64,000 nt of DNA from NCBI GenBank assembly GCA_903840355.1, contig CAIMFJ010000005.1:186001-250000 (forward strand), in the 5' to 3' direction. The notes beneath the pieces are model-generated. The model ran no database searches. It was not told the origin of the DNA and was given only the letters and a program-made list of their open reading frames with translations. A program made the translations under genes and the position numbers. Source of the stretch: an uncultured Opitutia bacterium (GTDB taxonomy: Bacteria; Verrucomicrobiota; Verrucomicrobiia; Opitutales; UBA953). Below, piece by piece: positions 1 through 64,000 of the stretch. Within the stretch, counting starts at the first letter, position 1. Every line of letters begins with the position of its first letter.

Positions 1-582
1 CGCCGTGTCACCCAGGGTGGCGGGGTGGTCGAGTAGCAGAATGGCCCACGAGTCATTGCCCGCAGGCAAGACTTCATTGGAGCCGACTCCAGCCCAACTG
101 CTCTTCACGACGTAACGATTGTCACCCAGATCTTGGAGCACCGTGTAATTGATTAAGGCAATGCAGCCAGGGGTTTTGGTGAATTGGTGGGCATCATTAT
201 CCCAAAGGTTTTGGGTAATGAAAGTGCCGAACAGTTTGCGCAGTTCAACCGAGGTCTCGTAAGCCAACGGTTTGTTGAGCTTGGAGATTTGGAAGGTGCG
301 CGTGTCTTTAGCCGTAGGAAGTTTAGGGACCCGGAAGGGGGTAATCGTGACCGTGTTATCTTCTTTTTCTTTCGTGGCGGTATCGTCCGGTTTGGCCTCC
401 ATAGTCTTTTTCATTCCCGTATCGGCCATCTCCGCCATCGGCTTTTTATCACTCTCCATCGCTTCGGCCATCGGCTTCTTCGCCTCCGTCATCATGGTCT
501 TATCCGTGCCAGTTTCAGCTGCTGAAACCAGGAGGAGACTCGAACTAAGCCAGATTAAACCGAGGGAGAAGGGTGTCTTCAT
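1..582 (-). CDS. Secreted protein of unknown function, 3' part cut off by the window edge
   Basis: This reading frame is open from an ATG at 582 to the left edge without a stop, giving 194 residues. The first ~22 residues (MKTPFSLGLIWLSSSLLLVSA) form a signal peptide, so the protein is exported. Residues ~23-70 are a low-complexity Lys/Met/Glu/Ala segment in which KKPMAE occurs twice. From residue ~80 a folded region begins (TVTITPFRVPKLPTAKD) that I cannot assign to a family. The start lies 5 nt after the tatC stop on the same strand, so the two are probably co-transcribed. Whether it is a Tat-related factor is unknown; it has no twin-arginine motif. The ORFs on the opposite strand here are shadows of this gene. 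Confidence 0.8.
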   Translation of the reverse strand, partial: MKTPFSLGLIWLSSSLLLVSAAETGTDKTMMTEAKKPMAEAMESDKKPMAEMADTGMKKTMEAKPDDTATKEKEDNTVTITPFRVPKLPTAKDTRTFQISKLNKPLAYETSVELRKLFGTFITQNLWDNDAHQFTKTPGCIALINYTVLQDLGDNRYVVKSSWAGVGSNEVLPAGNDSWAILLLDHPATLGDTA

Positions 583-587
583 AGGTT

Positions 588-1604
588 TTAGTCAAGGGAG
601 CTGAGGTCGCCATCCGCGGGAGGCGGAGTCGCCGAAGGCTTTTCAGCTTTAGGGGCGGCAATGGCTTGAGGAGAAGGGCTGATAGGCTTGGTCGGACGAG
701 CTTCGCGGTAGCCGTCATCGTCACGATCATCCTCGTCGTCTTCATCCTCATCATCGATATCGTCGTCCTCGGGATTAGGACGATCGCCACGGGCCACGCG
801 TTTACGCCGGACTAAGACCGAGCCAATCGAGACCGCGATGAGGTAGAAGCCAAATAGAATACCCGTCAGCACGCCGAGGGAGATGGGTTCGCCAATCGGG
901 GTGATAATAGCGACCACGATGAGAATCCCGAACAACATCCCGCGCCACGATTTGAGCAAGGTCCGAGGGCGAACTAACTCGAGCCACATCAGTATGATTA
1001 GGGCGAGGGGGAATTGGAAGGTCAGCCCCGTTAAAAGCGACATCATGATGACGAAGCCATAGTAGTCGGAGGCTTGCCAAATGACTTCCATGTTAAGGCC
1101 GCTGGCGAAATGGTGCCAGATCTGCACCGACATGGGGGTGAGCCAGAAGAAGGCCAGCACGGCGCCACTGAGGAAGAGGACTAACGCTGAAAAGCAGAAT
1201 GGAATCAGGCCGCGCTTTTCGCGATCGGTGAGTGCGGGGCCGACGAAGCGGATGGTTTCGTATAAGAAAACTGGCGAAGCTAAAGCGATGCCAACGCCAA
1301 AGGCCGCGTACATGAGGACCGACCAGACTCCCATGAACGTGAATTCTTTAAGAGGGGGGAGGGCTGCAAGGCTAGGGTCGCTGCGTCCGAGGACGAAATA
1401 AATCGGTGACGTCTCGGGGTGCTTGGCCCACTCTAAGGGCATCGCCAAGAATCGTGGCACGTATTCGTAGAAAATCAGGGCGGCCACCATGCCCACGGCA
1501 AAGACTGCTAAAACCCGGATGAGGGAGACGCGGAGGTCGTCCAAGTGCTCCAAGAAGGACATCTCACTCCGGGGACGATTGCGTCGAATGAAAGCAGAGA
1601 GCAT
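588..1604 (-). CDS. tatC: Sec-independent protein translocase TatC with acidic C-terminal tail
   Basis: TatC is the multi-spanning inner-membrane receptor that binds twin-arginine signal peptides and recruits TatA for export of folded proteins. The family hallmark MSFLEHLDDLR is at residues 15-25, followed by about six hydrophobic segments and the conserved loop FLYETIRFVGPALTDREKR. The usual TatC is about 250 residues; this one is 338. The excess is a C-terminal tail of about 70 residues, beginning with a dense Asp/Glu run (EDDDIDDEDEDDEDD) and ending Pro/Ala-rich. In the normal topology the C terminus is cytoplasmic. The gene lies 6 nt after the SNF2 start and 5 nt before a secreted unknown. 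Two genes elsewhere in the window (at 20306 and 58889) carry visible Tat signals. Identity is firm; the role of the tail is unknown. Confidence 0.95.
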   Translation of the reverse strand: MLSAFIRRNRPRSEMSFLEHLDDLRVSLIRVLAVFAVGMVAALIFYEYVPRFLAMPLEWAKHPETSPIYFVLGRSDPSLAALPPLKEFTFMGVWSVLMYAAFGVGIALASPVFLYETIRFVGPALTDREKRGLIPFCFSALVLFLSGAVLAFFWLTPMSVQIWHHFASGLNMEVIWQASDYYGFVIMMSLLTGLTFQFPLALIILMWLELVRPRTLLKSWRGMLFGILIVVAIITPIGEPISLGVLTGILFGFYLIAVSIGSVLVRRKRVARGDRPNPEDDDIDDEDEDDEDDRDDDGYREARPTKPISPSPQAIAAPKAEKPSATPPPADGDLSSLD

Positions 1605-1610
1605 GGAGGG

Positions 1611-4520
1611 TTAGTCTTGGAGAAGGGCTTTCATGTCATCGAGGCTAATCGATGAGGAGACGGAGTCTGATTCGGTTAGCAATTTACGCAACATCTCAGA
1701 CTTGGTTTTTTGGAGGTCCATGACTCGTTCTTCAATCGTTCCTGCCGCAATCAATTTGATGCTGGTGACGGTACGGGTTTGGCCAATCCGGTGGGCCCGG
1801 TCCGTGGCTTGGGCTTCGGCGGCAGGGTTCCACCAGGGGTCGTAGTGGACGACGGTATCGGCCCCGGTGAGGTTCAGGCCGGTACCGCCCGCCTTGAGGG
1901 ACATGAGCATGACCGGGATGCTGGGGGTGGAGTTGAACTGATCGCAGACCGCTTGGCGGTTCTTGGTCGAGCCATCAAGGTAGCAATAGGGGATATTGCG
2001 TTCTTCGAGGGCTTCTTTAATAATCTGGAGGGCTTGGACGAACGTGGAGAAGACGAGCATGCGGTGGCCCGCATCCTTGGATTCTTCAATAAGCTCGAGC
2101 AGGGCCTGTAATTTTGCCGAATCGGTTTCTTCGAGTTTGGGGTCGAGGATGCGCGGGTCGGCGCAGATTTGGCGGAGGCGCAGCAACTGATTGAACGCCG
2201 CCATGCGAATGTTGTTTTGCGTGGCACCGCCCATCTCGAGTTCGAAAATGGATTGGCGCGTTTGCTCCAGAATTTCTTCGTAGAATTTCTTCTGATTGTC
2301 TTCGAAGTCGCAGTAGACGGTCTGTTCGATTTTGGCAGGCAATTCGGGCGCGACGGCCACTTTGGAACGGCGGAGAATATACGGGGCTGCCATTTTGAGC
2401 AGGCGTTCGTCGTGCCATTTGCGATCTTCCACTTGCACCCGTTCTTCGGGCTTGGGCAGATACCCTGGCATTAAGAAGCCAAACAGAGAGCGTAGGTCTT
2501 CGAGCGAATTTTCTACCGGGGTACCGGTCAAAATATACCGTCCCTTGGCGACTAATTGCTTCACCGCTTTAGCCGATTGCGAGCGGGCGTTCTTAATATT
2601 TTGCCCCTCATCGCAGACCGCTGCACCCCAAGTGATCACGGAGAAAGCCCCAATGTCGCGGGCTAAGGTGCCGTAAGAGGTGATGACTAAGTCGAATTGC
2701 TTGAGGTAATCGGGCGAAGCGATGCGCGACTGGCCGTGGTGAGCCAAGACTTTCAAGCTCGGTGTGAAGCGCCGGGCTTCGCGACGCCAATTTTCAACGA
2801 GAGAAGCAGGGCAGACGACTAAGCAGGGGCCATCGTCGCGACGGTGGACGCGCAGGGCTTCCATGAAGGCGAGGGCCTGCACGGTTTTACCCAAGCCCAT
2901 TTCGTCGGCGAGCAAACCGCCTAACGCATTCAGGTGTAAGTGCCACAACCAAGCGGCCCCAATCTGTTGGTAGATGCGCAGCATTTTGCTGAGATCTTCC
3001 CGGATAGGAGCAGGTTGGAGTTTGGAAAGGTTACGAATCGCTTCGGAGCGTTGCGTCCACGTTTCGGGCGGGGCAAAGGCCGCTTGTAACTCATCGGCAA
3101 TCGCGTCGGCACTAGCGAGGTCGGCAAATCCTATCTTCAGGTTTAAATCTAAATCCACTTCGCGCTTAGACTCACCCGTGATGCGACGTTGGGCATTGCG
3201 GATGCTGTCGAGTAATTCGGGCGTGATGAGTCGTGGACCGCGGTCAGTGTAGAAGAACATCCGGCCACTCGAGAGGGCTTCTTGAATGACTTTCGGCGAC
3301 TTGCCTTCGGGGTCGATACCGATGGCAAAACGAAAACCGTCTTTTTCTTCCGCCGCGTTACACTTCGCTTTGGCGAAGTCGACCAAGCGCAGCGAGTTCA
3401 TTAAATTGTGGGTGAAGCGCGCTTGGTTTTCCTCCATCAGGATTTTATGATGACGCGCTAAAAAGTTCAGCACCTGAATCGTGCCGTTGATATACCATTC
3501 ACGGGTTGTCGTTTCGAGGACGAAGCCGCTGCGTTTGAGAACTTCGCGTAGTTCCGCGACTGGACCTGAGGACTGTTGGGGCAACCTAACGCGCAACCAT
3601 TTCATGGAACCATCGACCCAAGGGCAGTCATCGCGACCCCGTTCTTCGGATCGAATTTCAGGCTCCGAGTCCGTGTCAGGTATTTCGCCTTGGGCATTGG
3701 TTTGCGGCGTGGCAACAGGTTCGTCGAGGTGTTCGTGAACTTTTTCTAGTTGATCGCCGTCCCACTTTAAGGGCGTATCCGGAGCCGTCGCCATGCGGAA
3801 GATAGTTAGCCCTTTACCGATGGTCAGTAATTGGCGGAGGTGGCGGCGGGTTAACGGAAGCAGGCCTTGGAGTTTACCTTGGCAGAGGTTTTCTAAGATG
3901 GCTAAGAAGAAGACCGTTTCAGATTCAATCGTCCAAGCTTTACTGCGATCTAGATTTTCTGGGGCGACTTGGATGCCATCGGTCCGGAGTTCTAAACGGC
4001 AAATGATTTCATCCCGCAGTGCGGCGGGTCCGATGTTAGGGGGAATGATGAAGCGGACTTCAATGGGCGTGCCGCGTTTAGCGGAAAGTGTCAGTGATTT
4101 TAGCTTCGGACCCGGGGCGGCTTCCGCTTCAGATTTGGCTTTAGTTTTAACTGACGTTTTATTTTCTACGACTGGCTCGGGGGCCGGCTTAGTAGCGGTA
4201 TTAGTTTCTGACTTAAGATACCCTTCTTTGTAAGCCAGGCTTAGGTAGGCGGCGACTGAGTGGACGCAGAGCTTGCGCTGTACCACCGAAACATCGCACC
4301 CGCACTCATTGCGCTGGAAGGTGATGGAGCGGAGGTTCCATTTGGCTTCGCGGCTTTCTTCACCGTCATCCACCTCGGCTTCCACGACGGGGGGAGTCCA
4401 GAGCGCTTTTTTAACTTTTCCTTTAGAAATCAACTGTTTGGCGAGGAGCACAGTGGCTCCGCCCGCTAGGTCGATTAAATCGTCTTCGGTAATATTCGGC
4501 AACGGAAGTCTGGATGCCAT
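1611..4520 (-). CDS. SNF2-family DEAD/H helicase with N-terminal SWIM zinc finger
   Basis: This is a 969-residue bacterial Swi2/Snf2-type ATPase, expected to translocate on double-stranded DNA and remodel protein-DNA complexes, possibly around transcription or repair. A SWIM zinc finger is visible at residues 73-87 (Cys73, Cys75, Cys85, His87). The ATPase core starts near 510: Walker A MGLGKT at 541-546, Walker B/motif II as CDEGQ near 636-640, motif III LTGTPVENSLEDL, and the C-terminal helicase motifs LMSLKAGGTGLNL and ATDRAHRIGQ. Motif II reads DEGQ where many relatives have DEAQ or DEAH; the catalytic Asp-Glu is kept. The middle (about 100-500) is divergent and fits the bacterial SNF2 N-terminal extension. 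It lies directly upstream of tatC, with no obvious functional link. Confidence 0.93.
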   Translation of the reverse strand: MASRLPLPNITEDDLIDLAGGATVLLAKQLISKGKVKKALWTPPVVEAEVDDGEESREAKWNLRSITFQRNECGCDVSVVQRKLCVHSVAAYLSLAYKEGYLKSETNTATKPAPEPVVENKTSVKTKAKSEAEAAPGPKLKSLTLSAKRGTPIEVRFIIPPNIGPAALRDEIICRLELRTDGIQVAPENLDRSKAWTIESETVFFLAILENLCQGKLQGLLPLTRRHLRQLLTIGKGLTIFRMATAPDTPLKWDGDQLEKVHEHLDEPVATPQTNAQGEIPDTDSEPEIRSEERGRDDCPWVDGSMKWLRVRLPQQSSGPVAELREVLKRSGFVLETTTREWYINGTIQVLNFLARHHKILMEENQARFTHNLMNSLRLVDFAKAKCNAAEEKDGFRFAIGIDPEGKSPKVIQEALSSGRMFFYTDRGPRLITPELLDSIRNAQRRITGESKREVDLDLNLKIGFADLASADAIADELQAAFAPPETWTQRSEAIRNLSKLQPAPIREDLSKMLRIYQQIGAAWLWHLHLNALGGLLADEMGLGKTVQALAFMEALRVHRRDDGPCLVVCPASLVENWRREARRFTPSLKVLAHHGQSRIASPDYLKQFDLVITSYGTLARDIGAFSVITWGAAVCDEGQNIKNARSQSAKAVKQLVAKGRYILTGTPVENSLEDLRSLFGFLMPGYLPKPEERVQVEDRKWHDERLLKMAAPYILRRSKVAVAPELPAKIEQTVYCDFEDNQKKFYEEILEQTRQSIFELEMGGATQNNIRMAAFNQLLRLRQICADPRILDPKLEETDSAKLQALLELIEESKDAGHRMLVFSTFVQALQIIKEALEERNIPYCYLDGSTKNRQAVCDQFNSTPSIPVMLMSLKAGGTGLNLTGADTVVHYDPWWNPAAEAQATDRAHRIGQTRTVTSIKLIAAGTIEERVMDLQKTKSEMLRKLLTESDSVSSSISLDDMKALLQD

Positions 4521-4598
4521 CTTTTGGTGTGTACAGAGAAGGGTGTAGCCTAAAAAGGCCCACCAAGGTTAAAACAGGAACAGGGAGAAGACTAACAC

Positions 4599-5453
4599 CT
4601 ACAAGGTGATGTCTTGGACCGGGACTCCAGCATGCATCTCGAAGACGCCCACTGGGGTGGTCGGACCTGTCATCACAATGGAATAATCCGCCCCAATGCC
4701 AATCACAATCTTTCCGCCGGGCATATTAACGGTCAAATCAGCATCAACGAGGCCGATTTTACGAGCTACGGCTGCAGAAGCTGAGGACGAAGACCCCGAG
4801 GCCAAGGTGTACCCGGCGCCGCGTTCCCAGATTTCGATTTGGACGTTTTGGCGATCGAGGACTTTCATGAACTGCACGTTGGTGCGGTTCGGGAAGTTTG
4901 GGTGGACTTCTAAATGAGGTCCGTAGGTCTTAGCTAAGTCAGGCGAGAGGTCGTCGACGAGGATGACGCAGTGGGGGTTGCCCACGGTGGCCGACCAGTA
5001 CTTGAAGGTTTTGCCGGCGACGGTGATGGATTCGCCCAGGACTTCGCGGTCGGGACCAACGTGGGGAATTTCTGGAGCACGGAAAGAGACCTTACCCATT
5101 TCGACACGAATGCGCGAACCGCCGTCAAAAACGGTGCATTTCACAATCCCGCCAGGAGTGTGGATTTTAAATTCTTGGTTCTCTTGGACGCGTTTGGTTT
5201 CGAGTAAGTGACGGCAGAAAATCCGGATGCCATTGCCCGACTTTTCAGCTTCTGAGCCATCGGGGTTCAGAATGCGCAGACCGAAACTGCCATCTTGGCG
5301 GGGCAGGGGACCGTATAAAATACCATCGGAGCCTAAGCCGTAGTGGCGGTGGCAGACTTTACGGATGGCTTGGACGTCAAAAAGCTGGGGGCAATCTTGG
5401 GGCTCGAGGACGAGGTAATCATTTCCCAGAGCGTGGTATTTGGCAAAGCGCAT
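4599..5453 (-). CDS. dapF: Diaminopimelate epimerase (DapF-type), both catalytic Cys replaced by Ser
   Basis: DapF interconverts LL- and meso-diaminopimelate, the last step before lysine and the peptidoglycan cross-link residue, using two cysteines as acid and base. The length (284 residues) and order of motifs fit: HALGNDYLV near 8, GLGSDG near 39, NPDGSEAE at 63-70, NPHCVI near 159 and WERGAGYT at 209-216. The usual CGNG motif reads SGNG here (Ser72), and the usual ACGSGAC reads ASGSSSS (Ser219), so neither catalytic position carries Cys. Cys80 lies just after the first motif. The surrounding motifs are otherwise intact, so this is a divergent subfamily rather than a decayed gene. It could use another epimerase-fold chemistry, but DapF is the best name. 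Confidence 0.85.
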   Translation of the reverse strand: MRFAKYHALGNDYLVLEPQDCPQLFDVQAIRKVCHRHYGLGSDGILYGPLPRQDGSFGLRILNPDGSEAEKSGNGIRIFCRHLLETKRVQENQEFKIHTPGGIVKCTVFDGGSRIRVEMGKVSFRAPEIPHVGPDREVLGESITVAGKTFKYWSATVGNPHCVILVDDLSPDLAKTYGPHLEVHPNFPNRTNVQFMKVLDRQNVQIEIWERGAGYTLASGSSSSASAAVARKIGLVDADLTVNMPGGKIVIGIGADYSIVMTGPTTPVGVFEMHAGVPVQDITL

Positions 5454-5544
5454 GGGGCTCAGTCATTCAAGGTTTCCCCTTGTTTGGCAAGCCATGTCTC
5501 GATTGTTGGCTTGGATTTAAGGGGCTTTCACTTAAGAAAATCAG

Positions 5545-7107
5545 ATGCGTTTATTTTGTTTATTAATGATGCTCGCCGGGGGGACCGTTGGGGCTGCTGA
5601 ACCGGCACAGCGTCCGCCGAATATCGTGTTATTATTAGCCGATGATATTGGTTGGGGGGATTTTGGTTGTTACGGTGCGAAAGTAATTCCTACCCCGGCG
5701 GTTGATCGCTTGGCGGCTCAAGGCACCCGCTTCACCTCGGGCTATTGCACCTCGGCGACTTGCACGCCCTCGCGTTACTCGTTGCTCACGGGCGAGTATG
5801 CCTGGCGTCGTCAAGGCACGGGCATTTTGCCCGGCGATGCGACGATGATTATTAAGCCCGGTCGGCCGACGTTGCCAGCGAGCTTGGCTAAATTGGGTTA
5901 TGCTACGGGCGTGGTGGGTAAGTGGCACCTGGGTTTGGGAAGTCGCGAGGTGAATTGGAACCAACGGATTAATCCCTGCCCGAACGAAGTCGGCTTCACG
6001 TATTCTTTTATCATGGCCGCCACGGGCGATCGGGTGCCCTGTGTTTTTGTCGAGGATGGCAACGTGGTAAACCTTGATCCCAAGGACCCCATTGAAGTCA
6101 GTTACGTAAAACCCTTTCCGCATGATCCAGATTTAAAATCTCCCGAAGAACGCGCGAAGTTGAAGATGGATTGGTCCATGGGCCACAACATGGCGTTGGT
6201 TAATGGCGTGGGTCGGATTGGCTGGATGCGCGGTGGTAAGTCGGCGATTTGGAACGATGAGACTTTGGGCGAGACTTTTACCGACAAAGCCTGTGCGTTT
6301 ATCGCTAAGCATAAAGACGAACCCTTCTTCTTGTATTATGCTGCGCACGAAAATCACGTTCCGCGCGTCCCTAATCCGATTCACCGGGGCAAAACCCCAC
6401 TGGGTCCCCGGGGAGATGCGGTCGTGGCCTTTGATGATCACGTCGATAAGATTTTAGCCGAATTAGCTAAGCATGGCCTCACGGAAAACACGCTCGTGAT
6501 TTTATCTTCCGACAATGGACCCGTGCTCGATGACGGTTATCGCGACCAAGCGTTGGCTTTGAATCGTAAGGCCGGGCACTTACCTGCGGGGCCTTATCGA
6601 GGCGGTAAGTATAGCATTTATGAAGGCGGCACGCGGGTCTCCATGATTGCCCGCTGGCCTGGGCATACCCCTGATGGAGTGGTGTCCACGGAAGTCGTGA
6701 GCCAAATCGATTTCGCCGCTTCTTTTACAAAGTTAGCGGGCGGGGATCCGAGTGATTTCTTAAAACTCGATGGACTCGAAAACTCTCAAGTCTTCCGCGG
6801 GGCAAAGTCGCAACGTGATTATGTGATTGAGCAGGGCCAAAACCAAATTGCGATTCGCCAAGGTGACTGGAAGTACATTCCGGTGGCTTCGAAGAAAGGA
6901 CAGAAAGCTTGGCGGGCAGGTGAATTGGAAGAACCCGAGCGCGAGCGTGAGGTCATCGATGGTCAGATGGAACAGTTGTATGATTTGTCTAAGGACGCAG
7001 GGGAGAAGCATAACGTCATCGCGGAAAATCCTGAGGTGGCTCAAAAGCTGCGGACGATTTTAGAGGCCGAACGTGCCAAGGGCTTTGCTCAACCTTTACC
7101 GAGGTAA
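5545..7107 (+). CDS. Secreted formylglycine-dependent sulfatase
   Basis: A 520-residue type I sulfatase of the alkaline phosphatase fold, expected to hydrolyse sulfate esters, most likely on sugars, outside the cytoplasm. Residues 1-18 are a signal peptide (MRLFCLLMMLAGGTVGAA). PPNIVLLLADDIGWGD (24-39) carries the metal-binding Asp pair. CTPSRYSLLTG begins at Cys73, the residue converted to formylglycine in the C-x-P-S-R signature. VGKWHLG and LSSDNGP supply further conserved active-site residues. No sulfatase-maturing enzyme is in the window. It starts a plus-strand group with a permease, an oxidoreductase and a gluconokinase, but a strong hairpin separates it from the permease, so co-transcription is uncertain. 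The substrate cannot be told from sequence. Confidence 0.94.
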   Translation: MRLFCLLMMLAGGTVGAAEPAQRPPNIVLLLADDIGWGDFGCYGAKVIPTPAVDRLAAQGTRFTSGYCTSATCTPSRYSLLTGEYAWRRQGTGILPGDATMIIKPGRPTLPASLAKLGYATGVVGKWHLGLGSREVNWNQRINPCPNEVGFTYSFIMAATGDRVPCVFVEDGNVVNLDPKDPIEVSYVKPFPHDPDLKSPEERAKLKMDWSMGHNMALVNGVGRIGWMRGGKSAIWNDETLGETFTDKACAFIAKHKDEPFFLYYAAHENHVPRVPNPIHRGKTPLGPRGDAVVAFDDHVDKILAELAKHGLTENTLVILSSDNGPVLDDGYRDQALALNRKAGHLPAGPYRGGKYSIYEGGTRVSMIARWPGHTPDGVVSTEVVSQIDFAASFTKLAGGDPSDFLKLDGLENSQVFRGAKSQRDYVIEQGQNQIAIRQGDWKYIPVASKKGQKAWRAGELEEPEREREVIDGQMEQLYDLSKDAGEKHNVIAENPEVAQKLRTILEAERAKGFAQPLPR

Positions 7108-7132
7108 ACGGTCGAATAAAGTCATCTCCCGG

Positions 7133-7166
7133 CTTGAAGCATCACCCTGATTGGTGATGCTTCAAG
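7133..7166 (+). terminator. Perfect 14-bp hairpin between the sulfatase and permease genes
   Basis: CTTGAAGCATCACC (7133-7146) and its exact complement (7153-7166) flank a 6-nt loop CTGATT. It starts 25 nt after the sulfatase stop and ends 12 nt before the permease ATG. No run of T follows immediately (TTACCTGCTTTT), so it may be a poor or factor-assisted terminator, an mRNA-stabilising 3' end, or a structure that limits translation of the next gene. Confidence 0.55.
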
Positions 7167-7178
7167 TTACCTGCTTTT

Positions 7179-8396
7179 ATGACCTCAAAAATCCCGGCTT
7201 ACGTTTTATCGGCGGTAGTCATGTTCCTAACCTTGTTTGCCTGGGGGAGTTATTTTGTACCGATGGGACGTTACCTGTCGGTGCATTTTCCCGGTGACCC
7301 CTCCGTCACGGGTTTTGCTTATGGAGCTGGACCTTTGGCGGCAATGGTTTCGCCCCTGGTGGCGGGTTGGTTGGCGGATCGTGCCATCTCGCCCCGCTAT
7401 TTATTTTGTATCTTAGGTTTAGTGGGTGGTGCGTTGTTATGGTGGGTGCCGACGGCGACGACGACGTTTGGTTTTTCGACGCTCTTATTCCTTCATGCTT
7501 TGTGTTATTTCGCAGCCTTGCCCTTGCTGAATGCGATGGTGTTGAAGGCCCTGGCTGAGCGCTCTCAGTTTTTCCCCTGGTTCCGGGTTTCGGGCACTTT
7601 GGGTTGGATCGCTTCCGGCTTTGTGGTGGCTTATGTTGGTAACCATCTTTTGGGCGGACTCGAAGTCGCCACCTCCGCCAAGATTTTTCAAATCGGGGCG
7701 GTGGCGCTGGTGGTCGCAGGGTTACTAGCCCTTGGTTTTAAGTCGAGCACGTCTCCTGAAGCCGCGGCTGAGCAGGCTGGGGGGAGTGTCTGGGACTTGT
7801 TGGCCGATAAGCAATTCCAGTTGTTCCTGGTTTTCTCTTTCATGTTCTGTATCCCGCTCGCCTTATATTTTTCTTATGCGAATCAGTTCTTAGCCACGCG
7901 GGGGATTGCGCATCCTGAAGCGATGATGACCTTAGGACAGGTGTCCGAAGTGGTATTCTTGCTGTTGCTGCCTTTTGCGTTTTACTTCCTCTCGGCTAAG
8001 CACGCCTTGTTGGTGGGGATGGCTTGTTGGGCGTTGCGTTACGCTCTCTTTGCTCTCGCGGGTACTGATGAATCCTTGTTGATGGTCGGTATCTTGCTGC
8101 ATGGTGCCTGCTATGACTTCTTCTTTGTGACGGGGATGCAGTATGCCGATCGCCGAGCGCCTGCCGGGTTGCGTAACTTGGCGCAATCGGCTCTGGCTTG
8201 GGTTACGTTGGGCCTCGGTTTATGGATGGGGAATATGGTGGCTCCGATGTTGGATACGCGGTTTATCGACCGTACCAATCCGGCCGCTCCGGTCTTCCGT
8301 TCGGAATTCTGGGCTTACCCCTCGGCTTTCGCTTTCCTGCTGATGATTTTCTTTGCGGTTGTCTACCGAGATAATACCCGTCTGTCCTCACGATGA
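7179..8396 (+). CDS. MFS transporter, NupG/nucleoside:H+ symporter type
   Basis: A 405-residue inner-membrane transporter with about twelve hydrophobic segments. The N terminus (FAWGSYFVPMGRYL, then GPLAAMVSPLVAGWLADR) matches the NupG/XapB nucleoside permease branch of the major facilitator superfamily, and the second half retains PFAFYFL and the MQYADRRAPAGLRNLAQS loop. E. coli members import nucleosides with protons. In polysaccharide-degrading bacteria this subfamily also sits beside sugar oxidoreductases, so a sugar or sugar-derivative substrate is just as likely here. Its stop overlaps the next start (ATGA), so it is translationally coupled to the oxidoreductase and shares a pathway with it. 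Confidence 0.85.
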   Translation: MTSKIPAYVLSAVVMFLTLFAWGSYFVPMGRYLSVHFPGDPSVTGFAYGAGPLAAMVSPLVAGWLADRAISPRYLFCILGLVGGALLWWVPTATTTFGFSTLLFLHALCYFAALPLLNAMVLKALAERSQFFPWFRVSGTLGWIASGFVVAYVGNHLLGGLEVATSAKIFQIGAVALVVAGLLALGFKSSTSPEAAAEQAGGSVWDLLADKQFQLFLVFSFMFCIPLALYFSYANQFLATRGIAHPEAMMTLGQVSEVVFLLLLPFAFYFLSAKHALLVGMACWALRYALFALAGTDESLLMVGILLHGACYDFFFVTGMQYADRRAPAGLRNLAQSALAWVTLGLGLWMGNMVAPMLDTRFIDRTNPAAPVFRSEFWAYPSAFAFLLMIFFAVVYRDNTRLSSR

Positions 8397-9472
8397 GTAC
8401 CAAGCCTATTCGCGTATTGTGTGTCGGTGCTGGTCACATGGGGCGCTCCCATGCCTTGGCTTATCATCGCCTAAAGGGTTTTGAGATTGTCGGGTTGGTA
8501 ACCCGTTCCGCGGCCTCTCGGGCCAAACTTAATCAGGAGTTGGGGGGTGGCTATGCGGAGTTCAGCGATTACCACGAAGCACTCAAGGCAACTCAGCCAG
8601 ATGCCGTTTCTATTTCGAGTTACCCAGACACCCATGCTGAGTATGCTATCGCCGCCCTAGATGCCGGCTGCCACGTCTTCGTTGAAAAACCCTTAGCCGC
8701 CACCGTGGCCGAGGCTGAAACCATTGTTGCCCGTGCCAAAGCTTCTCAACGCAAAGTGGTGATCGGTTATATTCTCCGACATCACCCGGCGTGGACGCAG
8801 TTCATCGAAACTGCGCGTCAATTGGGCAAACCCTTGGTGATGCGGATGAACCTTAATCAACAAAGTTCTGGTGACGCTTGGAAGACCCACCGGGCCTTGA
8901 TGCAGACTTGCAGCCCGATTGTAGACTGTGGCGTGCATTACGTGGATGTGATGTGCCAGATGACGAATAGTCGCCCGATTCGCGTTTCGGGTATTGGGGC
9001 GCGACTTTCGGAGGAATTGCCTACAGGGATGGTAAATTACGGACAACTCCAAGTGACATTTGCAGATGGCTCCGTGGGATGGTATGAGGCCGGTTGGGGT
9101 CCCATGATGTCGGAGGAGGCTTTCTTTGTGAAAGACGTGGTAGGGCCTAAGGGGTCGGTAACCATTGTGGCGGGGAAGGGCGCAGAGTCCGGTAATTCTG
9201 CCGAGGTTGATGGACACACGGGAGCGCAGGCTCTCAAGGTGCACCATGGTCAACTCGGTCCTGATGGACGCTTTGTTCGCAAAGATGAAATGGTGCCTAC
9301 TTTAGCCGATCCCGGTCACGATGGGTTATGCGAGCGCGAGCAGGTTTACTTTGAGAAAGCCATTCGGGAGAATTTGGATTTAACTTCGCACTTGGACGAT
9401 GCCGTTAATTCGATGCACATTGTCGCCGCCGCCGATCAATCTTTTCGCGAAGGTCGTACTATCAACCTGTAA
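8393..9472 (+). CDS. Gfo/Idh/MocA family oxidoreductase (cytoplasmic)
   Basis: A 359-residue NAD(P)-dependent oxidoreductase of the sugar/inositol dehydrogenase superfamily. The Rossmann dinucleotide motif is VGAGHMGRSHALAY (residues ~11-24), and EKPLAATVAEAE near 98 carries the Glu-Lys-Pro motif whose Lys is catalytic. CGVHYVDVM in the C-terminal half supplies the conserved His. There is no signal peptide, unlike the relative at 58889. It overlaps the upstream permease by 4 nt and is followed 2 nt later by gluconokinase. The context suggests it oxidises or isomerises an imported sugar or sugar acid before phosphorylation. The substrate is unknown. Confidence 0.9.
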   Translation: MSTKPIRVLCVGAGHMGRSHALAYHRLKGFEIVGLVTRSAASRAKLNQELGGGYAEFSDYHEALKATQPDAVSISSYPDTHAEYAIAALDAGCHVFVEKPLAATVAEAETIVARAKASQRKVVIGYILRHHPAWTQFIETARQLGKPLVMRMNLNQQSSGDAWKTHRALMQTCSPIVDCGVHYVDVMCQMTNSRPIRVSGIGARLSEELPTGMVNYGQLQVTFADGSVGWYEAGWGPMMSEEAFFVKDVVGPKGSVTIVAGKGAESGNSAEVDGHTGAQALKVHHGQLGPDGRFVRKDEMVPTLADPGHDGLCEREQVYFEKAIRENLDLTSHLDDAVNSMHIVAAADQSFREGRTINL

Positions 9473-9474
9473 TC

Positions 9475-9987
9475 ATGAAGCCCAGTACGGTAGTTTTTAT
9501 GGGGGTGTGCGGGTGTGGTAAGAGTTCGGTCGCGGAACTGTATGCCGCTCGCACGGGAAGCCAATTGGTCGAGGCGGATACGTTTCATCCGCCGGCTAAC
9601 ATTGCCAAGATGACTGCAGGGCAGCCTTTGACGGACGCTGATCGTCAGCAATGGCTCGAAGCCTTGGCGGCTCGCATTGCCCAGGGGAAAGCGGATGGAA
9701 AGTCGTTGTCGGTTACTTGCTCGGCACTGAAGAAATCTTATCGAAACCTTTTGCGTCGCGGGGATGACCAGATGGTTTTTGTCCACCTCACCGGTACGCC
9801 AGAGTTGCTGGCCCAACGGATGCAGTCGCGGCAGGGGCATTTTATGCCACCGTCTCTGCTGGCGAGTCAGTTGCAGATTTTAGAAGCTCCGCAGCGTCCA
9901 GAAGAGCGTTGCCTGACTATCGATATCACGCCTTCGGTCGCTGAAATCTGTAATCAAGTTATCGCCCAGTTAGCGACCTTGCCTTAG
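9475..9987 (+). CDS. gntK: Gluconokinase
   Basis: A 170-residue kinase of the thermoresistant gluconokinase family, which phosphorylates D-gluconate to 6-phosphogluconate for the Entner-Doudoroff or pentose phosphate route. The P-loop GVCGCGKSS is at residues 10-18. VEADTFHPPANIAKM and TCSALKKSYRNLLR are the family's substrate-binding segments, and MQSRQGHFMPPSLLASQ the lid. It follows the oxidoreductase by 2 nt and is the last gene of the plus-strand group. This placement suggests the permease and oxidoreductase deliver gluconate or a related sugar acid. Its end nearly abuts the convergent glycosidase gene. Confidence 0.92.
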   Translation: MKPSTVVFMGVCGCGKSSVAELYAARTGSQLVEADTFHPPANIAKMTAGQPLTDADRQQWLEALAARIAQGKADGKSLSVTCSALKKSYRNLLRRGDDQMVFVHLTGTPELLAQRMQSRQGHFMPPSLLASQLQILEAPQRPEERCLTIDITPSVAEICNQVIAQLATLP

Positions 9988-9988
9988 C

Positions 9989-12952
9989 TTAGAAATCAAG
10001 GGAGAGGGTGGGGCTGATGCGACGTTTCTTGTCGGCCTCTACTTGAAAGACTTTGCCTTCAAAATAAGTCCAATCGAGGTGGCTGGTGAAAACGGACGCG
10101 TCTTGGCTTTGGGAAATTCGGCCGTCTTGGAGCGTAAGCTTGAGGCTAATTTTGCCGACTTTGAATTTGTCTTCGTTATCGGGCGCTTGGATTTCCACGA
10201 GGTTGTGTAGTTGTAATTGAGAGATTTGCGGCGCCGTCAGTTGGACTTGGAAGACTTTCCATTGATCACCTCCGGTGGGCAGGACGGCGATTTTTTCATG
10301 ATTTAAATAAAGAAGTTTTTCGCCGTAGCCGGCGTTAATCCCAAAGACTTCGATTTTTAATTCAGCACGTTGAACGTGTTTTAAATCATCAGAGGTCAGC
10401 GGGATTTTAGGGGCGACAACAGCTTTTAGGTTGAGTTCAGAAACGAGGCAGGTGCTTTGACGATGGACACTGGGGAAGGTGAGAGGCGACGGGGTGCTCA
10501 CTTTTTCAGGTTCGCTCGTGAGGTTCTCCGTGATAATCCAAGCCTCAGCCCGCGTGGCGTTGTCGACCCCGCTGAGTTCTACTTGAAATTGAGAAGTATT
10601 TTGGGTGCTTAAGTCGTAACCTGCCATCGCCCAAACCCGGGCTTTTTTACTGGGCATGCCATCTTTGGCATAACTAGGGAACTGATTAATTTTTCCTTTA
10701 GCCTGTCGGGTCGCTTGGAGGGTTTGACCGTTGAGTTTTAGGTTAGGTAAATCTGGATAGCCGATGACCAATAGTTCGCGCCTTCCATTGACCGTGGGGG
10801 TCAAAGTGAAGTCGGTCACGCTGGGTTGGGGATGGGCAGTTACGATAACGTCGGGGTGAACGTCATGCTTGGTCTCGATGGGTGGCGTGCCTGGTGAAAT
10901 TTCCAGTGCGATGGTTTCATAGCCAGGAAGGGTAATTTTCAGTGCCTGTTCGGAGTTTACTTCGAGGCTGTAGGTTTGATTTTCGGGATAAACTTGGTGT
11001 GCCTGCCAAGGTTGTTGGGCGTGACCGAGGAATTGTGTGGCCGCCGTGAGGGGGATGATGAGTTGCTGGGATTGAGGCGACGGATTGCGGGCAACCAACG
11101 TCCCACTAGTACCATCGCGTGACCAGCCCATGTAGCCGTAGGCTTCGCCTTCGTCTGGTCGTCCACCCACGAAACAAGTATGATTCAGTGACTGGCGTCG
11201 ACTCTCAGTCCATTGGTGAATGGCGATGAGGGCCTGCCATTCTTGGGGTAGCATGGCATGGGGTGTCAGGTACCACTCACGTAGCAGGGTTCCACGTCCA
11301 TAGTGCATGAGTACGTGATCGGACCAATCTCGGAGCGTATCGGTCGCAAAGGACATTTGGCCGCGGGGATTGCGGATGATTCCGTGGGTCATGATGGACG
11401 AAATGGGAAACCAGGGACGGTCTTCCGGCTGTCCCCACATTCTCCAAAAGAAGACATCGCGATCCGTGGTGGCTTGGGCACGTCCGGATAGTTCAGGCCA
11501 ATTGGCATTAAATCCATCATCCCCCGCCAAGAGCCACACGCTGTTAGCGTAGTTTAGCCACGCAGGGGAGTGCCACGTCCAGTTGGTAGCATTAATGAAC
11601 ACACCCTGTTCATGGGCATAGTGCGTCGCCCGAATGAAGCCGTCCATTTCGGCTTCATGTCCGTGTCGGTCCGTCGGGACCACGTGCGAGAGGTGGTTGA
11701 AATCAAATTTAAAATATGAAACCTGCGCTTCAGCGACAAGCCGTCCGAGTTGCTGAGTGAGCTCCGCATGATAGCGCGGATCCGCCAAGGAATAGTGGGC
11801 GAAATAACGTCGGAAGTAGGGGTTGGCCTGGGCTGCGGTGTAACCTTGTTTTACGCCCCAGCCGATATCGTTAGTCGTGCCGTCAAGGGCCAGCCAGAGT
11901 CCGAGGGAACTACCTTGATCACGGAGCCTGTGGCCGAGTTGGGCGAGGTCGGTCATGCCGCCCGGGAAGAAATTGGCGGAAGGTTGCCAGACAGATTGGC
12001 GATTTTGCCAGCCGTTGTCCGGCACCATGGCATCGAGTTTAATATTGCTAGAGCCGAGGGCTTGCAAGAAGGCCCGGTGCAGGCTGGGGAACTTGTCGCC
12101 GCGCAGGTCCTTCCCATTGCTATCAAACCAATTATTGTAGTGGGTGAAAGTTCGCGGGGTGGGTCGGAAGGTATCAATCAGGTAGGTTTCAGGAGTTTGG
12201 TTCGGGGGTGTGAGTAGCAAGTCCACGCGTTGGCTTTCAAGGTGCCATGCATTATTTATGGTTTGAGCCTGTGCGGGGAAATGAAAGCAACGAACTAAGC
12301 CTGGGGTCGGGTGAGGATCAAGGTCGCCACCTTGGAAATCGACGAAACTGTGGTTACCTACTTTTTCAAAATGGTGGCTGTAGGCGGCGGGTTGATTGCC
12401 GTCGGTGTGGCGGGTTAACATCGTCGGATTTTCGGGTGCGAAAATCCATGACTGGTTCAGTACGATGGGTTCGCCGCGCCCGCCGCGATTTTCAGGGGCT
12501 GTCGTGGAGAAGCGTTCGACTTCTAAAGAGGCTAAAAGAACGGGTCCCGGTAGGGTGAGGCTAAGATATTTTTGCGTATAAGTTGCCGAGGGAGCGTTGG
12601 GGGTGGATTTTAGGATGAAGTGAACGACCACTTCCAACGGGGCTTCGGTTGGATAAGTTTTTTGGGGGCGTCGCGTGTAGTGTATTTCGTATTGCTGTGC
12701 AGTCTGGAGCGGCGTGCTGGCTTGATAGTCCAAGGCCGTGAGCAAAGTGCCGTCTTGTAAGCGAACGCCAAATTCCTCGCTGGTTAGGTTGACCGTTTGG
12801 TGTCGTTGCCGGTCGCTCAATTGTGTCGTGGTCCACGTGCCATTTTGGGCTTCGAGGCGACGGGTATAATCGCGCGTGGTTATTTCTATCACCTCGCCGG
12901 CAAGGACGCTACAGGTCGTCCCTAAGGCTAACCAACGGAGTAGGCGGAACAT
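9989..12952 (-). CDS. Secreted alpha-galactosidase-like glycoside hydrolase (clan GH-D related)
   Basis: A 987-residue protein with an N-terminal signal peptide (about residues 1-18) and a large N-terminal beta-sandwich-like region. A TIM-barrel-like core spans about 270-560, and a C-terminal all-beta part follows. In the core, DAMVPDNGWQ (307-316), LGLWLALDG and YFKFDFNHL (413-421) resemble the alpha-galactosidase/GH36-GH27 pattern in which the Asp of the K-x-D motif is the nucleophile; here that is Asp417. LAGDDGF (475-481) could provide the acid/base Asp. The C-terminal ~300 residues may be a carbohydrate-binding or sugar-hydroxyl-binding module. It starts 3 nt after the GH20-like gene, so the two form an operon. 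The exact family and substrate are not secure. Confidence 0.72.
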   Translation of the reverse strand: MFRLLRWLALGTTCSVLAGEVIEITTRDYTRRLEAQNGTWTTTQLSDRQRHQTVNLTSEEFGVRLQDGTLLTALDYQASTPLQTAQQYEIHYTRRPQKTYPTEAPLEVVVHFILKSTPNAPSATYTQKYLSLTLPGPVLLASLEVERFSTTAPENRGGRGEPIVLNQSWIFAPENPTMLTRHTDGNQPAAYSHHFEKVGNHSFVDFQGGDLDPHPTPGLVRCFHFPAQAQTINNAWHLESQRVDLLLTPPNQTPETYLIDTFRPTPRTFTHYNNWFDSNGKDLRGDKFPSLHRAFLQALGSSNIKLDAMVPDNGWQNRQSVWQPSANFFPGGMTDLAQLGHRLRDQGSSLGLWLALDGTTNDIGWGVKQGYTAAQANPYFRRYFAHYSLADPRYHAELTQQLGRLVAEAQVSYFKFDFNHLSHVVPTDRHGHEAEMDGFIRATHYAHEQGVFINATNWTWHSPAWLNYANSVWLLAGDDGFNANWPELSGRAQATTDRDVFFWRMWGQPEDRPWFPISSIMTHGIIRNPRGQMSFATDTLRDWSDHVLMHYGRGTLLREWYLTPHAMLPQEWQALIAIHQWTESRRQSLNHTCFVGGRPDEGEAYGYMGWSRDGTSGTLVARNPSPQSQQLIIPLTAATQFLGHAQQPWQAHQVYPENQTYSLEVNSEQALKITLPGYETIALEISPGTPPIETKHDVHPDVIVTAHPQPSVTDFTLTPTVNGRRELLVIGYPDLPNLKLNGQTLQATRQAKGKINQFPSYAKDGMPSKKARVWAMAGYDLSTQNTSQFQVELSGVDNATRAEAWIITENLTSEPEKVSTPSPLTFPSVHRQSTCLVSELNLKAVVAPKIPLTSDDLKHVQRAELKIEVFGINAGYGEKLLYLNHEKIAVLPTGGDQWKVFQVQLTAPQISQLQLHNLVEIQAPDNEDKFKVGKISLKLTLQDGRISQSQDASVFTSHLDWTYFEGKVFQVEADKKRRISPTLSLDF

Positions 12953-12955
12953 GGT

Positions 12956-14935
12956 TTACGGGAAGGTTAAGTTGGCGACCTCGTGGAAGTTGACGCCGTC
13001 CCAACGAGCTGGTGCACAGGTGAAGCACCATTTCCAACTCGCGGGGAGTTTTGGTTGGTAGGGTACTTTTAAAAGAATCTTATTTTCGCCAGCGTGCAGG
13101 TGGATGACGGGCGGCGGGCGCATCGACCAGTTTTCGTCGGTCATGGGCGATTCGCTCAGCGGTTCCGTCGCACGAGTACATTGCCATGCGGGTGGGTTAA
13201 GCCTTTGTCCATTAACCCAAACGTCGTGTCCTAAGGTGCTCCACGTGCCAGGGGCGGGTGCATCGATGCCGCGTTTGCTTTCACTCGAAGAGACCGTGTT
13301 AAAGCCGATAATCAGGTGAACATCTTGTTCAATCGGCGACGTGAAGGTGGTCGTAGCCCACGCGGTAGTATTTTCGTGTTGAGGGGGTAACCAGCCTGGG
13401 ATGTTGCGTTTGGCATCACTCGAGCCCCAGAAGTGGTTTAGGTAAACCAAGCCGCCCCAGACGTCGGTGGCGTGCGCAAAATCCGGCGGCGTGGTGACGT
13501 CTGGCGCGGTGAGTTGAACCTTCCAATGCAACTGACTGGAGGCAATGAAAGGGAAGGGTAAAGTTTGGAAGTAGTGATCACGATGCCAAGCCATCCGACC
13601 TTCAAGATTTTCAAAAGAAGGGCGCTGGGAGCTATCAGGGGCAGGGCATTGCACTAAGTAGCGTCGATCGGAATTAGCAGTACCATGCCAAACTCCTTCG
13701 CTAAAGCCAATGAGTTGGGGCAGGAGGCCATTCACCGTAACGACATCTTTTTCCTGACCCAGTCGACGGTCTGGCCAGTGGCAAAGAATAGCACCCAGTC
13801 CTAGTCCATCTGAAGCGGGTTTACCGCAAACTTGCAGGGAAGCTAAGCAAGGCGCTTCGAGTGGATCCATGTGGTTGGTGTAGAGCCAGCGTGAGTCGAT
13901 GTAGCGTTGTCCAGAAGTTGGAATGGCGGCCGAAGCCCAGAGTTGTAGAATGACATCAAGGTCAGTGATTTTAGCCCCGGGTTGCCAGACCATCGGTTGG
14001 CGTTGGGCTTCGCGGGTGGCTTGGAGTAGGTCGGGTATGAAGTTCGGCATTTTAATCGCAACTTCATCTGAGCCTAAATGGAAATAGGGGCCGGGGAACA
14101 ACTCGGCCCAAACAGGGATTTCGGCTTTAAGTAGGCTTAGCCCTTGGGGCGTTTGCATATCGAAGCCCAAGCTCTTAGTGAAATAACGACTGTGCCCAGG
14201 ACAGTCCATTTCGGGAATCACCGTGATGCCACGTGCGTAGGCAAAGTTTACGAAGTCACGAATTTCCTTTTGGCTGTATTGTTGCTGCGGGCTGCGGGTG
14301 CGACCTTTAGGATCATTCAGTTGGGGGTGTTCGAGGCTTTCGACGCGCCAAGCGGGAAAGTCGGTGAGGTGCCAGTGAAACGTGTTGAGTTTATAACGCG
14401 ACATGACCTCGAGTTGCGTTTGCAGCCATTCGATGGATTGGAAATTGCGCCCTACGTCATGCATCAATCCGCGCACTGGAAACGCCGGCCAATCCCGTAG
14501 GGTGCCACAAGGGATTGCTAAGTGGTCATCCGCATTCTCAACCAACTGTAAGAAAGTCTGTGTGCCCCAGAGTAAGCCAAGAGGCTCAGGTGCACTGATC
14601 ACGATTTCCTTGGGCGTAATCTTCAGACTGTAAGACTCGTCTTGATCCTTAGACGGGTTTGCAACTTTTTGACCTGAGGGTGGGGTAAGTTGGTAGGTGA
14701 TGGGTAGGCCGTGGAGATTTTCTTGCGCACCTCTTTGTTGGAGTTTTTCGCGGAGCAGGTGTGTGGCGTACACCACCCGTCGATCCGCTCCACAGCGATC
14801 AAGCAGGACATTTTCTTGAAACGAGGCGACGGAGACCGTGGTGCTCTCCAAGTTGATTTCTTGGGGCTGAGGGATGATTTTGGAGGTAGGGCTAACCGAC
14901 GCCGAGAAGAGGCAAAGCAGGGGTAACCAAGGCAT
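12956..14935 (-). CDS. Secreted GH20-type beta-hexosaminidase with C-terminal extension
   Basis: A 659-residue exported hydrolase with a signal peptide at residues 1-18. A GH20b-like N-terminal domain (about 20-150) precedes the GH20 barrel. NTFHWHLTDFPAWRVES (184-200), IPEMDCPGHS (240-249) and FHLGSDEV (285-292) are visible; Asp290-Glu291 is the catalytic pair of substrate-assisted N-acetylhexosaminidases. From about residue 480 an additional beta-rich region follows that ordinary GH20 enzymes lack; it may bind carbohydrate. It likely removes terminal GlcNAc or GalNAc from a polymer. The ThuA-like gene lies upstream and the GH-D-like glycosidase 3 nt downstream, and a hairpin sits just before its start. 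Confidence 0.85.
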   Translation of the reverse strand: MPWLPLLCLFSASVSPTSKIIPQPQEINLESTTVSVASFQENVLLDRCGADRRVVYATHLLREKLQQRGAQENLHGLPITYQLTPPSGQKVANPSKDQDESYSLKITPKEIVISAPEPLGLLWGTQTFLQLVENADDHLAIPCGTLRDWPAFPVRGLMHDVGRNFQSIEWLQTQLEVMSRYKLNTFHWHLTDFPAWRVESLEHPQLNDPKGRTRSPQQQYSQKEIRDFVNFAYARGITVIPEMDCPGHSRYFTKSLGFDMQTPQGLSLLKAEIPVWAELFPGPYFHLGSDEVAIKMPNFIPDLLQATREAQRQPMVWQPGAKITDLDVILQLWASAAIPTSGQRYIDSRWLYTNHMDPLEAPCLASLQVCGKPASDGLGLGAILCHWPDRRLGQEKDVVTVNGLLPQLIGFSEGVWHGTANSDRRYLVQCPAPDSSQRPSFENLEGRMAWHRDHYFQTLPFPFIASSQLHWKVQLTAPDVTTPPDFAHATDVWGGLVYLNHFWGSSDAKRNIPGWLPPQHENTTAWATTTFTSPIEQDVHLIIGFNTVSSSESKRGIDAPAPGTWSTLGHDVWVNGQRLNPPAWQCTRATEPLSESPMTDENWSMRPPPVIHLHAGENKILLKVPYQPKLPASWKWCFTCAPARWDGVNFHEVANLTFP

Positions 14936-14944
14936 AGCCCGAGA

Positions 14945-14964
14945 TTGAGGAAAGCCTTCCTCAA
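14945..14964 (-). terminator. 8-bp hairpin ahead of the GH20 gene
   Basis: TTGAGGAA and its complement TTCCTCAA enclose a 4-nt loop, ending 9 nt upstream of the GH20 start on the minus strand and about 33 nt after the ThuA-protein stop. There is no T-run. It may be an intercistronic terminator, a processing site or a translation-limiting leader structure. Confidence 0.35.
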
Positions 14965-14997
14965 CTCAAGAACTACCCCGAACCGTAACCGGAAACT

Positions 14998-16050
14998 TTA
15001 GCGTTTCCAGGTTACTTTGCTGGGCTCGACGATGCTTTCTTTATCCTTGGTCGGGAATTCCGCAGGTACTGGGATGGTTACCTTGCCCGTGGCGGCCCAT
15101 TCGGCACTACGCGCTAAAATCGTTTGGAAACCAACGCAGTGGAGGGCGATGAATTCTTTATCGCCAGCCCAGAGGTGCCCCATGGAAGTCGTAACCACCC
15201 GACCTTGGCCGAAACTAGCCCACCAAATCATGGGCTCGTGCATGTCCGTGCCCCCAAATTTTTCTTCGGAGAAAGCGCTGGCAATCACATCAATGTGATT
15301 CGCGCTACCACGCATGCGGTGATAGAGCTCATCGGAAGCGTGTAACCATTCCGTGGGCAGGTCTTTCAAGATGGGGTGGGAGTTGTCCCGGGTTTTAATC
15401 AGGAAGGGGTGACGCGCACCGTGACCCGAGCCGAAGCCCTTGGTTTTAATCTTTTCGTCATCCGCCGAAACTACGATCGCTTTGCCCGTGGCGTCATCTA
15501 CGGCCACGCGATCTTGGAAGGTGGCACCGCGCCAGCCGATGCAAATCATCTCGTTGAAATCATCCCAATTCGCAAACGAGTTATTCGCGGCGTGAACATT
15601 GACAACGCCACCACCTTTGAGGACGTATTCGGTGAAAGCTTCTTTCATCGGCTCGCTCCATTCTTGGCCGTTGTAATTGTTGATCACCACTTGGTAGTTG
15701 GCGAATTTAGGTACCCAGTTTTGCCAGTCAGCCGCATGCTCTTTGTTGAAAGCCGCTTCTTCTTGGCGCCAAACCTTCATTGCTTCGTCGTAGGCTTTTT
15801 TGCCTTCTTCATCATTAGGCTTGGGCTTATGAGGTTGAGCTTTGGTAAAACCAGCGGGAGCGGTCGAGACATCGACTTTGAAGGCTCCGGTCGCTTCAAG
15901 GGTGGCTTTGCAGGATTCCGTGGTCCGCACCCAATCATGGTTATTGCGACCATCGACGATGAGAACTTTGATGGGGTCGGCGACCAAGCACAGTGCAGTT
16001 AAAAACGTGAGCAGTGTGCTCACACCAAGGCGACGGAGGACGGGGGACAT
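14998..16050 (-). CDS. Secreted ThuA-domain protein
   Basis: A 350-residue protein with a signal peptide (MSPVLRRLGVSTLLTFLTALCLVA). The mature part opens with DPIKVLIVDGRNNHDW, the start of a ThuA (trehalose utilisation-like) domain of class I glutamine amidotransferase-like fold. GGGVVNVHAANNSF near 148 and SDELYHRMRG near 240 are typical of the family. The nucleophilic Cys of true amidotransferases is not apparent. An internal Lys/Pro/Glu-rich insertion lies at about 65-110. ThuA-like proteins are frequent in Verrucomicrobiota and Planctomycetota near sugar oxidoreductases and glycosidases, but their activity is not established. It precedes the GH20/GH-D-like gene pair on the same strand, 62 bp away. 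Confidence 0.85.
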   Translation of the reverse strand: MSPVLRRLGVSTLLTFLTALCLVADPIKVLIVDGRNNHDWVRTTESCKATLEATGAFKVDVSTAPAGFTKAQPHKPKPNDEEGKKAYDEAMKVWRQEEAAFNKEHAADWQNWVPKFANYQVVINNYNGQEWSEPMKEAFTEYVLKGGGVVNVHAANNSFANWDDFNEMICIGWRGATFQDRVAVDDATGKAIVVSADDEKIKTKGFGSGHGARHPFLIKTRDNSHPILKDLPTEWLHASDELYHRMRGSANHIDVIASAFSEEKFGGTDMHEPMIWWASFGQGRVVTTSMGHLWAGDKEFIALHCVGFQTILARSAEWAATGKVTIPVPAEFPTKDKESIVEPSKVTWKR

Positions 16051-16091
16051 GCAGCAAAATCAATAACCATTCTTCAATAAGGCGAGCGTTT

Positions 16092-17615
16092 TTAGAACCG
16101 GTCCAGCGAGCGGTAGTGGATGGCTTCGAGTAAATGAGTGGTTTCAAGGGGTTCGCTCTCCGCAAGGTCGGCAATTGTGCGAGCTACCCTTAAAATTCGG
16201 TCATAAGCACGGGCGGAGAGGGCCAACCTTTCGATGGCTTCTTGCAATAAATCTCCCTGGGCGGTGGTCAGTTGGCAACTCGCTCGCAAGGTAGCCCCGC
16301 TCAGTTGGGCGTTACAATACAAGGTCGTCCCGTGTAGGCGTTGAGCTTGGCGTTGGCGGGCGGCACTGATGCGTTGGCGAAGGGTGGCGGAGCTTTCGCC
16401 GTTTTGGCCGTGGCGGAGTTCGGCGACGGAGAGGGCGGGGGCTTCGATTTGCAGGTCAATGCGATCGAGTAACGGGCCGGAAATTTTCGCCCGATAACGG
16501 GCCACTTGTTGTGGTGAACACCGACAAGCGCGACGCGGGTCACCTAAATGCCCGCAGGGGCACGGGTTCATGGCAGCTACCAGCATCAAGCGTGCCGGGA
16601 GCGTGACTTTGGCCAGCGAGCGGGAAATTGTCACTTGGCCGTCTTCGAGTGGCTGCCGTAAAACTTCTAAAGCCGCGCGTCGAAATTCGGGGAGTTCATC
16701 GAGAAAGAGCACGCCGCCGTGAGCGAGGGATACTTCACCCGGACCTGGCATTGTGCCACCCCCAATCAGACCCACGTCGCTGATGGTGTGGTGGGGCGAG
16801 CGGAAGGGGCGTTGCCAAGCGTCGCGGACCAGTTGGAGGTTTTGTCCCGCGGCAGAATGTACCGTCAGGATTTCAAGGTATTCTTCGGGGGTAGGGCTGG
16901 GCAGGATGCCCGGGATGCTTTTGGCGATGAGCGATTTGCCCGCCCCGGGTGGCCCAATCATAATAAGATTATGACCTCCCGCCGCGGCGACTTCGACGGC
17001 CCGACGCACTTGGTGTTGACCTTTAATCTCCGAGAAATCCGCCAAAGGATTTAGCGGGTTGGATTGACGGATTCGGTTGGTCGCCAAGCGGGCTTCGGGT
17101 GCTGTTCCAAGTAAGAACCGACGTGCCCCGTCCAGCGAATCAACGGCAATGACTTCAATTCCGTCGATCAAAGCGGCCTCTTCGGCTGAGGTGCGAGGTA
17201 AGATGACGCCTTTGAGTCCGAGCTTACGTGCCAGCAAGCCAATCGAGATGGCTCCGCGTAGTGGGCGAGTTTGCCCCCTTAATCCCAACTCCCCCGCAAT
17301 GAGGTAATCCTTGAGGAGTTTGGGGCTGAGTTGGTTAAGGGACGCAGCGACCCCGAGGGCGATGGGCAGATCGTAAATGGCTCCCTCTTTACGTAAGTCA
17401 CCTGGCGCTAGGTTTACCACCGTACGGGTTTCGGGTAAACGCAATCCACTGTTGAGTAGTGCCGATTGCACCCGCTCTTCCGATTCTTTCACCGCCGTGT
17501 CGGGTAAGCCCACGATGCATAACTCCCGGTCACCGTATTCTCCCGTGTTCACCTCGACCTCAATCAGGACGGCCTCAATGCCCATTAAGGCTGCCGAGCG
17601 AATCACGGAAAGCAT
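16092..17615 (-). CDS. comM: YifB/ComM-family Mg-chelatase-like AAA+ ATPase
   Basis: A 507-residue AAA+ protein of the ComM (YifB) family. In Vibrio cholerae ComM is a hexameric helicase that drives branch migration during natural transformation; most bacteria with the gene are not known to be competent. The N-terminal segment [22 protein letters not shown] is the family start, with a Lon-protease-like S5 domain over about 1-180. Walker A is [12 protein letters not shown] near 217, and Walker [13 protein letters not shown] near 300. A four-Cys zinc-like cluster lies around [18 protein letters not shown], and the C-terminal Mg-chelatase helical domain is intact. It lies 41 bp upstream of the ThuA gene and diverges from the DUF1592 gene. 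Confidence 0.93.
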
Positions 17616-17733
17616 CAGGCAGGGCTGGGGACAGGTTAAAAATGGGTCAAAGGCTTAGAAATCGGAGCGTTTACCTAAAGAAAAGCCCCCTTCGAGGTTG
17701 CAGGATTTGTTAGGCAACTTTTAGGGTCATTTT

Positions 17734-20298
17734 TTGTCTAAATCCTCAATGCTTTATCGGTTAGCCATTTTTACTCTTTGCCTTGTCGCTGGCCAAGCTT
17801 GGGCGGTCGTGCCGCCGTTCTTAGATAAGCACTGTGTGGAGTGTCATGATGCCGAGACTAAAAAGGGTGGGTTGGACCTGACTTCGTTGTCGTCAGATCT
17901 CCGCAACCCGCAGAATTTTGCCAAGTGGGTGAAGGTCTTTGACGAAATTAATCATGGCGAAATGCCGCCGAAGAAAAAGGCCCGGCCGGACGCCGCGGTA
18001 CTGCAAACTTATCTAGGCGAATTATCGACTAAATTAACGGCCGCGGACGAGCAGCGGATTCACGAAGTTGGTCGGGCGGTCAAACGCCGGTTGAATCGCT
18101 ATGAGTATGAGAATGCCCTGCGGGATATTTTACAGACCTCTTGGATTGAAGTGAAAGAAGCTTTGCCCGAAGACACCGAGGCTTATCGATTTAATAAATC
18201 AGGTGAAGCGTTGGATGTTTCGCATGTGCAGCTTTCGCGTTATATCACCGCTTCGACGGAGGCCATGAAGGCGGTCTTGGAAGCTTCGGCCGCACCCAAT
18301 TCTTTTGTGAAGCGTCGCTTTTACGCTCGTGATCAGCCAAGTTACGCCAATCACATGAAGTTCTCGGAGTTTAACCAAGCTCCCGAACGGGCAACCTTTC
18401 CGACTTTAGGTTTTGCACCTCAGCCCGACGTTCGTGCCGCTAAGGCTCCGATGACCGTGGGGAAATCAGATCCTAAGTTGCGCGAATTAGAAGGCGTGGG
18501 TGTGGTTGCTAGTGCCTACGAACCGATTGAACCAGCCTTTACCCAATTCAGCGCCCCTATTTCCGGACGCTATCGGATTAAACTTTGTGGGCACTCGGTT
18601 TGGGTTGGTCCTAATACCGATCCTAAAAAATGGTATATTCCAAATTTAGATAACGTCACCAAGGGGCGCCGTGCAGAGCCCTTGACCGTTTATGCCGAGA
18701 CTCGTCCGCGTATTTTACGACGCATTGGTAATGTGGATATGAACCCCGATGTCACGGTGGCGGAGTTGGAAGTGGATTTAAAGCAAGGTGAGACTATTCG
18801 GGTGGATGCGGTGCGCTTTTTCCGTTCACGTCCGGGTGCTGGGCGGTGGCAAAACCCCTTGGCCGAAAAGGATGGTCAGCCTGGCTTGGTCATGCGGTGG
18901 ATTGAAGTGGAGCCGGTGGCGGGAGCATGGCCGACGCTAGGCTATCAAGCGATGTTTGATCAGTTGCCTGTCCGTAAGGTGGAAGGGGATGGGCTAAAGG
19001 CGGAGGTCGTGACCAAAGATGCCGCCAAAGATAGCGAGCGTTTACTCAAGCGTTTCATGGAGTCGGCTTATCGTCGTCCCGTGACGTCCGAGGAGGCCCA
19101 ACGTTTTCTGCCCGTGATTCAAGGTGCCTTGAAGACCGGCAGTTCATTTGCGGAAGCGATGATGGCAGGTTATGCGGGCGTACTCTGCTCTCCGGGCTTT
19201 CTTTATTTAGAAGAACGTCCTGGGCGTTTAGAAGATTACGCTTTGGCGGAGCGCTTGGCGTTCTTCTTGTGGAATTCGCCCCCCGATGCCGAACTCAAGC
19301 AATTAGCAGCCCAAAAGAAACTGCATGACCCCGCAGTTTTGCAAGGGCAGGTGGATCGCCTCTTAAATGACGCGCGTTCGCAGCGTTTCGTGAACGCCTT
19401 TTTAGATTACTGGTTAGAATTGCGTAAAGTCGGGGTTACTAACCCTGACGAAAACCTTTACGCTGATTATTATTTGGATGACCACGTCATGGAGTCGGCG
19501 GTCGATGAAACGCGTTTATACTTCAATGAATTATTAGCGAAGAATCTGCCGGCGCGGACGGTCGTGGATTCGGATTTTGTTTTTGTGAACGAACGCTTGG
19601 GGGCCTTGTATGAATTGCCCCATGTTGAGGGTGTTCAGTTGCGCAAAGTGAAGTTGCCGGCGGGGAGTGTGCGGGGCGGTTTCTTGACCCAAGCCAGTGT
19701 GCTTAAGGTGACCGCTAATGGCACGACGACTTCTCCCGTGGTGCGCGGTGCGTGGATGATGGAACGAATTTTTGGACGGAAGCCTCCCGCTCCACCGCCC
19801 AGTGTCCCGGCCATTGAGCCTGACATTCGGGGAGCGACGACGATTCGCCAGCAATTAGAAAGCCACCGTAAGCAGGAATCTTGTGCCGCATGTCACGCTA
19901 AGATCGACCCACCAGGTTTTGCGTTAGAGAACTTTGATGTCATGGGCGGCTTCCGCAAAGCGTACCGGGCTATCGATGGTAAAACTCCTGAGGTAGGTAT
20001 CGCTAAAAGTGGTCAAAAGTTTAAATTCCACTGGGCCCTGCCAGTAGAAGCTGATGGCGTCTTTGATGGCCAGAAATTTGCTAACATTGTCGACTTTAAG
20101 AAGCACGCCAGTGCGGATGAGCGCCAACTTGCCCGCAATTTGGTGAGTCAATTTACCGTTTTTGCTACTGGTTCTCCGATTGGTTTTACTGATCGCGCCA
20201 AAGTAGAAGCAATTCTCGATCAAGCCGCCGCGCGTCATTACGGAGTCCGTGATTTAGTGCGCGGTTTGGTTGCCAGTGACCTCTTTCTCAATAAATAA
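17734..20298 (+). CDS. DUF1592-family multidomain protein with cytochrome c motif
   Basis: A planctomycete/verrucomicrobial-type exported protein. The TTG at 17734 has AGGG about 8 nt upstream; an ATG at 17749 would give a more ordinary signal peptide ([19 protein letters not shown]), so the start is unsettled by five residues. After the signal comes a haem-binding CVECH (Cys34, Cys37, His38 from the TTG). Then come DUF1587 ([16 protein letters not shown]), DUF1595/DUF1592 ([15 protein letters not shown] and [18 protein letters not shown]) and DUF1588 ([11 protein letters not shown] and [21 protein letters not shown], a second CxxCH). DUF1585 is C-terminal. The biochemical role of this family is unknown; a periplasmic electron-transfer or oxidoreductase role is inferred from the haem motifs. 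It is followed 7 nt later by the DUF1552 gene, a standard pairing. Confidence 0.9.
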
Positions 20299-20305
20299 TA
20301 TAACT

Positions 20306-21655
20306 ATGAGCTACCCCGTACCTCTCTCCCGTCAGGCCCCCTACGTGGCCTTGCAGCGTGCCTTGTCGCGTCGGCGTTTTATGGCTGGAGCGGGCGTGTT
20401 GTTGTCGCTCCCCTTGCTGGAGGCGATGACGCCTGCTTTTGCGACTAAGTCGTCCGATGCGGTGGCGGCGGGCAAGCCCCGGCGCATGTTCGGGATTTGT
20501 AATAATTTAGGTTTAGTCCCGGAATACTTTTTCCCCAAAGGTGCGGGGCGGGATTATGAAGCGTCGCTTTATTTAAAGCACCTGCAGGAACATCGGGAAG
20601 ATTTTACCGTCTTTTCGGGCGTTTCGCACCCCGATGTCGATGGCGGTCATCCTGCGGATAATTGCTTCCTGACGGCCGCGCCACACCCCAGTAGCGGTGG
20701 TTTTCGTAATACCATTTCCTTGGACCAGTACATGGCCGAGCGGATTGGGCACCAGACCCGGTTTTCTTCGATGACCTTAGGCGTGAACGTTGCCCGCGGT
20801 TCCCGGAGTTTATCTTGGACGGCTTCTGGCGTTATGATTCCCACGGAAGAAAAACCTTCAGCGGTGTTTCGTCGTATGTTCATGGGTGGAACGGCCAAGG
20901 AAATGGCCGAGACGGAACGTCAACTGAACTTAGGACGGAGTATTTTAGACGCCGTGGGCGGGCAGGCGAAAGAACTGAGCCGTTCTGTCGGGGCTCAAGA
21001 TCGCGATCGTTTAGATCAATACTTTACCAGTGTGCGGGAGTTGGAGCAACAGATGCAAATGGCCAAGGAATGGGAGCAGAAGCCACGTCCCACCGCACCG
21101 GTGCCGATGCCTACCGATATCACGTCGCCCAAAGAATACATGGATAAGGTGCGGCTGATGTATGAGATGGCCAAGTTATGTTTCGAGACCGACTCGTCGC
21201 GTTGCGTGACGCTGATGTTGGATAGCGTTAATTCTCCGGCTTTAGATTTAGATCATGTGCATACCACGACGGATGGTTACCACAGCCTTTCGCACCACGG
21301 AAAGTCGGCGCAAAAGTTGGAACAATTGAAGTCGATTGACGAAATGCACATGAAGTTACTGGCCAAACTCTTTGCTGACCTCAAAGCGGTGAAAGAAGAC
21401 GGCGACACGCTCTTGGAGCGCACGATGATTCTTTACGGCAGTAATCTGGGTAATGCCAATACGCACGTCACGACGAACCTGCCGACCATTTTTGCGGGTG
21501 GCGGTTTCCGTCATGGTCAGCACCTTGTCTTTGATACCCAGCACAACTACCCCTTGCCCAACTTGTTTGTTTCGATGTTGCAGCGCATGGGGATTGATGC
21601 CGACAAGTTTGCATCGTCGACCGGCTCGATGCGTGGGTTGGATCGCGTGGGTTAA
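20306..21655 (+). CDS. DUF1552-family protein with Tat signal
   Basis: A 449-residue protein of the DUF1552 family, which regularly follows a DUF1592 gene in Planctomycetota and Verrucomicrobiota. I chose the ATG at 20306 because upstream in-frame codons lie inside the preceding gene. The N terminus carries a twin-arginine signal: [20 protein letters not shown] (residues 21-40). The mature part contains [16 protein letters not shown], the His/Asp-rich segments [16 protein letters not shown] and [15 protein letters not shown], and [16 protein letters not shown] near the C terminus. These resemble the sulfatase/phosphatase-like metal sites of DUF1501 proteins, but the function is not known. It probably acts with the cytochrome c protein in the periplasm. 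TatC is encoded at 588-1604. Confidence 0.9.
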
Positions 21656-21661
21656 GCGGCC

Positions 21662-24238
21662 TTATTCGTCATCATCGTCATCATCATCTTTGGCCGAGGG
21701 GTCGAGCTTGAGTCCTAAACGGGCCAAGCCGCGACCGTGTGCGCCCGCCCATTCAGTCGGGTAGGGGTCTTGGGGGCGGGTTTGAGCCCAGATGGCACGG
21801 TTGAGCGTGTCTTCATGGATGAGGTCGGGCAGGGAGAAATCTAGTTCGTGGAAACGGGCTTCAAGACGCTCTTCGCTTGTGGGCCAGGGAGGCCAGAAAC
21901 TGGTCTTTTTGGGAGCGGGGGGCCGGGGTTCATTCAGTTTCTGGTCTGGGATTAAGCAGGTGTACGGGCTTAGGTCAGGCGTAGCGGAGAAACAGTCTTC
22001 CATGGTGGGCGAGGCGGCGACGATTTGATTCATCGGGGGAACGCCCAAGATGCGACACATGGTGTGGAGTACGGCGGTTTGATTGTAGAATTTACTAACA
22101 ATGGCTCCCTTCTTGGCGTAGGGGCTGGCGACGAAGCAGAAGGAGCGGTGTCCGTCAACGTGATCATGACCTGCTTGGGGGTCATCCTCGTTGACAAAAA
22201 TCGCCATGTGGGGCCAGAAACGGCTGTGCGATAAACCTTCAATCACGCGCCCGAGAGCTAGGTCGTTATCGGCGAGGTAAGAGTTGGCGGTGAGTTCGGC
22301 GGCCGTGTGGTCGTTGGGTAAGTAAATGATGGTAAGGTCGGGAAAGAATTTCTTCGTTTCGAAATCAGCTAATTCTTTAAGAAAGACATCGGCCCGGGTT
22401 TGGTCGGGGATTGACATTTGCCAGCCCGGATAATTCAGGCAGCTGTAGCGGGTGAGGGTGGAAACTTGATACGAAACTGCGTAAGCTGTTTTGCCGCCTT
22501 TGGTTTCGCGATCGACGAAGAAATCCTGATACGTTTTGCCCTTCAGTTTTACCGTGTATTCCATTTCGCCATAATTGCGGAAGGATTTGCCGTTTAGGAG
22601 GGCGTGATCCCATAAGAACCCGCAGCCTGCGTAGAAAAGGGCGTCGATGCCGAAGTCATAGCCGCAGCGAAAGCCAACCCGGTCTTTTTCGCGGTAAGGG
22701 GTGACAATGCCTTGGGTGCCCCAAGCGTGGCCATCGGAGGAGTTGACGCCATTGCAGTAATAGTTGTCGAGGAGGGGAAAACGCTCGGTGAGGGCGTGGT
22801 GGTTCGGGGTGATTTTGCGCGGGAAATTGCAGAGTTTCGGGTCGCAGTTGCCCCGGTCTAAATCGCCTAACACTTGGTCAAAGGTGCGATTTTCTTTAAT
22901 AATATAAACCACGTGCTGGATGGTGGAGGGCTGTCCTAATTGGGCGGGCACGGGTTGGGGGGCGGGGAGGTCTTTATTTAGTGCGAGTGTGTTAGACTGG
23001 AGGGCGTGAGCGAGGTGGGCTGCCTGACGTGCCCGTTGGTCGTAGGCAAGCGAGGTCGCTCGATCGGTTGGTAAGGTCACCTTCTGCACTCCATTGCGGA
23101 CGTTGGCGATGAAGAGTTGTCCGTGCTGACAACGGACGGCTCCCGGGTACCAACCCGTAGGAATTAAAGGTGCAATTTGATGCGGGTTGGCGAGGTCGAT
23201 ACGACTCACTGCATTGAGGCCAGCGTGGGTGGCGAAGAGGCTTTGGCCGTCTTCGGATAACGTTAAACTGTCAGTTAGCGTCCCCCAGGGAAGGCGAGGG
23301 TCGGGCTTGGTATCAATCGTATCCTCCACTTGTTGAGTGGAGGTGTTGATGATGCTGATGCTATCGCCACCTACATTAGCGACGAATAAGCGATGGGCGG
23401 AAGGTTGCAGGATGATTTCACTTGGGTGGAGTCCTACGACGATTTCTTTAATAACTTTCGGGGTAGCCTCGAGGTTTACTACGCTGACGGTACCGCGCAG
23501 GGCTACGGAACGTTTATCAACCGGAATGAGACTGCCGGCGGAAGCTTCGGTGATTTCATGAGGTTTGGCGACGCTACCACCGAGGTTAGAAACGTAGGCC
23601 ATTTTCCCGTCAGGTGATAAGGCTACGCTGTAGGGGCAGAGCCCCACGGGGATTTTGGCGATGATTTTATCGGTGGCTAAATCCACCATGGCTAAAGTAT
23701 TGCTGACGGACAGGGCAACCACCGCTTTAGAAGCGTCGGGGGTGAAGGTGATGCCGAGTGGGTTAACATTTTTGGCCCCCTCGGTAACATCAATGGAAGT
23801 GCCCCATTTAAAAGTACCATCAGGAGCGACCGTGGCACGGTAGAGGTGGGTGCGTCCGCCCGAGATTAATACTTGGCTGCCGTCAGGTGCCACCGCGAGG
23901 CCGTGCATAGACCCACCTCCTTTGGCGACGGGGTAATCGGATTTTTGGATTAACTTAAAAGTCTGTGCGTTAAAACTCGCGAAAGTAGAAGTGGTTTTAA
24001 CCAATAAAATTTTGCCTCCTTGGGCGAATTCGAGCGCCAGTAATCGGCCAGGTAGATCTTGAATTTCTCCAGCCATGTCGAGTTGCTGACTACTGTGAAG
24101 CAGTGATTGGGAGCCCATGCGGGCATCCATCCACGCTTCGTCGCCCACGGGAGCTTTTTGATTAATCGGTAGGACTTGAGCGAGGCTAAGGTAGCTCCAA
24201 CTTAAAGCACAAAGACAAAGCAGGCGTGCATGGGACAT
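21662..24238 (-). CDS. Secreted YncE-like beta-propeller/phosphoesterase fusion
   Basis: An 858-residue exported protein with a signal peptide at residues 1-20. Residues ~60-400 are repeated beta-propeller blades of the YVTN/YncE type (repeats such as VALSPDGKMAYVSNLGG and LHPSEIILQPSAHRLFVANVGG). From about residue 440 a phosphoesterase domain of the alkaline-phosphatase superfamily begins: IQHVVYIIKENRTFDQVLGD carries the expected metal and nucleophile segment. YLPNDHTAA, DNDLALGRVIEGLSHS and NEDDPQAGHDHVDGHRS supply the other metal-binding His/Asp. The extreme C terminus is a run of Asp (DDDDDDDE). Relatives are annotated as bifunctional YncE/alkaline phosphatase proteins; the substrate is unknown. 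It converges with the DUF1552 gene at a 6-nt spacing. Confidence 0.88.
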   Translation of the reverse strand: MSHARLLCLCALSWSYLSLAQVLPINQKAPVGDEAWMDARMGSQSLLHSSQQLDMAGEIQDLPGRLLALEFAQGGKILLVKTTSTFASFNAQTFKLIQKSDYPVAKGGGSMHGLAVAPDGSQVLISGGRTHLYRATVAPDGTFKWGTSIDVTEGAKNVNPLGITFTPDASKAVVALSVSNTLAMVDLATDKIIAKIPVGLCPYSVALSPDGKMAYVSNLGGSVAKPHEITEASAGSLIPVDKRSVALRGTVSVVNLEATPKVIKEIVVGLHPSEIILQPSAHRLFVANVGGDSISIINTSTQQVEDTIDTKPDPRLPWGTLTDSLTLSEDGQSLFATHAGLNAVSRIDLANPHQIAPLIPTGWYPGAVRCQHGQLFIANVRNGVQKVTLPTDRATSLAYDQRARQAAHLAHALQSNTLALNKDLPAPQPVPAQLGQPSTIQHVVYIIKENRTFDQVLGDLDRGNCDPKLCNFPRKITPNHHALTERFPLLDNYYCNGVNSSDGHAWGTQGIVTPYREKDRVGFRCGYDFGIDALFYAGCGFLWDHALLNGKSFRNYGEMEYTVKLKGKTYQDFFVDRETKGGKTAYAVSYQVSTLTRYSCLNYPGWQMSIPDQTRADVFLKELADFETKKFFPDLTIIYLPNDHTAAELTANSYLADNDLALGRVIEGLSHSRFWPHMAIFVNEDDPQAGHDHVDGHRSFCFVASPYAKKGAIVSKFYNQTAVLHTMCRILGVPPMNQIVAASPTMEDCFSATPDLSPYTCLIPDQKLNEPRPPAPKKTSFWPPWPTSEERLEARFHELDFSLPDLIHEDTLNRAIWAQTRPQDPYPTEWAGAHGRGLARLGLKLDPSAKDDDDDDDE

Positions 24239-24390
24239 AGGGGGTGTTTTTATTAGAATTAAAGTGTAGCCGAGATACAGGCTTAAAGTGAGAGGATTAG
24301 GGTGTTTTTAGGGGTGAAATGTGTCTTGCCTCAATAAAAAGGGTTTTTTAGTTTGGGGCTGACTTCGTTTGCCCCCTTTTTGACCATTTT

Positions 24391-26889
24391 ATGCCTAACG
24401 ACGCCTTAGCGGTAATCATCATTTTACTCTTAGTTTTTCTCCTGCTGGGCGTTCCGGTTTTATTGGGGGTTTTGTGGGTGATGGTATCCAATTTGAAACA
24501 ACGCCTAGAAAAGCTCGAGCTTGGTGCCCCTAAAGTAGTTCCCGTTTCTAACACCACGATGCAGGTGAATCCGGTGGTCGCACCTGTAGCTTCGGTGGTA
24601 GTTCCTGAATTACCCAAGTTGCGTCCTCAGCAACTGCCCCCTGAACCTGTGGTAACTTCACGTGAGCCAGATCCAGTCGTGAAGACCTTACGCGAGTATG
24701 GTTTGTTGCCCCCGTCGGATTTAAAGGGTGAGTTTGCCTTGGGGTCTTGGTGGACGGTGCGTGTCGGCGGTGCTTTGGCTTTAGCCGCGGCGGTGTTTTT
24801 AGGAATTTGGCTTAATCTGCATTCAGTTTTGCCAGCATGGGTGCGCCTTTCGGAGTTAGTGGTTTTAGGCACGGTGCTTTTAGGTGTTGGCCTTAAACTG
24901 CAATCTAAGCGTGAGGACTTGGGGCGAGTGATTGGCGCCGCGGGCTTGGGAGTGTTTGTTTTTGCTGCTTGGGCGGCGTATGGATTGGAAAAAATGCGCG
25001 TGCTGAACTCGGCGCTAGAAGCAGGCCGAGTGCAGTTTTATGTTTCAGTGCTGATTGCCGGCTTTGCGTTATATCGACGCGATCGACTCTATGCCCAGTT
25101 AGCGATTATCTTTTCCACCTTAGCCATTTTCTTTTCGGTGGCTCCCCATGCGGATGCCTTAGCCCTGTCGCTCTCCGCTGCGACGATTGCACTCTTAGGT
25201 GCAATTTTCTATGCACGGGGAGGGTGGAGTTCTACAGGCGTATTGGGCTTAGTCGGCTCGCAAGTCGCCTTCCTAGTTATTTGGGAGCATCTGGCTGATC
25301 ATGCACAACATCGGGTGGAGGTGCAAATCGGTGCGGCCTTGGCCTTAGCCGTACTGTGGTGTGGGGAACGATTTGTTATCGCCGAGGGTGGGTTTAGGAA
25401 AGAAGCCACCCGGGTTAGTTATTTCCTAAGTTTAGTTTTAGCCCCTTGCTTAGTGGGCTTATTGGTAGCGATTGGGGCGGAGCATGAGCGTTTTACGGCC
25501 GCTTTAGTGGTGGCGGGAATTACGGCCGTATTGGGTTTGGTAGAAGTTCGCCGTTCGCTCGTGAGTGCCGAAATTTTGTGGGGGGCTGCGTTAGTATTTT
25601 TGGCGACGGCGGGTGCATGGCGCGTCGAGCAGAAGATGGTTTGGCTGGTCTGGGTCTTAGCCTGTGCAGTGGCACAATTAATGGCAATTCGTTCGGCGTC
25701 GAAGATCCTCCGTTGGGTCGCCGAGGGCTTGGCCATGGTGGCGGTGGTATCTTATCTCAACGACACGCCGGAGCAACCTTGGCTGCGTTTGCTCGCCTTA
25801 GCCCTTTTGGCGATTTTAGTAGTGATGCGCGAGTGGCGCGGGGTTTCGTCAAACGTAGCGTTAAAAGTACTGGCTGGGCTGGGCGTGATGGCTGTGGTCG
25901 TCTACACGCAGGATGATTTTCCGGTCGTGGATACTGGCTGGCCTTGGTTGGTGGTCGTGGTGGTGGGCTTAATCGCACGCTGTCCTACGTTGCTTTGGGC
26001 AGTCGTCCCCGCCTACCTTATTAGTCATTACGCTATCATTGAACCCTCGTTCTCCTTTAAGTGTTTTCTGCCTAAGATCTCCAACCAACTCCCGGCTGAG
26101 AATCAACAGGCCGGCTTATTATCCGTGTGGTCGTGGGTATTGGCGGTGTTGGATGGTGTAGTGGTTCTAAAACTAGTTGCATTAGTACCCAGCGTTGCAG
26201 CGACATCTCGTTTCTCTTGGTCGAAGTTGATGGCCGGGGTAGCTGCTGCCTTAACCCTTTTGATGCTGATCTCTGGCGTCTACTTTGGCTTTGGCTATTA
26301 CACGCTCAAGGTTTCGGAGACATTGAGTCAAAGTTGCTACGTAATCCTTTGGGTGCTGGGTGCGGTAGGCCTCACCTTGGTTCACCGCTTCCTCGAAAGT
26401 CAGGGGGTCTCGTCTGCAGTGCGCTTCCCTTTAATAGTCGGCTTTATTGCCGGTATGTTAATTTTCCAGTATGGTGTGACGAGTGGTGTCACTCTAAAGG
26501 AAGTGCTTTTTTGGTTAGCGGGCTTGGCGATCCTGCTTGTTAACCTCCACCAATTAACGGACGGATTGCCAGGTAGTCATTGGTATCGAGGCATTGGTGC
26601 TTCCACTTTAATGCTGCTCACGTTGGCCGCCTTGAGTCGTCTCCCCGGAGCAGGGGTTTCCCTGTTTTGGGCGCTCGCGGCCGCGATTTTGTTCATGTTA
26701 GGCTTTAAGCTCCAGCGTCGCAGTTTCCGCATGGTCTCCTTGGTGTTCCTTGCCATTGCGACCCTACGAGTGCTCACGAAGGATGTCACCGATATGCTTG
26801 GTCGCGTGATTGCGTGCGGTGCCGTCGCCATCATCTTCCTCGTGGTCGCCTGGCTCTACGGTAAGTTTGCGAAGCAAGCCCGGGCCTAA
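24391..26889 (+). CDS. DUF2339 polytopic membrane protein
   Basis: An 832-residue integral membrane protein. One N-terminal transmembrane segment (residues ~4-32) is followed by a short coiled or charged stretch, then a Pro/Val-rich linker (about 50-100). After GEFALGSWWTVRVGGALALAAAVFLGIWLN near 108 there is near-continuous alternation of hydrophobic helices to the C terminus, more than twenty in all. This layout is that of the DUF2339 family, a widespread group of unknown function sometimes proposed to act in envelope or surface-polymer handling. It is a single gene with its own 152-bp upstream region shared divergently with the phosphoesterase fusion. That gap contains a short GGGGC/GCCCC inverted repeat followed by a T-run just before the ATG. 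Confidence 0.85.
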   Translation: MPNDALAVIIILLLVFLLLGVPVLLGVLWVMVSNLKQRLEKLELGAPKVVPVSNTTMQVNPVVAPVASVVVPELPKLRPQQLPPEPVVTSREPDPVVKTLREYGLLPPSDLKGEFALGSWWTVRVGGALALAAAVFLGIWLNLHSVLPAWVRLSELVVLGTVLLGVGLKLQSKREDLGRVIGAAGLGVFVFAAWAAYGLEKMRVLNSALEAGRVQFYVSVLIAGFALYRRDRLYAQLAIIFSTLAIFFSVAPHADALALSLSAATIALLGAIFYARGGWSSTGVLGLVGSQVAFLVIWEHLADHAQHRVEVQIGAALALAVLWCGERFVIAEGGFRKEATRVSYFLSLVLAPCLVGLLVAIGAEHERFTAALVVAGITAVLGLVEVRRSLVSAEILWGAALVFLATAGAWRVEQKMVWLVWVLACAVAQLMAIRSASKILRWVAEGLAMVAVVSYLNDTPEQPWLRLLALALLAILVVMREWRGVSSNVALKVLAGLGVMAVVVYTQDDFPVVDTGWPWLVVVVVGLIARCPTLLWAVVPAYLISHYAIIEPSFSFKCFLPKISNQLPAENQQAGLLSVWSWVLAVLDGVVVLKLVALVPSVAATSRFSWSKLMAGVAAALTLLMLISGVYFGFGYYTLKVSETLSQSCYVILWVLGAVGLTLVHRFLESQGVSSAVRFPLIVGFIAGMLIFQYGVTSGVTLKEVLFWLAGLAILLVNLHQLTDGLPGSHWYRGIGASTLMLLTLAALSRLPGAGVSLFWALAAAILFMLGFKLQRRSFRMVSLVFLAIATLRVLTKDVTDMLGRVIACGAVAIIFLVVAWLYGKFAKQARA

Positions 26890-26900
26890 GGGCCCCTTGC

Positions 26901-28046
26901 TTAGACTAGTTTGAGCAGCGATTTAATATCTACATAATCCGCAATCATCTTTTCGATGATGGGGATTTTGTCCGCGTCTTGGCGCATCGTTTTCACGGTC
27001 ATATTGTTAATACGAGCCGTGACGGCAAAAGACTCTGCTTCGACGGAGGCGAGGGGAATGCCCGCTTCGGTGAGGTGCTTAATGGTCGCTTCGCTCGGCA
27101 ATAGGCCGTTCGAGAAGATGACACCTGCGAGAGATTTGCTGCCCCCTTCGGCGATGAAGGCTTCGAGTAGATCTTCGCGGTCACCAGGCACGATGACTAG
27201 CGTACCGTTCACTTTTAAATACTCGGCGGCCCGGCGAGCGGACATTGCCCCGATGACAACGCGGCGCACGCGGCGGAGACCGGCAGGTTGGTGAATCCAG
27301 CGGGCGCGGGTTTCTTCGGCCACTTGATCGAGGTTGGGATAAACTAACGTTTCTTGAATCGGGACCACGCCGAGCAGGGGAATGCCCATGCGTTTGAGAC
27401 CGCGACCCGCAAAGTCGCGGATGAAGTCAGCTTTATCGGGTAGGACTTTGTTTAGGATGACACCAATGACTTCGACGCCAGATTTATCAAAGAGGGCCTT
27501 GTTTAAGGCGACCTCATCGATGGGTTTGCCGATGCCGCCAGCGGCGACGATGAGTACTTTGGAGCCCAAGACGCGAGCGTTGTCGGCGTTCGAGGCTCCA
27601 AAGACGGAGCCTACACCCGCATGGCCCGAACCTTCCACCACGACGATTTCTTTGCCGTAGGCGGCACGGTCAAAAGCGCGACAAATTCGGTCGCGTAATT
27701 GCGGACCAATCTCGTCAGGGTTTTCTAAAAATCTTTTGGTAAAATCGGGCTCGATGGCCACGGGTGACATGGCCGCAATTGGAATATCGAGGTCAAAGAG
27801 TCCATCGATGAGCAGGGTGTCTTCATCGACACGATCTTCGCCGGACATGACCACGCGCTGTGCGATCGGTTTAATATACCCGACCTTCAATCCCATGCTG
27901 CGCAGGGAAGCGGTGAGTCCGAGGCAAGTGGTCGTCTTGCCATCGTTCATTCGCGTGGCGGCCACAAAAACCCGTCGGGTGCTGTGGTTCATGGGTTGCG
28001 AGAGCAACCCAGGGATGTTGTCAGCGAAGCGTTTCTTAATCGCCAT
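26901..28046 (-). CDS. Phosphotransacetylase N-terminal-type protein: BioD-like P-loop plus DRTGG domain
   Basis: A 381-residue protein equivalent to the non-catalytic N-terminal part of long (E. coli type) Pta. Residues ~24-240 form a dethiobiotin-synthetase-like P-loop domain (ATRMNDGKTTTCLGL, VVVEGSGHAGVGSVFG). Residues ~265-380 form a DRTGG domain (TLVIVPGDREDLLEAF). In E. coli Pta these regions regulate activity in response to pyruvate and NADH. Here they are a free-standing gene beginning 3 nt after the catalytic pta gene, so the order is reversed relative to the fused enzyme. It may form a complex with Pta or regulate it. The alternative start at Met19 cannot be excluded. Confidence 0.82.
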   Translation of the reverse strand: MAIKKRFADNIPGLLSQPMNHSTRRVFVAATRMNDGKTTTCLGLTASLRSMGLKVGYIKPIAQRVVMSGEDRVDEDTLLIDGLFDLDIPIAAMSPVAIEPDFTKRFLENPDEIGPQLRDRICRAFDRAAYGKEIVVVEGSGHAGVGSVFGASNADNARVLGSKVLIVAAGGIGKPIDEVALNKALFDKSGVEVIGVILNKVLPDKADFIRDFAGRGLKRMGIPLLGVVPIQETLVYPNLDQVAEETRARWIHQPAGLRRVRRVVIGAMSARRAAEYLKVNGTLVIVPGDREDLLEAFIAEGGSKSLAGVIFSNGLLPSEATIKHLTEAGIPLASVEAESFAVTARINNMTVKTMRQDADKIPIIEKMIADYVDIKSLLKLV

Positions 28047-28049
28047 GGC

Positions 28050-29105
28050 TTAGGCGTTAGGCGTGTTGGGGGCTTTAGGGTAAAGGTAATTACGGTCAAC
28101 CGCTTGGGAGGCTACGATGACGGCGGTACCAAAAATGTCGTGGGCGGAAGCACCGCGGGAGATTTCTGCCGCAGGGCGTTCCAGGCCTGTCAGGATTTGG
28201 CCGTAGGCAGGAATATCAGCGATAAATTGTGCCATCTTAGAGGCGATATTGCCGGCGTTGAGGTCGGGGAAGATCAGGACGCTGGCTTTGCCTGCGACGG
28301 AGCCCGAGACTTCTTTCGATTCGGCTGCGAAGGGGCTGAGAGCCGCATCGGCCTGGAGTTCGCCGTCGATATCACAGACGATGTTAAGCTCTTTAGCTTT
28401 ACGACGAGCTAGTTCGGTCGCGGCTTGGACTTTTTTCACCGAGGCCAAGCGAGGGCTAGCCGCGTGCGTCGAGTAGGCGAGCATTGCCACTTTGGGGAGG
28501 GTGTTGGTTAGGTGACCAGCGAGTCCTGCCGTGGTCACGGCGATGTCCGCAAGTTGTTCGGCGGTGGGTTCAGGGATAACCCCGCAATCCGCGAGGAAGA
28601 GCACCCCGTTGCAACCAAATTTCGATTCTTCGGATTCAAGTATTTGCATCGAAGAAACCGTTTCCACTCCAGCTTGGCGGGGCATGGTTTGTAGGATGGC
28701 ACGTAGACCCGAGGCGGCGTGCGTCGTCGCACCCGAAATCAAGGCGTCGGCGGCACCCGTGGCGACCATCAAGCACGCAAAGTAGTTGGGCTGTTGGGCC
28801 AAATCTTGGGGGTTACCTTGCACATTGGTTTGGCCGTAGCGTTGGATGGATTCTAACTTAGCAACATAACTTGCTAATTCGTCGCTCCGGGAGGGCTCGA
28901 TGATACGAATATCGTCTAAGCGAATGTTAAGCCGGGCGGCGTTGACTTTGATACGTTGGCGATCGCCCAGTAAAATGGGTACGCCCAGTTTCTTCGTCGC
29001 GAATTGGCGGGCGGCTTGGATGATACGTGGATCGGCCCCTTCGGCGAACACGACGCGCTTGGGGTGATTTTGGAGACGAGCCGAGAGGCGAGAAATGAGT
29101 GACAT
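28050..29105 (-). CDS. pta: Phosphate acetyltransferase, catalytic domain only
   Basis: A 351-residue PTA_PTB-family enzyme that transfers acetyl between CoA and phosphate, linking acetyl-CoA to acetyl phosphate. It opens with KRVVFAEGADPRIIQAA, the family start, and contains YFACLMVATGAADALISGATTHAASGLRAILQ with the CoA/phosphate-binding Ser/Thr. The C-terminal part has PDLNAGNIASKMAQF and SRGASAHDIFGTAVIVASQAVD. The size is that of short (class I) Pta proteins. The gene immediately downstream encodes the regulatory half found fused in long Pta proteins. No acetate kinase gene is nearby. A 157-bp untranslated region lies upstream and should contain the promoter. Confidence 0.92.
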   Translation of the reverse strand: MSLISRLSARLQNHPKRVVFAEGADPRIIQAARQFATKKLGVPILLGDRQRIKVNAARLNIRLDDIRIIEPSRSDELASYVAKLESIQRYGQTNVQGNPQDLAQQPNYFACLMVATGAADALISGATTHAASGLRAILQTMPRQAGVETVSSMQILESEESKFGCNGVLFLADCGVIPEPTAEQLADIAVTTAGLAGHLTNTLPKVAMLAYSTHAASPRLASVKKVQAATELARRKAKELNIVCDIDGELQADAALSPFAAESKEVSGSVAGKASVLIFPDLNAGNIASKMAQFIADIPAYGQILTGLERPAAEISRGASAHDIFGTAVIVASQAVDRNYLYPKAPNTPNA

Positions 29106-29262
29106 AAAAAAGGATAGGAAGGCGAGGACGGGTGGCAGTTTTACCGTAAAACCTCTGGGAGGCGAGGCAGAATGGGGTGAAAGAAGCCCCTAATCGCCAA
29201 GAAATTAACGAGTTATAGACCTCTTAAAGAGACTAGTTCAGGACTTAGTGAGAAACTACTTT

Positions 29263-30114
29263 TTAAAACACTACGGTCTTATTGCCGGCGAGCAGTACTC
29301 GATCCTCAACGAGGGCACGCAGGCCGCGGGCTAGGACAACTTTTTCAATATCTTTACCTAATTGAACCATGCTCTCGGGAGTGTCGGAGTGGTCGACGCG
29401 GATGACGTCTTGTTCTACAATGGGGCCTTCGTCTAACTCGGGAGTCACAAAGTGGCAGGTTGCGCCAATGAGTTTAACGCCCCGACGGTGGGCTTGGTGG
29501 TAAGGTTTAGCCCCTGCGAACGAGGGCAGGAAGGAGTGGTGGATGTTTAAAATTTTGCCGGAGAACTCGCGGCACAAGTTCTCGTCGAGGACTTGCATGT
29601 AACGGGCCAGCACGATGAAATCAGCTTTCTCGCGACGGAAGAGGTCCGCCATTTTTTGGTAAGCCTCGGCTTTATTTTCAGGCGTGACGGGGATGTGATG
29701 GAAGGGGATGCCGTGGGCCTCGACTACTTTGCGATGACTCTCGTGGTTAGAGATGACGCAGGGAACAATGAAGCGAAAATCTTGGGCGACGTGACGGGAA
29801 AGTAAGTCGTAAAGGCAGTGTTCCTGTTTGGAGCAGAGCAAAATGACGCGCCGCGGGTGGGCGGAGTCGGAGAGATGCCAGTCCATCTGGAATTTCTTCG
29901 CAAGGGGCGTAAAGCGTTGGGAGAATTCCTCGGCGGGGAAGTCGAGCGAACTCGCACGAATTTCAACGCGCATGAAGAAACGCGACAAATCATGTTCCGT
30001 GTGCTGGCTCGCTTCGGTAATCCACCCGTGGTGTTGGGCTACAAAACCCGACACCTCGGCGACGATTCCTGAGGCGTCAGGACAGGAGAAGCTTAGCGTC
30101 AAGGTGCGATCCAT
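29263..30114 (-). CDS. purU: Formyltetrahydrofolate deformylase
   Basis: A 283-residue enzyme that hydrolyses 10-formyltetrahydrofolate to formate and tetrahydrofolate, balancing one-carbon units. I chose the ATG at 30114 over a TTG at 30150. The N-terminal ACT domain begins LTLSFSCPDASGIVAEVSGFVAQH. The formyltransferase domain starts near residue 90 (RRVILLCSKQEHCLYDLL). VLARYMQVL, NIHHSFLPSFAGAKPYHQA (Asn-His catalytic motif) and CHFVTPELDEGPIVEQD complete the active site with Asp. The length equals that of known PurU. It is 10 nt upstream of nothing on its own strand but follows the M60-like gene by 46 nt, so the two may share a transcript. Confidence 0.94.
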   Translation of the reverse strand: MDRTLTLSFSCPDASGIVAEVSGFVAQHHGWITEASQHTEHDLSRFFMRVEIRASSLDFPAEEFSQRFTPLAKKFQMDWHLSDSAHPRRVILLCSKQEHCLYDLLSRHVAQDFRFIVPCVISNHESHRKVVEAHGIPFHHIPVTPENKAEAYQKMADLFRREKADFIVLARYMQVLDENLCREFSGKILNIHHSFLPSFAGAKPYHQAHRRGVKLIGATCHFVTPELDEGPIVEQDVIRVDHSDTPESMVQLGKDIEKVVLARGLRALVEDRVLLAGNKTVVF

Positions 30115-30160
30115 GACGGCAGGATGGGAGGTAAGCCCCCCGTAAGTCAATTCACGAGGA

Positions 30161-32263
30161 TTACTGCGTATTGGCGGCGTTATTATCGCCTACCTTTTCT
30201 TCCGCCCCGGCCATGCTTTCGTTCTTCGAGCCAAAAAGATTAGTTTTAGCCACCTTGGTAGGGTCGGCCTTAAGGGGTGGGAAATTCGGCGGCATCCAGG
30301 CTTTAAGCGGAGTCAGCATGGTCTTCATCGAATCCGTGTAAGGCCAGTCAAAGCAGGCGAAATAGGGGCCGAGATTCGCATTGGCGTGCTTAGACCAAAT
30401 GCGCACGAAAATATCTTTTTTACGTACATCTGAGTCGCTCTTGGAGAGAGCCCCCATGGATTCTTTGAGCTTTTTTTCTTCGACGGCGATTTCGGCAAGG
30501 CGAGTTTCGGCGGCGGTTTTATCGTCGTCCTTCTTTTCGCGAATGGCCGTTTTAATTTTCAAATCGAGCTGATGTTTTTCTTTTTCCAAAGCTTCGATGT
30601 CCTTGGTGATTTCGCGACCAGCGATACCTAGGTTCTTTTTCACCATACCATCGGCTTTGTGGATGTCATGACGCTCGCCGAGCTCTTCAAAGGTGTCGTG
30701 CAAGCTCTTCCAGCCATATTGTTTTAGCGGGAAGTAGTATTGCGAAAGCAGGTGAAAGGCTGAATCGCTGTGACTCTTGGGGTCGAGGGCCATTTCGCGG
30801 GCGATGGCATCGAGGTCGTCGCCATGTCCTGCGCCGAGGGGGCGATTGGAGATGCGATCCATGCAATACAAGGCGAAGAGGTTGCAGGTTACCTCGGTGT
30901 AACCAGAGTAAGTCCAGAGGCTCGATTGGTGATTGTGACCGAGTTCGTGGTAGAAGCCCCAATTGCCTTCGGTTTTTAGTTTCTTTAAGTTCACCATGTC
31001 GGGGGCACTTTCAGTGTAACATTTAATCGGGTAGCCCGAGTGCATCCAGCCGATGGAAATTTCCGCATCAGGCACAATGCGCTCGGCCGAATGACGCGGG
31101 CCCCAAGCGGCAAGCCAATCGCAAGCCTCGACGATTTCCATCCACGTCTTCATTAAGTCTTCGGGGTAGGGCAATTCACGTAATAATTTGGAAGGCACTG
31201 ACAGCACCATGTTATCGCAGACCAATTCCCCCCAAGGTGCAGGCGCAAGTCGGCTATTATCCCATTCTGCTCGAGTGGTTTTGCCTAAAATGAAAATGGG
31301 GGCTTCGACCGCTCCGACGATTTCGACCCGAATAAGTTCACGCGACTTGGCGTTTTTATCATTTCCAGGCAGGTCGATGTAGATGGGGCCGCCGAAAGGA
31401 TTGGCAAGTTCTACGGTGCGTTTATTCAGGGCAATGGAGTTGGTGATAACCGGGAAGCGGTGCCAGTTTTCCCGCTTCGGCGAATCGCCAATATTATCAG
31501 TATGACAGCCGATGTGAGCGACCAGCCCGCGTTGGATATCGGCGGCGGGAATCCGGAAGGTGATGCGTTCACCTGGAGCGGCATAAAGTCCGGTCGAGTG
31601 CCAGCGGGAGCGATTGGCGGGTAGGCTTACGGCGGTGATAACCCGGTCAGCAGGTTCTAGCACTGCGCCTGGAAAGTTTTCGGCATCTGGGTGAGGGACG
31701 CAGTGATTCGGATCAATGCTAGCCCAGTATTCTTCAACGCGTAATTTAAGTTCAGCGCGTAGCGTGGCGTTGCCGGCGGGGACGGGTAAGGGTTTGTCGG
31801 GTGAAACTCGCAGGGCTTGGCCGGACAAGAATCCTTTCTTCTGTAACGCCGAGGCTTCACCCACGTGAGCGGGTACAATCCGATTAGAGACTGTGCGGTA
31901 GAGTCGATTCCACCGAATCTCTTCCTCTTTGCCGTTGGTAGGAGTCGTCGGCATTTTTACCACTGGTTTGGGAGCCGTTGGGGTTTCTGCCGTGGGAGTG
32001 GTGACGGGGGTGGTCGGTGTCGGCGTTTCGGTCACCACGACTTTAGGTTGTTCTACGACTACGGGAGTTTCCGGAACTTTTACTTCTTCAGCGATGGGTA
32101 CTGGGCTTTTGGCTTTGCCGAAACGTTGGTATAACACGGCGACGGTAGCACCCGAGAGCATGATGAGGATGAACCAGAAGGGGGCACTACCGATGAAGCC
32201 TGTTGGGGCCTTAGGTAAAACGACTTGGCGACGGTGGGCTCGTCGTGGAGGTGGCAGGGCCAT
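30161..32263 (-). CDS. Membrane-anchored M60-like metallopeptidase with coiled-coil insertion
   Basis: A 700-residue protein. Residues ~26-46 are a single transmembrane segment after a basic, Pro-rich N terminus, so the rest faces the periplasm or outside. A Thr/Pro/Val-rich linker (about 60-108) follows. The zinc site HELGH is at 439-443, with the third ligand Glu457 in GYTEVTCN, the M60/enhancin (gluzincin) pattern. M60 enzymes cleave mucin-like glycoproteins near O-glycans. Residues ~551-603 are a highly charged Lys/Glu coiled coil inserted before the C-terminal helical part (DIFVRIWSKHANANLGPYF), which other M60 domains run into directly. The substrate is inferred only from the family. 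It diverges from leuC. Confidence 0.85.
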   Translation of the reverse strand: MALPPPRRAHRRQVVLPKAPTGFIGSAPFWFILIMLSGATVAVLYQRFGKAKSPVPIAEEVKVPETPVVVEQPKVVVTETPTPTTPVTTPTAETPTAPKPVVKMPTTPTNGKEEEIRWNRLYRTVSNRIVPAHVGEASALQKKGFLSGQALRVSPDKPLPVPAGNATLRAELKLRVEEYWASIDPNHCVPHPDAENFPGAVLEPADRVITAVSLPANRSRWHSTGLYAAPGERITFRIPAADIQRGLVAHIGCHTDNIGDSPKRENWHRFPVITNSIALNKRTVELANPFGGPIYIDLPGNDKNAKSRELIRVEIVGAVEAPIFILGKTTRAEWDNSRLAPAPWGELVCDNMVLSVPSKLLRELPYPEDLMKTWMEIVEACDWLAAWGPRHSAERIVPDAEISIGWMHSGYPIKCYTESAPDMVNLKKLKTEGNWGFYHELGHNHQSSLWTYSGYTEVTCNLFALYCMDRISNRPLGAGHGDDLDAIAREMALDPKSHSDSAFHLLSQYYFPLKQYGWKSLHDTFEELGERHDIHKADGMVKKNLGIAGREITKDIEALEKEKHQLDLKIKTAIREKKDDDKTAAETRLAEIAVEEKKLKESMGALSKSDSDVRKKDIFVRIWSKHANANLGPYFACFDWPYTDSMKTMLTPLKAWMPPNFPPLKADPTKVAKTNLFGSKNESMAGAEEKVGDNNAANTQ

Positions 32264-32369
32264 ATTCTATGGAAAACCTTATCCTACAAAGCAACGTTAG
32301 GTCAACTATGCCTGTGAGATTGACCAATGCTAAGGTATTCCTACGGTGAAACCTCACTTTATTACCAAA

Positions 32370-33776
<1,407 letters not shown>

Positions 33777-34058
33777 ATGGTTTCGGCTGCATTCCAGCAC
33801 TTGTTAGAGCGCGTTGCCACTGGGATTCCAGTGGGCGAGGCGGCTCGTGACTTGGGCTTGAATTACCAGAGTCAGCTTACGGTGGATGCTCATTACGATG
33901 GTAAGCCTGTTTGTCAGGTGGTCTTACCTTGGGTGGTAGAAGGACGCGCGGTCTTGGTGCTCGATACCACGCTACCTCTAGAAGTCGCCGAACATCGTCT
34001 GCAATCTCTGGCTCGTTCCCTTGAATTACCCGCTAGCTTAGTTTATCCTAAAAATTAA
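33777..34058 (+). CDS. Unknown 93-residue protein between leuC and leuD
   Basis: I do not recognise this protein. Its ATG abuts the leuC stop (TAAATG) and its stop is 11 nt before leuD, so it is co-transcribed and likely translated together with both subunits. It has no signal peptide, transmembrane segment or Cys-pair motif; a single Cys is in KPVCQVV. The predicted layout is an N-terminal helical part (about 1-28), a central beta-rich stretch (about 34-65, QLTVDAHYDGKPVCQVVLPW and GRAVLVLDT) and a C-terminal helix (about 69-85). Codon use looks like that of its neighbours. Candidate roles are an accessory or assembly factor for the isomerase, or a small regulator; both are guesses from position alone. 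Confidence 0.8.
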   Translation: MVSAAFQHLLERVATGIPVGEAARDLGLNYQSQLTVDAHYDGKPVCQVVLPWVVEGRAVLVLDTTLPLEVAEHRLQSLARSLELPASLVYPKN

Positions 34059-34069
34059 CTTTTCCACTT

Positions 34070-34675
34070 ATGTCTCTCGCAAAAATTACTCAAATCAAGG
34101 CACTCGCCCTGGCGGTACCTGGTGATGACATCGACACGGATCGTATCATCCCCGCCCGCTTTTTGCGCTGTGTAACCTTTGATGGTCTCGGTGACCATGC
34201 GTTCCGCGATGAGCGTACGGGCCCCGATGGCAAGGATCGCCCGCACCCTATGAACACGCCGCAAGCGAAGCGTGCAGGGATTCTAGTGGTCGGTTTTAAC
34301 TTTGGTTGCGGTAGCTCGCGGGAGCACGCCCCCCAATCGCTCTGGCGCTTTGGGTTTAAGGCTCTGGTCGGGGGTAGCTTTGCCGAAATCTTTTTCGGTA
34401 ATTCGACCGCTCTGGGCGTACCTTGCTTGACCTTGAGCAAAGACCATTTGGCAGAATTGTCGGCTTTAGTGCAGCAAAAGCCTGAGCTCGAAGTGACCGT
34501 GGATGTGCAAAACCTGAAGGTCAGTGCGGGTGATAAAGTTTGGCCCGCCAGCATCCCCGCATCCGCTCGCGATGGCTTGGTAAACGGCAAGTGGGACCCC
34601 ATTGCCGATTTATTGGATGGTGCCGCTGCCGTGGAGCAGACTGCCAGTAAGTTGGCTTACGTAGTGGGTAAGTAA
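34070..34675 (+). CDS. leuD: 3-isopropylmalate dehydratase small subunit
   Basis: The 201-residue swivel-domain partner of LeuC. Recognisable segments are VPGDDIDTDRIIPARFLRCV (about 17-36) and GILVVGFNFGCGSSREHAPQSL, the substrate-binding loop with Ser-Arg-Glu-His. FAEIFFGNSTALGVPCL and VDVQNLKV follow. Size and motif order are typical. It ends the leuC-unknown-leuD operon and converges, one nucleotide apart, with a secreted metalloprotein gene. The downstream leuB and leuA are not in the window. Confidence 0.95.
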   Translation: MSLAKITQIKALALAVPGDDIDTDRIIPARFLRCVTFDGLGDHAFRDERTGPDGKDRPHPMNTPQAKRAGILVVGFNFGCGSSREHAPQSLWRFGFKALVGGSFAEIFFGNSTALGVPCLTLSKDHLAELSALVQQKPELEVTVDVQNLKVSAGDKVWPASIPASARDGLVNGKWDPIADLLDGAAAVEQTASKLAYVVGK

Positions 34676-34676
34676 G

Positions 34677-35477
34677 TCAGTTTACGCCAAAAAGTTTACG
34701 CACGTCCTGTACGGTAGTTTGGTCTGCCGCAGGACAGTTTTTTTCCCAACGTAGAAGGTATTGCGCAAAAGTTTCCTGGGCGGGCTTTTCGGTCGCATTG
34801 AGCCAACGGAAAGCAGCCCAACGGCTGGGTTTGGCTTCGAGCAATGCTACTAATTTTATGGCGATGGCACCGTTGAGTTCGCGGTCAGTGGGGTTGGTCC
34901 GGAGTTCTTTTTCGTGATCACGGTAAAACATCGGAAGGCCTTTTTGGTTTAGTTCCTCAAGGTAAGGGCGTTTTTTAACCACGTTATCGGCGTACGCCTG
35001 CAACTTAGGTGCAAAGCTTTGCCAGTTAGGGTAGGGGGCTTTGGTTTGCCAAGTTTGAGCCATGGCATGCAGGCAAAACAGCGAAGAGGCTTCACAGGTG
35101 GTTTCCTCAAACCACAGGTTGTCATCCGGTCCCGGACGAAACCCGCAGTGGATGTGACAAATCTCATGGGCAAATTGATAAGCGTACTGTGCCCAAAAAG
35201 TTTGATGGGTGTTTAGTTTGACGATGATTTCATGACGTTCGTTGCGTTGGAAGAGCGTGATGGGATTACTTTTCGCGTCATGTATCACGACCACATTTTC
35301 AAGTGGTAAGGTCGGCGCGTAGCGTTGCAACTCCGCTGCAGCAGATTGGCAGACGGCCAAGATGTCGGCTTCTTGGGCTTCAAAGCCGTCGGCGATGACC
35401 CGGATTTTATGGGGCATGGCCGGTTCGCTGGCTAAGGCTTCTACAAGAAAAAAACTCCAAAACAAAACTAGCCGCAT
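34677..35477 (-). CDS. Secreted HEXXH metalloprotein of unknown family
   Basis: A 266-residue protein with a signal peptide (MRLVLFWSFFLVEALAS). HEICH at 104-108 is a zinc-binding HEXXH motif, and LWFEETTCEASSLF (121-134) offers Glu residues at the distance expected for a gluzincin third ligand. This makes a peptidase likely, but I cannot place it in a named family. Cys107 within the motif and Cys128 could pair. The C-terminal part ends PAQETFAQYLLRWEKNCP. It is antisense to and nearly touches leuD, so it is not part of that operon, and it diverges from the ATP-grasp gene with about 48 nt between starts. Confidence 0.75.
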   Translation of the reverse strand: MRLVLFWSFFLVEALASEPAMPHKIRVIADGFEAQEADILAVCQSAAAELQRYAPTLPLENVVVIHDAKSNPITLFQRNERHEIIVKLNTHQTFWAQYAYQFAHEICHIHCGFRPGPDDNLWFEETTCEASSLFCLHAMAQTWQTKAPYPNWQSFAPKLQAYADNVVKKRPYLEELNQKGLPMFYRDHEKELRTNPTDRELNGAIAIKLVALLEAKPSRWAAFRWLNATEKPAQETFAQYLLRWEKNCPAADQTTVQDVRKLFGVN

Positions 35478-35525
35478 GGCGGTAAATTAAGTTGTCGCTC
35501 ACCCGTGGCAAGGGATGATTCGCAG

Positions 35526-36428
35526 ATGCCTAGGGGTGACCTAGTTTTATTGACCGATGACCGCTATGAAAAGCCGGCCTTGGTTAACGATTATGTCGCC
35601 AATCTTTTATTAGAAGATCGGCTATTACAGGACGCTTTAACCTTGAAGGGGTATGCGACCGTGCGCGTGGCCTGGTCGCATCCTACTTATGATTGGGCTC
35701 AGGCCCGGGCCGTGGTCTTGCGCACGCCTTGGGATTATTTTGAAAAATACGCCGCCTTTTCTGCTTGGTTGCATCGCGTCAGTGTCCTGACGCCCGTGAT
35801 TAACCCGCCTGATCTGCTGCGGTGGAATATGGATAAGGTTTACTTTAAAGACCTCGAACGTGCGGGAGTGGCTTTGCCTCCAACGGTCTTTTACCCGCGC
35901 GGATCGACGCTTAATTTGGCCGTCGAATTGCAACGCCGGGATTGGGCCGAAGCGGTGCTCAAGCCCACGGTTTCAGGTGCGGCTCGCCATACTTATCGCG
36001 TGAATCGCACCACGCTTCCTGCCTTGCAAAATCAATGCGATGCTTGGCTGCAGGAGGAGGGTTTTATGCTGCAGCCCTTTATTCCCAGTGTACTAACGCG
36101 GGGCGAGGTCTCCCTTATGTTCTTTGGAGGTCGTTACAGTCATGCGGTGCGCAAGGTAGCGAAGCCCGGAGATTTCAGGGTGCAGGATGACCATGGCGGG
36201 GTGGTCTTGCCGCACTATCAACCACGAGCCGAGGAGTTGAAACTAGCTCAGCACGCCTTGCGGTCATGCCCTCAGCCGCCGGTGTACGCCCGAGTTGATT
36301 TGGTTGACGACCTTCAGGGCCGACCCCTTTTGATGGAGCTGGAAGTCGTAGAACCCGAACTCTTTCTAAGGCATGCCCCCGCCGCCGCGACGGCCTTTGC
36401 AGAGGCCTTAGCCTCGGTGCTTATTTAA
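35526..36428 (+). CDS. ATP-grasp domain protein
   Basis: A 300-residue cytoplasmic protein of the ATP-grasp superfamily, enzymes that join a carboxylate to an amine or thiol through an acyl phosphate. I chose the ATG at 35526, which has AAGGGA 10 nt upstream, over a GTG at 35505. The N-terminal domain contains LLTDDRYEKPALVND and VVLRTPWDYFE. The ATP-grasp part has VLKPTVSGAARHTYRV, FMLQPFIP, GEVSLMFFGGRYSHAVRK and YARVDLVDD with LMELEVVEPELFLRH, supplying the Mg/ATP-binding Asp and Glu. This arrangement resembles the DcsG-like ATP-grasp branch (D-cycloserine biosynthesis). No biosynthetic cluster surrounds it, so the substrate is unknown. Its end overlaps the convergent gene by 8 nt. Confidence 0.85.
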   Translation: MPRGDLVLLTDDRYEKPALVNDYVANLLLEDRLLQDALTLKGYATVRVAWSHPTYDWAQARAVVLRTPWDYFEKYAAFSAWLHRVSVLTPVINPPDLLRWNMDKVYFKDLERAGVALPPTVFYPRGSTLNLAVELQRRDWAEAVLKPTVSGAARHTYRVNRTTLPALQNQCDAWLQEEGFMLQPFIPSVLTRGEVSLMFFGGRYSHAVRKVAKPGDFRVQDDHGGVVLPHYQPRAEELKLAQHALRSCPQPPVYARVDLVDDLQGRPLLMELEVVEPELFLRHAPAAATAFAEALASVLI

Positions 36429-37329
36429 TCAGCGGGTAGCTCCACTTCTCCCGTTCAAAGATTTCATTTTTTAACTTACACACCACTTCAGCTCCATCGA
36501 GTTCGGCGGTCATGATGGCAGGAGAGGCTGGATCTTTGCTCCGACGGGGGAAATTGACGTCCAATTTTTGAACCTTCATCGTTTCGCCATTCACATGTGG
36601 CGTGCCGAAGCGGATTTCGAGCTTAGGGAGGTCGGCAATGACCACTTTCTTGCCCCCGTAGATTTCAATGAAGGCCGAGTGGCGTCCCCAGAATTTCAGG
36701 GTCCGACCGGGGAATTTTAAAGCCGTGATGAATTGGGTTTTTTGTGTCGCCTGTTCGGTCACGAAGGCACCGACCCAGGTCCATTCGCGGCCATCGGCAT
36801 CCTTTTCATAATTTAATTTACGAACCGCATAGGTGTACTTGCCGCCATGCCAGGCGAAGGGGCGACGACCCGAGGCGAAGTCGCCTTCGTAGCCGGCCGC
36901 TTCGGTGAGTCCATCGAGGGCAGGGCGGACGAAGCTCGTATCGAGGTCCTTATTGCCCCAGCGCGAGAATATGGCCCCTTTACCCTTATGGTAATCGCCT
37001 TGCGGGCTGGCATCGGAAACCGGATAGCCACCGATGTTGGTTTGGATTCCTCCGTAGAAATTAACCCCGTTGATTTGGCCGAGACCAATCGGAGCGATGT
37101 AGAGGTTCAGTTTCGAAGAGTCGACGTCATCGCTAATGGAGAAATCGATTTCGAGAGATTCAAAGTTATCAGTCGCAGGCATGGTCCACCAAAGGTTGAC
37201 CATGTGCCACGGCAGAGGGCTTTGGGCGGTGGGAAGTTTTTCCGGGGTTGCTTCGACTTTGGGGGCGGTTTCAGCGAAAATACCAGCAGGGCTTAGTGCG
37301 AGCAATAAGCAGAGAAGGAATCGGGGCAT
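36421..37329 (-). CDS. Secreted protein of unknown function
   Basis: A 302-residue protein from the ATG at 37329, chosen because it begins a clear signal peptide (MPRFLLCLLLALSPAGIFA); a longer frame to 37401 would bury it. The mature region starts with a Pro/Glu-rich stretch, then ASPLPWHMVNLWW-like and TYAVRKLNYEKDADGREWTWVGAF segments rich in aromatic residues and beta propensity. WHGGKYTYAV and GRTLKFWGRHSAFIEIYGG suggest a concanavalin/jelly-roll-like sandwich such as seen in DUF3472-type proteins, but this is only an impression. No catalytic motif is apparent. It is followed by the convergent ATP-grasp gene with an 8-nt overlap. Confidence 0.75.
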   Translation of the reverse strand: MPRFLLCLLLALSPAGIFAETAPKVEATPEKLPTAQSPLPWHMVNLWWTMPATDNFESLEIDFSISDDVDSSKLNLYIAPIGLGQINGVNFYGGIQTNIGGYPVSDASPQGDYHKGKGAIFSRWGNKDLDTSFVRPALDGLTEAAGYEGDFASGRRPFAWHGGKYTYAVRKLNYEKDADGREWTWVGAFVTEQATQKTQFITALKFPGRTLKFWGRHSAFIEIYGGKKVVIADLPKLEIRFGTPHVNGETMKVQKLDVNFPRRSKDPASPAIMTAELDGAEVVCKLKNEIFEREKWSYPLIK

Positions 37330-37421
37330 GACTCTTTTTAAGCACTCTCCGTTTTGCAGGCGAGTGATAATTAATGTCCTTAATGAAGAAATTTTAATCA
37401 AACTCTACACCATTAGAGTCT

Positions 37422-37862
37422 TTAGTGACTGTAACCATTTCTACAACGCGCCACACAAACAGTCCTAGGTGTATTATTAAAAAAAAGTGGAAGAAGCAAT
37501 ATGGTACAGAGGCTACAAAGATTGATAACAAGTTGGATGATTGCTATGGTGTTTCTTCCTGCGTAGAAGTTATGTACTCCTAGATTGCCTATAAATAGTG
37601 CAAGAAGAATGTAAACAGTACGATTCTTGCGCTTTAGATTACTTAATGCCGGATTAACTGGTGTGCTAGGTTGTGGATTGGATCCGACAGGAGGAACAGG
37701 TAGACCGCTACCTAGGGCGGTTTGTTGTAAGGGTACCCAGCTGGCCATGCCATTCGTCCAGACGAGCGTGTCGATGGAGATCGTGCCGCTAGCCATGAGG
37801 TTGCGAATGGTAGCCTCATCGACTGGACCCATGCGATTATTGCCTTGTTGGTAGTACCACAT
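37422..37862 (-). CDS. GYF-domain/TM2-domain membrane protein, frame broken near the 3' end
   Basis: From the ATG at 37862 the protein starts MWYYQQGNNRMGPVDEATI, a GYF_2 domain (about 1-50) that binds proline-rich peptides in eukaryotic relatives. A Pro-rich linker follows, then a TM2 domain from about 85 (TVYILLALFIGNLGVHNFYAG). The frame as read ends at 37422 with an atypical tail. At 37479-37486 the coding strand has eight T. Removing one gives the normal TM2 ending LGLFVWRVVEMVTVTKDSNG and a stop at 37394-37396. So either the sequence has a homopolymer error, or the gene is frameshifted or uses slippage. The region is more AT-rich than its neighbours. Confidence 0.8.
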   Translation of the reverse strand: MWYYQQGNNRMGPVDEATIRNLMASGTISIDTLVWTNGMASWVPLQQTALGSGLPVPPVGSNPQPSTPVNPALSNLKRKNRTVYILLALFIGNLGVHNFYAGRNTIAIIQLVINLCSLCTILLLPLFFNNTPRTVCVARCRNGYSH

Positions 37863-37872
37863 AGAAATGAGG

Positions 37873-37938
37873 ACTATAAGCCCGAGCCGTGATGGCAAAG
37901 CAAAACACCCTAAAGGCTTATAGTTTTCTTATAAGAAA
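37873..37938 (-). repeat. 10-bp inverted repeat plus 14-bp palindrome between sucD and the GYF/TM2 gene
   Basis: ACTATAAGCC (37873-37882) and GGCTTATAGT (37915-37924) are exact complements 32 nt apart. Directly beside them lies the perfect palindrome TTTCTTATAAGAAA (37925-37938). The block begins 7 nt after the sucD stop and ends 10 nt before the GYF/TM2 start. It could terminate the sucCD transcript or bind a dimeric regulator. Confidence 0.5.
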
Positions 37939-37945
37939 GTCGCTT

Positions 37946-38851
37946 TTAGCCCTTCCAGATACGGAGTAACGCATCGGCCATGTCGGAGGGGGTGGCCGCG
38001 ACGGAGATGCCGCACTCGTGGAAAATCTTAATTTTAGCGGCGGCGGTGTCTTCGGAACCACCGATGACGGCGCCTGCGTGGCCCATGCGACGACCGGCTG
38101 GGGCGGTAGCCCCTGCGATGAAACCAGCGACGGGCTTCTTGCAGTGAGCTTTAATCCAGCGCGCGGCTTCAACTTCAGCGCTGCCACCGATTTCGCCAAT
38201 CATGATGATGGCTTCGGTTTCAGGATCTTCGTTGAAGAGTTTAATCACGTCGAGGTGCGAGGTGCCATTGACGGGGTCGCCGCCAATCCCGACGCAGGTG
38301 GATTGCCCTTGGTTGCGGCAAGTTAATTGCCACACCGCTTCATAGGTGAGAGTGCCAGAGCGGGAAACCACGCCGACTTTACCGCGGCGGTGAATGTAGC
38401 CAGGGGCGATACCGATACGGCAACCGCCATAAGATTTATCACCTCGACCTGGGGTGACGAGACCAGGGCAGTTAGGGCCGATTAAGCGTGTGCGCTTACC
38501 TTGCATGGCGCGTTTGGCACGAATCATGTCTTTCACCGGAATCCCTTCCGTGATGGCGACCGCGAGGTCAAGATCGGCGTCCACGCACTCTAAAATTGCA
38601 TCGGCAGCGAAGGGTGGGGGGACGAAGATGGCCGACACCGTGGCGCCGGTTTGTTTGGCCGCTTCGGCAACCGTATTGAAGATTGGCACTTTCTTGCCGT
38701 TGTGTTCAAACACTTGACCGCCCTTACCAGGCGTCACGCCAGCGACGACTTGGGAGCCGTAGTCGATGGAGAGACGGGCATGGCGAGCACCGAAATCGCC
38801 CGTGATACCTTGCACCAAGATGCGCGTATCTTCTTTAACGAGAATAGACAT
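37946..38851 (-). CDS. sucD: Succinate-CoA ligase, alpha subunit
   Basis: The 301-residue ADP/GDP-forming succinyl-CoA synthetase alpha subunit, which binds CoA and carries the phosphohistidine intermediate of the TCA-cycle step. [24 protein letters not shown] begins the CoA-binding domain. [14 protein letters not shown] and [10 protein letters not shown] are conserved, and the active-site His lies in [13 protein letters not shown]. The gene starts 6 nt after sucC, so they are an operon, with the usual beta-then-alpha order. An inverted repeat and palindrome follow its stop. Confidence 0.96.
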
Positions 38852-38857
38852 AAATTT

Positions 38858-40066
38858 TTATTGGTTAACGAGTTTAACGATTTTTTGGGCAGCGTCGGCC
38901 ATCGAGTCGCCCGAGACAATGGTCAGGCCACTGGAAGCCAGCGTCGCTTTACCCGCTTCAACGTTATTGCCTTCGAGGCGAACAACGAGGGGTAGCTTGA
39001 GGCCGGTTTCTTTCACTGCGGCAACGATGCCGCTCGCAATCACATTACAATCCATGATCCCGCCGAAAATGTTCACGAGGATACCTTTAACATTGGGATC
39101 ACCGAGGATGATTTTGAAAGCAGCGGTAACTTGTTCTTGGGAGGCACCGCCACCCACGTCGAGGAAGTTAGCAGGGCTGCCACCAAAGTGTTGGATGATG
39201 TCCATCGTCGACATGGCGAGGCCAGCACCATTGACTAGGCAGGCGATGTTGCCGTCGAGGGCGATGTAAGAAAGGCCGAACTTCGAAGCCTCGATTTCTT
39301 TGCTATCTTCTTCGTTTAAGTCGCGCAGGGCCACCACATCTGGGTGACGGAAGAGGGCATTGTCATCGAAGGAAACTTTCGCATCAAGAGCGAGTAGTTG
39401 GCCTTCTTGGGTGACAAGCAGAGGGTTCACTTCGACCATTGCCGCGTCTTTTTCCCAATAGAACTGGTAAAGTTTCGTCACTAAATTCACGCACTGCTTG
39501 AACAGTTCGCCTTTGAACCCGAGGGCGAAAGCCAATTGACGTGCTTGGTAGGCTTGGAGGCCGACGGCTGGGTCGACTCGCACTTTGAAGATTTTCTCGG
39601 GGGTAGCGTGGGCGACTTGTTCAATTTCGACGCCTCCTTCGGTCGAGGCCACGATGACAGGCTGCGAGGTCGCACGATCGAGTAAGATGGCTAAGTAGTA
39701 TTCGTCGTCGCGACCATCGGGACGTTTGCCCAAGTTGGCGGCTTCGGTGAAGTAAATCGTTTGCACCTTGCGACCTTCGGCTCCGGTTTGGGCTGTGACC
39801 AAAGTATTACCCAACATCGCTTGGGCGTGCTCGAGGGCTTTTTCGCGGGTTGGCGCGAATTTCACGCCACCTTTGAACCCATTGGTGAAAGTCCCTTTGC
39901 CGCGACCGCCGGCATGGATTTGGGATTTTACCATGTAGCCGTTCTGACCGTCGATCTGAGATAAGCACTGGGCGAATTCAGCCGACGATTGGGTGGCAAC
40001 GCCTTTGGGGACAGCGACGCCGAATTGAGCAAACAGGGCTTTGGCCTGGTATTCGTGAATGTTCAT
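38858..40066 (-). CDS. sucC: Succinate-CoA ligase, beta subunit
   Basis: The 402-residue nucleotide-binding subunit of succinyl-CoA synthetase. It opens with the family start MNIHEYQAKALFAQFGV, then an ATP-grasp fold: MVKSQIHAGGRGKGTF (P-loop-like Lys/Gly loop), VEVNPLLVTQEGQLLALDAKVSFDD (metal-binding Asn/Asp) and LVNIFGGIMDCNVIASGIV near the C terminus. Length is close to the usual 385-400. It is 33 nt downstream of frr on the same strand and 6 nt upstream of sucD, so transcription may run through from pyrH-frr. Confidence 0.96.
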   Translation of the reverse strand: MNIHEYQAKALFAQFGVAVPKGVATQSSAEFAQCLSQIDGQNGYMVKSQIHAGGRGKGTFTNGFKGGVKFAPTREKALEHAQAMLGNTLVTAQTGAEGRKVQTIYFTEAANLGKRPDGRDDEYYLAILLDRATSQPVIVASTEGGVEIEQVAHATPEKIFKVRVDPAVGLQAYQARQLAFALGFKGELFKQCVNLVTKLYQFYWEKDAAMVEVNPLLVTQEGQLLALDAKVSFDDNALFRHPDVVALRDLNEEDSKEIEASKFGLSYIALDGNIACLVNGAGLAMSTMDIIQHFGGSPANFLDVGGGASQEQVTAAFKIILGDPNVKGILVNIFGGIMDCNVIASGIVAAVKETGLKLPLVVRLEGNNVEAGKATLASSGLTIVSGDSMADAAQKIVKLVNQ

Positions 40067-40099
40067 GAAAGGAGCTATCGGGGCTTAAAAGTAGAACAT

Positions 40100-40663
40100 T
40101 TAACCTTTTAACTCGGCGTCCTTGGCTTGCAAATGTTTCTCGATTTCGGCGGTGTGTTTATCGGTCAACGTTTGGATTTCTTTTTCGGCACGCTTCAAAT
40201 CATCGTCCGTAATCACTTTCTCCTTATTAGCTTTTTTGAGTAATTCGAGGCAGTCGCGGCGTGCATTGCGCACGCGGACTTTACCTTCTTCGGCCATCCG
40301 GGTGGCAACTTTGGCGAGTTCCAGGCGACGTTCGCCCGAAAGTTCGGGGATGGGGCAGCGGAGGAAGTTGCCTTGGGGGACGGGGTTGATGCCCACGTTG
40401 GCGGCTTGGATGGCTTTGCGAATATCTTCCATCGTGGCCTTGTCAAAAGGCTGTACCACAATCGAACGAGCATCCGGCGTCGTGATGGCAGCCATGTCTT
40501 TAAGACGTTGGGTCATGCCATAGGATTCGACGTGTACTTGAATGTTTTCGACCATGCTCGGGGTCGCTTTACCCGTGTGTAAGGTGCTAAATTCATGGGA
40601 CGTGTGATCCACGGCCTTCTTCATGTTAAGGGCACCGTCGTTGAGCGCTTTTTTAATATCCAT
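40100..40663 (-). CDS. frr: Ribosome recycling factor
   Basis: A 187-residue factor that, with EF-G, splits post-termination ribosomes. It contains GKATPSMVENIQVHVESYG, the Asp/Arg-rich VQPFDKATMEDIRKAI and RLELAKVATRMAEEGKVRVRNARRD, which match the three-helix-bundle tRNA-mimic fold, and ends with the conserved helix DDLKRAEKEIQTLTDKHTAEIEKHL. It follows pyrH by 23 nt; pyrH-frr is a common bacterial pairing. Confidence 0.96.
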   Translation of the reverse strand: MDIKKALNDGALNMKKAVDHTSHEFSTLHTGKATPSMVENIQVHVESYGMTQRLKDMAAITTPDARSIVVQPFDKATMEDIRKAIQAANVGINPVPQGNFLRCPIPELSGERRLELAKVATRMAEEGKVRVRNARRDCLELLKKANKEKVITDDDLKRAEKEIQTLTDKHTAEIEKHLQAKDAELKG

Positions 40664-40686
40664 AGTAGTAGAAAGTTGGGGTGAAG

Positions 40687-41421
40687 TTACGCCACCACGG
40701 TGCCGATAGGTTGACCGAGGACGGCTTTTTTAATCGCCCCGGCGGTGCTCATCGAGAACACAATGATAGGCATTTTATTGGCTTCGCAGAGGGAGAAGGC
40801 TTCTGCATCCATGACGCCGAGGCGCTTCGATAACGCCTCTGCATGTGAGACGCGCGTGTAACGTTTGGCATCTGGATACTTCATCGGATCTTTATCGTAC
40901 ACGCCATCTACCTTGGTGGCTTTGAGAATAGCGTGCGCCCCGATTTCATTCGCCCGCAACGCAGCGGCATAATCGGTGGTACAATAAGGATTACCCGTAC
41001 CAGCTACGAAGATGACGATGCGACCCCGTTCTAAGTGACGGGTGGCACGACGTTGAATGAAAGGTTCGGCGATACGATCCATCGGGATGGCGGACATCAC
41101 GCGAACTTCGAGACCCGCTTTTTCCAGACGATCCATTAAGGCCAAGCCGTTGATAACTGTGGCCAGCATGCCCATGTTATCTCCCGTTGTTCGATCTGTG
41201 CCATTAGCTCGGGCCCCGGCTAGGCCACGGAAAATATTTCCTCCACCTACCACGAGGGCGACTTCGGTGCCGATTTTTTGGAGAGTTTTTAATTCGACGG
41301 CCAGACGGTCTAAGACCACGGGGTCAATGGCTTCGTTGGTTTTATCATTTCGGAGAGCTTCTCCGCTGATTTTCAGAACGATTCGCTGAAACTTGGGCTT
41401 CGTGGACGCTTTGGCGGGCAT
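40687..41421 (-). CDS. pyrH: Uridylate kinase
   Basis: A hexameric bacterial UMP kinase making UDP for RNA, DNA and cell-wall precursors. The ATG at 41421 gives 244 residues, matching the family, whereas the longer frame uses a TTG. RIVLKISGEALRND is the N-terminal phosphate-binding motif; VALVVGGGNIFRGLAGA and TGDNMGMLATVINGLAL bind UMP. AGTGNPYCTTDYAAALRANEIGA and KATKVDGVYDKDPMKYPDAKR complete the site. It lies upstream of frr on the same strand and opposite to the tRNA gene. Confidence 0.96.
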   Translation of the reverse strand: MPAKASTKPKFQRIVLKISGEALRNDKTNEAIDPVVLDRLAVELKTLQKIGTEVALVVGGGNIFRGLAGARANGTDRTTGDNMGMLATVINGLALMDRLEKAGLEVRVMSAIPMDRIAEPFIQRRATRHLERGRIVIFVAGTGNPYCTTDYAAALRANEIGAHAILKATKVDGVYDKDPMKYPDAKRYTRVSHAEALSKRLGVMDAEAFSLCEANKMPIIVFSMSTAGAIKKAVLGQPIGTVVA

Positions 41422-41513
41422 ATAGGGGAAATGAGCCAAGGGACCCCCAGCGTCAACCTCGCCGTGGTATCGCTTGACTCCCGGCGAAAAAATCTACTTC
41501 TGTATTAGTCCAC

Positions 41514-41584
41514 AGACCCGTGGTGTAACGGTAGCACAGGAGTTTTTGGTTCTCCTTGTTGGGGTTCGAATCCCTACGGGTCTA
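41514..41584 (+). tRNA. tRNA-Gln (anticodon TTG)
   Basis: The 71-nt sequence folds as a cloverleaf. The acceptor stem is AGACCCG/CGGGTCT (7 pairs) with discriminator A. The D arm is GTG/CAC, and the anticodon arm GGAGT/TCTCC has a loop TTTTGGT holding TTG; its last pair is a T-T mismatch. The T arm TGGGG/CCCTA has loop TTCGAAT. No CCA is encoded. TTGACT at 41474 lies upstream but without a well-spaced -10 box, so the promoter is not assigned. Confidence 0.92.
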
Positions 41585-41621
41585 TGGAAACTTTCTAAAT
41601 CTTAAGTAAAATAAGCAAAAC

Positions 41622-41645
41622 AGAACCCCGGGAGACCGGGGTTCT
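41622..41645 (-). terminator. Strong hairpin terminator after efp
   Basis: AGAACCCCGG (41622-41631) and its complement (41636-41645) form a 10-bp stem with a GAGA tetraloop. On the minus strand it begins 20 nt after the efp stop and is followed by a T-rich tract (TGTTTTGCTTATTTTA). On the plus strand it lies 37 nt after the tRNA and may also end that transcript. Confidence 0.85.
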
Positions 41646-41665
41646 TCGTTAGTTGGCAGGGCAGA

Positions 41666-42229
41666 TTAAGCGCGGCCGAGGTATTCTTTATTCTCGGTGC
41701 TGACCTTGATCTTCTCGCCTTGTTTGATGAAGAGGGGGACGTTGACGATTAAACCATTTTCGCAGGTGACGGACTTTTGGACGTTACCAGCCGTGTCGCC
41801 CTTGACTGCGGGGGGAGCTTCCAAGACTTCGACCGTGACCGAGGGAGGGAGGTCAACCGTGACTGGGCGATCTTCCACGAAGAGGATTTGGTAGGTCGTG
41901 CCAGGGATGAGGAATTCTTTAGAGTCTTCTAAAGAAACCGCTGGCATGTAGTATTCTTCATTGGTGTCCACATCGACGAAGACGTAGTTGCCATCGGCTT
42001 CGTAAGAGAGTTCGAGTTGCTTAGTGGAGTTATCGAAAACTTCGAAGCTGACGCCGATACCACAACGCACGGGGATTTTAGCACCCGTTTTGATGGAGCG
42101 GAGTTCCATTTGCACGTAGGAGGCGTTGTTCGGAGGGGTGCGAACGAGGCACTCAAGAACGATGCAGAGCTCACCGTTGTAGCTCATGATATTCTTTTTC
42201 TTGATACGATTGACGGGAAGGGAGGCCAT
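41666..42229 (-). CDS. efp: Elongation factor P with atypical tip loop
   Basis: EF-P binds between the P and E sites and relieves stalling on polyproline stretches. From the ATG at 42229 the protein has 187 residues, the family length. SYNGELCIVLE opens domain I, YEADGNYVFVDVDTNEEYYMP is in domain II, and CENGLIVNVPLFIKQGEKIKVSTENKEYLGR is the conserved domain III end. The domain I tip, where E. coli has PGKG with Lys34 beta-lysylated, reads PPNNAS here, with Asn34 in the same numbering and no Lys or Arg in the loop. No EF-P modifying enzyme is in the window. It could be a second, specialised EF-P paralogue. A folded leader is likely (42253-42290). Confidence 0.93.
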   Translation of the reverse strand: MASLPVNRIKKKNIMSYNGELCIVLECLVRTPPNNASYVQMELRSIKTGAKIPVRCGIGVSFEVFDNSTKQLELSYEADGNYVFVDVDTNEEYYMPAVSLEDSKEFLIPGTTYQILFVEDRPVTVDLPPSVTVEVLEAPPAVKGDTAGNVQKSVTCENGLIVNVPLFIKQGEKIKVSTENKEYLGRA

Positions 42230-42252
42230 GGGAGTAAAGGCGAAGACAAGCC

Positions 42253-42290
42253 GTCTCAATCGGTACGGTCAAGCCGGACTTGACTGAGAC
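42253..42290 (-). promoter_or_regulatory. Nested inverted repeats upstream of efp
   Basis: GTCTCA (42253-42258) pairs with TGAGAC (42285-42290), and inside it GTCAAG (42268-42273) pairs with CTTGAC (42279-42284) around a 5-nt loop. Together they can form a 12-bp stem with a 9-nt one-sided bulge. It lies between the hexosaminidase stop and the efp start, so it may end the former transcript or structure the efp leader. Confidence 0.45.
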
Positions 42291-42311
42291 AGCATTCTAA
42301 AAGGGGCGGGG

Positions 42312-43916
42312 TTACTCCCCGCGGCCCAGTTTGTCCGTAACGGCAGGGGTGCCGTCGTTGCGGTGATAATTCACTTTTAGCGCGTCTAAACGCTTTAAAT
42401 GGGCCTGCAGGCGGGGTTCGAACTCCTGCCAGTTACGGTCTTTTTTGGTATTATCCGACCAAGCTACCTCGGCGAGGGCACAAACCCGGGGGAAGGCCAT
42501 GTATTCTAATTTAGCCCCATTATAAATGTATTCCGACCAGAGTTGGCCTTGGCACCCGAGGACGAGTTTTTGTTGTTCAGGGGTGAACTTGGCAGGGATG
42601 GGTTCAAACGCGTAGACTTTTTCAATCGGCAGGACGCCTCCGATGACATCAAAGCGGGGGTCGTTGGGGCGGGTGCCAGGGCTGTGGTCGAAGTAGGTGT
42701 GGCTGGTAGGCGACATCACGATTTGGTTACCGTGATCGGCGGCCAGTTGGGCCCATTTCCAATCGCGCCACACCATCATCGTGGCCGACTTCGACAGACC
42801 GCCTTCTTGAATCTCGTCCCAGCCAATGAGTTTTTTGCCACGGGCGTTGAGGATTTTTTCGACTCGTCCGACGAAGTAAGATTGTAGCTCGTGTTCGTCT
42901 TTCAATTTCTCGCGCTTCATGACCGATTGGGCGAAGGGCGAACTCTTCCATTGGGTCTTGGGGGCTTCATCACCACCGATGTGGAAGTAGGTGCTCGGGA
43001 AGATAGGAATCAGTTCTGCGAAGACATCATCGATGAAAGCGAATGTTTCTTCTTTCGGGGCATAAGTGTAATATTTAACGCCCCAACTGGTGGCAACTTT
43101 GGGGTCATACTTGGGGATATCACTGTTGCCCAATTGGGGGTAGGACGCAATAGCGGCCCCGGCGTGACCAGGCATTTCGATTTCAGGAACCACGGTGATG
43201 TGAAGTGACGTGGCTTTCGCGACGACTTCTTTTAAATCCTCTTGGGTGTAGAAATCGCCGTAAGGTTTGTCGTCGGACTTATTGCGGTCGCCCATCACCG
43301 GTGAGGCCGTTCGCTTGGAGCCAACTTCCGTGAGCTTGGGCCATTTCTTAATTTCCACGCGCCAACCTTGGTCCTCGGTGAGGTGCCAGTGGAAGATGTT
43401 CATTTTATGCAAGGCCAACAGGTCGAGCATGCGAAGTACTTCGGCTTTGCCAATGAAGTGGCGGCCGTCATCGATCATCAAGCCGCGCCAAGCGAAGCGC
43501 GGTTTGTCTTGAATACGACCTGGCACGACAAAGCGTTGGCCATTCTTGAGTTCGCCGAGTTGCAGCAAGGTGATGGCGCCATAAAAGGCACCTGCATCGG
43601 TGCGGGCCGAAATCGTGATATCGCCGCCAGGGGTGCTTTCGATGACGTAGCCCTCGCTGTCGGTTTCAAAATTTCCTACCGGACTCGTCACTTTTACCAA
43701 ATGAATCTTCGCTTGGCCACCTTGGCCTAGTTGGCCGCGGAGGTAGTTAGCGGCGTTGGCCAAATCGCTGTCAGCCGTGACCGTGGCGCCTTGAATGTTG
43801 ATGGCGGCCGCGTCCGCGATGTAAGCTTCAGAAAGTGGTTTAGGTACGAGGTTAGGGCTGGCAAAGCTGGTCAGCTGAGCCGCTACTAAAAAAGCGAGGG
43901 GTAATAAGGAACGCAT
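42312..43916 (-). CDS. Secreted beta-N-acetylhexosaminidase (GH20)
   Basis: A 534-residue exported exo-hydrolase with a signal peptide (MRSLLPLAFLVAAQLTSFA). A GH20b domain spans about 20-140. The GH20 barrel has RGLMIDDGRHF (144-154), NIFHWHLTEDQGWRVEIK (173-190), PEIEMPGHAGAAIASYPQLG (244-263) and FHIGGDEAPKTQW (311-323), whose Asp316-Glu317 are catalytic. WDEIQEGG, a conserved Trp/Asp/Glu substrate loop, follows. It is closer to standard chitobiase/hexosaminidases than the GH20 at 12956, and lacks the C-terminal extension. It probably releases GlcNAc from chitin oligomers, glycoproteins or peptidoglycan fragments. It is 82 nt upstream of efp and seems to be an independent unit. Confidence 0.95.
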   Translation of the reverse strand: MRSLLPLAFLVAAQLTSFASPNLVPKPLSEAYIADAAAINIQGATVTADSDLANAANYLRGQLGQGGQAKIHLVKVTSPVGNFETDSEGYVIESTPGGDITISARTDAGAFYGAITLLQLGELKNGQRFVVPGRIQDKPRFAWRGLMIDDGRHFIGKAEVLRMLDLLALHKMNIFHWHLTEDQGWRVEIKKWPKLTEVGSKRTASPVMGDRNKSDDKPYGDFYTQEDLKEVVAKATSLHITVVPEIEMPGHAGAAIASYPQLGNSDIPKYDPKVATSWGVKYYTYAPKEETFAFIDDVFAELIPIFPSTYFHIGGDEAPKTQWKSSPFAQSVMKREKLKDEHELQSYFVGRVEKILNARGKKLIGWDEIQEGGLSKSATMMVWRDWKWAQLAADHGNQIVMSPTSHTYFDHSPGTRPNDPRFDVIGGVLPIEKVYAFEPIPAKFTPEQQKLVLGCQGQLWSEYIYNGAKLEYMAFPRVCALAEVAWSDNTKKDRNWQEFEPRLQAHLKRLDALKVNYHRNDGTPAVTDKLGRGE

Positions 43917-43963
43917 ACGAAGAGCAAGAACCCATTCGTAGTGTGTGCCTAAGAGATGTCGAG

Positions 43964-43978
43964 TGGGCTAATAGCCCA
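43964..43978 (-). terminator. Short hairpin after the 225-residue secreted protein gene
   Basis: TGGGCT and AGCCCA form a 6-bp stem with a 3-nt loop, directly beyond the stop codon of the gene at 43982 on the minus strand. No T-run follows, so termination is uncertain. Confidence 0.35.
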
Positions 43979-43981
43979 GAA

Positions 43982-44659
43982 TCACTCTATTACAAAGACC
44001 GTACCACCGATTTGGTTAATCGTGACGTTGGCGGTGCCACCTTGAGCGGCTGCGGCAGTATTCGCGGCATCGCTACCATCAACGGAAGAACCAGCCGTGG
44101 CAGCGACAGTTGCACCCGAGAATAAAGTGCGGAAAGCCGTGTAGAACTTTAAGAGTTCGTCTTTCGAGCTCACGACCATTTCAACAGTCTTCGCGTGGGT
44201 CGTGGCAGGGTAGGTCTTGACGACTAAGCCCGCCGTGCTGGATTGCGTGAGGTTATTAACCTTGGATTCAATGGCGGAGAGCGGACCAGGGATGGGAAGT
44301 TTCGAAGCGGCCGAAGGATCGAGCCCGCGGTTTTGAGAATTGGCGACGCTGGCTCGGTTGGCACGATCGGCCACGTCGGCCGAACCAGGAGGACGTGCCG
44401 TGTAAATGCGGAGTTGCTGGTTAGAGTTTTGCATGTCGATGACGACTTCATCGACGATGAGGGCACCGGTCGTGTATTCTTGGAAAGAGACTGAGACAAT
44501 GTGGTCGGCCCGTCCGTAGAAGGATAAATCGGTGTTGGCGACTTCGATGCCAAAAATGCCGCCGTTGGGGACCGCCTTCTTTTTCATTTGGAGGGCTGAA
44601 GCCGAAGGGGGGAGGGTTGCTAGGGTGCACGCCATCAAACCAAGGAGTTTCAATCTCAT
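43982..44659 (-). CDS. Secreted protein of unknown function
   Basis: A 225-residue protein with a signal peptide (MRLKLLGLMACTLATLPPSASA). I do not recognise the family. Residues ~28-85 are predicted beta-rich (IFGIEVANTDLSFYGRADHIVSVSFQ). A middle segment is rich in Asn/Arg/Ala (ADRANRASVANSQNRG). A helix around 155-180 reads KTVEMVVSSKDELLKFYTAFRTLF. The C-terminal ~40 residues are low-complexity Ala/Gly/Thr, ending in GGTVFVIE. It diverges from the ABC transporter gene with only 47 bp between starts, so the two may share control. Its neighbourhood of two further exported or anchored unknowns suggests a common envelope role. Confidence 0.75.
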   Translation of the reverse strand: MRLKLLGLMACTLATLPPSASALQMKKKAVPNGGIFGIEVANTDLSFYGRADHIVSVSFQEYTTGALIVDEVVIDMQNSNQQLRIYTARPPGSADVADRANRASVANSQNRGLDPSAASKLPIPGPLSAIESKVNNLTQSSTAGLVVKTYPATTHAKTVEMVVSSKDELLKFYTAFRTLFSGATVAATAGSSVDGSDAANTAAAAQGGTANVTINQIGGTVFVIE

Positions 44660-44706
44660 GGTGTTAATCCTTTACCCGAACCTAGACCGAAGCAAGATTA
44701 GTCCCA

Positions 44707-46404
44707 ATGCTGAGCTGCGAAAACCTCACCGTTCAGGCGGGTGCCGACGGACCCATTATTTTAGACCATGCCAATGCCCGCTTCTTACCGAAGGGTTTGA
44801 ATGCCGTCATTGGGCCTTCGGGTTGTGGTAAAACCACCCTGATGAAAGCGATTTTAGGGATTATCCCTTCCACAGGACAGGCCTCTTTGGCGGGGGTGCC
44901 GATTCATAGCACGGAAGACTTGGTGGGTAAGGTTGGCTTCGCCCCTCAGTTCACCGCGGCTCAGGTGCAATTAACCGTTGGTGAGTCTTTGGATTATGCT
45001 TTGCGCTTAGCAGTGCCGAACGCGGCCGAACGTCAGCGCCGGTTGGATTCGGTTTTAGAAGTCACGAAACTCGCCCCGCACCGAAATAAAAAAGTCTCTT
45101 CACTCTCGGGCGGTCAATTGCGTCGTTTGTCCTTGGGCTTAGAGTTAACCCTCGATCCGCCTTGCATGATTTGTGACGAAGTGACGTCGGGTTTGGATCC
45201 GCAATCGGAGGATGAGATTTTGGCTTTGTTGCGGAGTTTAGCAGAATCGGCCAACAAGAGCTTTGTTTGTATTATTCATAATCTTGGGAAGTTGAACCAG
45301 TTCGATTGGGTGACGGTGGTGTATCAAGGCGACGTCGTGTTCCAAGGCTCACCCGATACTTTATTGGGCTACTTTGGGATTCCCGATGGTCTGAGACTTT
45401 ACGAAGTGCTGAACGCTTACAACTTGGCTCACTGGCGTGATCGCTGGGCAATTTATAAGAGCGAGCATCCCGATTACTACGAAGTCGCCGTCGCTAAAGT
45501 CGGTGCTTCCGTCGAGGCTGCCCCCTTACCTGAGCCTGATATTCCGGGCGGGGTGTCGCAGTTCTTCACGTTGTTAGCCCGTCGGCTCCGCCTCTTCTTT
45601 CGCGATACGGGTTACTTGGGCTTAACGTTAGCCATCACGTTTGGCTTCCCGTTGCTCGTCATCATTTTCAACCTCGAAGGGAATTGGGATATTTTAAAGA
45701 TTCCGATGGACCGCAACATGGCCTCGATGCAAGCGGTGCAACAGGCCATTAAGGTGCAGGTTTCTAATGCCCAAGTCTCCGGGCTGGCGGCGGGCTTGGT
45801 GATGTTCCAAGTCATTTTGTTAACGCTCATGGGGGCCAACAACGGAGGCCGGGAGATTTCGGCCGAGCGGGTGCTCTATGAAAAGGAGCGCATGACCGGG
45901 CTGCGTCCTTGGGCGTATGCGTTTTCCAAAATCACCTTCGTCTCGATGATCGCAATCTTCCAAGGACTTTGGATGTGTGCCTTCGTGAAGCTGATTTGCC
46001 GTTTCCCCGGGCCATGGATGGAGCAGGGGGCTATTTTGGCCGCGAGTTGTGTTTCGATGTCCGTGGTCTGTCTGGGGTTCTCAGCCATGTTAACCTCGCC
46101 CGAGAAGTCGTCCCTCTTGTCGATTTACCTCGTCGGCTTCCAGTTGCCACTTTCCGGGGTAGTCTTGGCCTTGCCCGCCGCCCTAACCTGGGTGTGCCGA
46201 CCCTTTATTAACTCCTATTGGGGGTGGTCGGGCTACATGAAGTCTATGCAAGCCTTCCCTTTGTGGGATGCGTATACCTCGAGTTTGCCAGACCAGACGG
46301 CCTACGTTGCCGACAATACACTCTCGCTTGTGGTCTTGTTGGTCCAGGGCCTTTGCGGACTTTGCTTCGTGGTGCTAGGTTGTCAGCAAAAGCGCTGGAA
46401 CTAA
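44707..46404 (+). CDS. ABC transporter, ATP-binding and ABC-2 permease fused (ABCG-type half-transporter)
   Basis: A 565-residue half-transporter with the nucleotide-binding domain first. Walker A is GPSGCGKTT (36-44), the signature LSGGQLRRLSLGLEL begins at 133, and Walker B with the catalytic Glu is CMICDEVTSGLDP (153-165). From about residue 285 an ABC-2-type membrane domain follows with about six helices (YLGLTLAITFGFPLLVIIFNL; GLVMFQVILLTLMGANNG; FSKITFVSMIAIFQGLWMC). This order is that of eukaryotic ABCG and some bacterial exporters, so it probably dimerises and exports a lipid, polysaccharide or peptide. It heads a plus-strand group with two unknown envelope proteins, 39 nt upstream of the next gene. 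The substrate is unknown. Confidence 0.9.
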   Translation: MLSCENLTVQAGADGPIILDHANARFLPKGLNAVIGPSGCGKTTLMKAILGIIPSTGQASLAGVPIHSTEDLVGKVGFAPQFTAAQVQLTVGESLDYALRLAVPNAAERQRRLDSVLEVTKLAPHRNKKVSSLSGGQLRRLSLGLELTLDPPCMICDEVTSGLDPQSEDEILALLRSLAESANKSFVCIIHNLGKLNQFDWVTVVYQGDVVFQGSPDTLLGYFGIPDGLRLYEVLNAYNLAHWRDRWAIYKSEHPDYYEVAVAKVGASVEAAPLPEPDIPGGVSQFFTLLARRLRLFFRDTGYLGLTLAITFGFPLLVIIFNLEGNWDILKIPMDRNMASMQAVQQAIKVQVSNAQVSGLAAGLVMFQVILLTLMGANNGGREISAERVLYEKERMTGLRPWAYAFSKITFVSMIAIFQGLWMCAFVKLICRFPGPWMEQGAILAASCVSMSVVCLGFSAMLTSPEKSSLLSIYLVGFQLPLSGVVLALPAALTWVCRPFINSYWGWSGYMKSMQAFPLWDAYTSSLPDQTAYVADNTLSLVVLLVQGLCGLCFVVLGCQQKRWN

Positions 46405-46443
46405 GGCCGAATACTTGTAGACTTTTAATAACTGCCTTTTTGC

Positions 46444-46833
46444 ATGCCGAAAATTAACCCCATGTTTTTTGCCCTTGGCATCCCTGTGATTGTCATCGTG
46501 CTCTTATTAGCGATTGTTTTGCCACGTATGGCGGGGGGTGGAAAATTTGCAGACCTTTCCCCGTTCTCGGTGGATGCCTATCGGAAGGATTGGGCGACGC
46601 TACAGGGCAATACTTACCGCTTAGATTGTCAGATTGAACAACAACTTGCCTACGTCGAAGGCAAGGGTCGCGTCTTGGCTGTTAAGCCTACGGACGTCAG
46701 CCGAGGCAGTGGCCGCATTCCCGTCTTTGTCCCGCTCGGGGCCGGAGACAGTTTTGAAGTGGGGCAACGCTTTAAATGTAAAGTTCACGTCAGCCGCGAC
46801 CTGCTCGTCGTGGAGGAACTCGAACGCTTCTAA
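46444..46833 (+). CDS. Small membrane-anchored protein of unknown function
   Basis: A 129-residue protein with one N-terminal transmembrane helix (MFFALGIPVIVIVLLLAIVLP, about residues 7-27) and an otherwise soluble, beta-rich domain facing the periplasm. The domain runs YRLDCQIEQQLAYVEGKGRVLAVKP, RIPVFVPLGAGDSFEVGQRFKCKVHV, RDLLVVEELERF, which looks like an OB-type barrel, though that is only a visual guess. It is 39 nt after the ABC transporter and 14 nt before the 644-residue exported protein, so the three are probably one operon. Confidence 0.75.
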   Translation: MPKINPMFFALGIPVIVIVLLLAIVLPRMAGGGKFADLSPFSVDAYRKDWATLQGNTYRLDCQIEQQLAYVEGKGRVLAVKPTDVSRGSGRIPVFVPLGAGDSFEVGQRFKCKVHVSRDLLVVEELERF

Positions 46834-46847
46834 GACCCTTTCTCGTC

Positions 46848-48782
46848 ATGCGTAAAACTCTACTCTCCTGTTTTGGTTGGTGTGCAATGACGGTTCTGGG
46901 CTTTGCCCAGGCGCCCCCTCCGGGTGCTGCAGTCAGTGGCGGCGGTGGTGGTGATTACAAGAGCTCCACGGCCGAGGGCGGTGCGGATCGTATCTTTGAT
47001 GTAAATAGCGATTCCGTGGACATGGAAAACGGTAGCATGCAGTGGAAGGGCAAGACCTTTAACCTCGGAAACTCTCGGGCGATGCGGATGCGCTTTGAGC
47101 GCTACTTGGCTTCCCCTGCGGCGGGTGGCGACTTGAAGCGTTACCTGAGCATCTTGGATCAAATCGACAAACTTTTGGCCCCGAATGCCATCAATAAGGC
47201 GACGTATTATGCCAATCAACAAGAGGCCTTTAATCTGTTGTTCCAAGCGGCGGAATTCGAAGTCGATGGCGGAAATTGTCTGACGATTGCTTCCCAAGTG
47301 AAGAAGGTTTGGGCGATGCGTCAGGAGTTTCGCGAGTTAGAAGTGAACAAGAACCAGCTCGAAGCCTTGCGTAAAACCCAAGAGGGCGTGGTGATTAATC
47401 GTGCGGACAAAATTGAAGAAGCCAACGACGAGCGCAGTTCTGCAGTGCGTAAGGCGGGTCAGCCCAGTTTAGCAAAGTCTACGACCGGCAACACTGAGTT
47501 GGCTTATCGCGTGAAAGATGAACAGCGCACGCAGGCCGAGATTTTGGCTAAGAATGCCGAAATGACGGCCCTCGGTCTCAAGGCCCAAGTTGAGTTCCAA
47601 TCCCAAATGGTCGGTTTCCTGTTGGCCCGTCGCTACCACCATTGCTTGATCTCGAGTGCGTTCTATCGCGTGCTGTTCAAGTCGGGTAACCAAAACGTCA
47701 AGGTCGGTGCCAAAGAAGTGAAAGAATTTTTCCCTGTCTCGGATTTCGTGCCGACGCTGGAATCCGTCGACGTCTTGTGCCGCGAGGCCATGGCGGATGT
47801 GAACACGGGGATGCGCACGGTGGATGATTTGATGAAGCAGGGGGAAATGTATAGTGCCTTTGAGCGCCTCCAAGAAACCTATTTCTTAGGTGAGTTTGAG
47901 CCCTCGGTCATGACGTATGACCAAGATAAGAAACGCGAAATGTTAGCCCTCTGGCGCGACTTGCGTGAATTACAACGCCTCGGCGACGAGCATGATTTGG
48001 CGAACGTCGAAGGTTACGTGAATAAGGTGCGAGGTCGGGCCCGCGATTTCCCGGGGGCACCCATTCTTTCCAAAGTTAACAACGCTATCAATGCTTCCAA
48101 TATGGCTGTGCTGTCGGCGAAGAACGCCGCTTTGAATGGCGACACGGCTAAGGCGGAAGCTCAATTAGAGCGGGCGACGAAGATTTGGCCGTTGAATCCT
48201 GCGGTGAAGGACTTTGCCAATCAAGTGGTCAGCCGCCAAGATACTTTGGCCCAAAAGATCCCCGAGTTTGATCGCATGATCTCGGAGGCGAAGTGGCGCG
48301 ATATCTATAATAAGAAACTCGAGTTTGCCTTGGCTTTGGCCCAAGACAAAACTCGCTCGGAAAAATTGCGTGAAGTGGTTAACCGCATTGGCGAATTGGA
48401 TGCCAACATCCAAAAGGCCTCCGTGTTGGCCTCGCAGAACAACCCTTACCTCGCCTGGGATGTGATTGTTGAAACCTCGCGCAAGGAGCCTGATGACTTG
48501 GTGCTGGCCAAGACCCGTTCGGAAATTGCGCCTCTCGTCGCCGATTACGCTCGCTTGATCGGACTCGCTGAAAAGCTCGAGAAAGAAGGGGGCGAGGCTG
48601 CCGCACTGACGGCTTGGCTTTCGGCTCAAGACCTTAATCCCGCTTCCCCTGCGTGCAGTGCTTCCGTGAAGCGCTTGGCAATGTCAGTGTTGCAGAATGC
48701 GGGCGAAAAGGCCGCCGTCTCGACGCCCGCACCTCCGCCCGCGACGGGTGGGGATGAAGTACCCGTCCCTCCGAAGCGTTAA
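46848..48782 (+). CDS. Large secreted alpha-helical protein of unknown function
   Basis: A 644-residue protein with a signal peptide (MRKTLLSCFGWCAMTVLGFAQ). After a short Gly-rich linker (GGGGGD), nearly the whole chain is predicted helical, with coiled-coil-like stretches (about 180-250) and repeated helix pairs in the last third (AKAEAQLERATKIWPLNPAV; AWLSAQDLNPASPA) that look like degenerate tetratricopeptide repeats. The C terminus is Pro-rich (PAPPPATGGDEVPVPPKR). No catalytic motif is visible. It may be a scaffold or an outer-membrane-associated assembly factor working with the ABC transporter and the small anchored protein upstream. It converges with the MBL-hydrolase gene at 2 nt. 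Confidence 0.8.
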   Translation: MRKTLLSCFGWCAMTVLGFAQAPPPGAAVSGGGGGDYKSSTAEGGADRIFDVNSDSVDMENGSMQWKGKTFNLGNSRAMRMRFERYLASPAAGGDLKRYLSILDQIDKLLAPNAINKATYYANQQEAFNLLFQAAEFEVDGGNCLTIASQVKKVWAMRQEFRELEVNKNQLEALRKTQEGVVINRADKIEEANDERSSAVRKAGQPSLAKSTTGNTELAYRVKDEQRTQAEILAKNAEMTALGLKAQVEFQSQMVGFLLARRYHHCLISSAFYRVLFKSGNQNVKVGAKEVKEFFPVSDFVPTLESVDVLCREAMADVNTGMRTVDDLMKQGEMYSAFERLQETYFLGEFEPSVMTYDQDKKREMLALWRDLRELQRLGDEHDLANVEGYVNKVRGRARDFPGAPILSKVNNAINASNMAVLSAKNAALNGDTAKAEAQLERATKIWPLNPAVKDFANQVVSRQDTLAQKIPEFDRMISEAKWRDIYNKKLEFALALAQDKTRSEKLREVVNRIGELDANIQKASVLASQNNPYLAWDVIVETSRKEPDDLVLAKTRSEIAPLVADYARLIGLAEKLEKEGGEAAALTAWLSAQDLNPASPACSASVKRLAMSVLQNAGEKAAVSTPAPPPATGGDEVPVPPKR

Positions 48783-48784
48783 GT

Positions 48785-49579
48785 TTACCAGAGACTAACG
48801 GGGTCTTCTTCTAACGGGTCCACCACGGTGACGCGCAAGTCACTCTTGGTGGCCCGTACCTCTTGCATGAGGTTATCCACGATGACGGTCCGGTTGCACT
48901 CTTTGCTGAGGTGGCCGAGGTAGAGTTCGACGGCTTGCCATTCTTTAAGACTCAATAAGAGATCCCGGGCGGCGATGTTAGAGAGGTGGCCGTGTTTCCC
49001 GCGGATGCGTTGTTTGAGGCTCAACGGGCGTTTGGAAAGTTCCAGCATCTCATCGTCGTAATTGGATTCCAAGACCAGTACATCGGCCAAGGCGGCGTGG
49101 TGGCGCACTACCGGCGTCACGTGGCCTAGGTCGGTTAACCACGTCACGCGCCGTGCGGGTTGGTGGTCTTCGGCTGGGCAATCGATGGCGAAGCCGACAG
49201 GATCGGCCGCATCATGCGGGATGGGGATGGCCGTGACTTCGGTAGCTCCGAGCGAAAAGGTCGTACCGGTTTCAAAGATCTGCCAGAAGGGTTTAATTTT
49301 CTGGGTCGCCTGAATTCGGTGGGCGGTCTCTTGATTGGCATAGACTTTTAATAACGGGTTTTGACGGAGCAGGGCGGGGAGTCCGATGCAATGGTCGCTG
49401 TGCTCATGGGTAATCAGCACGCCATCGAGTGCCCGCAATTCGATACCTAGTTTTTGCAGGGACGTTTCGAGCCGGGGCCCTTGGAACCCCGCATCGATGA
49501 GGAGACGGGTGCCTTTGCTTTCTAAGAGCGAGCAATTGCCTGAACTGCTCGTACCAAGGATGTGAAACGCAAAGGCCAT
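48785..49579 (-). CDS. MBL-fold metallo-hydrolase (WalJ/YycJ-like)
   Basis: A 264-residue metallo-beta-lactamase-fold protein from the ATG at 49579; upstream in-frame codons are unlikely. FHILGTSSSGNCSLLES opens the fold, and THEHSDH (57-63) is the di-metal motif. DLGHVTPVV and LESNYDDEM supply further metal ligands, and LYLGHLSKECN the C-terminal His. The subfamily resembles YycJ (WalJ), linked in Firmicutes to DNA exonuclease or cell-wall control functions, though activity here is unknown. It diverges from glgC with 101 bp between starts and is unrelated to its convergent neighbour. Confidence 0.88.
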   Translation of the reverse strand: MAFAFHILGTSSSGNCSLLESKGTRLLIDAGFQGPRLETSLQKLGIELRALDGVLITHEHSDHCIGLPALLRQNPLLKVYANQETAHRIQATQKIKPFWQIFETGTTFSLGATEVTAIPIPHDAADPVGFAIDCPAEDHQPARRVTWLTDLGHVTPVVRHHAALADVLVLESNYDDEMLELSKRPLSLKQRIRGKHGHLSNIAARDLLLSLKEWQAVELYLGHLSKECNRTVIVDNLMQEVRATKSDLRVTVVDPLEEDPVSLW

Positions 49580-49680
49580 ACGGGACCTCAGAGCAACAGG
49601 TCTGCACTTTTCTTTCAAGCCACCTTTGTGGCTTTTCGCTTGAGGCTTAAAGTTCGCGGGGAATGATAGCAGGTACTGCT

Positions 49681-50976
49681 ATGCCTTCTACACCACGCGT
49701 TATCAGCATCATCATGGGGGGCGGCCGTGGCTCCCGACTTTACCCTTTGACGAAAGATCGTTGTAAGCCCGCGGTGCCATTGGCGGGCAATTATCGTCTC
49801 GTGGATATCCCTATTAGCAACTGTCTGAATTCAGGCTTTAACCAAATTTTCGTCCTCACGCAGTTCAACACCGCATCGTTGCACAAGCACATTCAGCAAA
49901 CGTATAAGTTTGATGGCTTTGGTGGCGGTTTTGTGGACATCCTCGCGGCAGAGCAAACGGGCGATAAGGAATCGTGGTACCAAGGCACGGCCGATGCGGT
50001 GCGTCAAAACCTGCACCACTATAACCTTTCGGATAATGATTTAGTTTTAATCCTTTCGGGCGACCAGTTGTACCGCTTGGATTTTGACGAATTAGTGCGC
50101 CAGCATTTAGAGGCGAATGCGGAAGTCACGATTGCAGCCAAAGCCCTCCCGGCTGACCAGGTTTCGGCCTTGGGTGTGATGCGAGTTGGCACTGATTTAC
50201 GTATTTCGGAATTCGTCGAGAAACCTAAAGACCCTAAAGTGATTGCTTCGTTGGTTTTAGGTGGTGAAGCACGAGCTCGGTTGTCGGATAAGTCCGCTAA
50301 GCCTTATTGCTTAGCCTCGATGGGGATTTATTTATTTTCCGGTCGGGTCATGCGCGAAGCGTTGGCCAATCCGTCCCAAACGGACTTCGGTAAAGAAGTC
50401 ATTCCAGGCCTCTTGCACTCTAAGCGCATGATGGCTTACGTTTTTGATGGTTACTGGGAAGACATTGGTACGGTTGGTTCGTTCTGGGAATGCAACCTAT
50501 CGCTTACGGATCCGGTGCCTCCGTTCGATTTCTTTGACGGTCAAAACCCCGTTTATACGCACTCCCGTTACCTTCCTACTTCCAAACTCAATGGCACGCG
50601 AGTTCGCCATGTTTTGATGGCGGACGGGGCGATTGTAGATGATTCCGAATTGGAGCGCTGTGTGATTGGGGTTCGTTCCGTGATTCGCCAAGGCACCCGT
50701 TTAGAAAATGTAGTGATGATGGGGGCCGACTTCTTTGAGCGTCCTGATGATTTAACTTCCAATAATAATGCCCAACGGCCGCACGTCGGTGTGGGCGAGA
50801 ATTGTGTAATTCGCAATGCGATCATCGACAAGAATGCCCGGATTGGTGCTGGTTGTCGTTTGTCCCCTCGAGGCTTGCTGGAAAAATGGGAAACGCCCGC
50901 GTTGTTCGTGCGCGACGGCGTAATCGTCGTTAAAAAGGGCGCCGTGGTGTCTCCCGGAACCGTCGTCGGCGAATGA
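49681..50976 (+). CDS. glgC: Glucose-1-phosphate adenylyltransferase
   Basis: A 431-residue ADP-glucose pyrophosphorylase, the committed step to glycogen. The ATG at 49681 is preferred over 49663. MGGGRGSRLYPLTKDRCKPAVPL is the nucleotide-binding pyrophosphorylase motif, with YRLVDIPISNCLNSG following. WYQGTADAVRQNL, VLILSGDQLYRLDF and EFVEKPKDPKV are further active-site segments, and the C-terminal left-handed beta-helix ends at about 431. Its stop overlaps the next start (ATGA), so the downstream membrane protein is translationally coupled. No other glg gene is in the window. Confidence 0.94.
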   Translation: MPSTPRVISIIMGGGRGSRLYPLTKDRCKPAVPLAGNYRLVDIPISNCLNSGFNQIFVLTQFNTASLHKHIQQTYKFDGFGGGFVDILAAEQTGDKESWYQGTADAVRQNLHHYNLSDNDLVLILSGDQLYRLDFDELVRQHLEANAEVTIAAKALPADQVSALGVMRVGTDLRISEFVEKPKDPKVIASLVLGGEARARLSDKSAKPYCLASMGIYLFSGRVMREALANPSQTDFGKEVIPGLLHSKRMMAYVFDGYWEDIGTVGSFWECNLSLTDPVPPFDFFDGQNPVYTHSRYLPTSKLNGTRVRHVLMADGAIVDDSELERCVIGVRSVIRQGTRLENVVMMGADFFERPDDLTSNNNAQRPHVGVGENCVIRNAIIDKNARIGAGCRLSPRGLLEKWETPALFVRDGVIVVKKGAVVSPGTVVGE

Positions 50977-52028
50977 ATGGCTTCGCCCGCACGTACTGGT
51001 TTGCTTGGGGGCTTTTAGTTTTAACCGCCGCCTTCACCGGCGTGGCTTCCATCAAAACTGCCTTCTTTGGCGGTTTGGTGGCGGCGGTGATTCCGACCCT
51101 ACTCACGCGGGTCTTTGAACGCGTCGGGTTACGCTTTGCCCCTCTGATTGGTGCCGCGATGGGCGTGCTCTGGGTCTTTCTTGTTTTATGGTATAAGAAA
51201 CTTGCGGGTGACCCTGAGGACCTTGTTTGGGCTTATTGGACCTTAGGTTTGGATTTATCCATCAAGGCTGCTGGGTTTGCGGGCACGGGTTTGATGGCGG
51301 CGTTGGTGGTGCGGACGACTTTTACCCGAGCGGCCATGATGGGGGTGCTTTTGGCGGCTGCGATGACGGTCTTACCTTACGGGTTTATTGCCTGGGTTGA
51401 CTATGAGCGGGCTGGTCCCGTTGAAGTGGTGTGTTTAAGTTCGGCGGATGTTCCCGTGGACCAAGGTCCTTATCACAATCCTGGGGCACAAGTCCCAACG
51501 ATTTTACCCGAAGAGGGGCAGGTGCTCAAAAAAGCCATGCTCGTGGTCCCAGGGGTGGCTGGCCCCGAAGCGATTGATACCAAAGACCACCGTTATTGGC
51601 CGTTGTGGCGTACGACCTTGGTTTACCCCGGCAATCCTGGGGGCGAGTTGCGCCGGGTGATTTTGGTGCTTTCTCCTGAATTAAAGAACAAACAGCACTG
51701 GAGTGTACCTCTCAGTGCCAAGCCAGATGGCATTAGTTTGATTTACCTAGATGAAGCGAAGGCTCAATTATGGTCGTCAGAGGGCGGGACGAGTTCGGGG
51801 GTTTTTTTAGAAGTTGACGCCTTTTTCCGCAGTGAAGGCTCAGGCTTAGTGCCTGATCATTTGGAAGTGGCGGTGGCGCGTCATTCGCCTGTGGGCCAGT
51901 TTTATGCCCCGCAACCAGCGGTGACGAAACCAGCGGCTTTTTTCAAAAACCCAGCTCTAGAAAAGCCCCTCGAGAAGCCTCGCTTAGTGCGTCCTACCTT
52001 TGCCCCTGAAGCGGCGCCAGCAAAGTAG
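50973..52028 (+). CDS. Membrane protein of unknown function
   Basis: A 351-residue protein whose first ~150 residues contain about four to five hydrophobic segments (WFAWGLLVLTAAFTGVAS; FAPLIGAAMGVLWVFLVLWY; AAGFAGTGLMAALVVRTT; MGVLLAAAMTVLPYGFIAW). The rest is a soluble domain (about 155-351) ending in a Pro/Lys-rich tail, with VVCLSSADVPVDQGPY near its start. I know no family for it. It overlaps glgC by four nucleotides, so the two are co-expressed, but a link to glycogen synthesis is not evident. It ends 2 nt before the convergent ABC exporter gene. Confidence 0.78.
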   Translation: MNGFARTYWFAWGLLVLTAAFTGVASIKTAFFGGLVAAVIPTLLTRVFERVGLRFAPLIGAAMGVLWVFLVLWYKKLAGDPEDLVWAYWTLGLDLSIKAAGFAGTGLMAALVVRTTFTRAAMMGVLLAAAMTVLPYGFIAWVDYERAGPVEVVCLSSADVPVDQGPYHNPGAQVPTILPEEGQVLKKAMLVVPGVAGPEAIDTKDHRYWPLWRTTLVYPGNPGGELRRVILVLSPELKNKQHWSVPLSAKPDGISLIYLDEAKAQLWSSEGGTSSGVFLEVDAFFRSEGSGLVPDHLEVAVARHSPVGQFYAPQPAVTKPAAFFKNPALEKPLEKPRLVRPTFAPEAAPAK

Positions 52029-52030
52029 GG

Positions 52031-53839
52031 TTAGGTCGTGGCACTGAGGAAGTCGCGGTGCAAGCGAGCGTAGTTTCCGTCGAGCGTTAAGAGGCTTTCG
52101 TGCGTACCGCGTTCGACGATTTTACCGTGATCGAGGACGAGTACTTGGTCGGCCTTGCGAATGGTGCTTAAGCGGTGGGCGACGATGAAACTCGTGCGGC
52201 CTTTCATCAAGCGGGCGAGGGCAAGTTGCAGCCGCGATTCGGTGATGGTATCCACGGCACTGGTGGCTTCATCGAGTACTAAGATGCGTGGGTTAGCCAT
52301 CAGCGCACGACCAAAGGCGACCAGCTGTTGCTGTCCAAGGGAAAGACCGCGGCCCTTTTCAGAGACGATGGTGTGAATGCCTTGCGGTAGGCTTTCAATG
52401 AGATCCAAACAGTCCAGATCGCGGAAGGCCTGACGAACTTCTTCGTCGCTGGCATCGGGGCGCGTGGCTTTGACGTTTTCGGCAATTGACCCTGCAAAGA
52501 GGAAGTTTTGTTGAAACACGAAGCCCGTCTGACGTCGTAATGACGCTTGCTGAATTTTACTTAAATCTAAGTCGTCGAGTAGGACTTGGCCCGAGTCGGG
52601 CAACTGAAATTTGGCGAGTAAGTTGATGATGGTGGATTTACCTGACCCCGTGTGGCCGACGAGGGCGATGACTTGCCCAGGGCTGGCTTTAAAGGAGGCA
52701 TGGTGTAAAACAGGGCGGCCTACTTCGTAGGAGAAGGTCACGTCGCGAAACTCAACTTCACCCTTTAACGGCGGGCATGGAGCCGCGTCAGGGGCATCTT
52801 TCCAAGCCGGGGGCGTGTCCAGCATCCGGAAGTAGCGCTCCGCCCCCGCCATGGCTAAGGTGGCTTCTGAGAGCTGTGTTCCAATGATCGTGATGGGAGA
52901 GAAGAACAGGTCCGAGAGGAAGAAAAAGGTCAGTAAATCGCCAATACCTGCACTCTGGTGTGAAATAGCCATCCAGCCACCGACCCCGACCAGAGCGGCT
53001 AAAAACCCTTGAGCATTTAATTCTAATAAGGGCAGGTAGAGGGCGCTTAAACTCGCGGTTTTAACCACATTGTCTGCTAAGGTGTGGACCAAGCGGGAGA
53101 AGATCCCCGCATTGGTTTCTTCGCGGGCAAAGCCTTGGGTAACACGGATGCCTTGTACCGTCTCGGCTAGGGCTGAGGTGACGCGCGAAAAGCTCTCTTG
53201 TTGGATTCGCGAGGCGTGCAAAATTTTACCGCGGAAAAAGCCATGAACAAGGAGTAAGCAGGGGACAATTGCCAGAAGTACTAAGAAGAGCTGCGGGTTG
53301 ACCCATAACATCACTGCAGCCGCCGCCAACATCTGGCCCAAGGATACGAGGGTGATGAAGAAATTATTTTGAATCCCATTCCGCATCGCTTCGATGTCGG
53401 AAATCATGCGGCTGATTAAACTCCCGTGACGGCGTTGGTGGAAGAACGACAGCGTCTGCGTGAGGAGGTGTGCCATGAGTTTGTTGCGCAAGTCACGCAA
53501 CACCGCTTCACCAATCTGGTGGGCGAGGCGAATCCGCCAGTAGAGGGCGACATCGGCAAGTATGACCGCTGCTAAGAAAAAGGCGACCCAGCCAAAAGTG
53601 GCTTCAACGTTACCTTGGGTAACAGGGTTTTTGATAATATAACTGACCAGCCAAGCGAGCGAAGGTAGGGCGCACGCCCGAATGGCACACAGGACGAGCA
53701 AGGTGTTCCGTTGACGGTAATGGGGTCGCGTGAAGGCCAGGAGGCGTTGAATCGTCGACCAACGTAAGGGTAGGCGATCAGGTTCTTCTTCGTCGGGACG
53801 TACGCGTCGGACCGAAATTTCTAAGCGTTCTTGGCTCAT
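52031..53839 (-). CDS. ABC exporter subunit, canonical Walker B and degenerate signature
   Basis: A 602-residue half-transporter with an N-terminal six-helix exporter domain (about 60-340) and a C-terminal ATPase. The ATG at 53839 is chosen because it overlaps the upstream partner stop (ATGA). Walker A is VGHTGSGKSTIINLL, Walker B with catalytic Glu is ILVLDEATSAVD, and the H-loop is VAHRLSTIR. The signature reads LSLGQ instead of LSGGQ, a degenerate form. Its partner has the opposite asymmetry, as in heterodimeric exporters such as TM287/288. The likely job is ATP-driven export of a lipid, drug or peptide. Confidence 0.9.
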   Translation of the reverse strand: MSQERLEISVRRVRPDEEEPDRLPLRWSTIQRLLAFTRPHYRQRNTLLVLCAIRACALPSLAWLVSYIIKNPVTQGNVEATFGWVAFFLAAVILADVALYWRIRLAHQIGEAVLRDLRNKLMAHLLTQTLSFFHQRRHGSLISRMISDIEAMRNGIQNNFFITLVSLGQMLAAAAVMLWVNPQLFLVLLAIVPCLLLVHGFFRGKILHASRIQQESFSRVTSALAETVQGIRVTQGFAREETNAGIFSRLVHTLADNVVKTASLSALYLPLLELNAQGFLAALVGVGGWMAISHQSAGIGDLLTFFFLSDLFFSPITIIGTQLSEATLAMAGAERYFRMLDTPPAWKDAPDAAPCPPLKGEVEFRDVTFSYEVGRPVLHHASFKASPGQVIALVGHTGSGKSTIINLLAKFQLPDSGQVLLDDLDLSKIQQASLRRQTGFVFQQNFLFAGSIAENVKATRPDASDEEVRQAFRDLDCLDLIESLPQGIHTIVSEKGRGLSLGQQQLVAFGRALMANPRILVLDEATSAVDTITESRLQLALARLMKGRTSFIVAHRLSTIRKADQVLVLDHGKIVERGTHESLLTLDGNYARLHRDFLSATT

Positions 53840-55662
53840 ACGTTCGCTCCTTCCGATTGTACCAAGATGGCCCGACGGTAATGGCCCTCTTGTTGCATGA
53901 GTTCTTCGTGGGTCCCGCATTGCGCCAGGCGTCCCCGGTCGAGGACTAAGATGAGATCGGCACGTCGGAGCGTGCTCAAGCGGTGGGCGACGATGAAGGT
54001 CGTACGGCCGACCATAGCGGATTCCATTGCTTCTAGAATTTCCTTTTCTGTTTCAGGGTCGATGGCAGAGGTGGGGTCATCGAGTAGGAGCACCGTGGGC
54101 TCTAAGAGTAGGGCACGGGCAATCGCTAAGCGTTGCCGTTGACCACCTGAGAGGTTCACGCCTCCTTCACCCAGGTGGGTATTATAGCCTTCAGGCAACG
54201 CTTGGATAAATTCGTGGGCTCCGGCGATTTTGGCGGCCCGTTCGATACGTTCTTGGCTAGCCAGCGGGTGACCAAAGGCGATGTTTGCCGCAATAGTATT
54301 AGAGAATAAAAAGTTCTCTTGGAAAACGATACCCACTTGGCGGCGTAATTCTAGAAGAGGCAGGGTGCGAAGGTCGTGCCCATCGAGGGTGACGCGTCCT
54401 TGGGTAGGGTCGTAGAAGCGGGGAATCAGGGACAGCAGGGCGGATTTCCCAGCCCCCGTAGCTCCCGCAATCGCGATGCGTTGTCCGGGTTTGGCTTTAA
54501 AACTCACCTCCCGGAGGACCGAGTTATTGTCGTGGTATTCGAACGTGACGTTTTCAAACGCCACTTCGCCGAGGAACCTTCCAGGGGATTGACTATTAGG
54601 CGCAGAGCTCACCCCGGGATCCGTATCTAAGATTTCAAAAATCCGTTTTGCTCCCGCGAGCGAAACCTGGGCGTTGTCGACAACTGTAGCGAGGGTCGTG
54701 ACTTGTGCGGCGAACTGCGTCAACAGGCCCGCAAACGCCACTACGCCCGTGCCCAGGGTGATTTCACCTCTGGTGACTAACCAGCCGCCATAGCCAATCA
54801 GAATTGCCATGGAAAGACGGTTAAAGCCATCAATCACCGGCCAGAAGAGGGCAATCTCGCCGAAAATCTTTTTCTTCTGAACGCGAATATCTTCACTCCA
54901 GCCTTCGAAACGGGTCTGCACCTTGGGTTCTAACGAGAACCCTTTTACCACTTGGATGCCTTGGACATTTTCCGAGAAACCAAGTACCATGCGATCCATG
55001 AGGTCGCGGTTTTCTTCGTAGGCCGGACGAACTTTTTTCGAGAAGCGAATCGCAAACCAAGCTTGGAAAGGTAGGACGGACAGACAGGCCAAGGTAAGCC
55101 GCCAATCGGTCCGGAACATGTAGATGGAACAAGCAATCAGCGTGATTCCGATGATAGCGAGTTGCAGGAGGACGCCTTCGATGAAAATGCGGATCGAGTG
55201 GGCATCGGAAGTTACGCGATTGATAATTGAGCCGCTGGCATTGGAGTCGAAGAACCGGAAACTCAGTTGTTGGAGTTTAGCGAAAACTTGAGCGCGTAAG
55301 TTGACGACGATGTGGCCGTGTAGAAAGCGTACTGAAACCAGGCCAAACGTATAGGCGAAGGCAGCTCGCAGGAGGGCCGCAACGATGATGCCACCCGCGA
55401 GCCAAGCTAAGATGCCGGTAGGGGTTGCCTCCTGTGGCACAAAGAAAGGCAGCGATGGCGCAGGCACTTTGGCGTCCACGCAATGTCGTAGGTAGTCGAC
55501 GGCAATCCCCGCCAACGCAAACACGCTCACCGTGAGAAAAACGACGAGCAGTTGGAGTGACAGTAATTGCAGGCAGTCGGTACGATACGACCACGCAATA
55601 CCGAACAAACGTCTTAAGGTGTGATCCGGAGGCTGGGAATGCTTATCAGGAATAGCCGACAT
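53836..55662 (-). CDS. ABC exporter subunit, degenerate Walker B
   Basis: A 608-residue half-transporter with six transmembrane helices (about 30-340) and a C-terminal nucleotide-binding domain. Walker A is AGATGAGKSALLSLI, the signature is canonical (NLSGGQRQRLAIARAL), and the H-loop is VAHRLSTLR. At the Walker B end the sequence is VLLLDDPTSAIDP: Asp replaces the catalytic Glu. So its own ATP site is inactive for hydrolysis, and its signature completes the active site on the partner. It overlaps the partner by four nucleotides and lies 36 nt after the aminotransferase start. Confidence 0.92.
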   Translation of the reverse strand: MSAIPDKHSQPPDHTLRRLFGIAWSYRTDCLQLLSLQLLVVFLTVSVFALAGIAVDYLRHCVDAKVPAPSLPFFVPQEATPTGILAWLAGGIIVAALLRAAFAYTFGLVSVRFLHGHIVVNLRAQVFAKLQQLSFRFFDSNASGSIINRVTSDAHSIRIFIEGVLLQLAIIGITLIACSIYMFRTDWRLTLACLSVLPFQAWFAIRFSKKVRPAYEENRDLMDRMVLGFSENVQGIQVVKGFSLEPKVQTRFEGWSEDIRVQKKKIFGEIALFWPVIDGFNRLSMAILIGYGGWLVTRGEITLGTGVVAFAGLLTQFAAQVTTLATVVDNAQVSLAGAKRIFEILDTDPGVSSAPNSQSPGRFLGEVAFENVTFEYHDNNSVLREVSFKAKPGQRIAIAGATGAGKSALLSLIPRFYDPTQGRVTLDGHDLRTLPLLELRRQVGIVFQENFLFSNTIAANIAFGHPLASQERIERAAKIAGAHEFIQALPEGYNTHLGEGGVNLSGGQRQRLAIARALLLEPTVLLLDDPTSAIDPETEKEILEAMESAMVGRTTFIVAHRLSTLRRADLILVLDRGRLAQCGTHEELMQQEGHYRRAILVQSEGANV

Positions 55663-55698
55663 GCTCTGACATCATCGTCCGTGAAGACGATGAAGAGA

Positions 55699-56568
55699 TT
55701 AGCGAAGCTTGGTTCCCTCGACGGAAGCTTTCTTGCGGAATTCGGCGCGGATAGCGGCCGTTAGCGGACCAGGTTTGCCGTTGCCGATAGTACGGGCATC
55801 GACTTCGACCACTGGAATCACTTCGGCGGCCGTGCCGGTAAGGAAACATTCGTCGGCATTCCAGACGTCGTAGCGCGTGACGTTGGTTTCTACCACGGGA
55901 ATCTTTAAGCTCGCTGCAATTTCCAGAGCTACTTGGCGGGTGATTCCGACGAGGGCACCCGAGTGAGCTGCTGGTGTGATCAACTTGCCACGATGGATTA
56001 AGAACACGTTGTCGCCCGTGCACTCGGCGACGTAACCCTGTTCGTTTAACATTAAGCATTCGTGGAAGCCATGTTGTTGGGCCTCCATCTTAGCTAAAAT
56101 ATTATTCAAGTAGTTCAGCGACTTAATCATCGGAGGCAGGGCGGCGGGGCTGATGCGACGCGTGGCGGCCGTGATGATTTTCATTCCCGAGGTGTAAAGC
56201 TCTTCAGGGTAAAGTTTGATGGAGTCAGCGATACAGACGATGGAAGGCTTGGGGCAGTTCTTGGGCGAGAGACCCAAGTCGCCGACGCCGCGGGAAATCA
56301 CGAGGCGGATGTAGCCATCGCTCAGTTGGTTGCGGCGGCACGATTCGCAGACGATGTCGGAAATCTCTTGCCGCGTCCAAGGCAGTTGGAGGCAGATGGC
56401 TTTGGCCGACATCTCAAGGCGCTCGAGGTGCTCTTCGAGGCGGAAAACACAGCCTTGATAGAGGCGGATCCCTTCAAAGATGCCATCGCCATAGAGGTAA
56501 CCATGGTCAAAGACCGAAACCTTGGCTTCAGCTTTAGGGTAGAACTTTCCGTCGATGTAGACGTCCAT
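55699..56568 (-). CDS. ilvE: Branched-chain-type (class IV) aminotransferase
   Basis: A 289-residue pyridoxal-phosphate enzyme of fold type IV that transaminates the 2-oxo acids of Leu, Ile and Val. DGKFYPKAEAKVSVFDHGYLYGDGIFEGIRLYQ is the N-terminal domain, and MIKSLNYLNNILAKMEA carries the PLP Lys (in IKSLNY). LNEQGYVAECTGDNVFLI and FLTGTAAEVIPVVEVD are the distal substrate/cofactor segments. D-amino-acid transaminases share the fold, so the specificity is inferred from similarity to IlvE. It is the gene after the PaaK-like ligase and before the ABC exporter on the same strand. Confidence 0.88.
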   Translation of the reverse strand: MDVYIDGKFYPKAEAKVSVFDHGYLYGDGIFEGIRLYQGCVFRLEEHLERLEMSAKAICLQLPWTRQEISDIVCESCRRNQLSDGYIRLVISRGVGDLGLSPKNCPKPSIVCIADSIKLYPEELYTSGMKIITAATRRISPAALPPMIKSLNYLNNILAKMEAQQHGFHECLMLNEQGYVAECTGDNVFLIHRGKLITPAAHSGALVGITRQVALEIAASLKIPVVETNVTRYDVWNADECFLTGTAAEVIPVVEVDARTIGNGKPGPLTAAIRAEFRKKASVEGTKLR

Positions 56569-56581
56569 AAAATAAGATTCA

Positions 56582-56604
56582 GTCCAAGTTGAAGGTTCTT
56601 GGAC
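56582..56604 (-). terminator. 7-bp hairpin ahead of the aminotransferase gene
   Basis: GTCCAAG (56582-56588) and CTTGGAC (56598-56604) form a 7-bp stem with a 9-nt loop in the 72-bp gap between the PaaK-like stop and the ilvE start. It lies 13 nt upstream of the ilvE ATG on the minus strand, with no T-run after it. Confidence 0.35.
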
Positions 56605-56640
56605 GGTTTTTCCAGCAGAAAGCCCCAGAAAATAAGATTT

Positions 56641-57864
56641 CTAGGCCGTACAGGGGACCGTTAAGCGGAATTTGCCTGAATCCTCGGGGGCGATGAGCGT
56701 GAGGACGTTCGGCTGAATTTTAGCGTCTAATAATTTTTCCAACCGGGCTTGGAGTTTATCAAGGTCGGCTTGGCTCAGCGTTTTCTTGGGATCAAGCATG
56801 AGGCCAAGCTCGGCTGAGTCTAAGGTGAGTTGTCGGAGCTGATAGTGGGCCACGCCGTGAATTTCGGTAAAGCATTGGTCTACTAGACGCGTGGTCACCC
56901 AAGGGTGTTGGCGATGGCGCAGGGCATCGCGAACGCGACCATGCACTTGATAGCCTTCAGTCGTGCGACTAATGAAGTCGCCGATTTCATAACGCAAGAG
57001 CGGCAAATAGGGATTTGTCTGCGTGGTCACTAAAAGCTGTCCAATGCCCGCTTTATCGGGGTCAGCGATTTCTAATTGGGCCGTTTCAGGGCTAGCGGTC
57101 ATGAGCCCCGAGGGTTGCTCAATCAGAAGGTGTCCCGTTTCGCTGGAGCCGTAAAGGTTGATGACGGGAACTTGGAAGACGCGTTCCATAATCCGGCGAT
57201 GGCACACGCTGGTGTACTCGTAGCTCGTGATGATGAACTGGAGCGAAGGGAATTTTAGGCCATGGGCCTCGCAGTAGAGTGCAAACCACATTCCATGCAC
57301 TGGATCGACATCGAAGAAAACGGGCGACCATTGCAGGATTTCGTCTGCCATTACCCGCATCTTTTCCGGGGTGATGGTGAAAGGAATGCGGGATTGATTG
57401 ACGAACAAACTCGAGCCCAAGATGCGTTGCTCGAAGTTTAGCCAACGGGCAAAGCAGCTGACGCCATTGCAACCTGGAGTGGTTAAAACACAGCGCCGTG
57501 CCTGCGGGTCGGCTTGCAGAATTTTGGCGATAAGAGGGTGGCGTTGGAGGGCGCGCAGTTCTTGTTCCGCCCACCACGTTTTACCGAAAATAACGCGCAC
57601 ACTAGCCCCAGAGGTGCCTGAAGTGCTTTCTTCTTCAATCAACCCTTGTTTCTCGAGCGTAGTCAGGTCGTAGGTAGTCGGTAGTAGATCGTGGGGGGAA
57701 TGCTGACGTAGTTCGGCTTTGGTCAACCGGGGTAAATCTTGCAGGGTTACATCGGGTCGTTGCAGTGCTGCGGCCCAATCGGAGCGACGATAAAAGGGTA
57801 CATGGGCCGTTTGTTTGACGACTTCGGTCAGCGGACTCGGCAAGGAAAGGGTTTTGGGCACCAT
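56641..57864 (-). CDS. PaaK-like AMP-forming acyl-CoA ligase family protein
   Basis: A 407-residue member of the phenylacetate-CoA ligase/CapK branch of adenylate-forming enzymes. I chose the ATG at 57864 over a TTG at 57897. STSGTSGASVRV (near 80) is the P-loop-like phosphate-binding motif, INLYGSSETGHLL the ATP-binding YGxxE motif, and LLRYEIGDFISRTTEGYQVHGRVRDALRH the hinge. LPRLTKAELRQHSPHDLLP is the family's N-terminal segment. No phenylacetate operon surrounds it; its neighbours are an FAH hydrolase and an aminotransferase, so it may activate an aromatic or branched acid, which is a guess. Confidence 0.83.
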   Translation of the reverse strand: MVPKTLSLPSPLTEVVKQTAHVPFYRRSDWAAALQRPDVTLQDLPRLTKAELRQHSPHDLLPTTYDLTTLEKQGLIEEESTSGTSGASVRVIFGKTWWAEQELRALQRHPLIAKILQADPQARRCVLTTPGCNGVSCFARWLNFEQRILGSSLFVNQSRIPFTITPEKMRVMADEILQWSPVFFDVDPVHGMWFALYCEAHGLKFPSLQFIITSYEYTSVCHRRIMERVFQVPVINLYGSSETGHLLIEQPSGLMTASPETAQLEIADPDKAGIGQLLVTTQTNPYLPLLRYEIGDFISRTTEGYQVHGRVRDALRHRQHPWVTTRLVDQCFTEIHGVAHYQLRQLTLDSAELGLMLDPKKTLSQADLDKLQARLEKLLDAKIQPNVLTLIAPEDSGKFRLTVPCTA

Positions 57865-57917
57865 GTTAGCCCCTTCAACTGAAGGGTTTTGGGCCAAAAA
57901 GCAAACCTACCCCGTTG

Positions 57918-58724
57918 TTAGAGTACTTCTTCTTGGACGGTGTTTTGCAGCAAACCGAGCCCGCTAATTTCAACTTCCATCACATCGCCGGGTTTGAGGA
58001 ACTGAGGAGGCTTTTGTCCCATGCCCACGCCGGAAGGCGTCCCGGTTAAAAGGATCGAGCCAGCGGGCAGGGTGCTGCTGCCGGAGAGGAAGGCGATGAT
58101 TTCAGCCACGGAGTATTGCATCTGCGAGGTGTGGGCACTTTGGCGGACTTCGCCGTTGAGGCGGAAGGTGAGGTGTAAATCTTGAGGGTTGGGAATCTCG
58201 TCAGCGGTGACGAGGCTAGGACCAATCGGGCAAAAGGTATCGAAAGATTTTCCGCGGCTCCATTGTCCGCCGCCCCATTGCTTCTGCCAATCCCGAGCGG
58301 AGATGTCGTTGGCGCAGCAATAACCTAAGACGTAATCCAAGGCTTCGGAGGGTTTGATGTTCTTACAATCGCGGGCGATGACCACGGCCAGCTCGCCTTC
58401 GTAATCAACCATATCGCTCCGCAAAAAGCGTGGCAGGAGGACGGGGGTTTGATGTCCGACGACGCTAGCCGGACTTTTCATGAAAACCGTGGGATGGCTT
58501 TGTTGCTGGGAGCCAAACTCTTTGGCGTGATCAGCGTAATTAACTCCGGCACAGAAAACCGCTCGGGGCTGAAAGCATGGGTGGCTTTTGCCTGGGAGGA
58601 CTTTGTGACCTTGGTCGATGAAACGTCCGTCAATGAGTTTTACTTGGTACCAATTACCGTCGTTCGCTTGATAGGCTTGAACGACCTGATGGGAGATTAA
58701 GTCCTCAAATGACTGGATTCTCAT
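57918..58724 (-). CDS. Fumarylacetoacetate hydrolase-family protein
   Basis: A 268-residue protein of the FAH superfamily (HpcE/YcgM type), which cleaves or decarboxylates 2-oxo acids with a divalent metal. CAGVNYADHAKEFG, PTVFMKSPASVVG, MVDYEGELAVVIARDCKNI (metal-binding Glu) and GYCCANDISARDWQ are the family motifs. LLTGTPSGVGMGQKPPQFLKPGDVMEVEI ends it. It is 53 nt upstream of the PaaK-like gene start, and both are minus strand, so the two could be one unit. The substrate is not known. It diverges from the Tat-exported oxidoreductase with 164 bp between. Confidence 0.92.
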   Translation of the reverse strand: MRIQSFEDLISHQVVQAYQANDGNWYQVKLIDGRFIDQGHKVLPGKSHPCFQPRAVFCAGVNYADHAKEFGSQQQSHPTVFMKSPASVVGHQTPVLLPRFLRSDMVDYEGELAVVIARDCKNIKPSEALDYVLGYCCANDISARDWQKQWGGGQWSRGKSFDTFCPIGPSLVTADEIPNPQDLHLTFRLNGEVRQSAHTSQMQYSVAEIIAFLSGSSTLPAGSILLTGTPSGVGMGQKPPQFLKPGDVMEVEISGLGLLQNTVQEEVL

Positions 58725-58888
58725 CAGGTTAACTTAGTGCGGATTCGCGGGATGGCAAGTGGACCGCTAGGCTCATTTTAGATATTAGAGCGGACGATTA
58801 ACGACCGCTTCTCATCGTATATGGAATAAAAACGCGGTAACGGAACTATCGAGGTTGAAGAGTGTCCGCATACTATTAGCAAAACCAT

Positions 58889-60172
58889 ATGCGATTACCC
58901 CGTCGTTCTTTCCTTCGAAACGTCGCCGTCGCGGCGGCCGGTTTCACCATTTTGCCCCGTCACGTTTTAGGTCGCGGTTTTATTCCACCCAGCGAAACGT
59001 TGAACCACGTCATTGTGGGTTGTGGTGGTATTTCCTCGATGCACTCCGAGCCACGCATGACGGGAGCCAATCGCATCTTGGCTGTTTGTGATGTTGATGC
59101 GCATCACATGCAGGCAAAGTTTGATCGCGTGAAGTCGGCTGGTGGTGGCAATCCTATCATGGCAAAAGATTTTCGTGAGGTCATTGGTTTGCCCGATGCT
59201 GACGTGGTACACGTTTGCACCCCGCCTCACTGGCACGGCGTGATTGCGGCGCAGGCGGCACGGGCGGGCAAGGCGGTGTGGTCGGAGAAGCCTTTGACGC
59301 GGACGATTGGAGAAGGCTTGGCGTTGCGCCAAGTCGTGCAGGCCTCGAAAGTGCCTTTCCGCGTGAACACCTGGTTCCGACTCAACCGTACGAATTACTA
59401 CGGAGTTGGCCCCGCCCGCGAAATTCGCCGCGTCGTGGCTAGCGGCGTGCTCGGTGGCCCATTGACGGTGCGTCTCGCTTGTGTTGGCGGGATTGCCTGG
59501 AAGGTGAATTTGTGGGTCGGTAAGCCCAACCTTGAGCCTCAAGCCGTACCTGCACACCTCGATTGGGATATGTACTGCGGCCCTTCGCCCTTGATTCCTT
59601 ATCACTCGCACCGTGCTCATGGCTCTTTCCGCGGCTATTGGAATTTCGACCAAGGTGGCTTGGGCGATATGGGTCAGCACTTCCTGGATCCCGTGCAGTA
59701 TTTCTTGGGCAAGGACAATGAGTTCCCCATTGCGGTCGAGGCCGACGCTCCCGCTCAAGACCCGATGGCTTGTGGCGTGTGGAAAACGGTGACCCTGACT
59801 TATGCTGATGGCACACGGATTATTTTAGAATCAGAATTAGCCGAGCGCGGCGAAAAGCCCTTTATTGAAGGGCCTAACGGTAAACTCTTTGCCAACATGC
59901 GTTCGGATAAACCTGAACTCATTCGTCAGGCCGCCGAGTTTCCGTTGCCGGAGTATCAAGAGGATGACTTCGACGCCTGTGCTCGGGAGAAGCGTCCTTT
60001 CGGTTATGGTGTGAACGAAGCGTTCCATAGTTCGACCTTGGTGAACTTAGCTGGCCTTGCAGTCCGTTTGGGTCGCCCCTTGAAATTTAAGCCTGATGGT
60101 TCGGGCTTTATTGGGGATGCCCAAGCCGATCGCTTGCACTCGCCGGTCCTACGTGGCCCTTGGACCCTCTAA
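58889..60172 (+). CDS. Tat-exported Gfo/Idh/MocA family oxidoreductase
   Basis: A 427-residue oxidoreductase whose N terminus is a twin-arginine signal: PRRSFLRNVAVAAAGFTILP (residues 4-23). This predicts export of the folded, cofactor-bound enzyme. The Rossmann motif is VIVGCGGISSMH (41-52). SEKPLTRT carries the Lys of the EKP motif, and DLVWDMYCGPSPL-like and FRGYWNFDQGGLGDMGQHFLDP segments are typical of the verrucomicrobial/planctomycete branch. Periplasmic Gfo/Idh/MocA proteins act on sugars or glycans with tightly bound NAD(P). It is followed 24 nt later by a secreted helical protein, probably in the same transcript. TatC is encoded in this window. Confidence 0.93.
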   Translation: MRLPRRSFLRNVAVAAAGFTILPRHVLGRGFIPPSETLNHVIVGCGGISSMHSEPRMTGANRILAVCDVDAHHMQAKFDRVKSAGGGNPIMAKDFREVIGLPDADVVHVCTPPHWHGVIAAQAARAGKAVWSEKPLTRTIGEGLALRQVVQASKVPFRVNTWFRLNRTNYYGVGPAREIRRVVASGVLGGPLTVRLACVGGIAWKVNLWVGKPNLEPQAVPAHLDWDMYCGPSPLIPYHSHRAHGSFRGYWNFDQGGLGDMGQHFLDPVQYFLGKDNEFPIAVEADAPAQDPMACGVWKTVTLTYADGTRIILESELAERGEKPFIEGPNGKLFANMRSDKPELIRQAAEFPLPEYQEDDFDACAREKRPFGYGVNEAFHSSTLVNLAGLAVRLGRPLKFKPDGSGFIGDAQADRLHSPVLRGPWTL

Positions 60173-60196
60173 ACTTTTCACGCGTCTTTAATCTTT

Positions 60197-61057
60197 ATGT
60201 TTAAAACCCTTTTCACCCTTAGCCTCGCCTCGTTAACCGCCTTCCAAGCGATGGCTGCCGAGGTTCCTGCTACGAACAAAGCCAAGGCCGCTGAGAATCA
60301 ACAACGCGTCGAAGCTGATCAGGCTTTGATGAATCAAGCCTTGAAGTTTTCGCAACCTAGTGCGGAAGCAAAGGCTTGGTTTGATAGCGTGCGCCAAAAA
60401 CGAGCTCAGGCAACCGACCCTGAAGTGCAAGCCGCCCTCGACCAAGTTTTACTCTTGGATCCAGCTGGCGAGAAAGTGTCGCCTCTCGGTAAAGAAGCCG
60501 TGAAACCTTTTATTGCACCGATTGGACAAACGCCCGAAACCAAACTCGCACAAACGGAACGTCAGTTGGATTTGCAAGAGAGTCCGTTGGCTTTGAGTGC
60601 GGCGGAATTAAAAGCCCTAACTGATTCGGCTGATTTCCCCGTCGCTCAACGTGCTTCCCGTCTCCTTCGTCGCGTCGCACCCGAAACCGCTGCTCCGATT
60701 CTATGGGCTCGTTTGGTGAAATTAACGCAACGTTCGCAGATTTTAGAAGTCGAGGATGAGCTCTTGCGTCTGCCTTTGAAGCTCGTGTCGAGCGGTGCTC
60801 CCACAACGTTGACCGGCTCGATGCCCGCTAAGGCGGCGGTCTTACGTGTCGCCTCAGTACGTCCCTCGCTGAAAATTACCAAGGAAACGCTGGAGCCCTG
60901 GTTAAAAGGTGCTCCCAATGAGTTCACCGAAGCTGCGTGGGATGCCGTGCCACGAGTTTACACCGCGGCGGATAAAGCCACCCTGCAAGCCTTGGTGCCA
61001 GGCCTCTCTGAGCGCCTTAAGCCCCGGGCACAAGCGGCTTTAGCGGCTCTAAAGTAA
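60197..61057 (+). CDS. Secreted alpha-helical protein of unknown function
   Basis: A 286-residue protein with a signal peptide (MFKTLFTLSLASLTAFQAMA). The mature part is rich in Ala, Lys, Glu and Gln and predicted almost entirely helical. Repeated helix pairs such as FPVAQRASRLLRRVAPETAAPILWARLVKL and AAWDAVPRVYTAADKATLQALVPGL suggest HEAT-like stacking. No motif is recognised. It follows the Tat-exported oxidoreductase by 24 nt, so the two may be expressed together, and precedes aroK by about 60-90 nt. Confidence 0.75.
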   Translation: MFKTLFTLSLASLTAFQAMAAEVPATNKAKAAENQQRVEADQALMNQALKFSQPSAEAKAWFDSVRQKRAQATDPEVQAALDQVLLLDPAGEKVSPLGKEAVKPFIAPIGQTPETKLAQTERQLDLQESPLALSAAELKALTDSADFPVAQRASRLLRRVAPETAAPILWARLVKLTQRSQILEVEDELLRLPLKLVSSGAPTTLTGSMPAKAAVLRVASVRPSLKITKETLEPWLKGAPNEFTEAAWDAVPRVYTAADKATLQALVPGLSERLKPRAQAALAALK

Positions 61058-61143
61058 TTTTATTTCACGACGGTTGTCGCTTGCTCGGAGCGGTCGAGTG
61101 CCTTTGCAATAGGGTAATGCCTGCGTCTAGTTCCAAAGAAACA

Positions 61144-61680
61144 ATGCCTAACCTGCTCCTTGCTGGCTTCATGGGGACGGGGAAGACTACGCTGGGTTTG
61201 CAATTAGCGAAGCGTTGGCGGCGCAAGTTTTTGGACACGGACGAAATGGTGGAGAAATTGGCCGGTGCCAGTGTGGCCGATATTTTTGCTCAGCACGGCG
61301 AAGCCCACTTTCGCAATTTAGAACGCCAAGTGGTTGAATCACTCCTGCCTGAATCAGGTGCGGTGATTGCCTGTGGGGGTGGGTTGGTCGTGCCGCCTGG
61401 GATGGCCAGTTTGGTGCGTTCGAAGGGGGTCGTGATTACGTTATTTGCTTCAGTGGAAACAATCCTTCGTCGTACCTCGGGCAACACCCGTCGGCCGCTT
61501 TTACGCGGTGAAGATCCCGAGGGCAAAATTCGTGAACTGATGAAAAAGCGCGAACAAGCTTATCTGAAAGCAGGCATCGCAGTATTTACCGACGGTCGCT
61601 CCTTGCAGCAGCTCACATTGATTGTCGAACGAGTTTACGAACGCGAAGTGCGGGCGTTGCAGAAGGCCAAGACTAAGTAG
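61144..61680 (+). CDS. aroK: Shikimate kinase
   Basis: Phosphorylates shikimate at the 3-hydroxyl in aromatic amino acid synthesis. From the ATG at 61144 the protein (178 residues) starts MPNLLLAGFMGTGKTTLG, placing the P-loop GFMGTGKTT at 8-16, as in most shikimate kinases; an ATG at 61117 would add nine residues. DTDEMVE (31-37) binds shikimate and Mg, and CGGGLVVPP starts at 77. RRPLLRGEDPEGKIRELMKKREQAYLKAG is the lid and C-terminal helix. Its end overlaps the convergent aat gene by 8 nt. Confidence 0.93.
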   Translation: MPNLLLAGFMGTGKTTLGLQLAKRWRRKFLDTDEMVEKLAGASVADIFAQHGEAHFRNLERQVVESLLPESGAVIACGGGLVVPPGMASLVRSKGVVITLFASVETILRRTSGNTRRPLLRGEDPEGKIRELMKKREQAYLKAGIAVFTDGRSLQQLTLIVERVYEREVRALQKAKTK

Positions 61681-62341
61681 AGCGAGTCCAAGGTTGGAAA
61701 CTGGGCACTTGATTGCGTTCGCGTTCTAGTACACTGAGGAACTCGCGACGTCTCACAGGAAAGGCACCAAAGTTTGCTAAATGCTCGGTCGGCATTTGGC
61801 AGTCAATGAGTTGGTAACCTCCTTGGATTAAGGCATGGACTAAGGTGACGAAGCCTACTTTCGAAGCGTTGGGTCGGCGGTAGAACATCGATTCACCATG
61901 AAAAATTCGGCCCACACTCACGCCATAGAGCCCGCCGACGAGTTCGCCTTCCCAGTAAACTTCCACGCTATGAGCGTGGCCTAACTGATGCAGTGCGGTG
62001 TAAGCGTCGATCATCTCGGGAGTAATCCAAGTGCCATCTTGACCGGGCCGAGGGGAGTCGGCGCAGGCCTGCATGACCGTTTTAAATGCTTGGTCATAGG
62101 TTACTTTCCAGCCCGTATTTCGGAGTACTTTGGCTAGACTATCCGTGACGCGCAAATTCGCCGGAAGCAGTACAAAGCGCGGGTCTGGACACCACCATTG
62201 CACGGGTTCACCAGGGGAGTACCACGGAAAAAACCCCGAGCGGTAGGCTTGGAGGAGGGTAGCCGCATCGAGCGGACCACCCACGGCTAAAGGAGCCCGT
62301 GCTGGAGCCTGATTTGGATTACCGAATGACCACGCAGGCAT
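61673..62341 (-). CDS. aat: Leucyl/phenylalanyl-tRNA-protein transferase
   Basis: A 222-residue enzyme that attaches Leu or Phe from aminoacyl-tRNA to N-terminal Arg or Lys, marking proteins for ClpS/ClpAP degradation (N-degron pathway). YRSGFFPWYSPGEPVQWWCPDPRFVL is the family's characteristic N-terminal segment, and GHAHSVEVYWEGELVGGLYGVSVGRIFHGESMFYRRPNASKVG the active-site block. LIDCQMPTEHLANFGAFPVRRREFL ends the fold. No clpS or clpA gene is in the window. It converges with aroK. Confidence 0.95.
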   Translation of the reverse strand: MPAWSFGNPNQAPARAPLAVGGPLDAATLLQAYRSGFFPWYSPGEPVQWWCPDPRFVLLPANLRVTDSLAKVLRNTGWKVTYDQAFKTVMQACADSPRPGQDGTWITPEMIDAYTALHQLGHAHSVEVYWEGELVGGLYGVSVGRIFHGESMFYRRPNASKVGFVTLVHALIQGGYQLIDCQMPTEHLANFGAFPVRRREFLSVLERERNQVPSFQPWTRST

Positions 62342-62377
62342 CCCGCCATCTCAAGCAGGACGTCTCGTTTGGCAAGG

Positions 62378-62713
62378 TTAGTCCTTGGCGATGTTGTAGA
62401 CCGAAGGAATCGAAATGCCTAATTCGGCTGCGATTTCTCGGACGGGAACGCCTTTTTTGCGCATCGCTTTAGCCTTGTTGCGCATCCCTTCAGAAATTTG
62501 GGCGCGTGCCCGGTTGGGGCGAGAGAGCAATTTTACCAAGCGACGAGAGAGCTCGTTTTTCGACAATTCCGAGACCTCGCGTTCGATGAGCGATTGTCTC
62601 TCGGAATGTTCATCTTCCCAAGTTTGCACAGCCAGGTCTCGAGCTTTCGCCAAAGCGGCGCGTACGAACGCATCCTTGGAACTGAAATTAGAAGGCTGGA
62701 GATCGAGTTTCAT
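62378..62713 (-). CDS. Small DNA-binding protein with resolvase-type helix-turn-helix
   Basis: A 111-residue protein from the ATG at 62713; the longer frame to 62776 lies in AT-rich non-coding sequence. The C terminus (AKAMRKKGVPVREIAAELGISIPSVYNIAKD) is a Hin/resolvase-type helix-turn-helix, but no recombinase catalytic domain precedes it. The N-terminal part is charged and helical (ARDLAVQTWEDEHSERQSLIEREVSELSKNELSRRLVKLL). It is likely a regulator or a nucleoid-associated protein. The 124-bp upstream region is notably AT-rich and contains candidate -35-like TTGACT and TTGCAC hexamers on the minus strand, but no convincing -10 pairing. Confidence 0.8.
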   Translation of the reverse strand: MKLDLQPSNFSSKDAFVRAALAKARDLAVQTWEDEHSERQSLIEREVSELSKNELSRRLVKLLSRPNRARAQISEGMRNKAKAMRKKGVPVREIAAELGISIPSVYNIAKD

Positions 62714-62837
62714 AAAAGTTGGGTTAATTGATAGGTGTCTTAAACAGATAACAACATAAAAATCAATTACGTGCAATTAAAGTTTAGTCAAATAGGACCC
62801 CGATAATTTAAGCACATTTTCACCCTAGTCAACTCAC

Positions 62838-63818
62838 CTATTTACTCCATTCCAGCATGCGTTGTAGCGGAATCTCGGCAGCTCGTCTCACCGTTTCAGG
62901 CAACGTAATTTCGGGGGACTGACGGATTAAGCACTGACGTACTTTTTCGAGTGTGTTCATTTTCATGAAGCGACACTCGTTGCAGGCACAACGGTCGGTG
63001 GGTGCTGCGACAAAAGTTTTTTCGGGTACTTCGCGTTGCAAGCGGTGAATCATTCCCGCTTCGGTGGTAACAATAATCTTCGAGGCCTTTTGTTGCCGAC
63101 ACCAGCCCACCATGAGTTCGGTGGAGCATACCATATCAGCCATCTCTCGCACGGCTTCGGTGCACTCGGGGTGGGCGACAATGGGAGCGTCGGGGTGGGC
63201 AGCCTTAGTACGTAAGAGGGCGTTGGGAGTGAATTGTACGTGGGCGTAGCAATTGCCTGGCCAGAGTTGCATGGCGCGTCCGGTTTTGCGCGAAACCCAA
63301 TTGCCGAGGTTTTGGTCGGGGACAAACAAGATGGGACGATCGGCGGGAACTTTTTGGACAATCTTGCTGGCGTTGCCACTGGTGCAGATGACATCACTCA
63401 GGGCTTTCACCGCCGCACTGCAATTGATGTAAGCCACAACGTAAAGTTCGGGGTGAGCCGCTTTGATGGCCGCAAGTTTTTCGGCTGAGCAAGAATCGGC
63501 AAGCGAGCAACCCGCTTCCAAATCAGGTAAGAGAACCTTGCGTGTTGGGTTCACAATCTTGGCGGTTTCCGCCATGAAATGCACGCCACAGAACACAATC
63601 GTCGACGCTTTGGCTTGGGCGGCTTGATAAGCTAAACCGAGGGAATCGCCGACGTAATCGGCAATGCCTTGAATATCTTCGCACTGATAGTTGTGAGCGA
63701 GGATGATCGCATCGTGCTGCTTTTTCAGAGTGATAACTTCTTGCTGTAAAGCTGAGAGGGCACGCTCCTTCTCGAGAAGCGGTGGATAGACTGCGGCGAC
63801 GGGAAAGGGAGGGGTCAT
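62838..63818 (-). CDS. nadA: Quinolinate synthase
   Basis: A 326-residue [4Fe-4S] enzyme that condenses iminoaspartate with dihydroxyacetone phosphate to quinolinate for NAD. The ATG at 63818 overlaps the upstream Fur-family stop (ATGA), which supports it over the TTG at 63845. [19 protein letters not shown] opens the first domain. The cluster Cys are in [25 protein letters not shown] and [12 protein letters not shown]. The family's dihydroxyacetone-phosphate residues ([27 protein letters not shown]) are present. No nadB or nadC is in the window. Coupling to an iron- or metal-sensing regulator would suit an iron-sulfur enzyme. Confidence 0.95.
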
Positions 63819-64000
63819 GGGCGCAAAGGTTTCCTTTTTTGGCAACGTTCACAAATGGCGGTGACTTGGAGTTTTTGCGAGATGGGTCGCATGCCGTGTT
63901 TAGCTGCCACGGCTTTGCCGTACCACTCCATGAAAGGAGCGTCCACTTCAATAATCTCCTCGCAACTTTCACAAATCAGTTGGGCACGGAAAGTGGCGAT
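63815..64000 (-). CDS. Fur-family metalloregulator, 5' part cut off by the window edge
   Basis: This frame is open from the right edge to a TGA at 63815-63817 (61 residues). It ends with [13 protein letters not shown], then [12 protein letters not shown]: two CxxC pairs about 40 residues apart (residues 10/13 and 50/53 of the visible part), the structural zinc site of the Fur/Zur/PerR dimerisation domain. [23 protein letters not shown] lies between and matches the family's helix and strand. Which metal or peroxide it senses needs the missing DNA-binding and regulatory half. Its stop overlaps the nadA start, so the two are co-translated. Confidence 0.8.

Follow-up and report, generated by a model that had tools for sequence, protein, structure and literature searches.

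A single-copy elongation factor P with an asparagine tip in Opitutales: a conserved lineage form of a documented minor EF-P type

The activity of elongation factor P (EF-P) is commonly attributed to a tip residue that bears a positive charge and a chemical extension. EF-P domains II and III dock in the ribosomal E site, while the loop of domain I reaches the CCA end of the P-site tRNA-Pro; there, the positively charged tip and its extension assist, with the charge contributing strongly in E. coli (PMC6544042). We analysed a 64,000-nt stretch of DNA (“the window”) from an Opitutales genome, in which the efp gene encodes asparagine at the tip position, a site occupied by a modified Lys or Arg in most bacteria. 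Is this protein the organism's working EF-P, and if so, how does its tip act? The original prediction offered three options: an unmodified EF-P, a different chemistry, or a paralogue with another job. The relevant features of the locus are as follows.

41666..42229, minus strand: efp (elongation factor P), 187 aa, three domains, sole copy found in the genome (translation, Pfam, genome searches)
42116..42142, minus strand: efp codons 30–38, R-T-P-P-N-N-A-S-Y, with Arg30 as flank, loop 31–37, tip Asn34, and Tyr38 opening beta4 (translation, alignment, model)
40687..41439, minus strand: pyrH, encoding UMP kinase; the gene immediately following efp (locus comparison in relatives)
40100..40663, minus strand: frr (ribosome recycling factor), a conserved neighbor on the same strand as efp (locus comparison)

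Translation of 41666–42229 on the minus strand gives TPPNNASY at EF-P residues 31–38, as predicted, and the length and domains are normal: Pfam PF08207, PF01132, and PF09285 (a KOW-like N domain and two OB domains) all match above cut-off. Hallmark residues of EF-P are retained, i.e., KGDTAG (the domain III GDTA motif), VPLF, Y183, and R186. The domain I alignment with E. coli EF-P is gap-free, with VKPGKGQAF (residues 30–38) over RTPPNNASY, such that K34 corresponds to N34. The loop (T31-P32-P33-N34-N35-A36-S37) contains no Lys or Arg. This part of the prediction stands, with the qualification that the nearest basic residue, Arg30, adjoins the loop; Arg30 is common to the whole class, with Lys in some members. 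An AlphaFold model (mean pLDDT 85.5) is that of a normal EF-P, and its best structural matches in the PDB are EF-Ps. Since the modeled strands beta3 (20–30) and beta4 (38–45) enclose the 7-residue loop (31–37), N34 is predicted to be the geometric tip. Alternative gap placements that might put Lys or Arg at the tip were tried and ruled out, because the loop has the same length as that of E. coli EF-P. The protein passes the NCBIfam EF-P subfamily model NF001810 (165.7 vs. 161 bits) and misses the efp equivalog TIGR00038 (163.9 vs. 185.8 bits), meaning that automated annotation may under-call this EF-P lineage. The gene also encodes PP motifs of its own: codons 32–33 (window positions 42131–42136, PPN in the active loop), PPS at 128, and PPA at 139. 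PPN is a known stalling motif, so synthesis of EF-P may depend on EF-P itself.

Whether the protein is a paralogue with another job depends on what else the genome encodes. The genome is 2.27 Mb, with completeness put at 99.3%. When it was searched using the protein or PF09285 as query, no second efp appeared above cut-off, as far as the assembly allows; the sole other PF09285 match is partial and below cut-off (17.8 bits, contig C2). Across the family, 67 of 79 genomes have an efp match, the remainder being mainly incomplete genomes, and none of the 67 has a convincing second full copy. A single efp in a genome of this completeness argues against a specialised paralogue. The location of the gene also looks ordinary for a translation gene, since efp lies directly before pyrH and frr; the order efp-pyrH-frr-sucC-sucD is kept in relatives, with sucC and sucD present in most family loci that have sufficient flank. 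We judge it very unlikely that the protein is a paralogue, of EfpL/YeiP type or otherwise, with a different role. E. coli EfpL (8s8u) is the best PDB sequence match, and the EfpL NCBIfam model gives 104.6 bits, but this score is far below the equivalog cut-off of 216, whereas the EF-P subfamily model is passed. Moreover, EfpL has a longer, Arg-bearing loop where the window protein has seven residues, and EfpL co-occurs with EF-P whereas the window efp is the only copy. EfpL/YeiP identity was rejected on these three grounds: score, loop length, and single copy.

Among named records, the closest relatives belong to freshwater Opitutales (Verrucomicrobiota) and were for the most part assembled from lake metagenomes. 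Every intact family loop that was read has RTPPNNASY (98 loci, including some taken from two collections, and 56 distinct proteins). Overall identity among the 56 proteins falls to ~61%, and these nine residues are their longest invariant run; shuffling the invariant columns gave a run as long in 63 of 20,000 cases. Synonymous codons differ within the family at all nine positions (30–38). The combination of invariant residues and variable synonymous sites means that the motif is due neither to sequencing error nor to chance. Judged from these sequences, the family loop is under strong purifying selection, as opposed to being in decay.

The proteome, too, suggests that EF-P function is still needed. 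The valyl-tRNA synthetase (ValRS) of the window genome retains PPPNVTG. In ~324 kb of this genome (the 64-kb window and 13 further 20-kb stretches, in which genes were simply taken to be the longest ORFs), PP is found in 58% of predicted proteins, and there are 31 PPP motifs vs. 19.9 expected from shuffles. It could be argued that EF-P function is largely lost or reduced: the lineage would tolerate a weak EF-P, use less polyproline, and rely on ABCF factors instead. PP pairs fall slightly short of expectation in the sampled proteins (observed/expected 0.89), the genome is small, and in E. coli the Lys is known to be important. However, PPP is above expectation and the ValRS PPP is kept; no other part of the protein is invariant over as long a run as the loop, contrary to what relaxed constraint would produce; and the place before pyrH and frr is kept in the family. 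We consider a largely lost or reduced function quite unlikely.

An Asn tip is itself not new, having been in print since 2010 as a rare class of about 2%. In 2010, Bailly & de Crecy-Lagard (PMC2821294) tallied Asn34 in 2.2% of the EF-Ps of genomes that lack yjeA/yjeK, and in 2019 Volkwein et al. (PMC6544042) gave 2.23% of 1,166 EF-Ps, always with Pro32. Asn is also listed among natural EF-P tips in the 2024 EfpL paper (PMC11611912). The window protein, with Asn34 and Pro32, belongs to this documented group.

We compared tip residues across 69 EF-Ps of the class, a sample that excludes one divergent second copy. Residue 34 is Asn in 38 proteins, Arg in 28, and Lys in three, making Asn34 the commonest tip. 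The loop types are TPGNLRA (32) and TPGNLRG (1), TPPRMAS/CPPRMAS (16), TQGRQAG (11), TPPNNAS (3, the window's family), TPGKG variants (3), TPPNLTS (2), and TPGRRMA (1). Asn34 is thus a documented minor tip that is also the commonest in the class, i.e., a lineage trait and not a peculiarity of one genome. The narrower unusual point, as read from these sequences, is that the window's family also lacks the Arg36 carried by most other Asn34 proteins of the class (TPGNLRA), an absence seen besides in two sister-family genomes. Only the TPPNNAS and TPPNLTS proteins, among the 69, have no Lys or Arg anywhere in the loop. We conclude that the window EF-P represents a conserved lineage trait, one form of an already described minor type of EF-P.

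Outside the class, 20 more EF-Ps all have PGKG except two EfpL-like copies. A tree built without the loop columns requires five tip-residue changes and groups the TPPN families with support of 100; it is a quick tree, with weak deep branches, so the order of changes can be proposed only tentatively. Because Lys34 prevails outside the class, the most economical scenario is that Asn34 would have arisen near the class base from a Lys34 ancestor, that Arg then replaced Asn on two or more occasions, and that Lys was regained a few times; the window's family would now have TPPNNAS instead of TPGNLRA.

Several other EF-Ps of the class are worth recording. The 11 TQGRQAG proteins (L039, L053, L058, L064–L066, L015, L054, L057, L070, and L072; families f2, f5, and f6) have Arg34 without Pro32, which is the pattern of EarP-modified proteins. 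A search for EarP gave no match in the order, nor any in the control genomes; these proteins may be modified by another enzyme or not at all. Lys34 (TPGKG) is found in L009 and L013 (genus g26) and L076 (genus g42), in families that otherwise have Asn34 or Arg34, reflecting either reversal or gene transfer. The divergent second copy (L078, in genome G008) is an EF-P-like protein with an odd loop region, SVGTAQTRP, and lies beside a TPGNLRG EF-P.

We also searched for enzymes of known EF-P modification families. The lysine-type system uses EpmA and EpmB, and the original prediction had pointed to both genes; neither was detected above cut-off in the window genome. EpmA (TIGR00462) was above cut-off in 0 of 96 genomes of the order, compared to 2 of 14 control genomes; the best match in the window genome is below cut-off, and its frame, at 578 aa, has the length of a LysRS. 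No EpmB equivalog (TIGR03821) was found above cut-off in the window genome, the single match scoring 266 vs. 369 bits. The ORF concerned (388 aa) scores best against the lysine 2,3-aminomutase AblA, though below the AblA cut-off, and exceeds the threshold of the general KamA model.

Window genome contig C5:112489-113448: KamA-family aminomutase closest to AblA (L249; family profiles)

With no EpmA in the genome, this KamA-family enzyme probably serves beta-lysine or other amino acid metabolism. For the arginine-type system, EarP (PF10093) had no matches in 96 and in 279 genomes, with control genomes likewise giving none; Arg34, the residue on which EarP acts, is missing from the window EF-P, which has Asn34 with Pro32 where the arginine-type loop has Arg34 without Pro32. 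Deoxyhypusine synthase (PF01916) was found in 0 of 7 genomes of the window's family, with 7 of 14 control genomes positive. The family-41 glycosyltransferase PF13844 is not in the window genome, and was found in one of 12 genomes tested, a congener.

Deoxyhypusine synthase homologues (PF01916) were observed in each of the six f3 genomes sampled (L036, L038, and others) and in one other genome. The sampled f3 EF-Ps mostly have Asn34 in a TPGNLRA loop, placing a bacterial deoxyhypusine synthase beside an EF-P without Lys34.

These searches bear on the second of the original options, a different chemistry, in which Asn34 or Asn35 bears a new modification such as glycosylation, a polyamine-type extension, or deamidation. 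In the highly active EF-Ps that have been studied best, residue 34 carries an extension. An N-X-S/T sequon is formed by N35-A36-S37 in the window's family and by N34-L35-T36 in the sister family, but the TPGNLRA proteins do not share it, and the glycosyltransferase was found only in the congener. Asn has no nucleophilic amine, making a hypusine-like reaction chemically unlikely. A deoxyhypusine-synthase-like protein can accompany an Asn tip (PMC6544042), as it does in the sampled f3 genomes; the enzyme is nonetheless absent from the seven genomes of the window's own family. Taken together, a modified Asn seems unlikely, although an enzyme belonging to some other family would escape these searches. 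Of the three options, an unmodified EF-P is the best supported, the paralogue has lost its support, and a different chemistry is retained as a rival.

We therefore favor the view that this protein is the organism's one housekeeping EF-P, probably acting through an unmodified Asn at the tip of a loop made rigid by proline. The rigidity would come from P32-P33, and the amides of N34 and N35 would contact RNA; hydrogen bonds from Asn34, perhaps with Asn35 and Arg30, would stand in for the contacts that a modified Lys or Arg makes. Such a loop would act without any known post-translational modification, like other reported unmodified EF-P types. Extended to the whole family, the proposal is that polyproline is made using an EF-P loop with no modifiable or charged residue, a stiff PPNN and its amides being sufficient; we give this wider claim an even chance. 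To our knowledge, the EF-Ps that work unmodified have a Lys or Arg tip. By analogy with these, and with the strong contribution of the charged tip in E. coli, a neutral tip may be weak.

In the literature searched, we found no functional study or assay of an Asn34 EF-P. Nor did we find descriptions of (i) Asn34 as the main tip of this class, (ii) repeated tip switching within it, or (iii) a family with no basic loop residue in its sole EF-P, although the loop tables of Brewer & Wagner 2024 and Pinheiro 2020 may already list the lineage. Prior tabulation of the tip residue limits the surprise. Nevertheless, a single-copy, strictly conserved, neutral-tip EF-P with no loop Arg is a natural test of the need for charge and modification, and because the class has Asn34, Arg34, and Lys34 in related organisms, the question can be addressed with matched proteins.

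How does the window EF-P compare with known systems? It shares Asn34, Pro32, and the lack of a beta-lysylation pathway with the documented Asn34 class, to the extent that the sources quoted above describe it, and differs in its TPPNNAS loop with no Lys or Arg, most Asn34 proteins of the class having TPGNLRA with Arg36. The sister family f4 (L006/L007) likewise has a PPN tip with no loop Lys or Arg and falls in the same clade (support 100); its residues 35–36 are Leu-Thr (TPPNLTS), and its identity to the window EF-P is 45–47%. With E. coli EF-P, in which Lys34 is beta-lysylated by EpmA/EpmB, the fold, loop length, and domain III motifs are in common, whereas the tip is PGKG there and PPNN here, and the EpmA and EpmB equivalogs were not found in the window genome. 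For the actinobacterial EF-P that works unmodified (Pinheiro et al. 2020, as cited in PMC11611912), reliance on loop stiffness in place of a modification has likewise been proposed. The Corynebacterium glutamicum protein (6s8z) has the highest TM-score to the window model, 0.84, which may merely reflect domain orientation. Actinobacterial EF-P keeps a Lys tip, in contrast to the Asn of the window EF-P. Lastly, EfpL/YeiP has a tip that works unmodified, as proposed for the window EF-P, but with Arg on a longer loop and beside a normal EF-P; another EF-P type has been described with a stiffer loop (PMC11611912).
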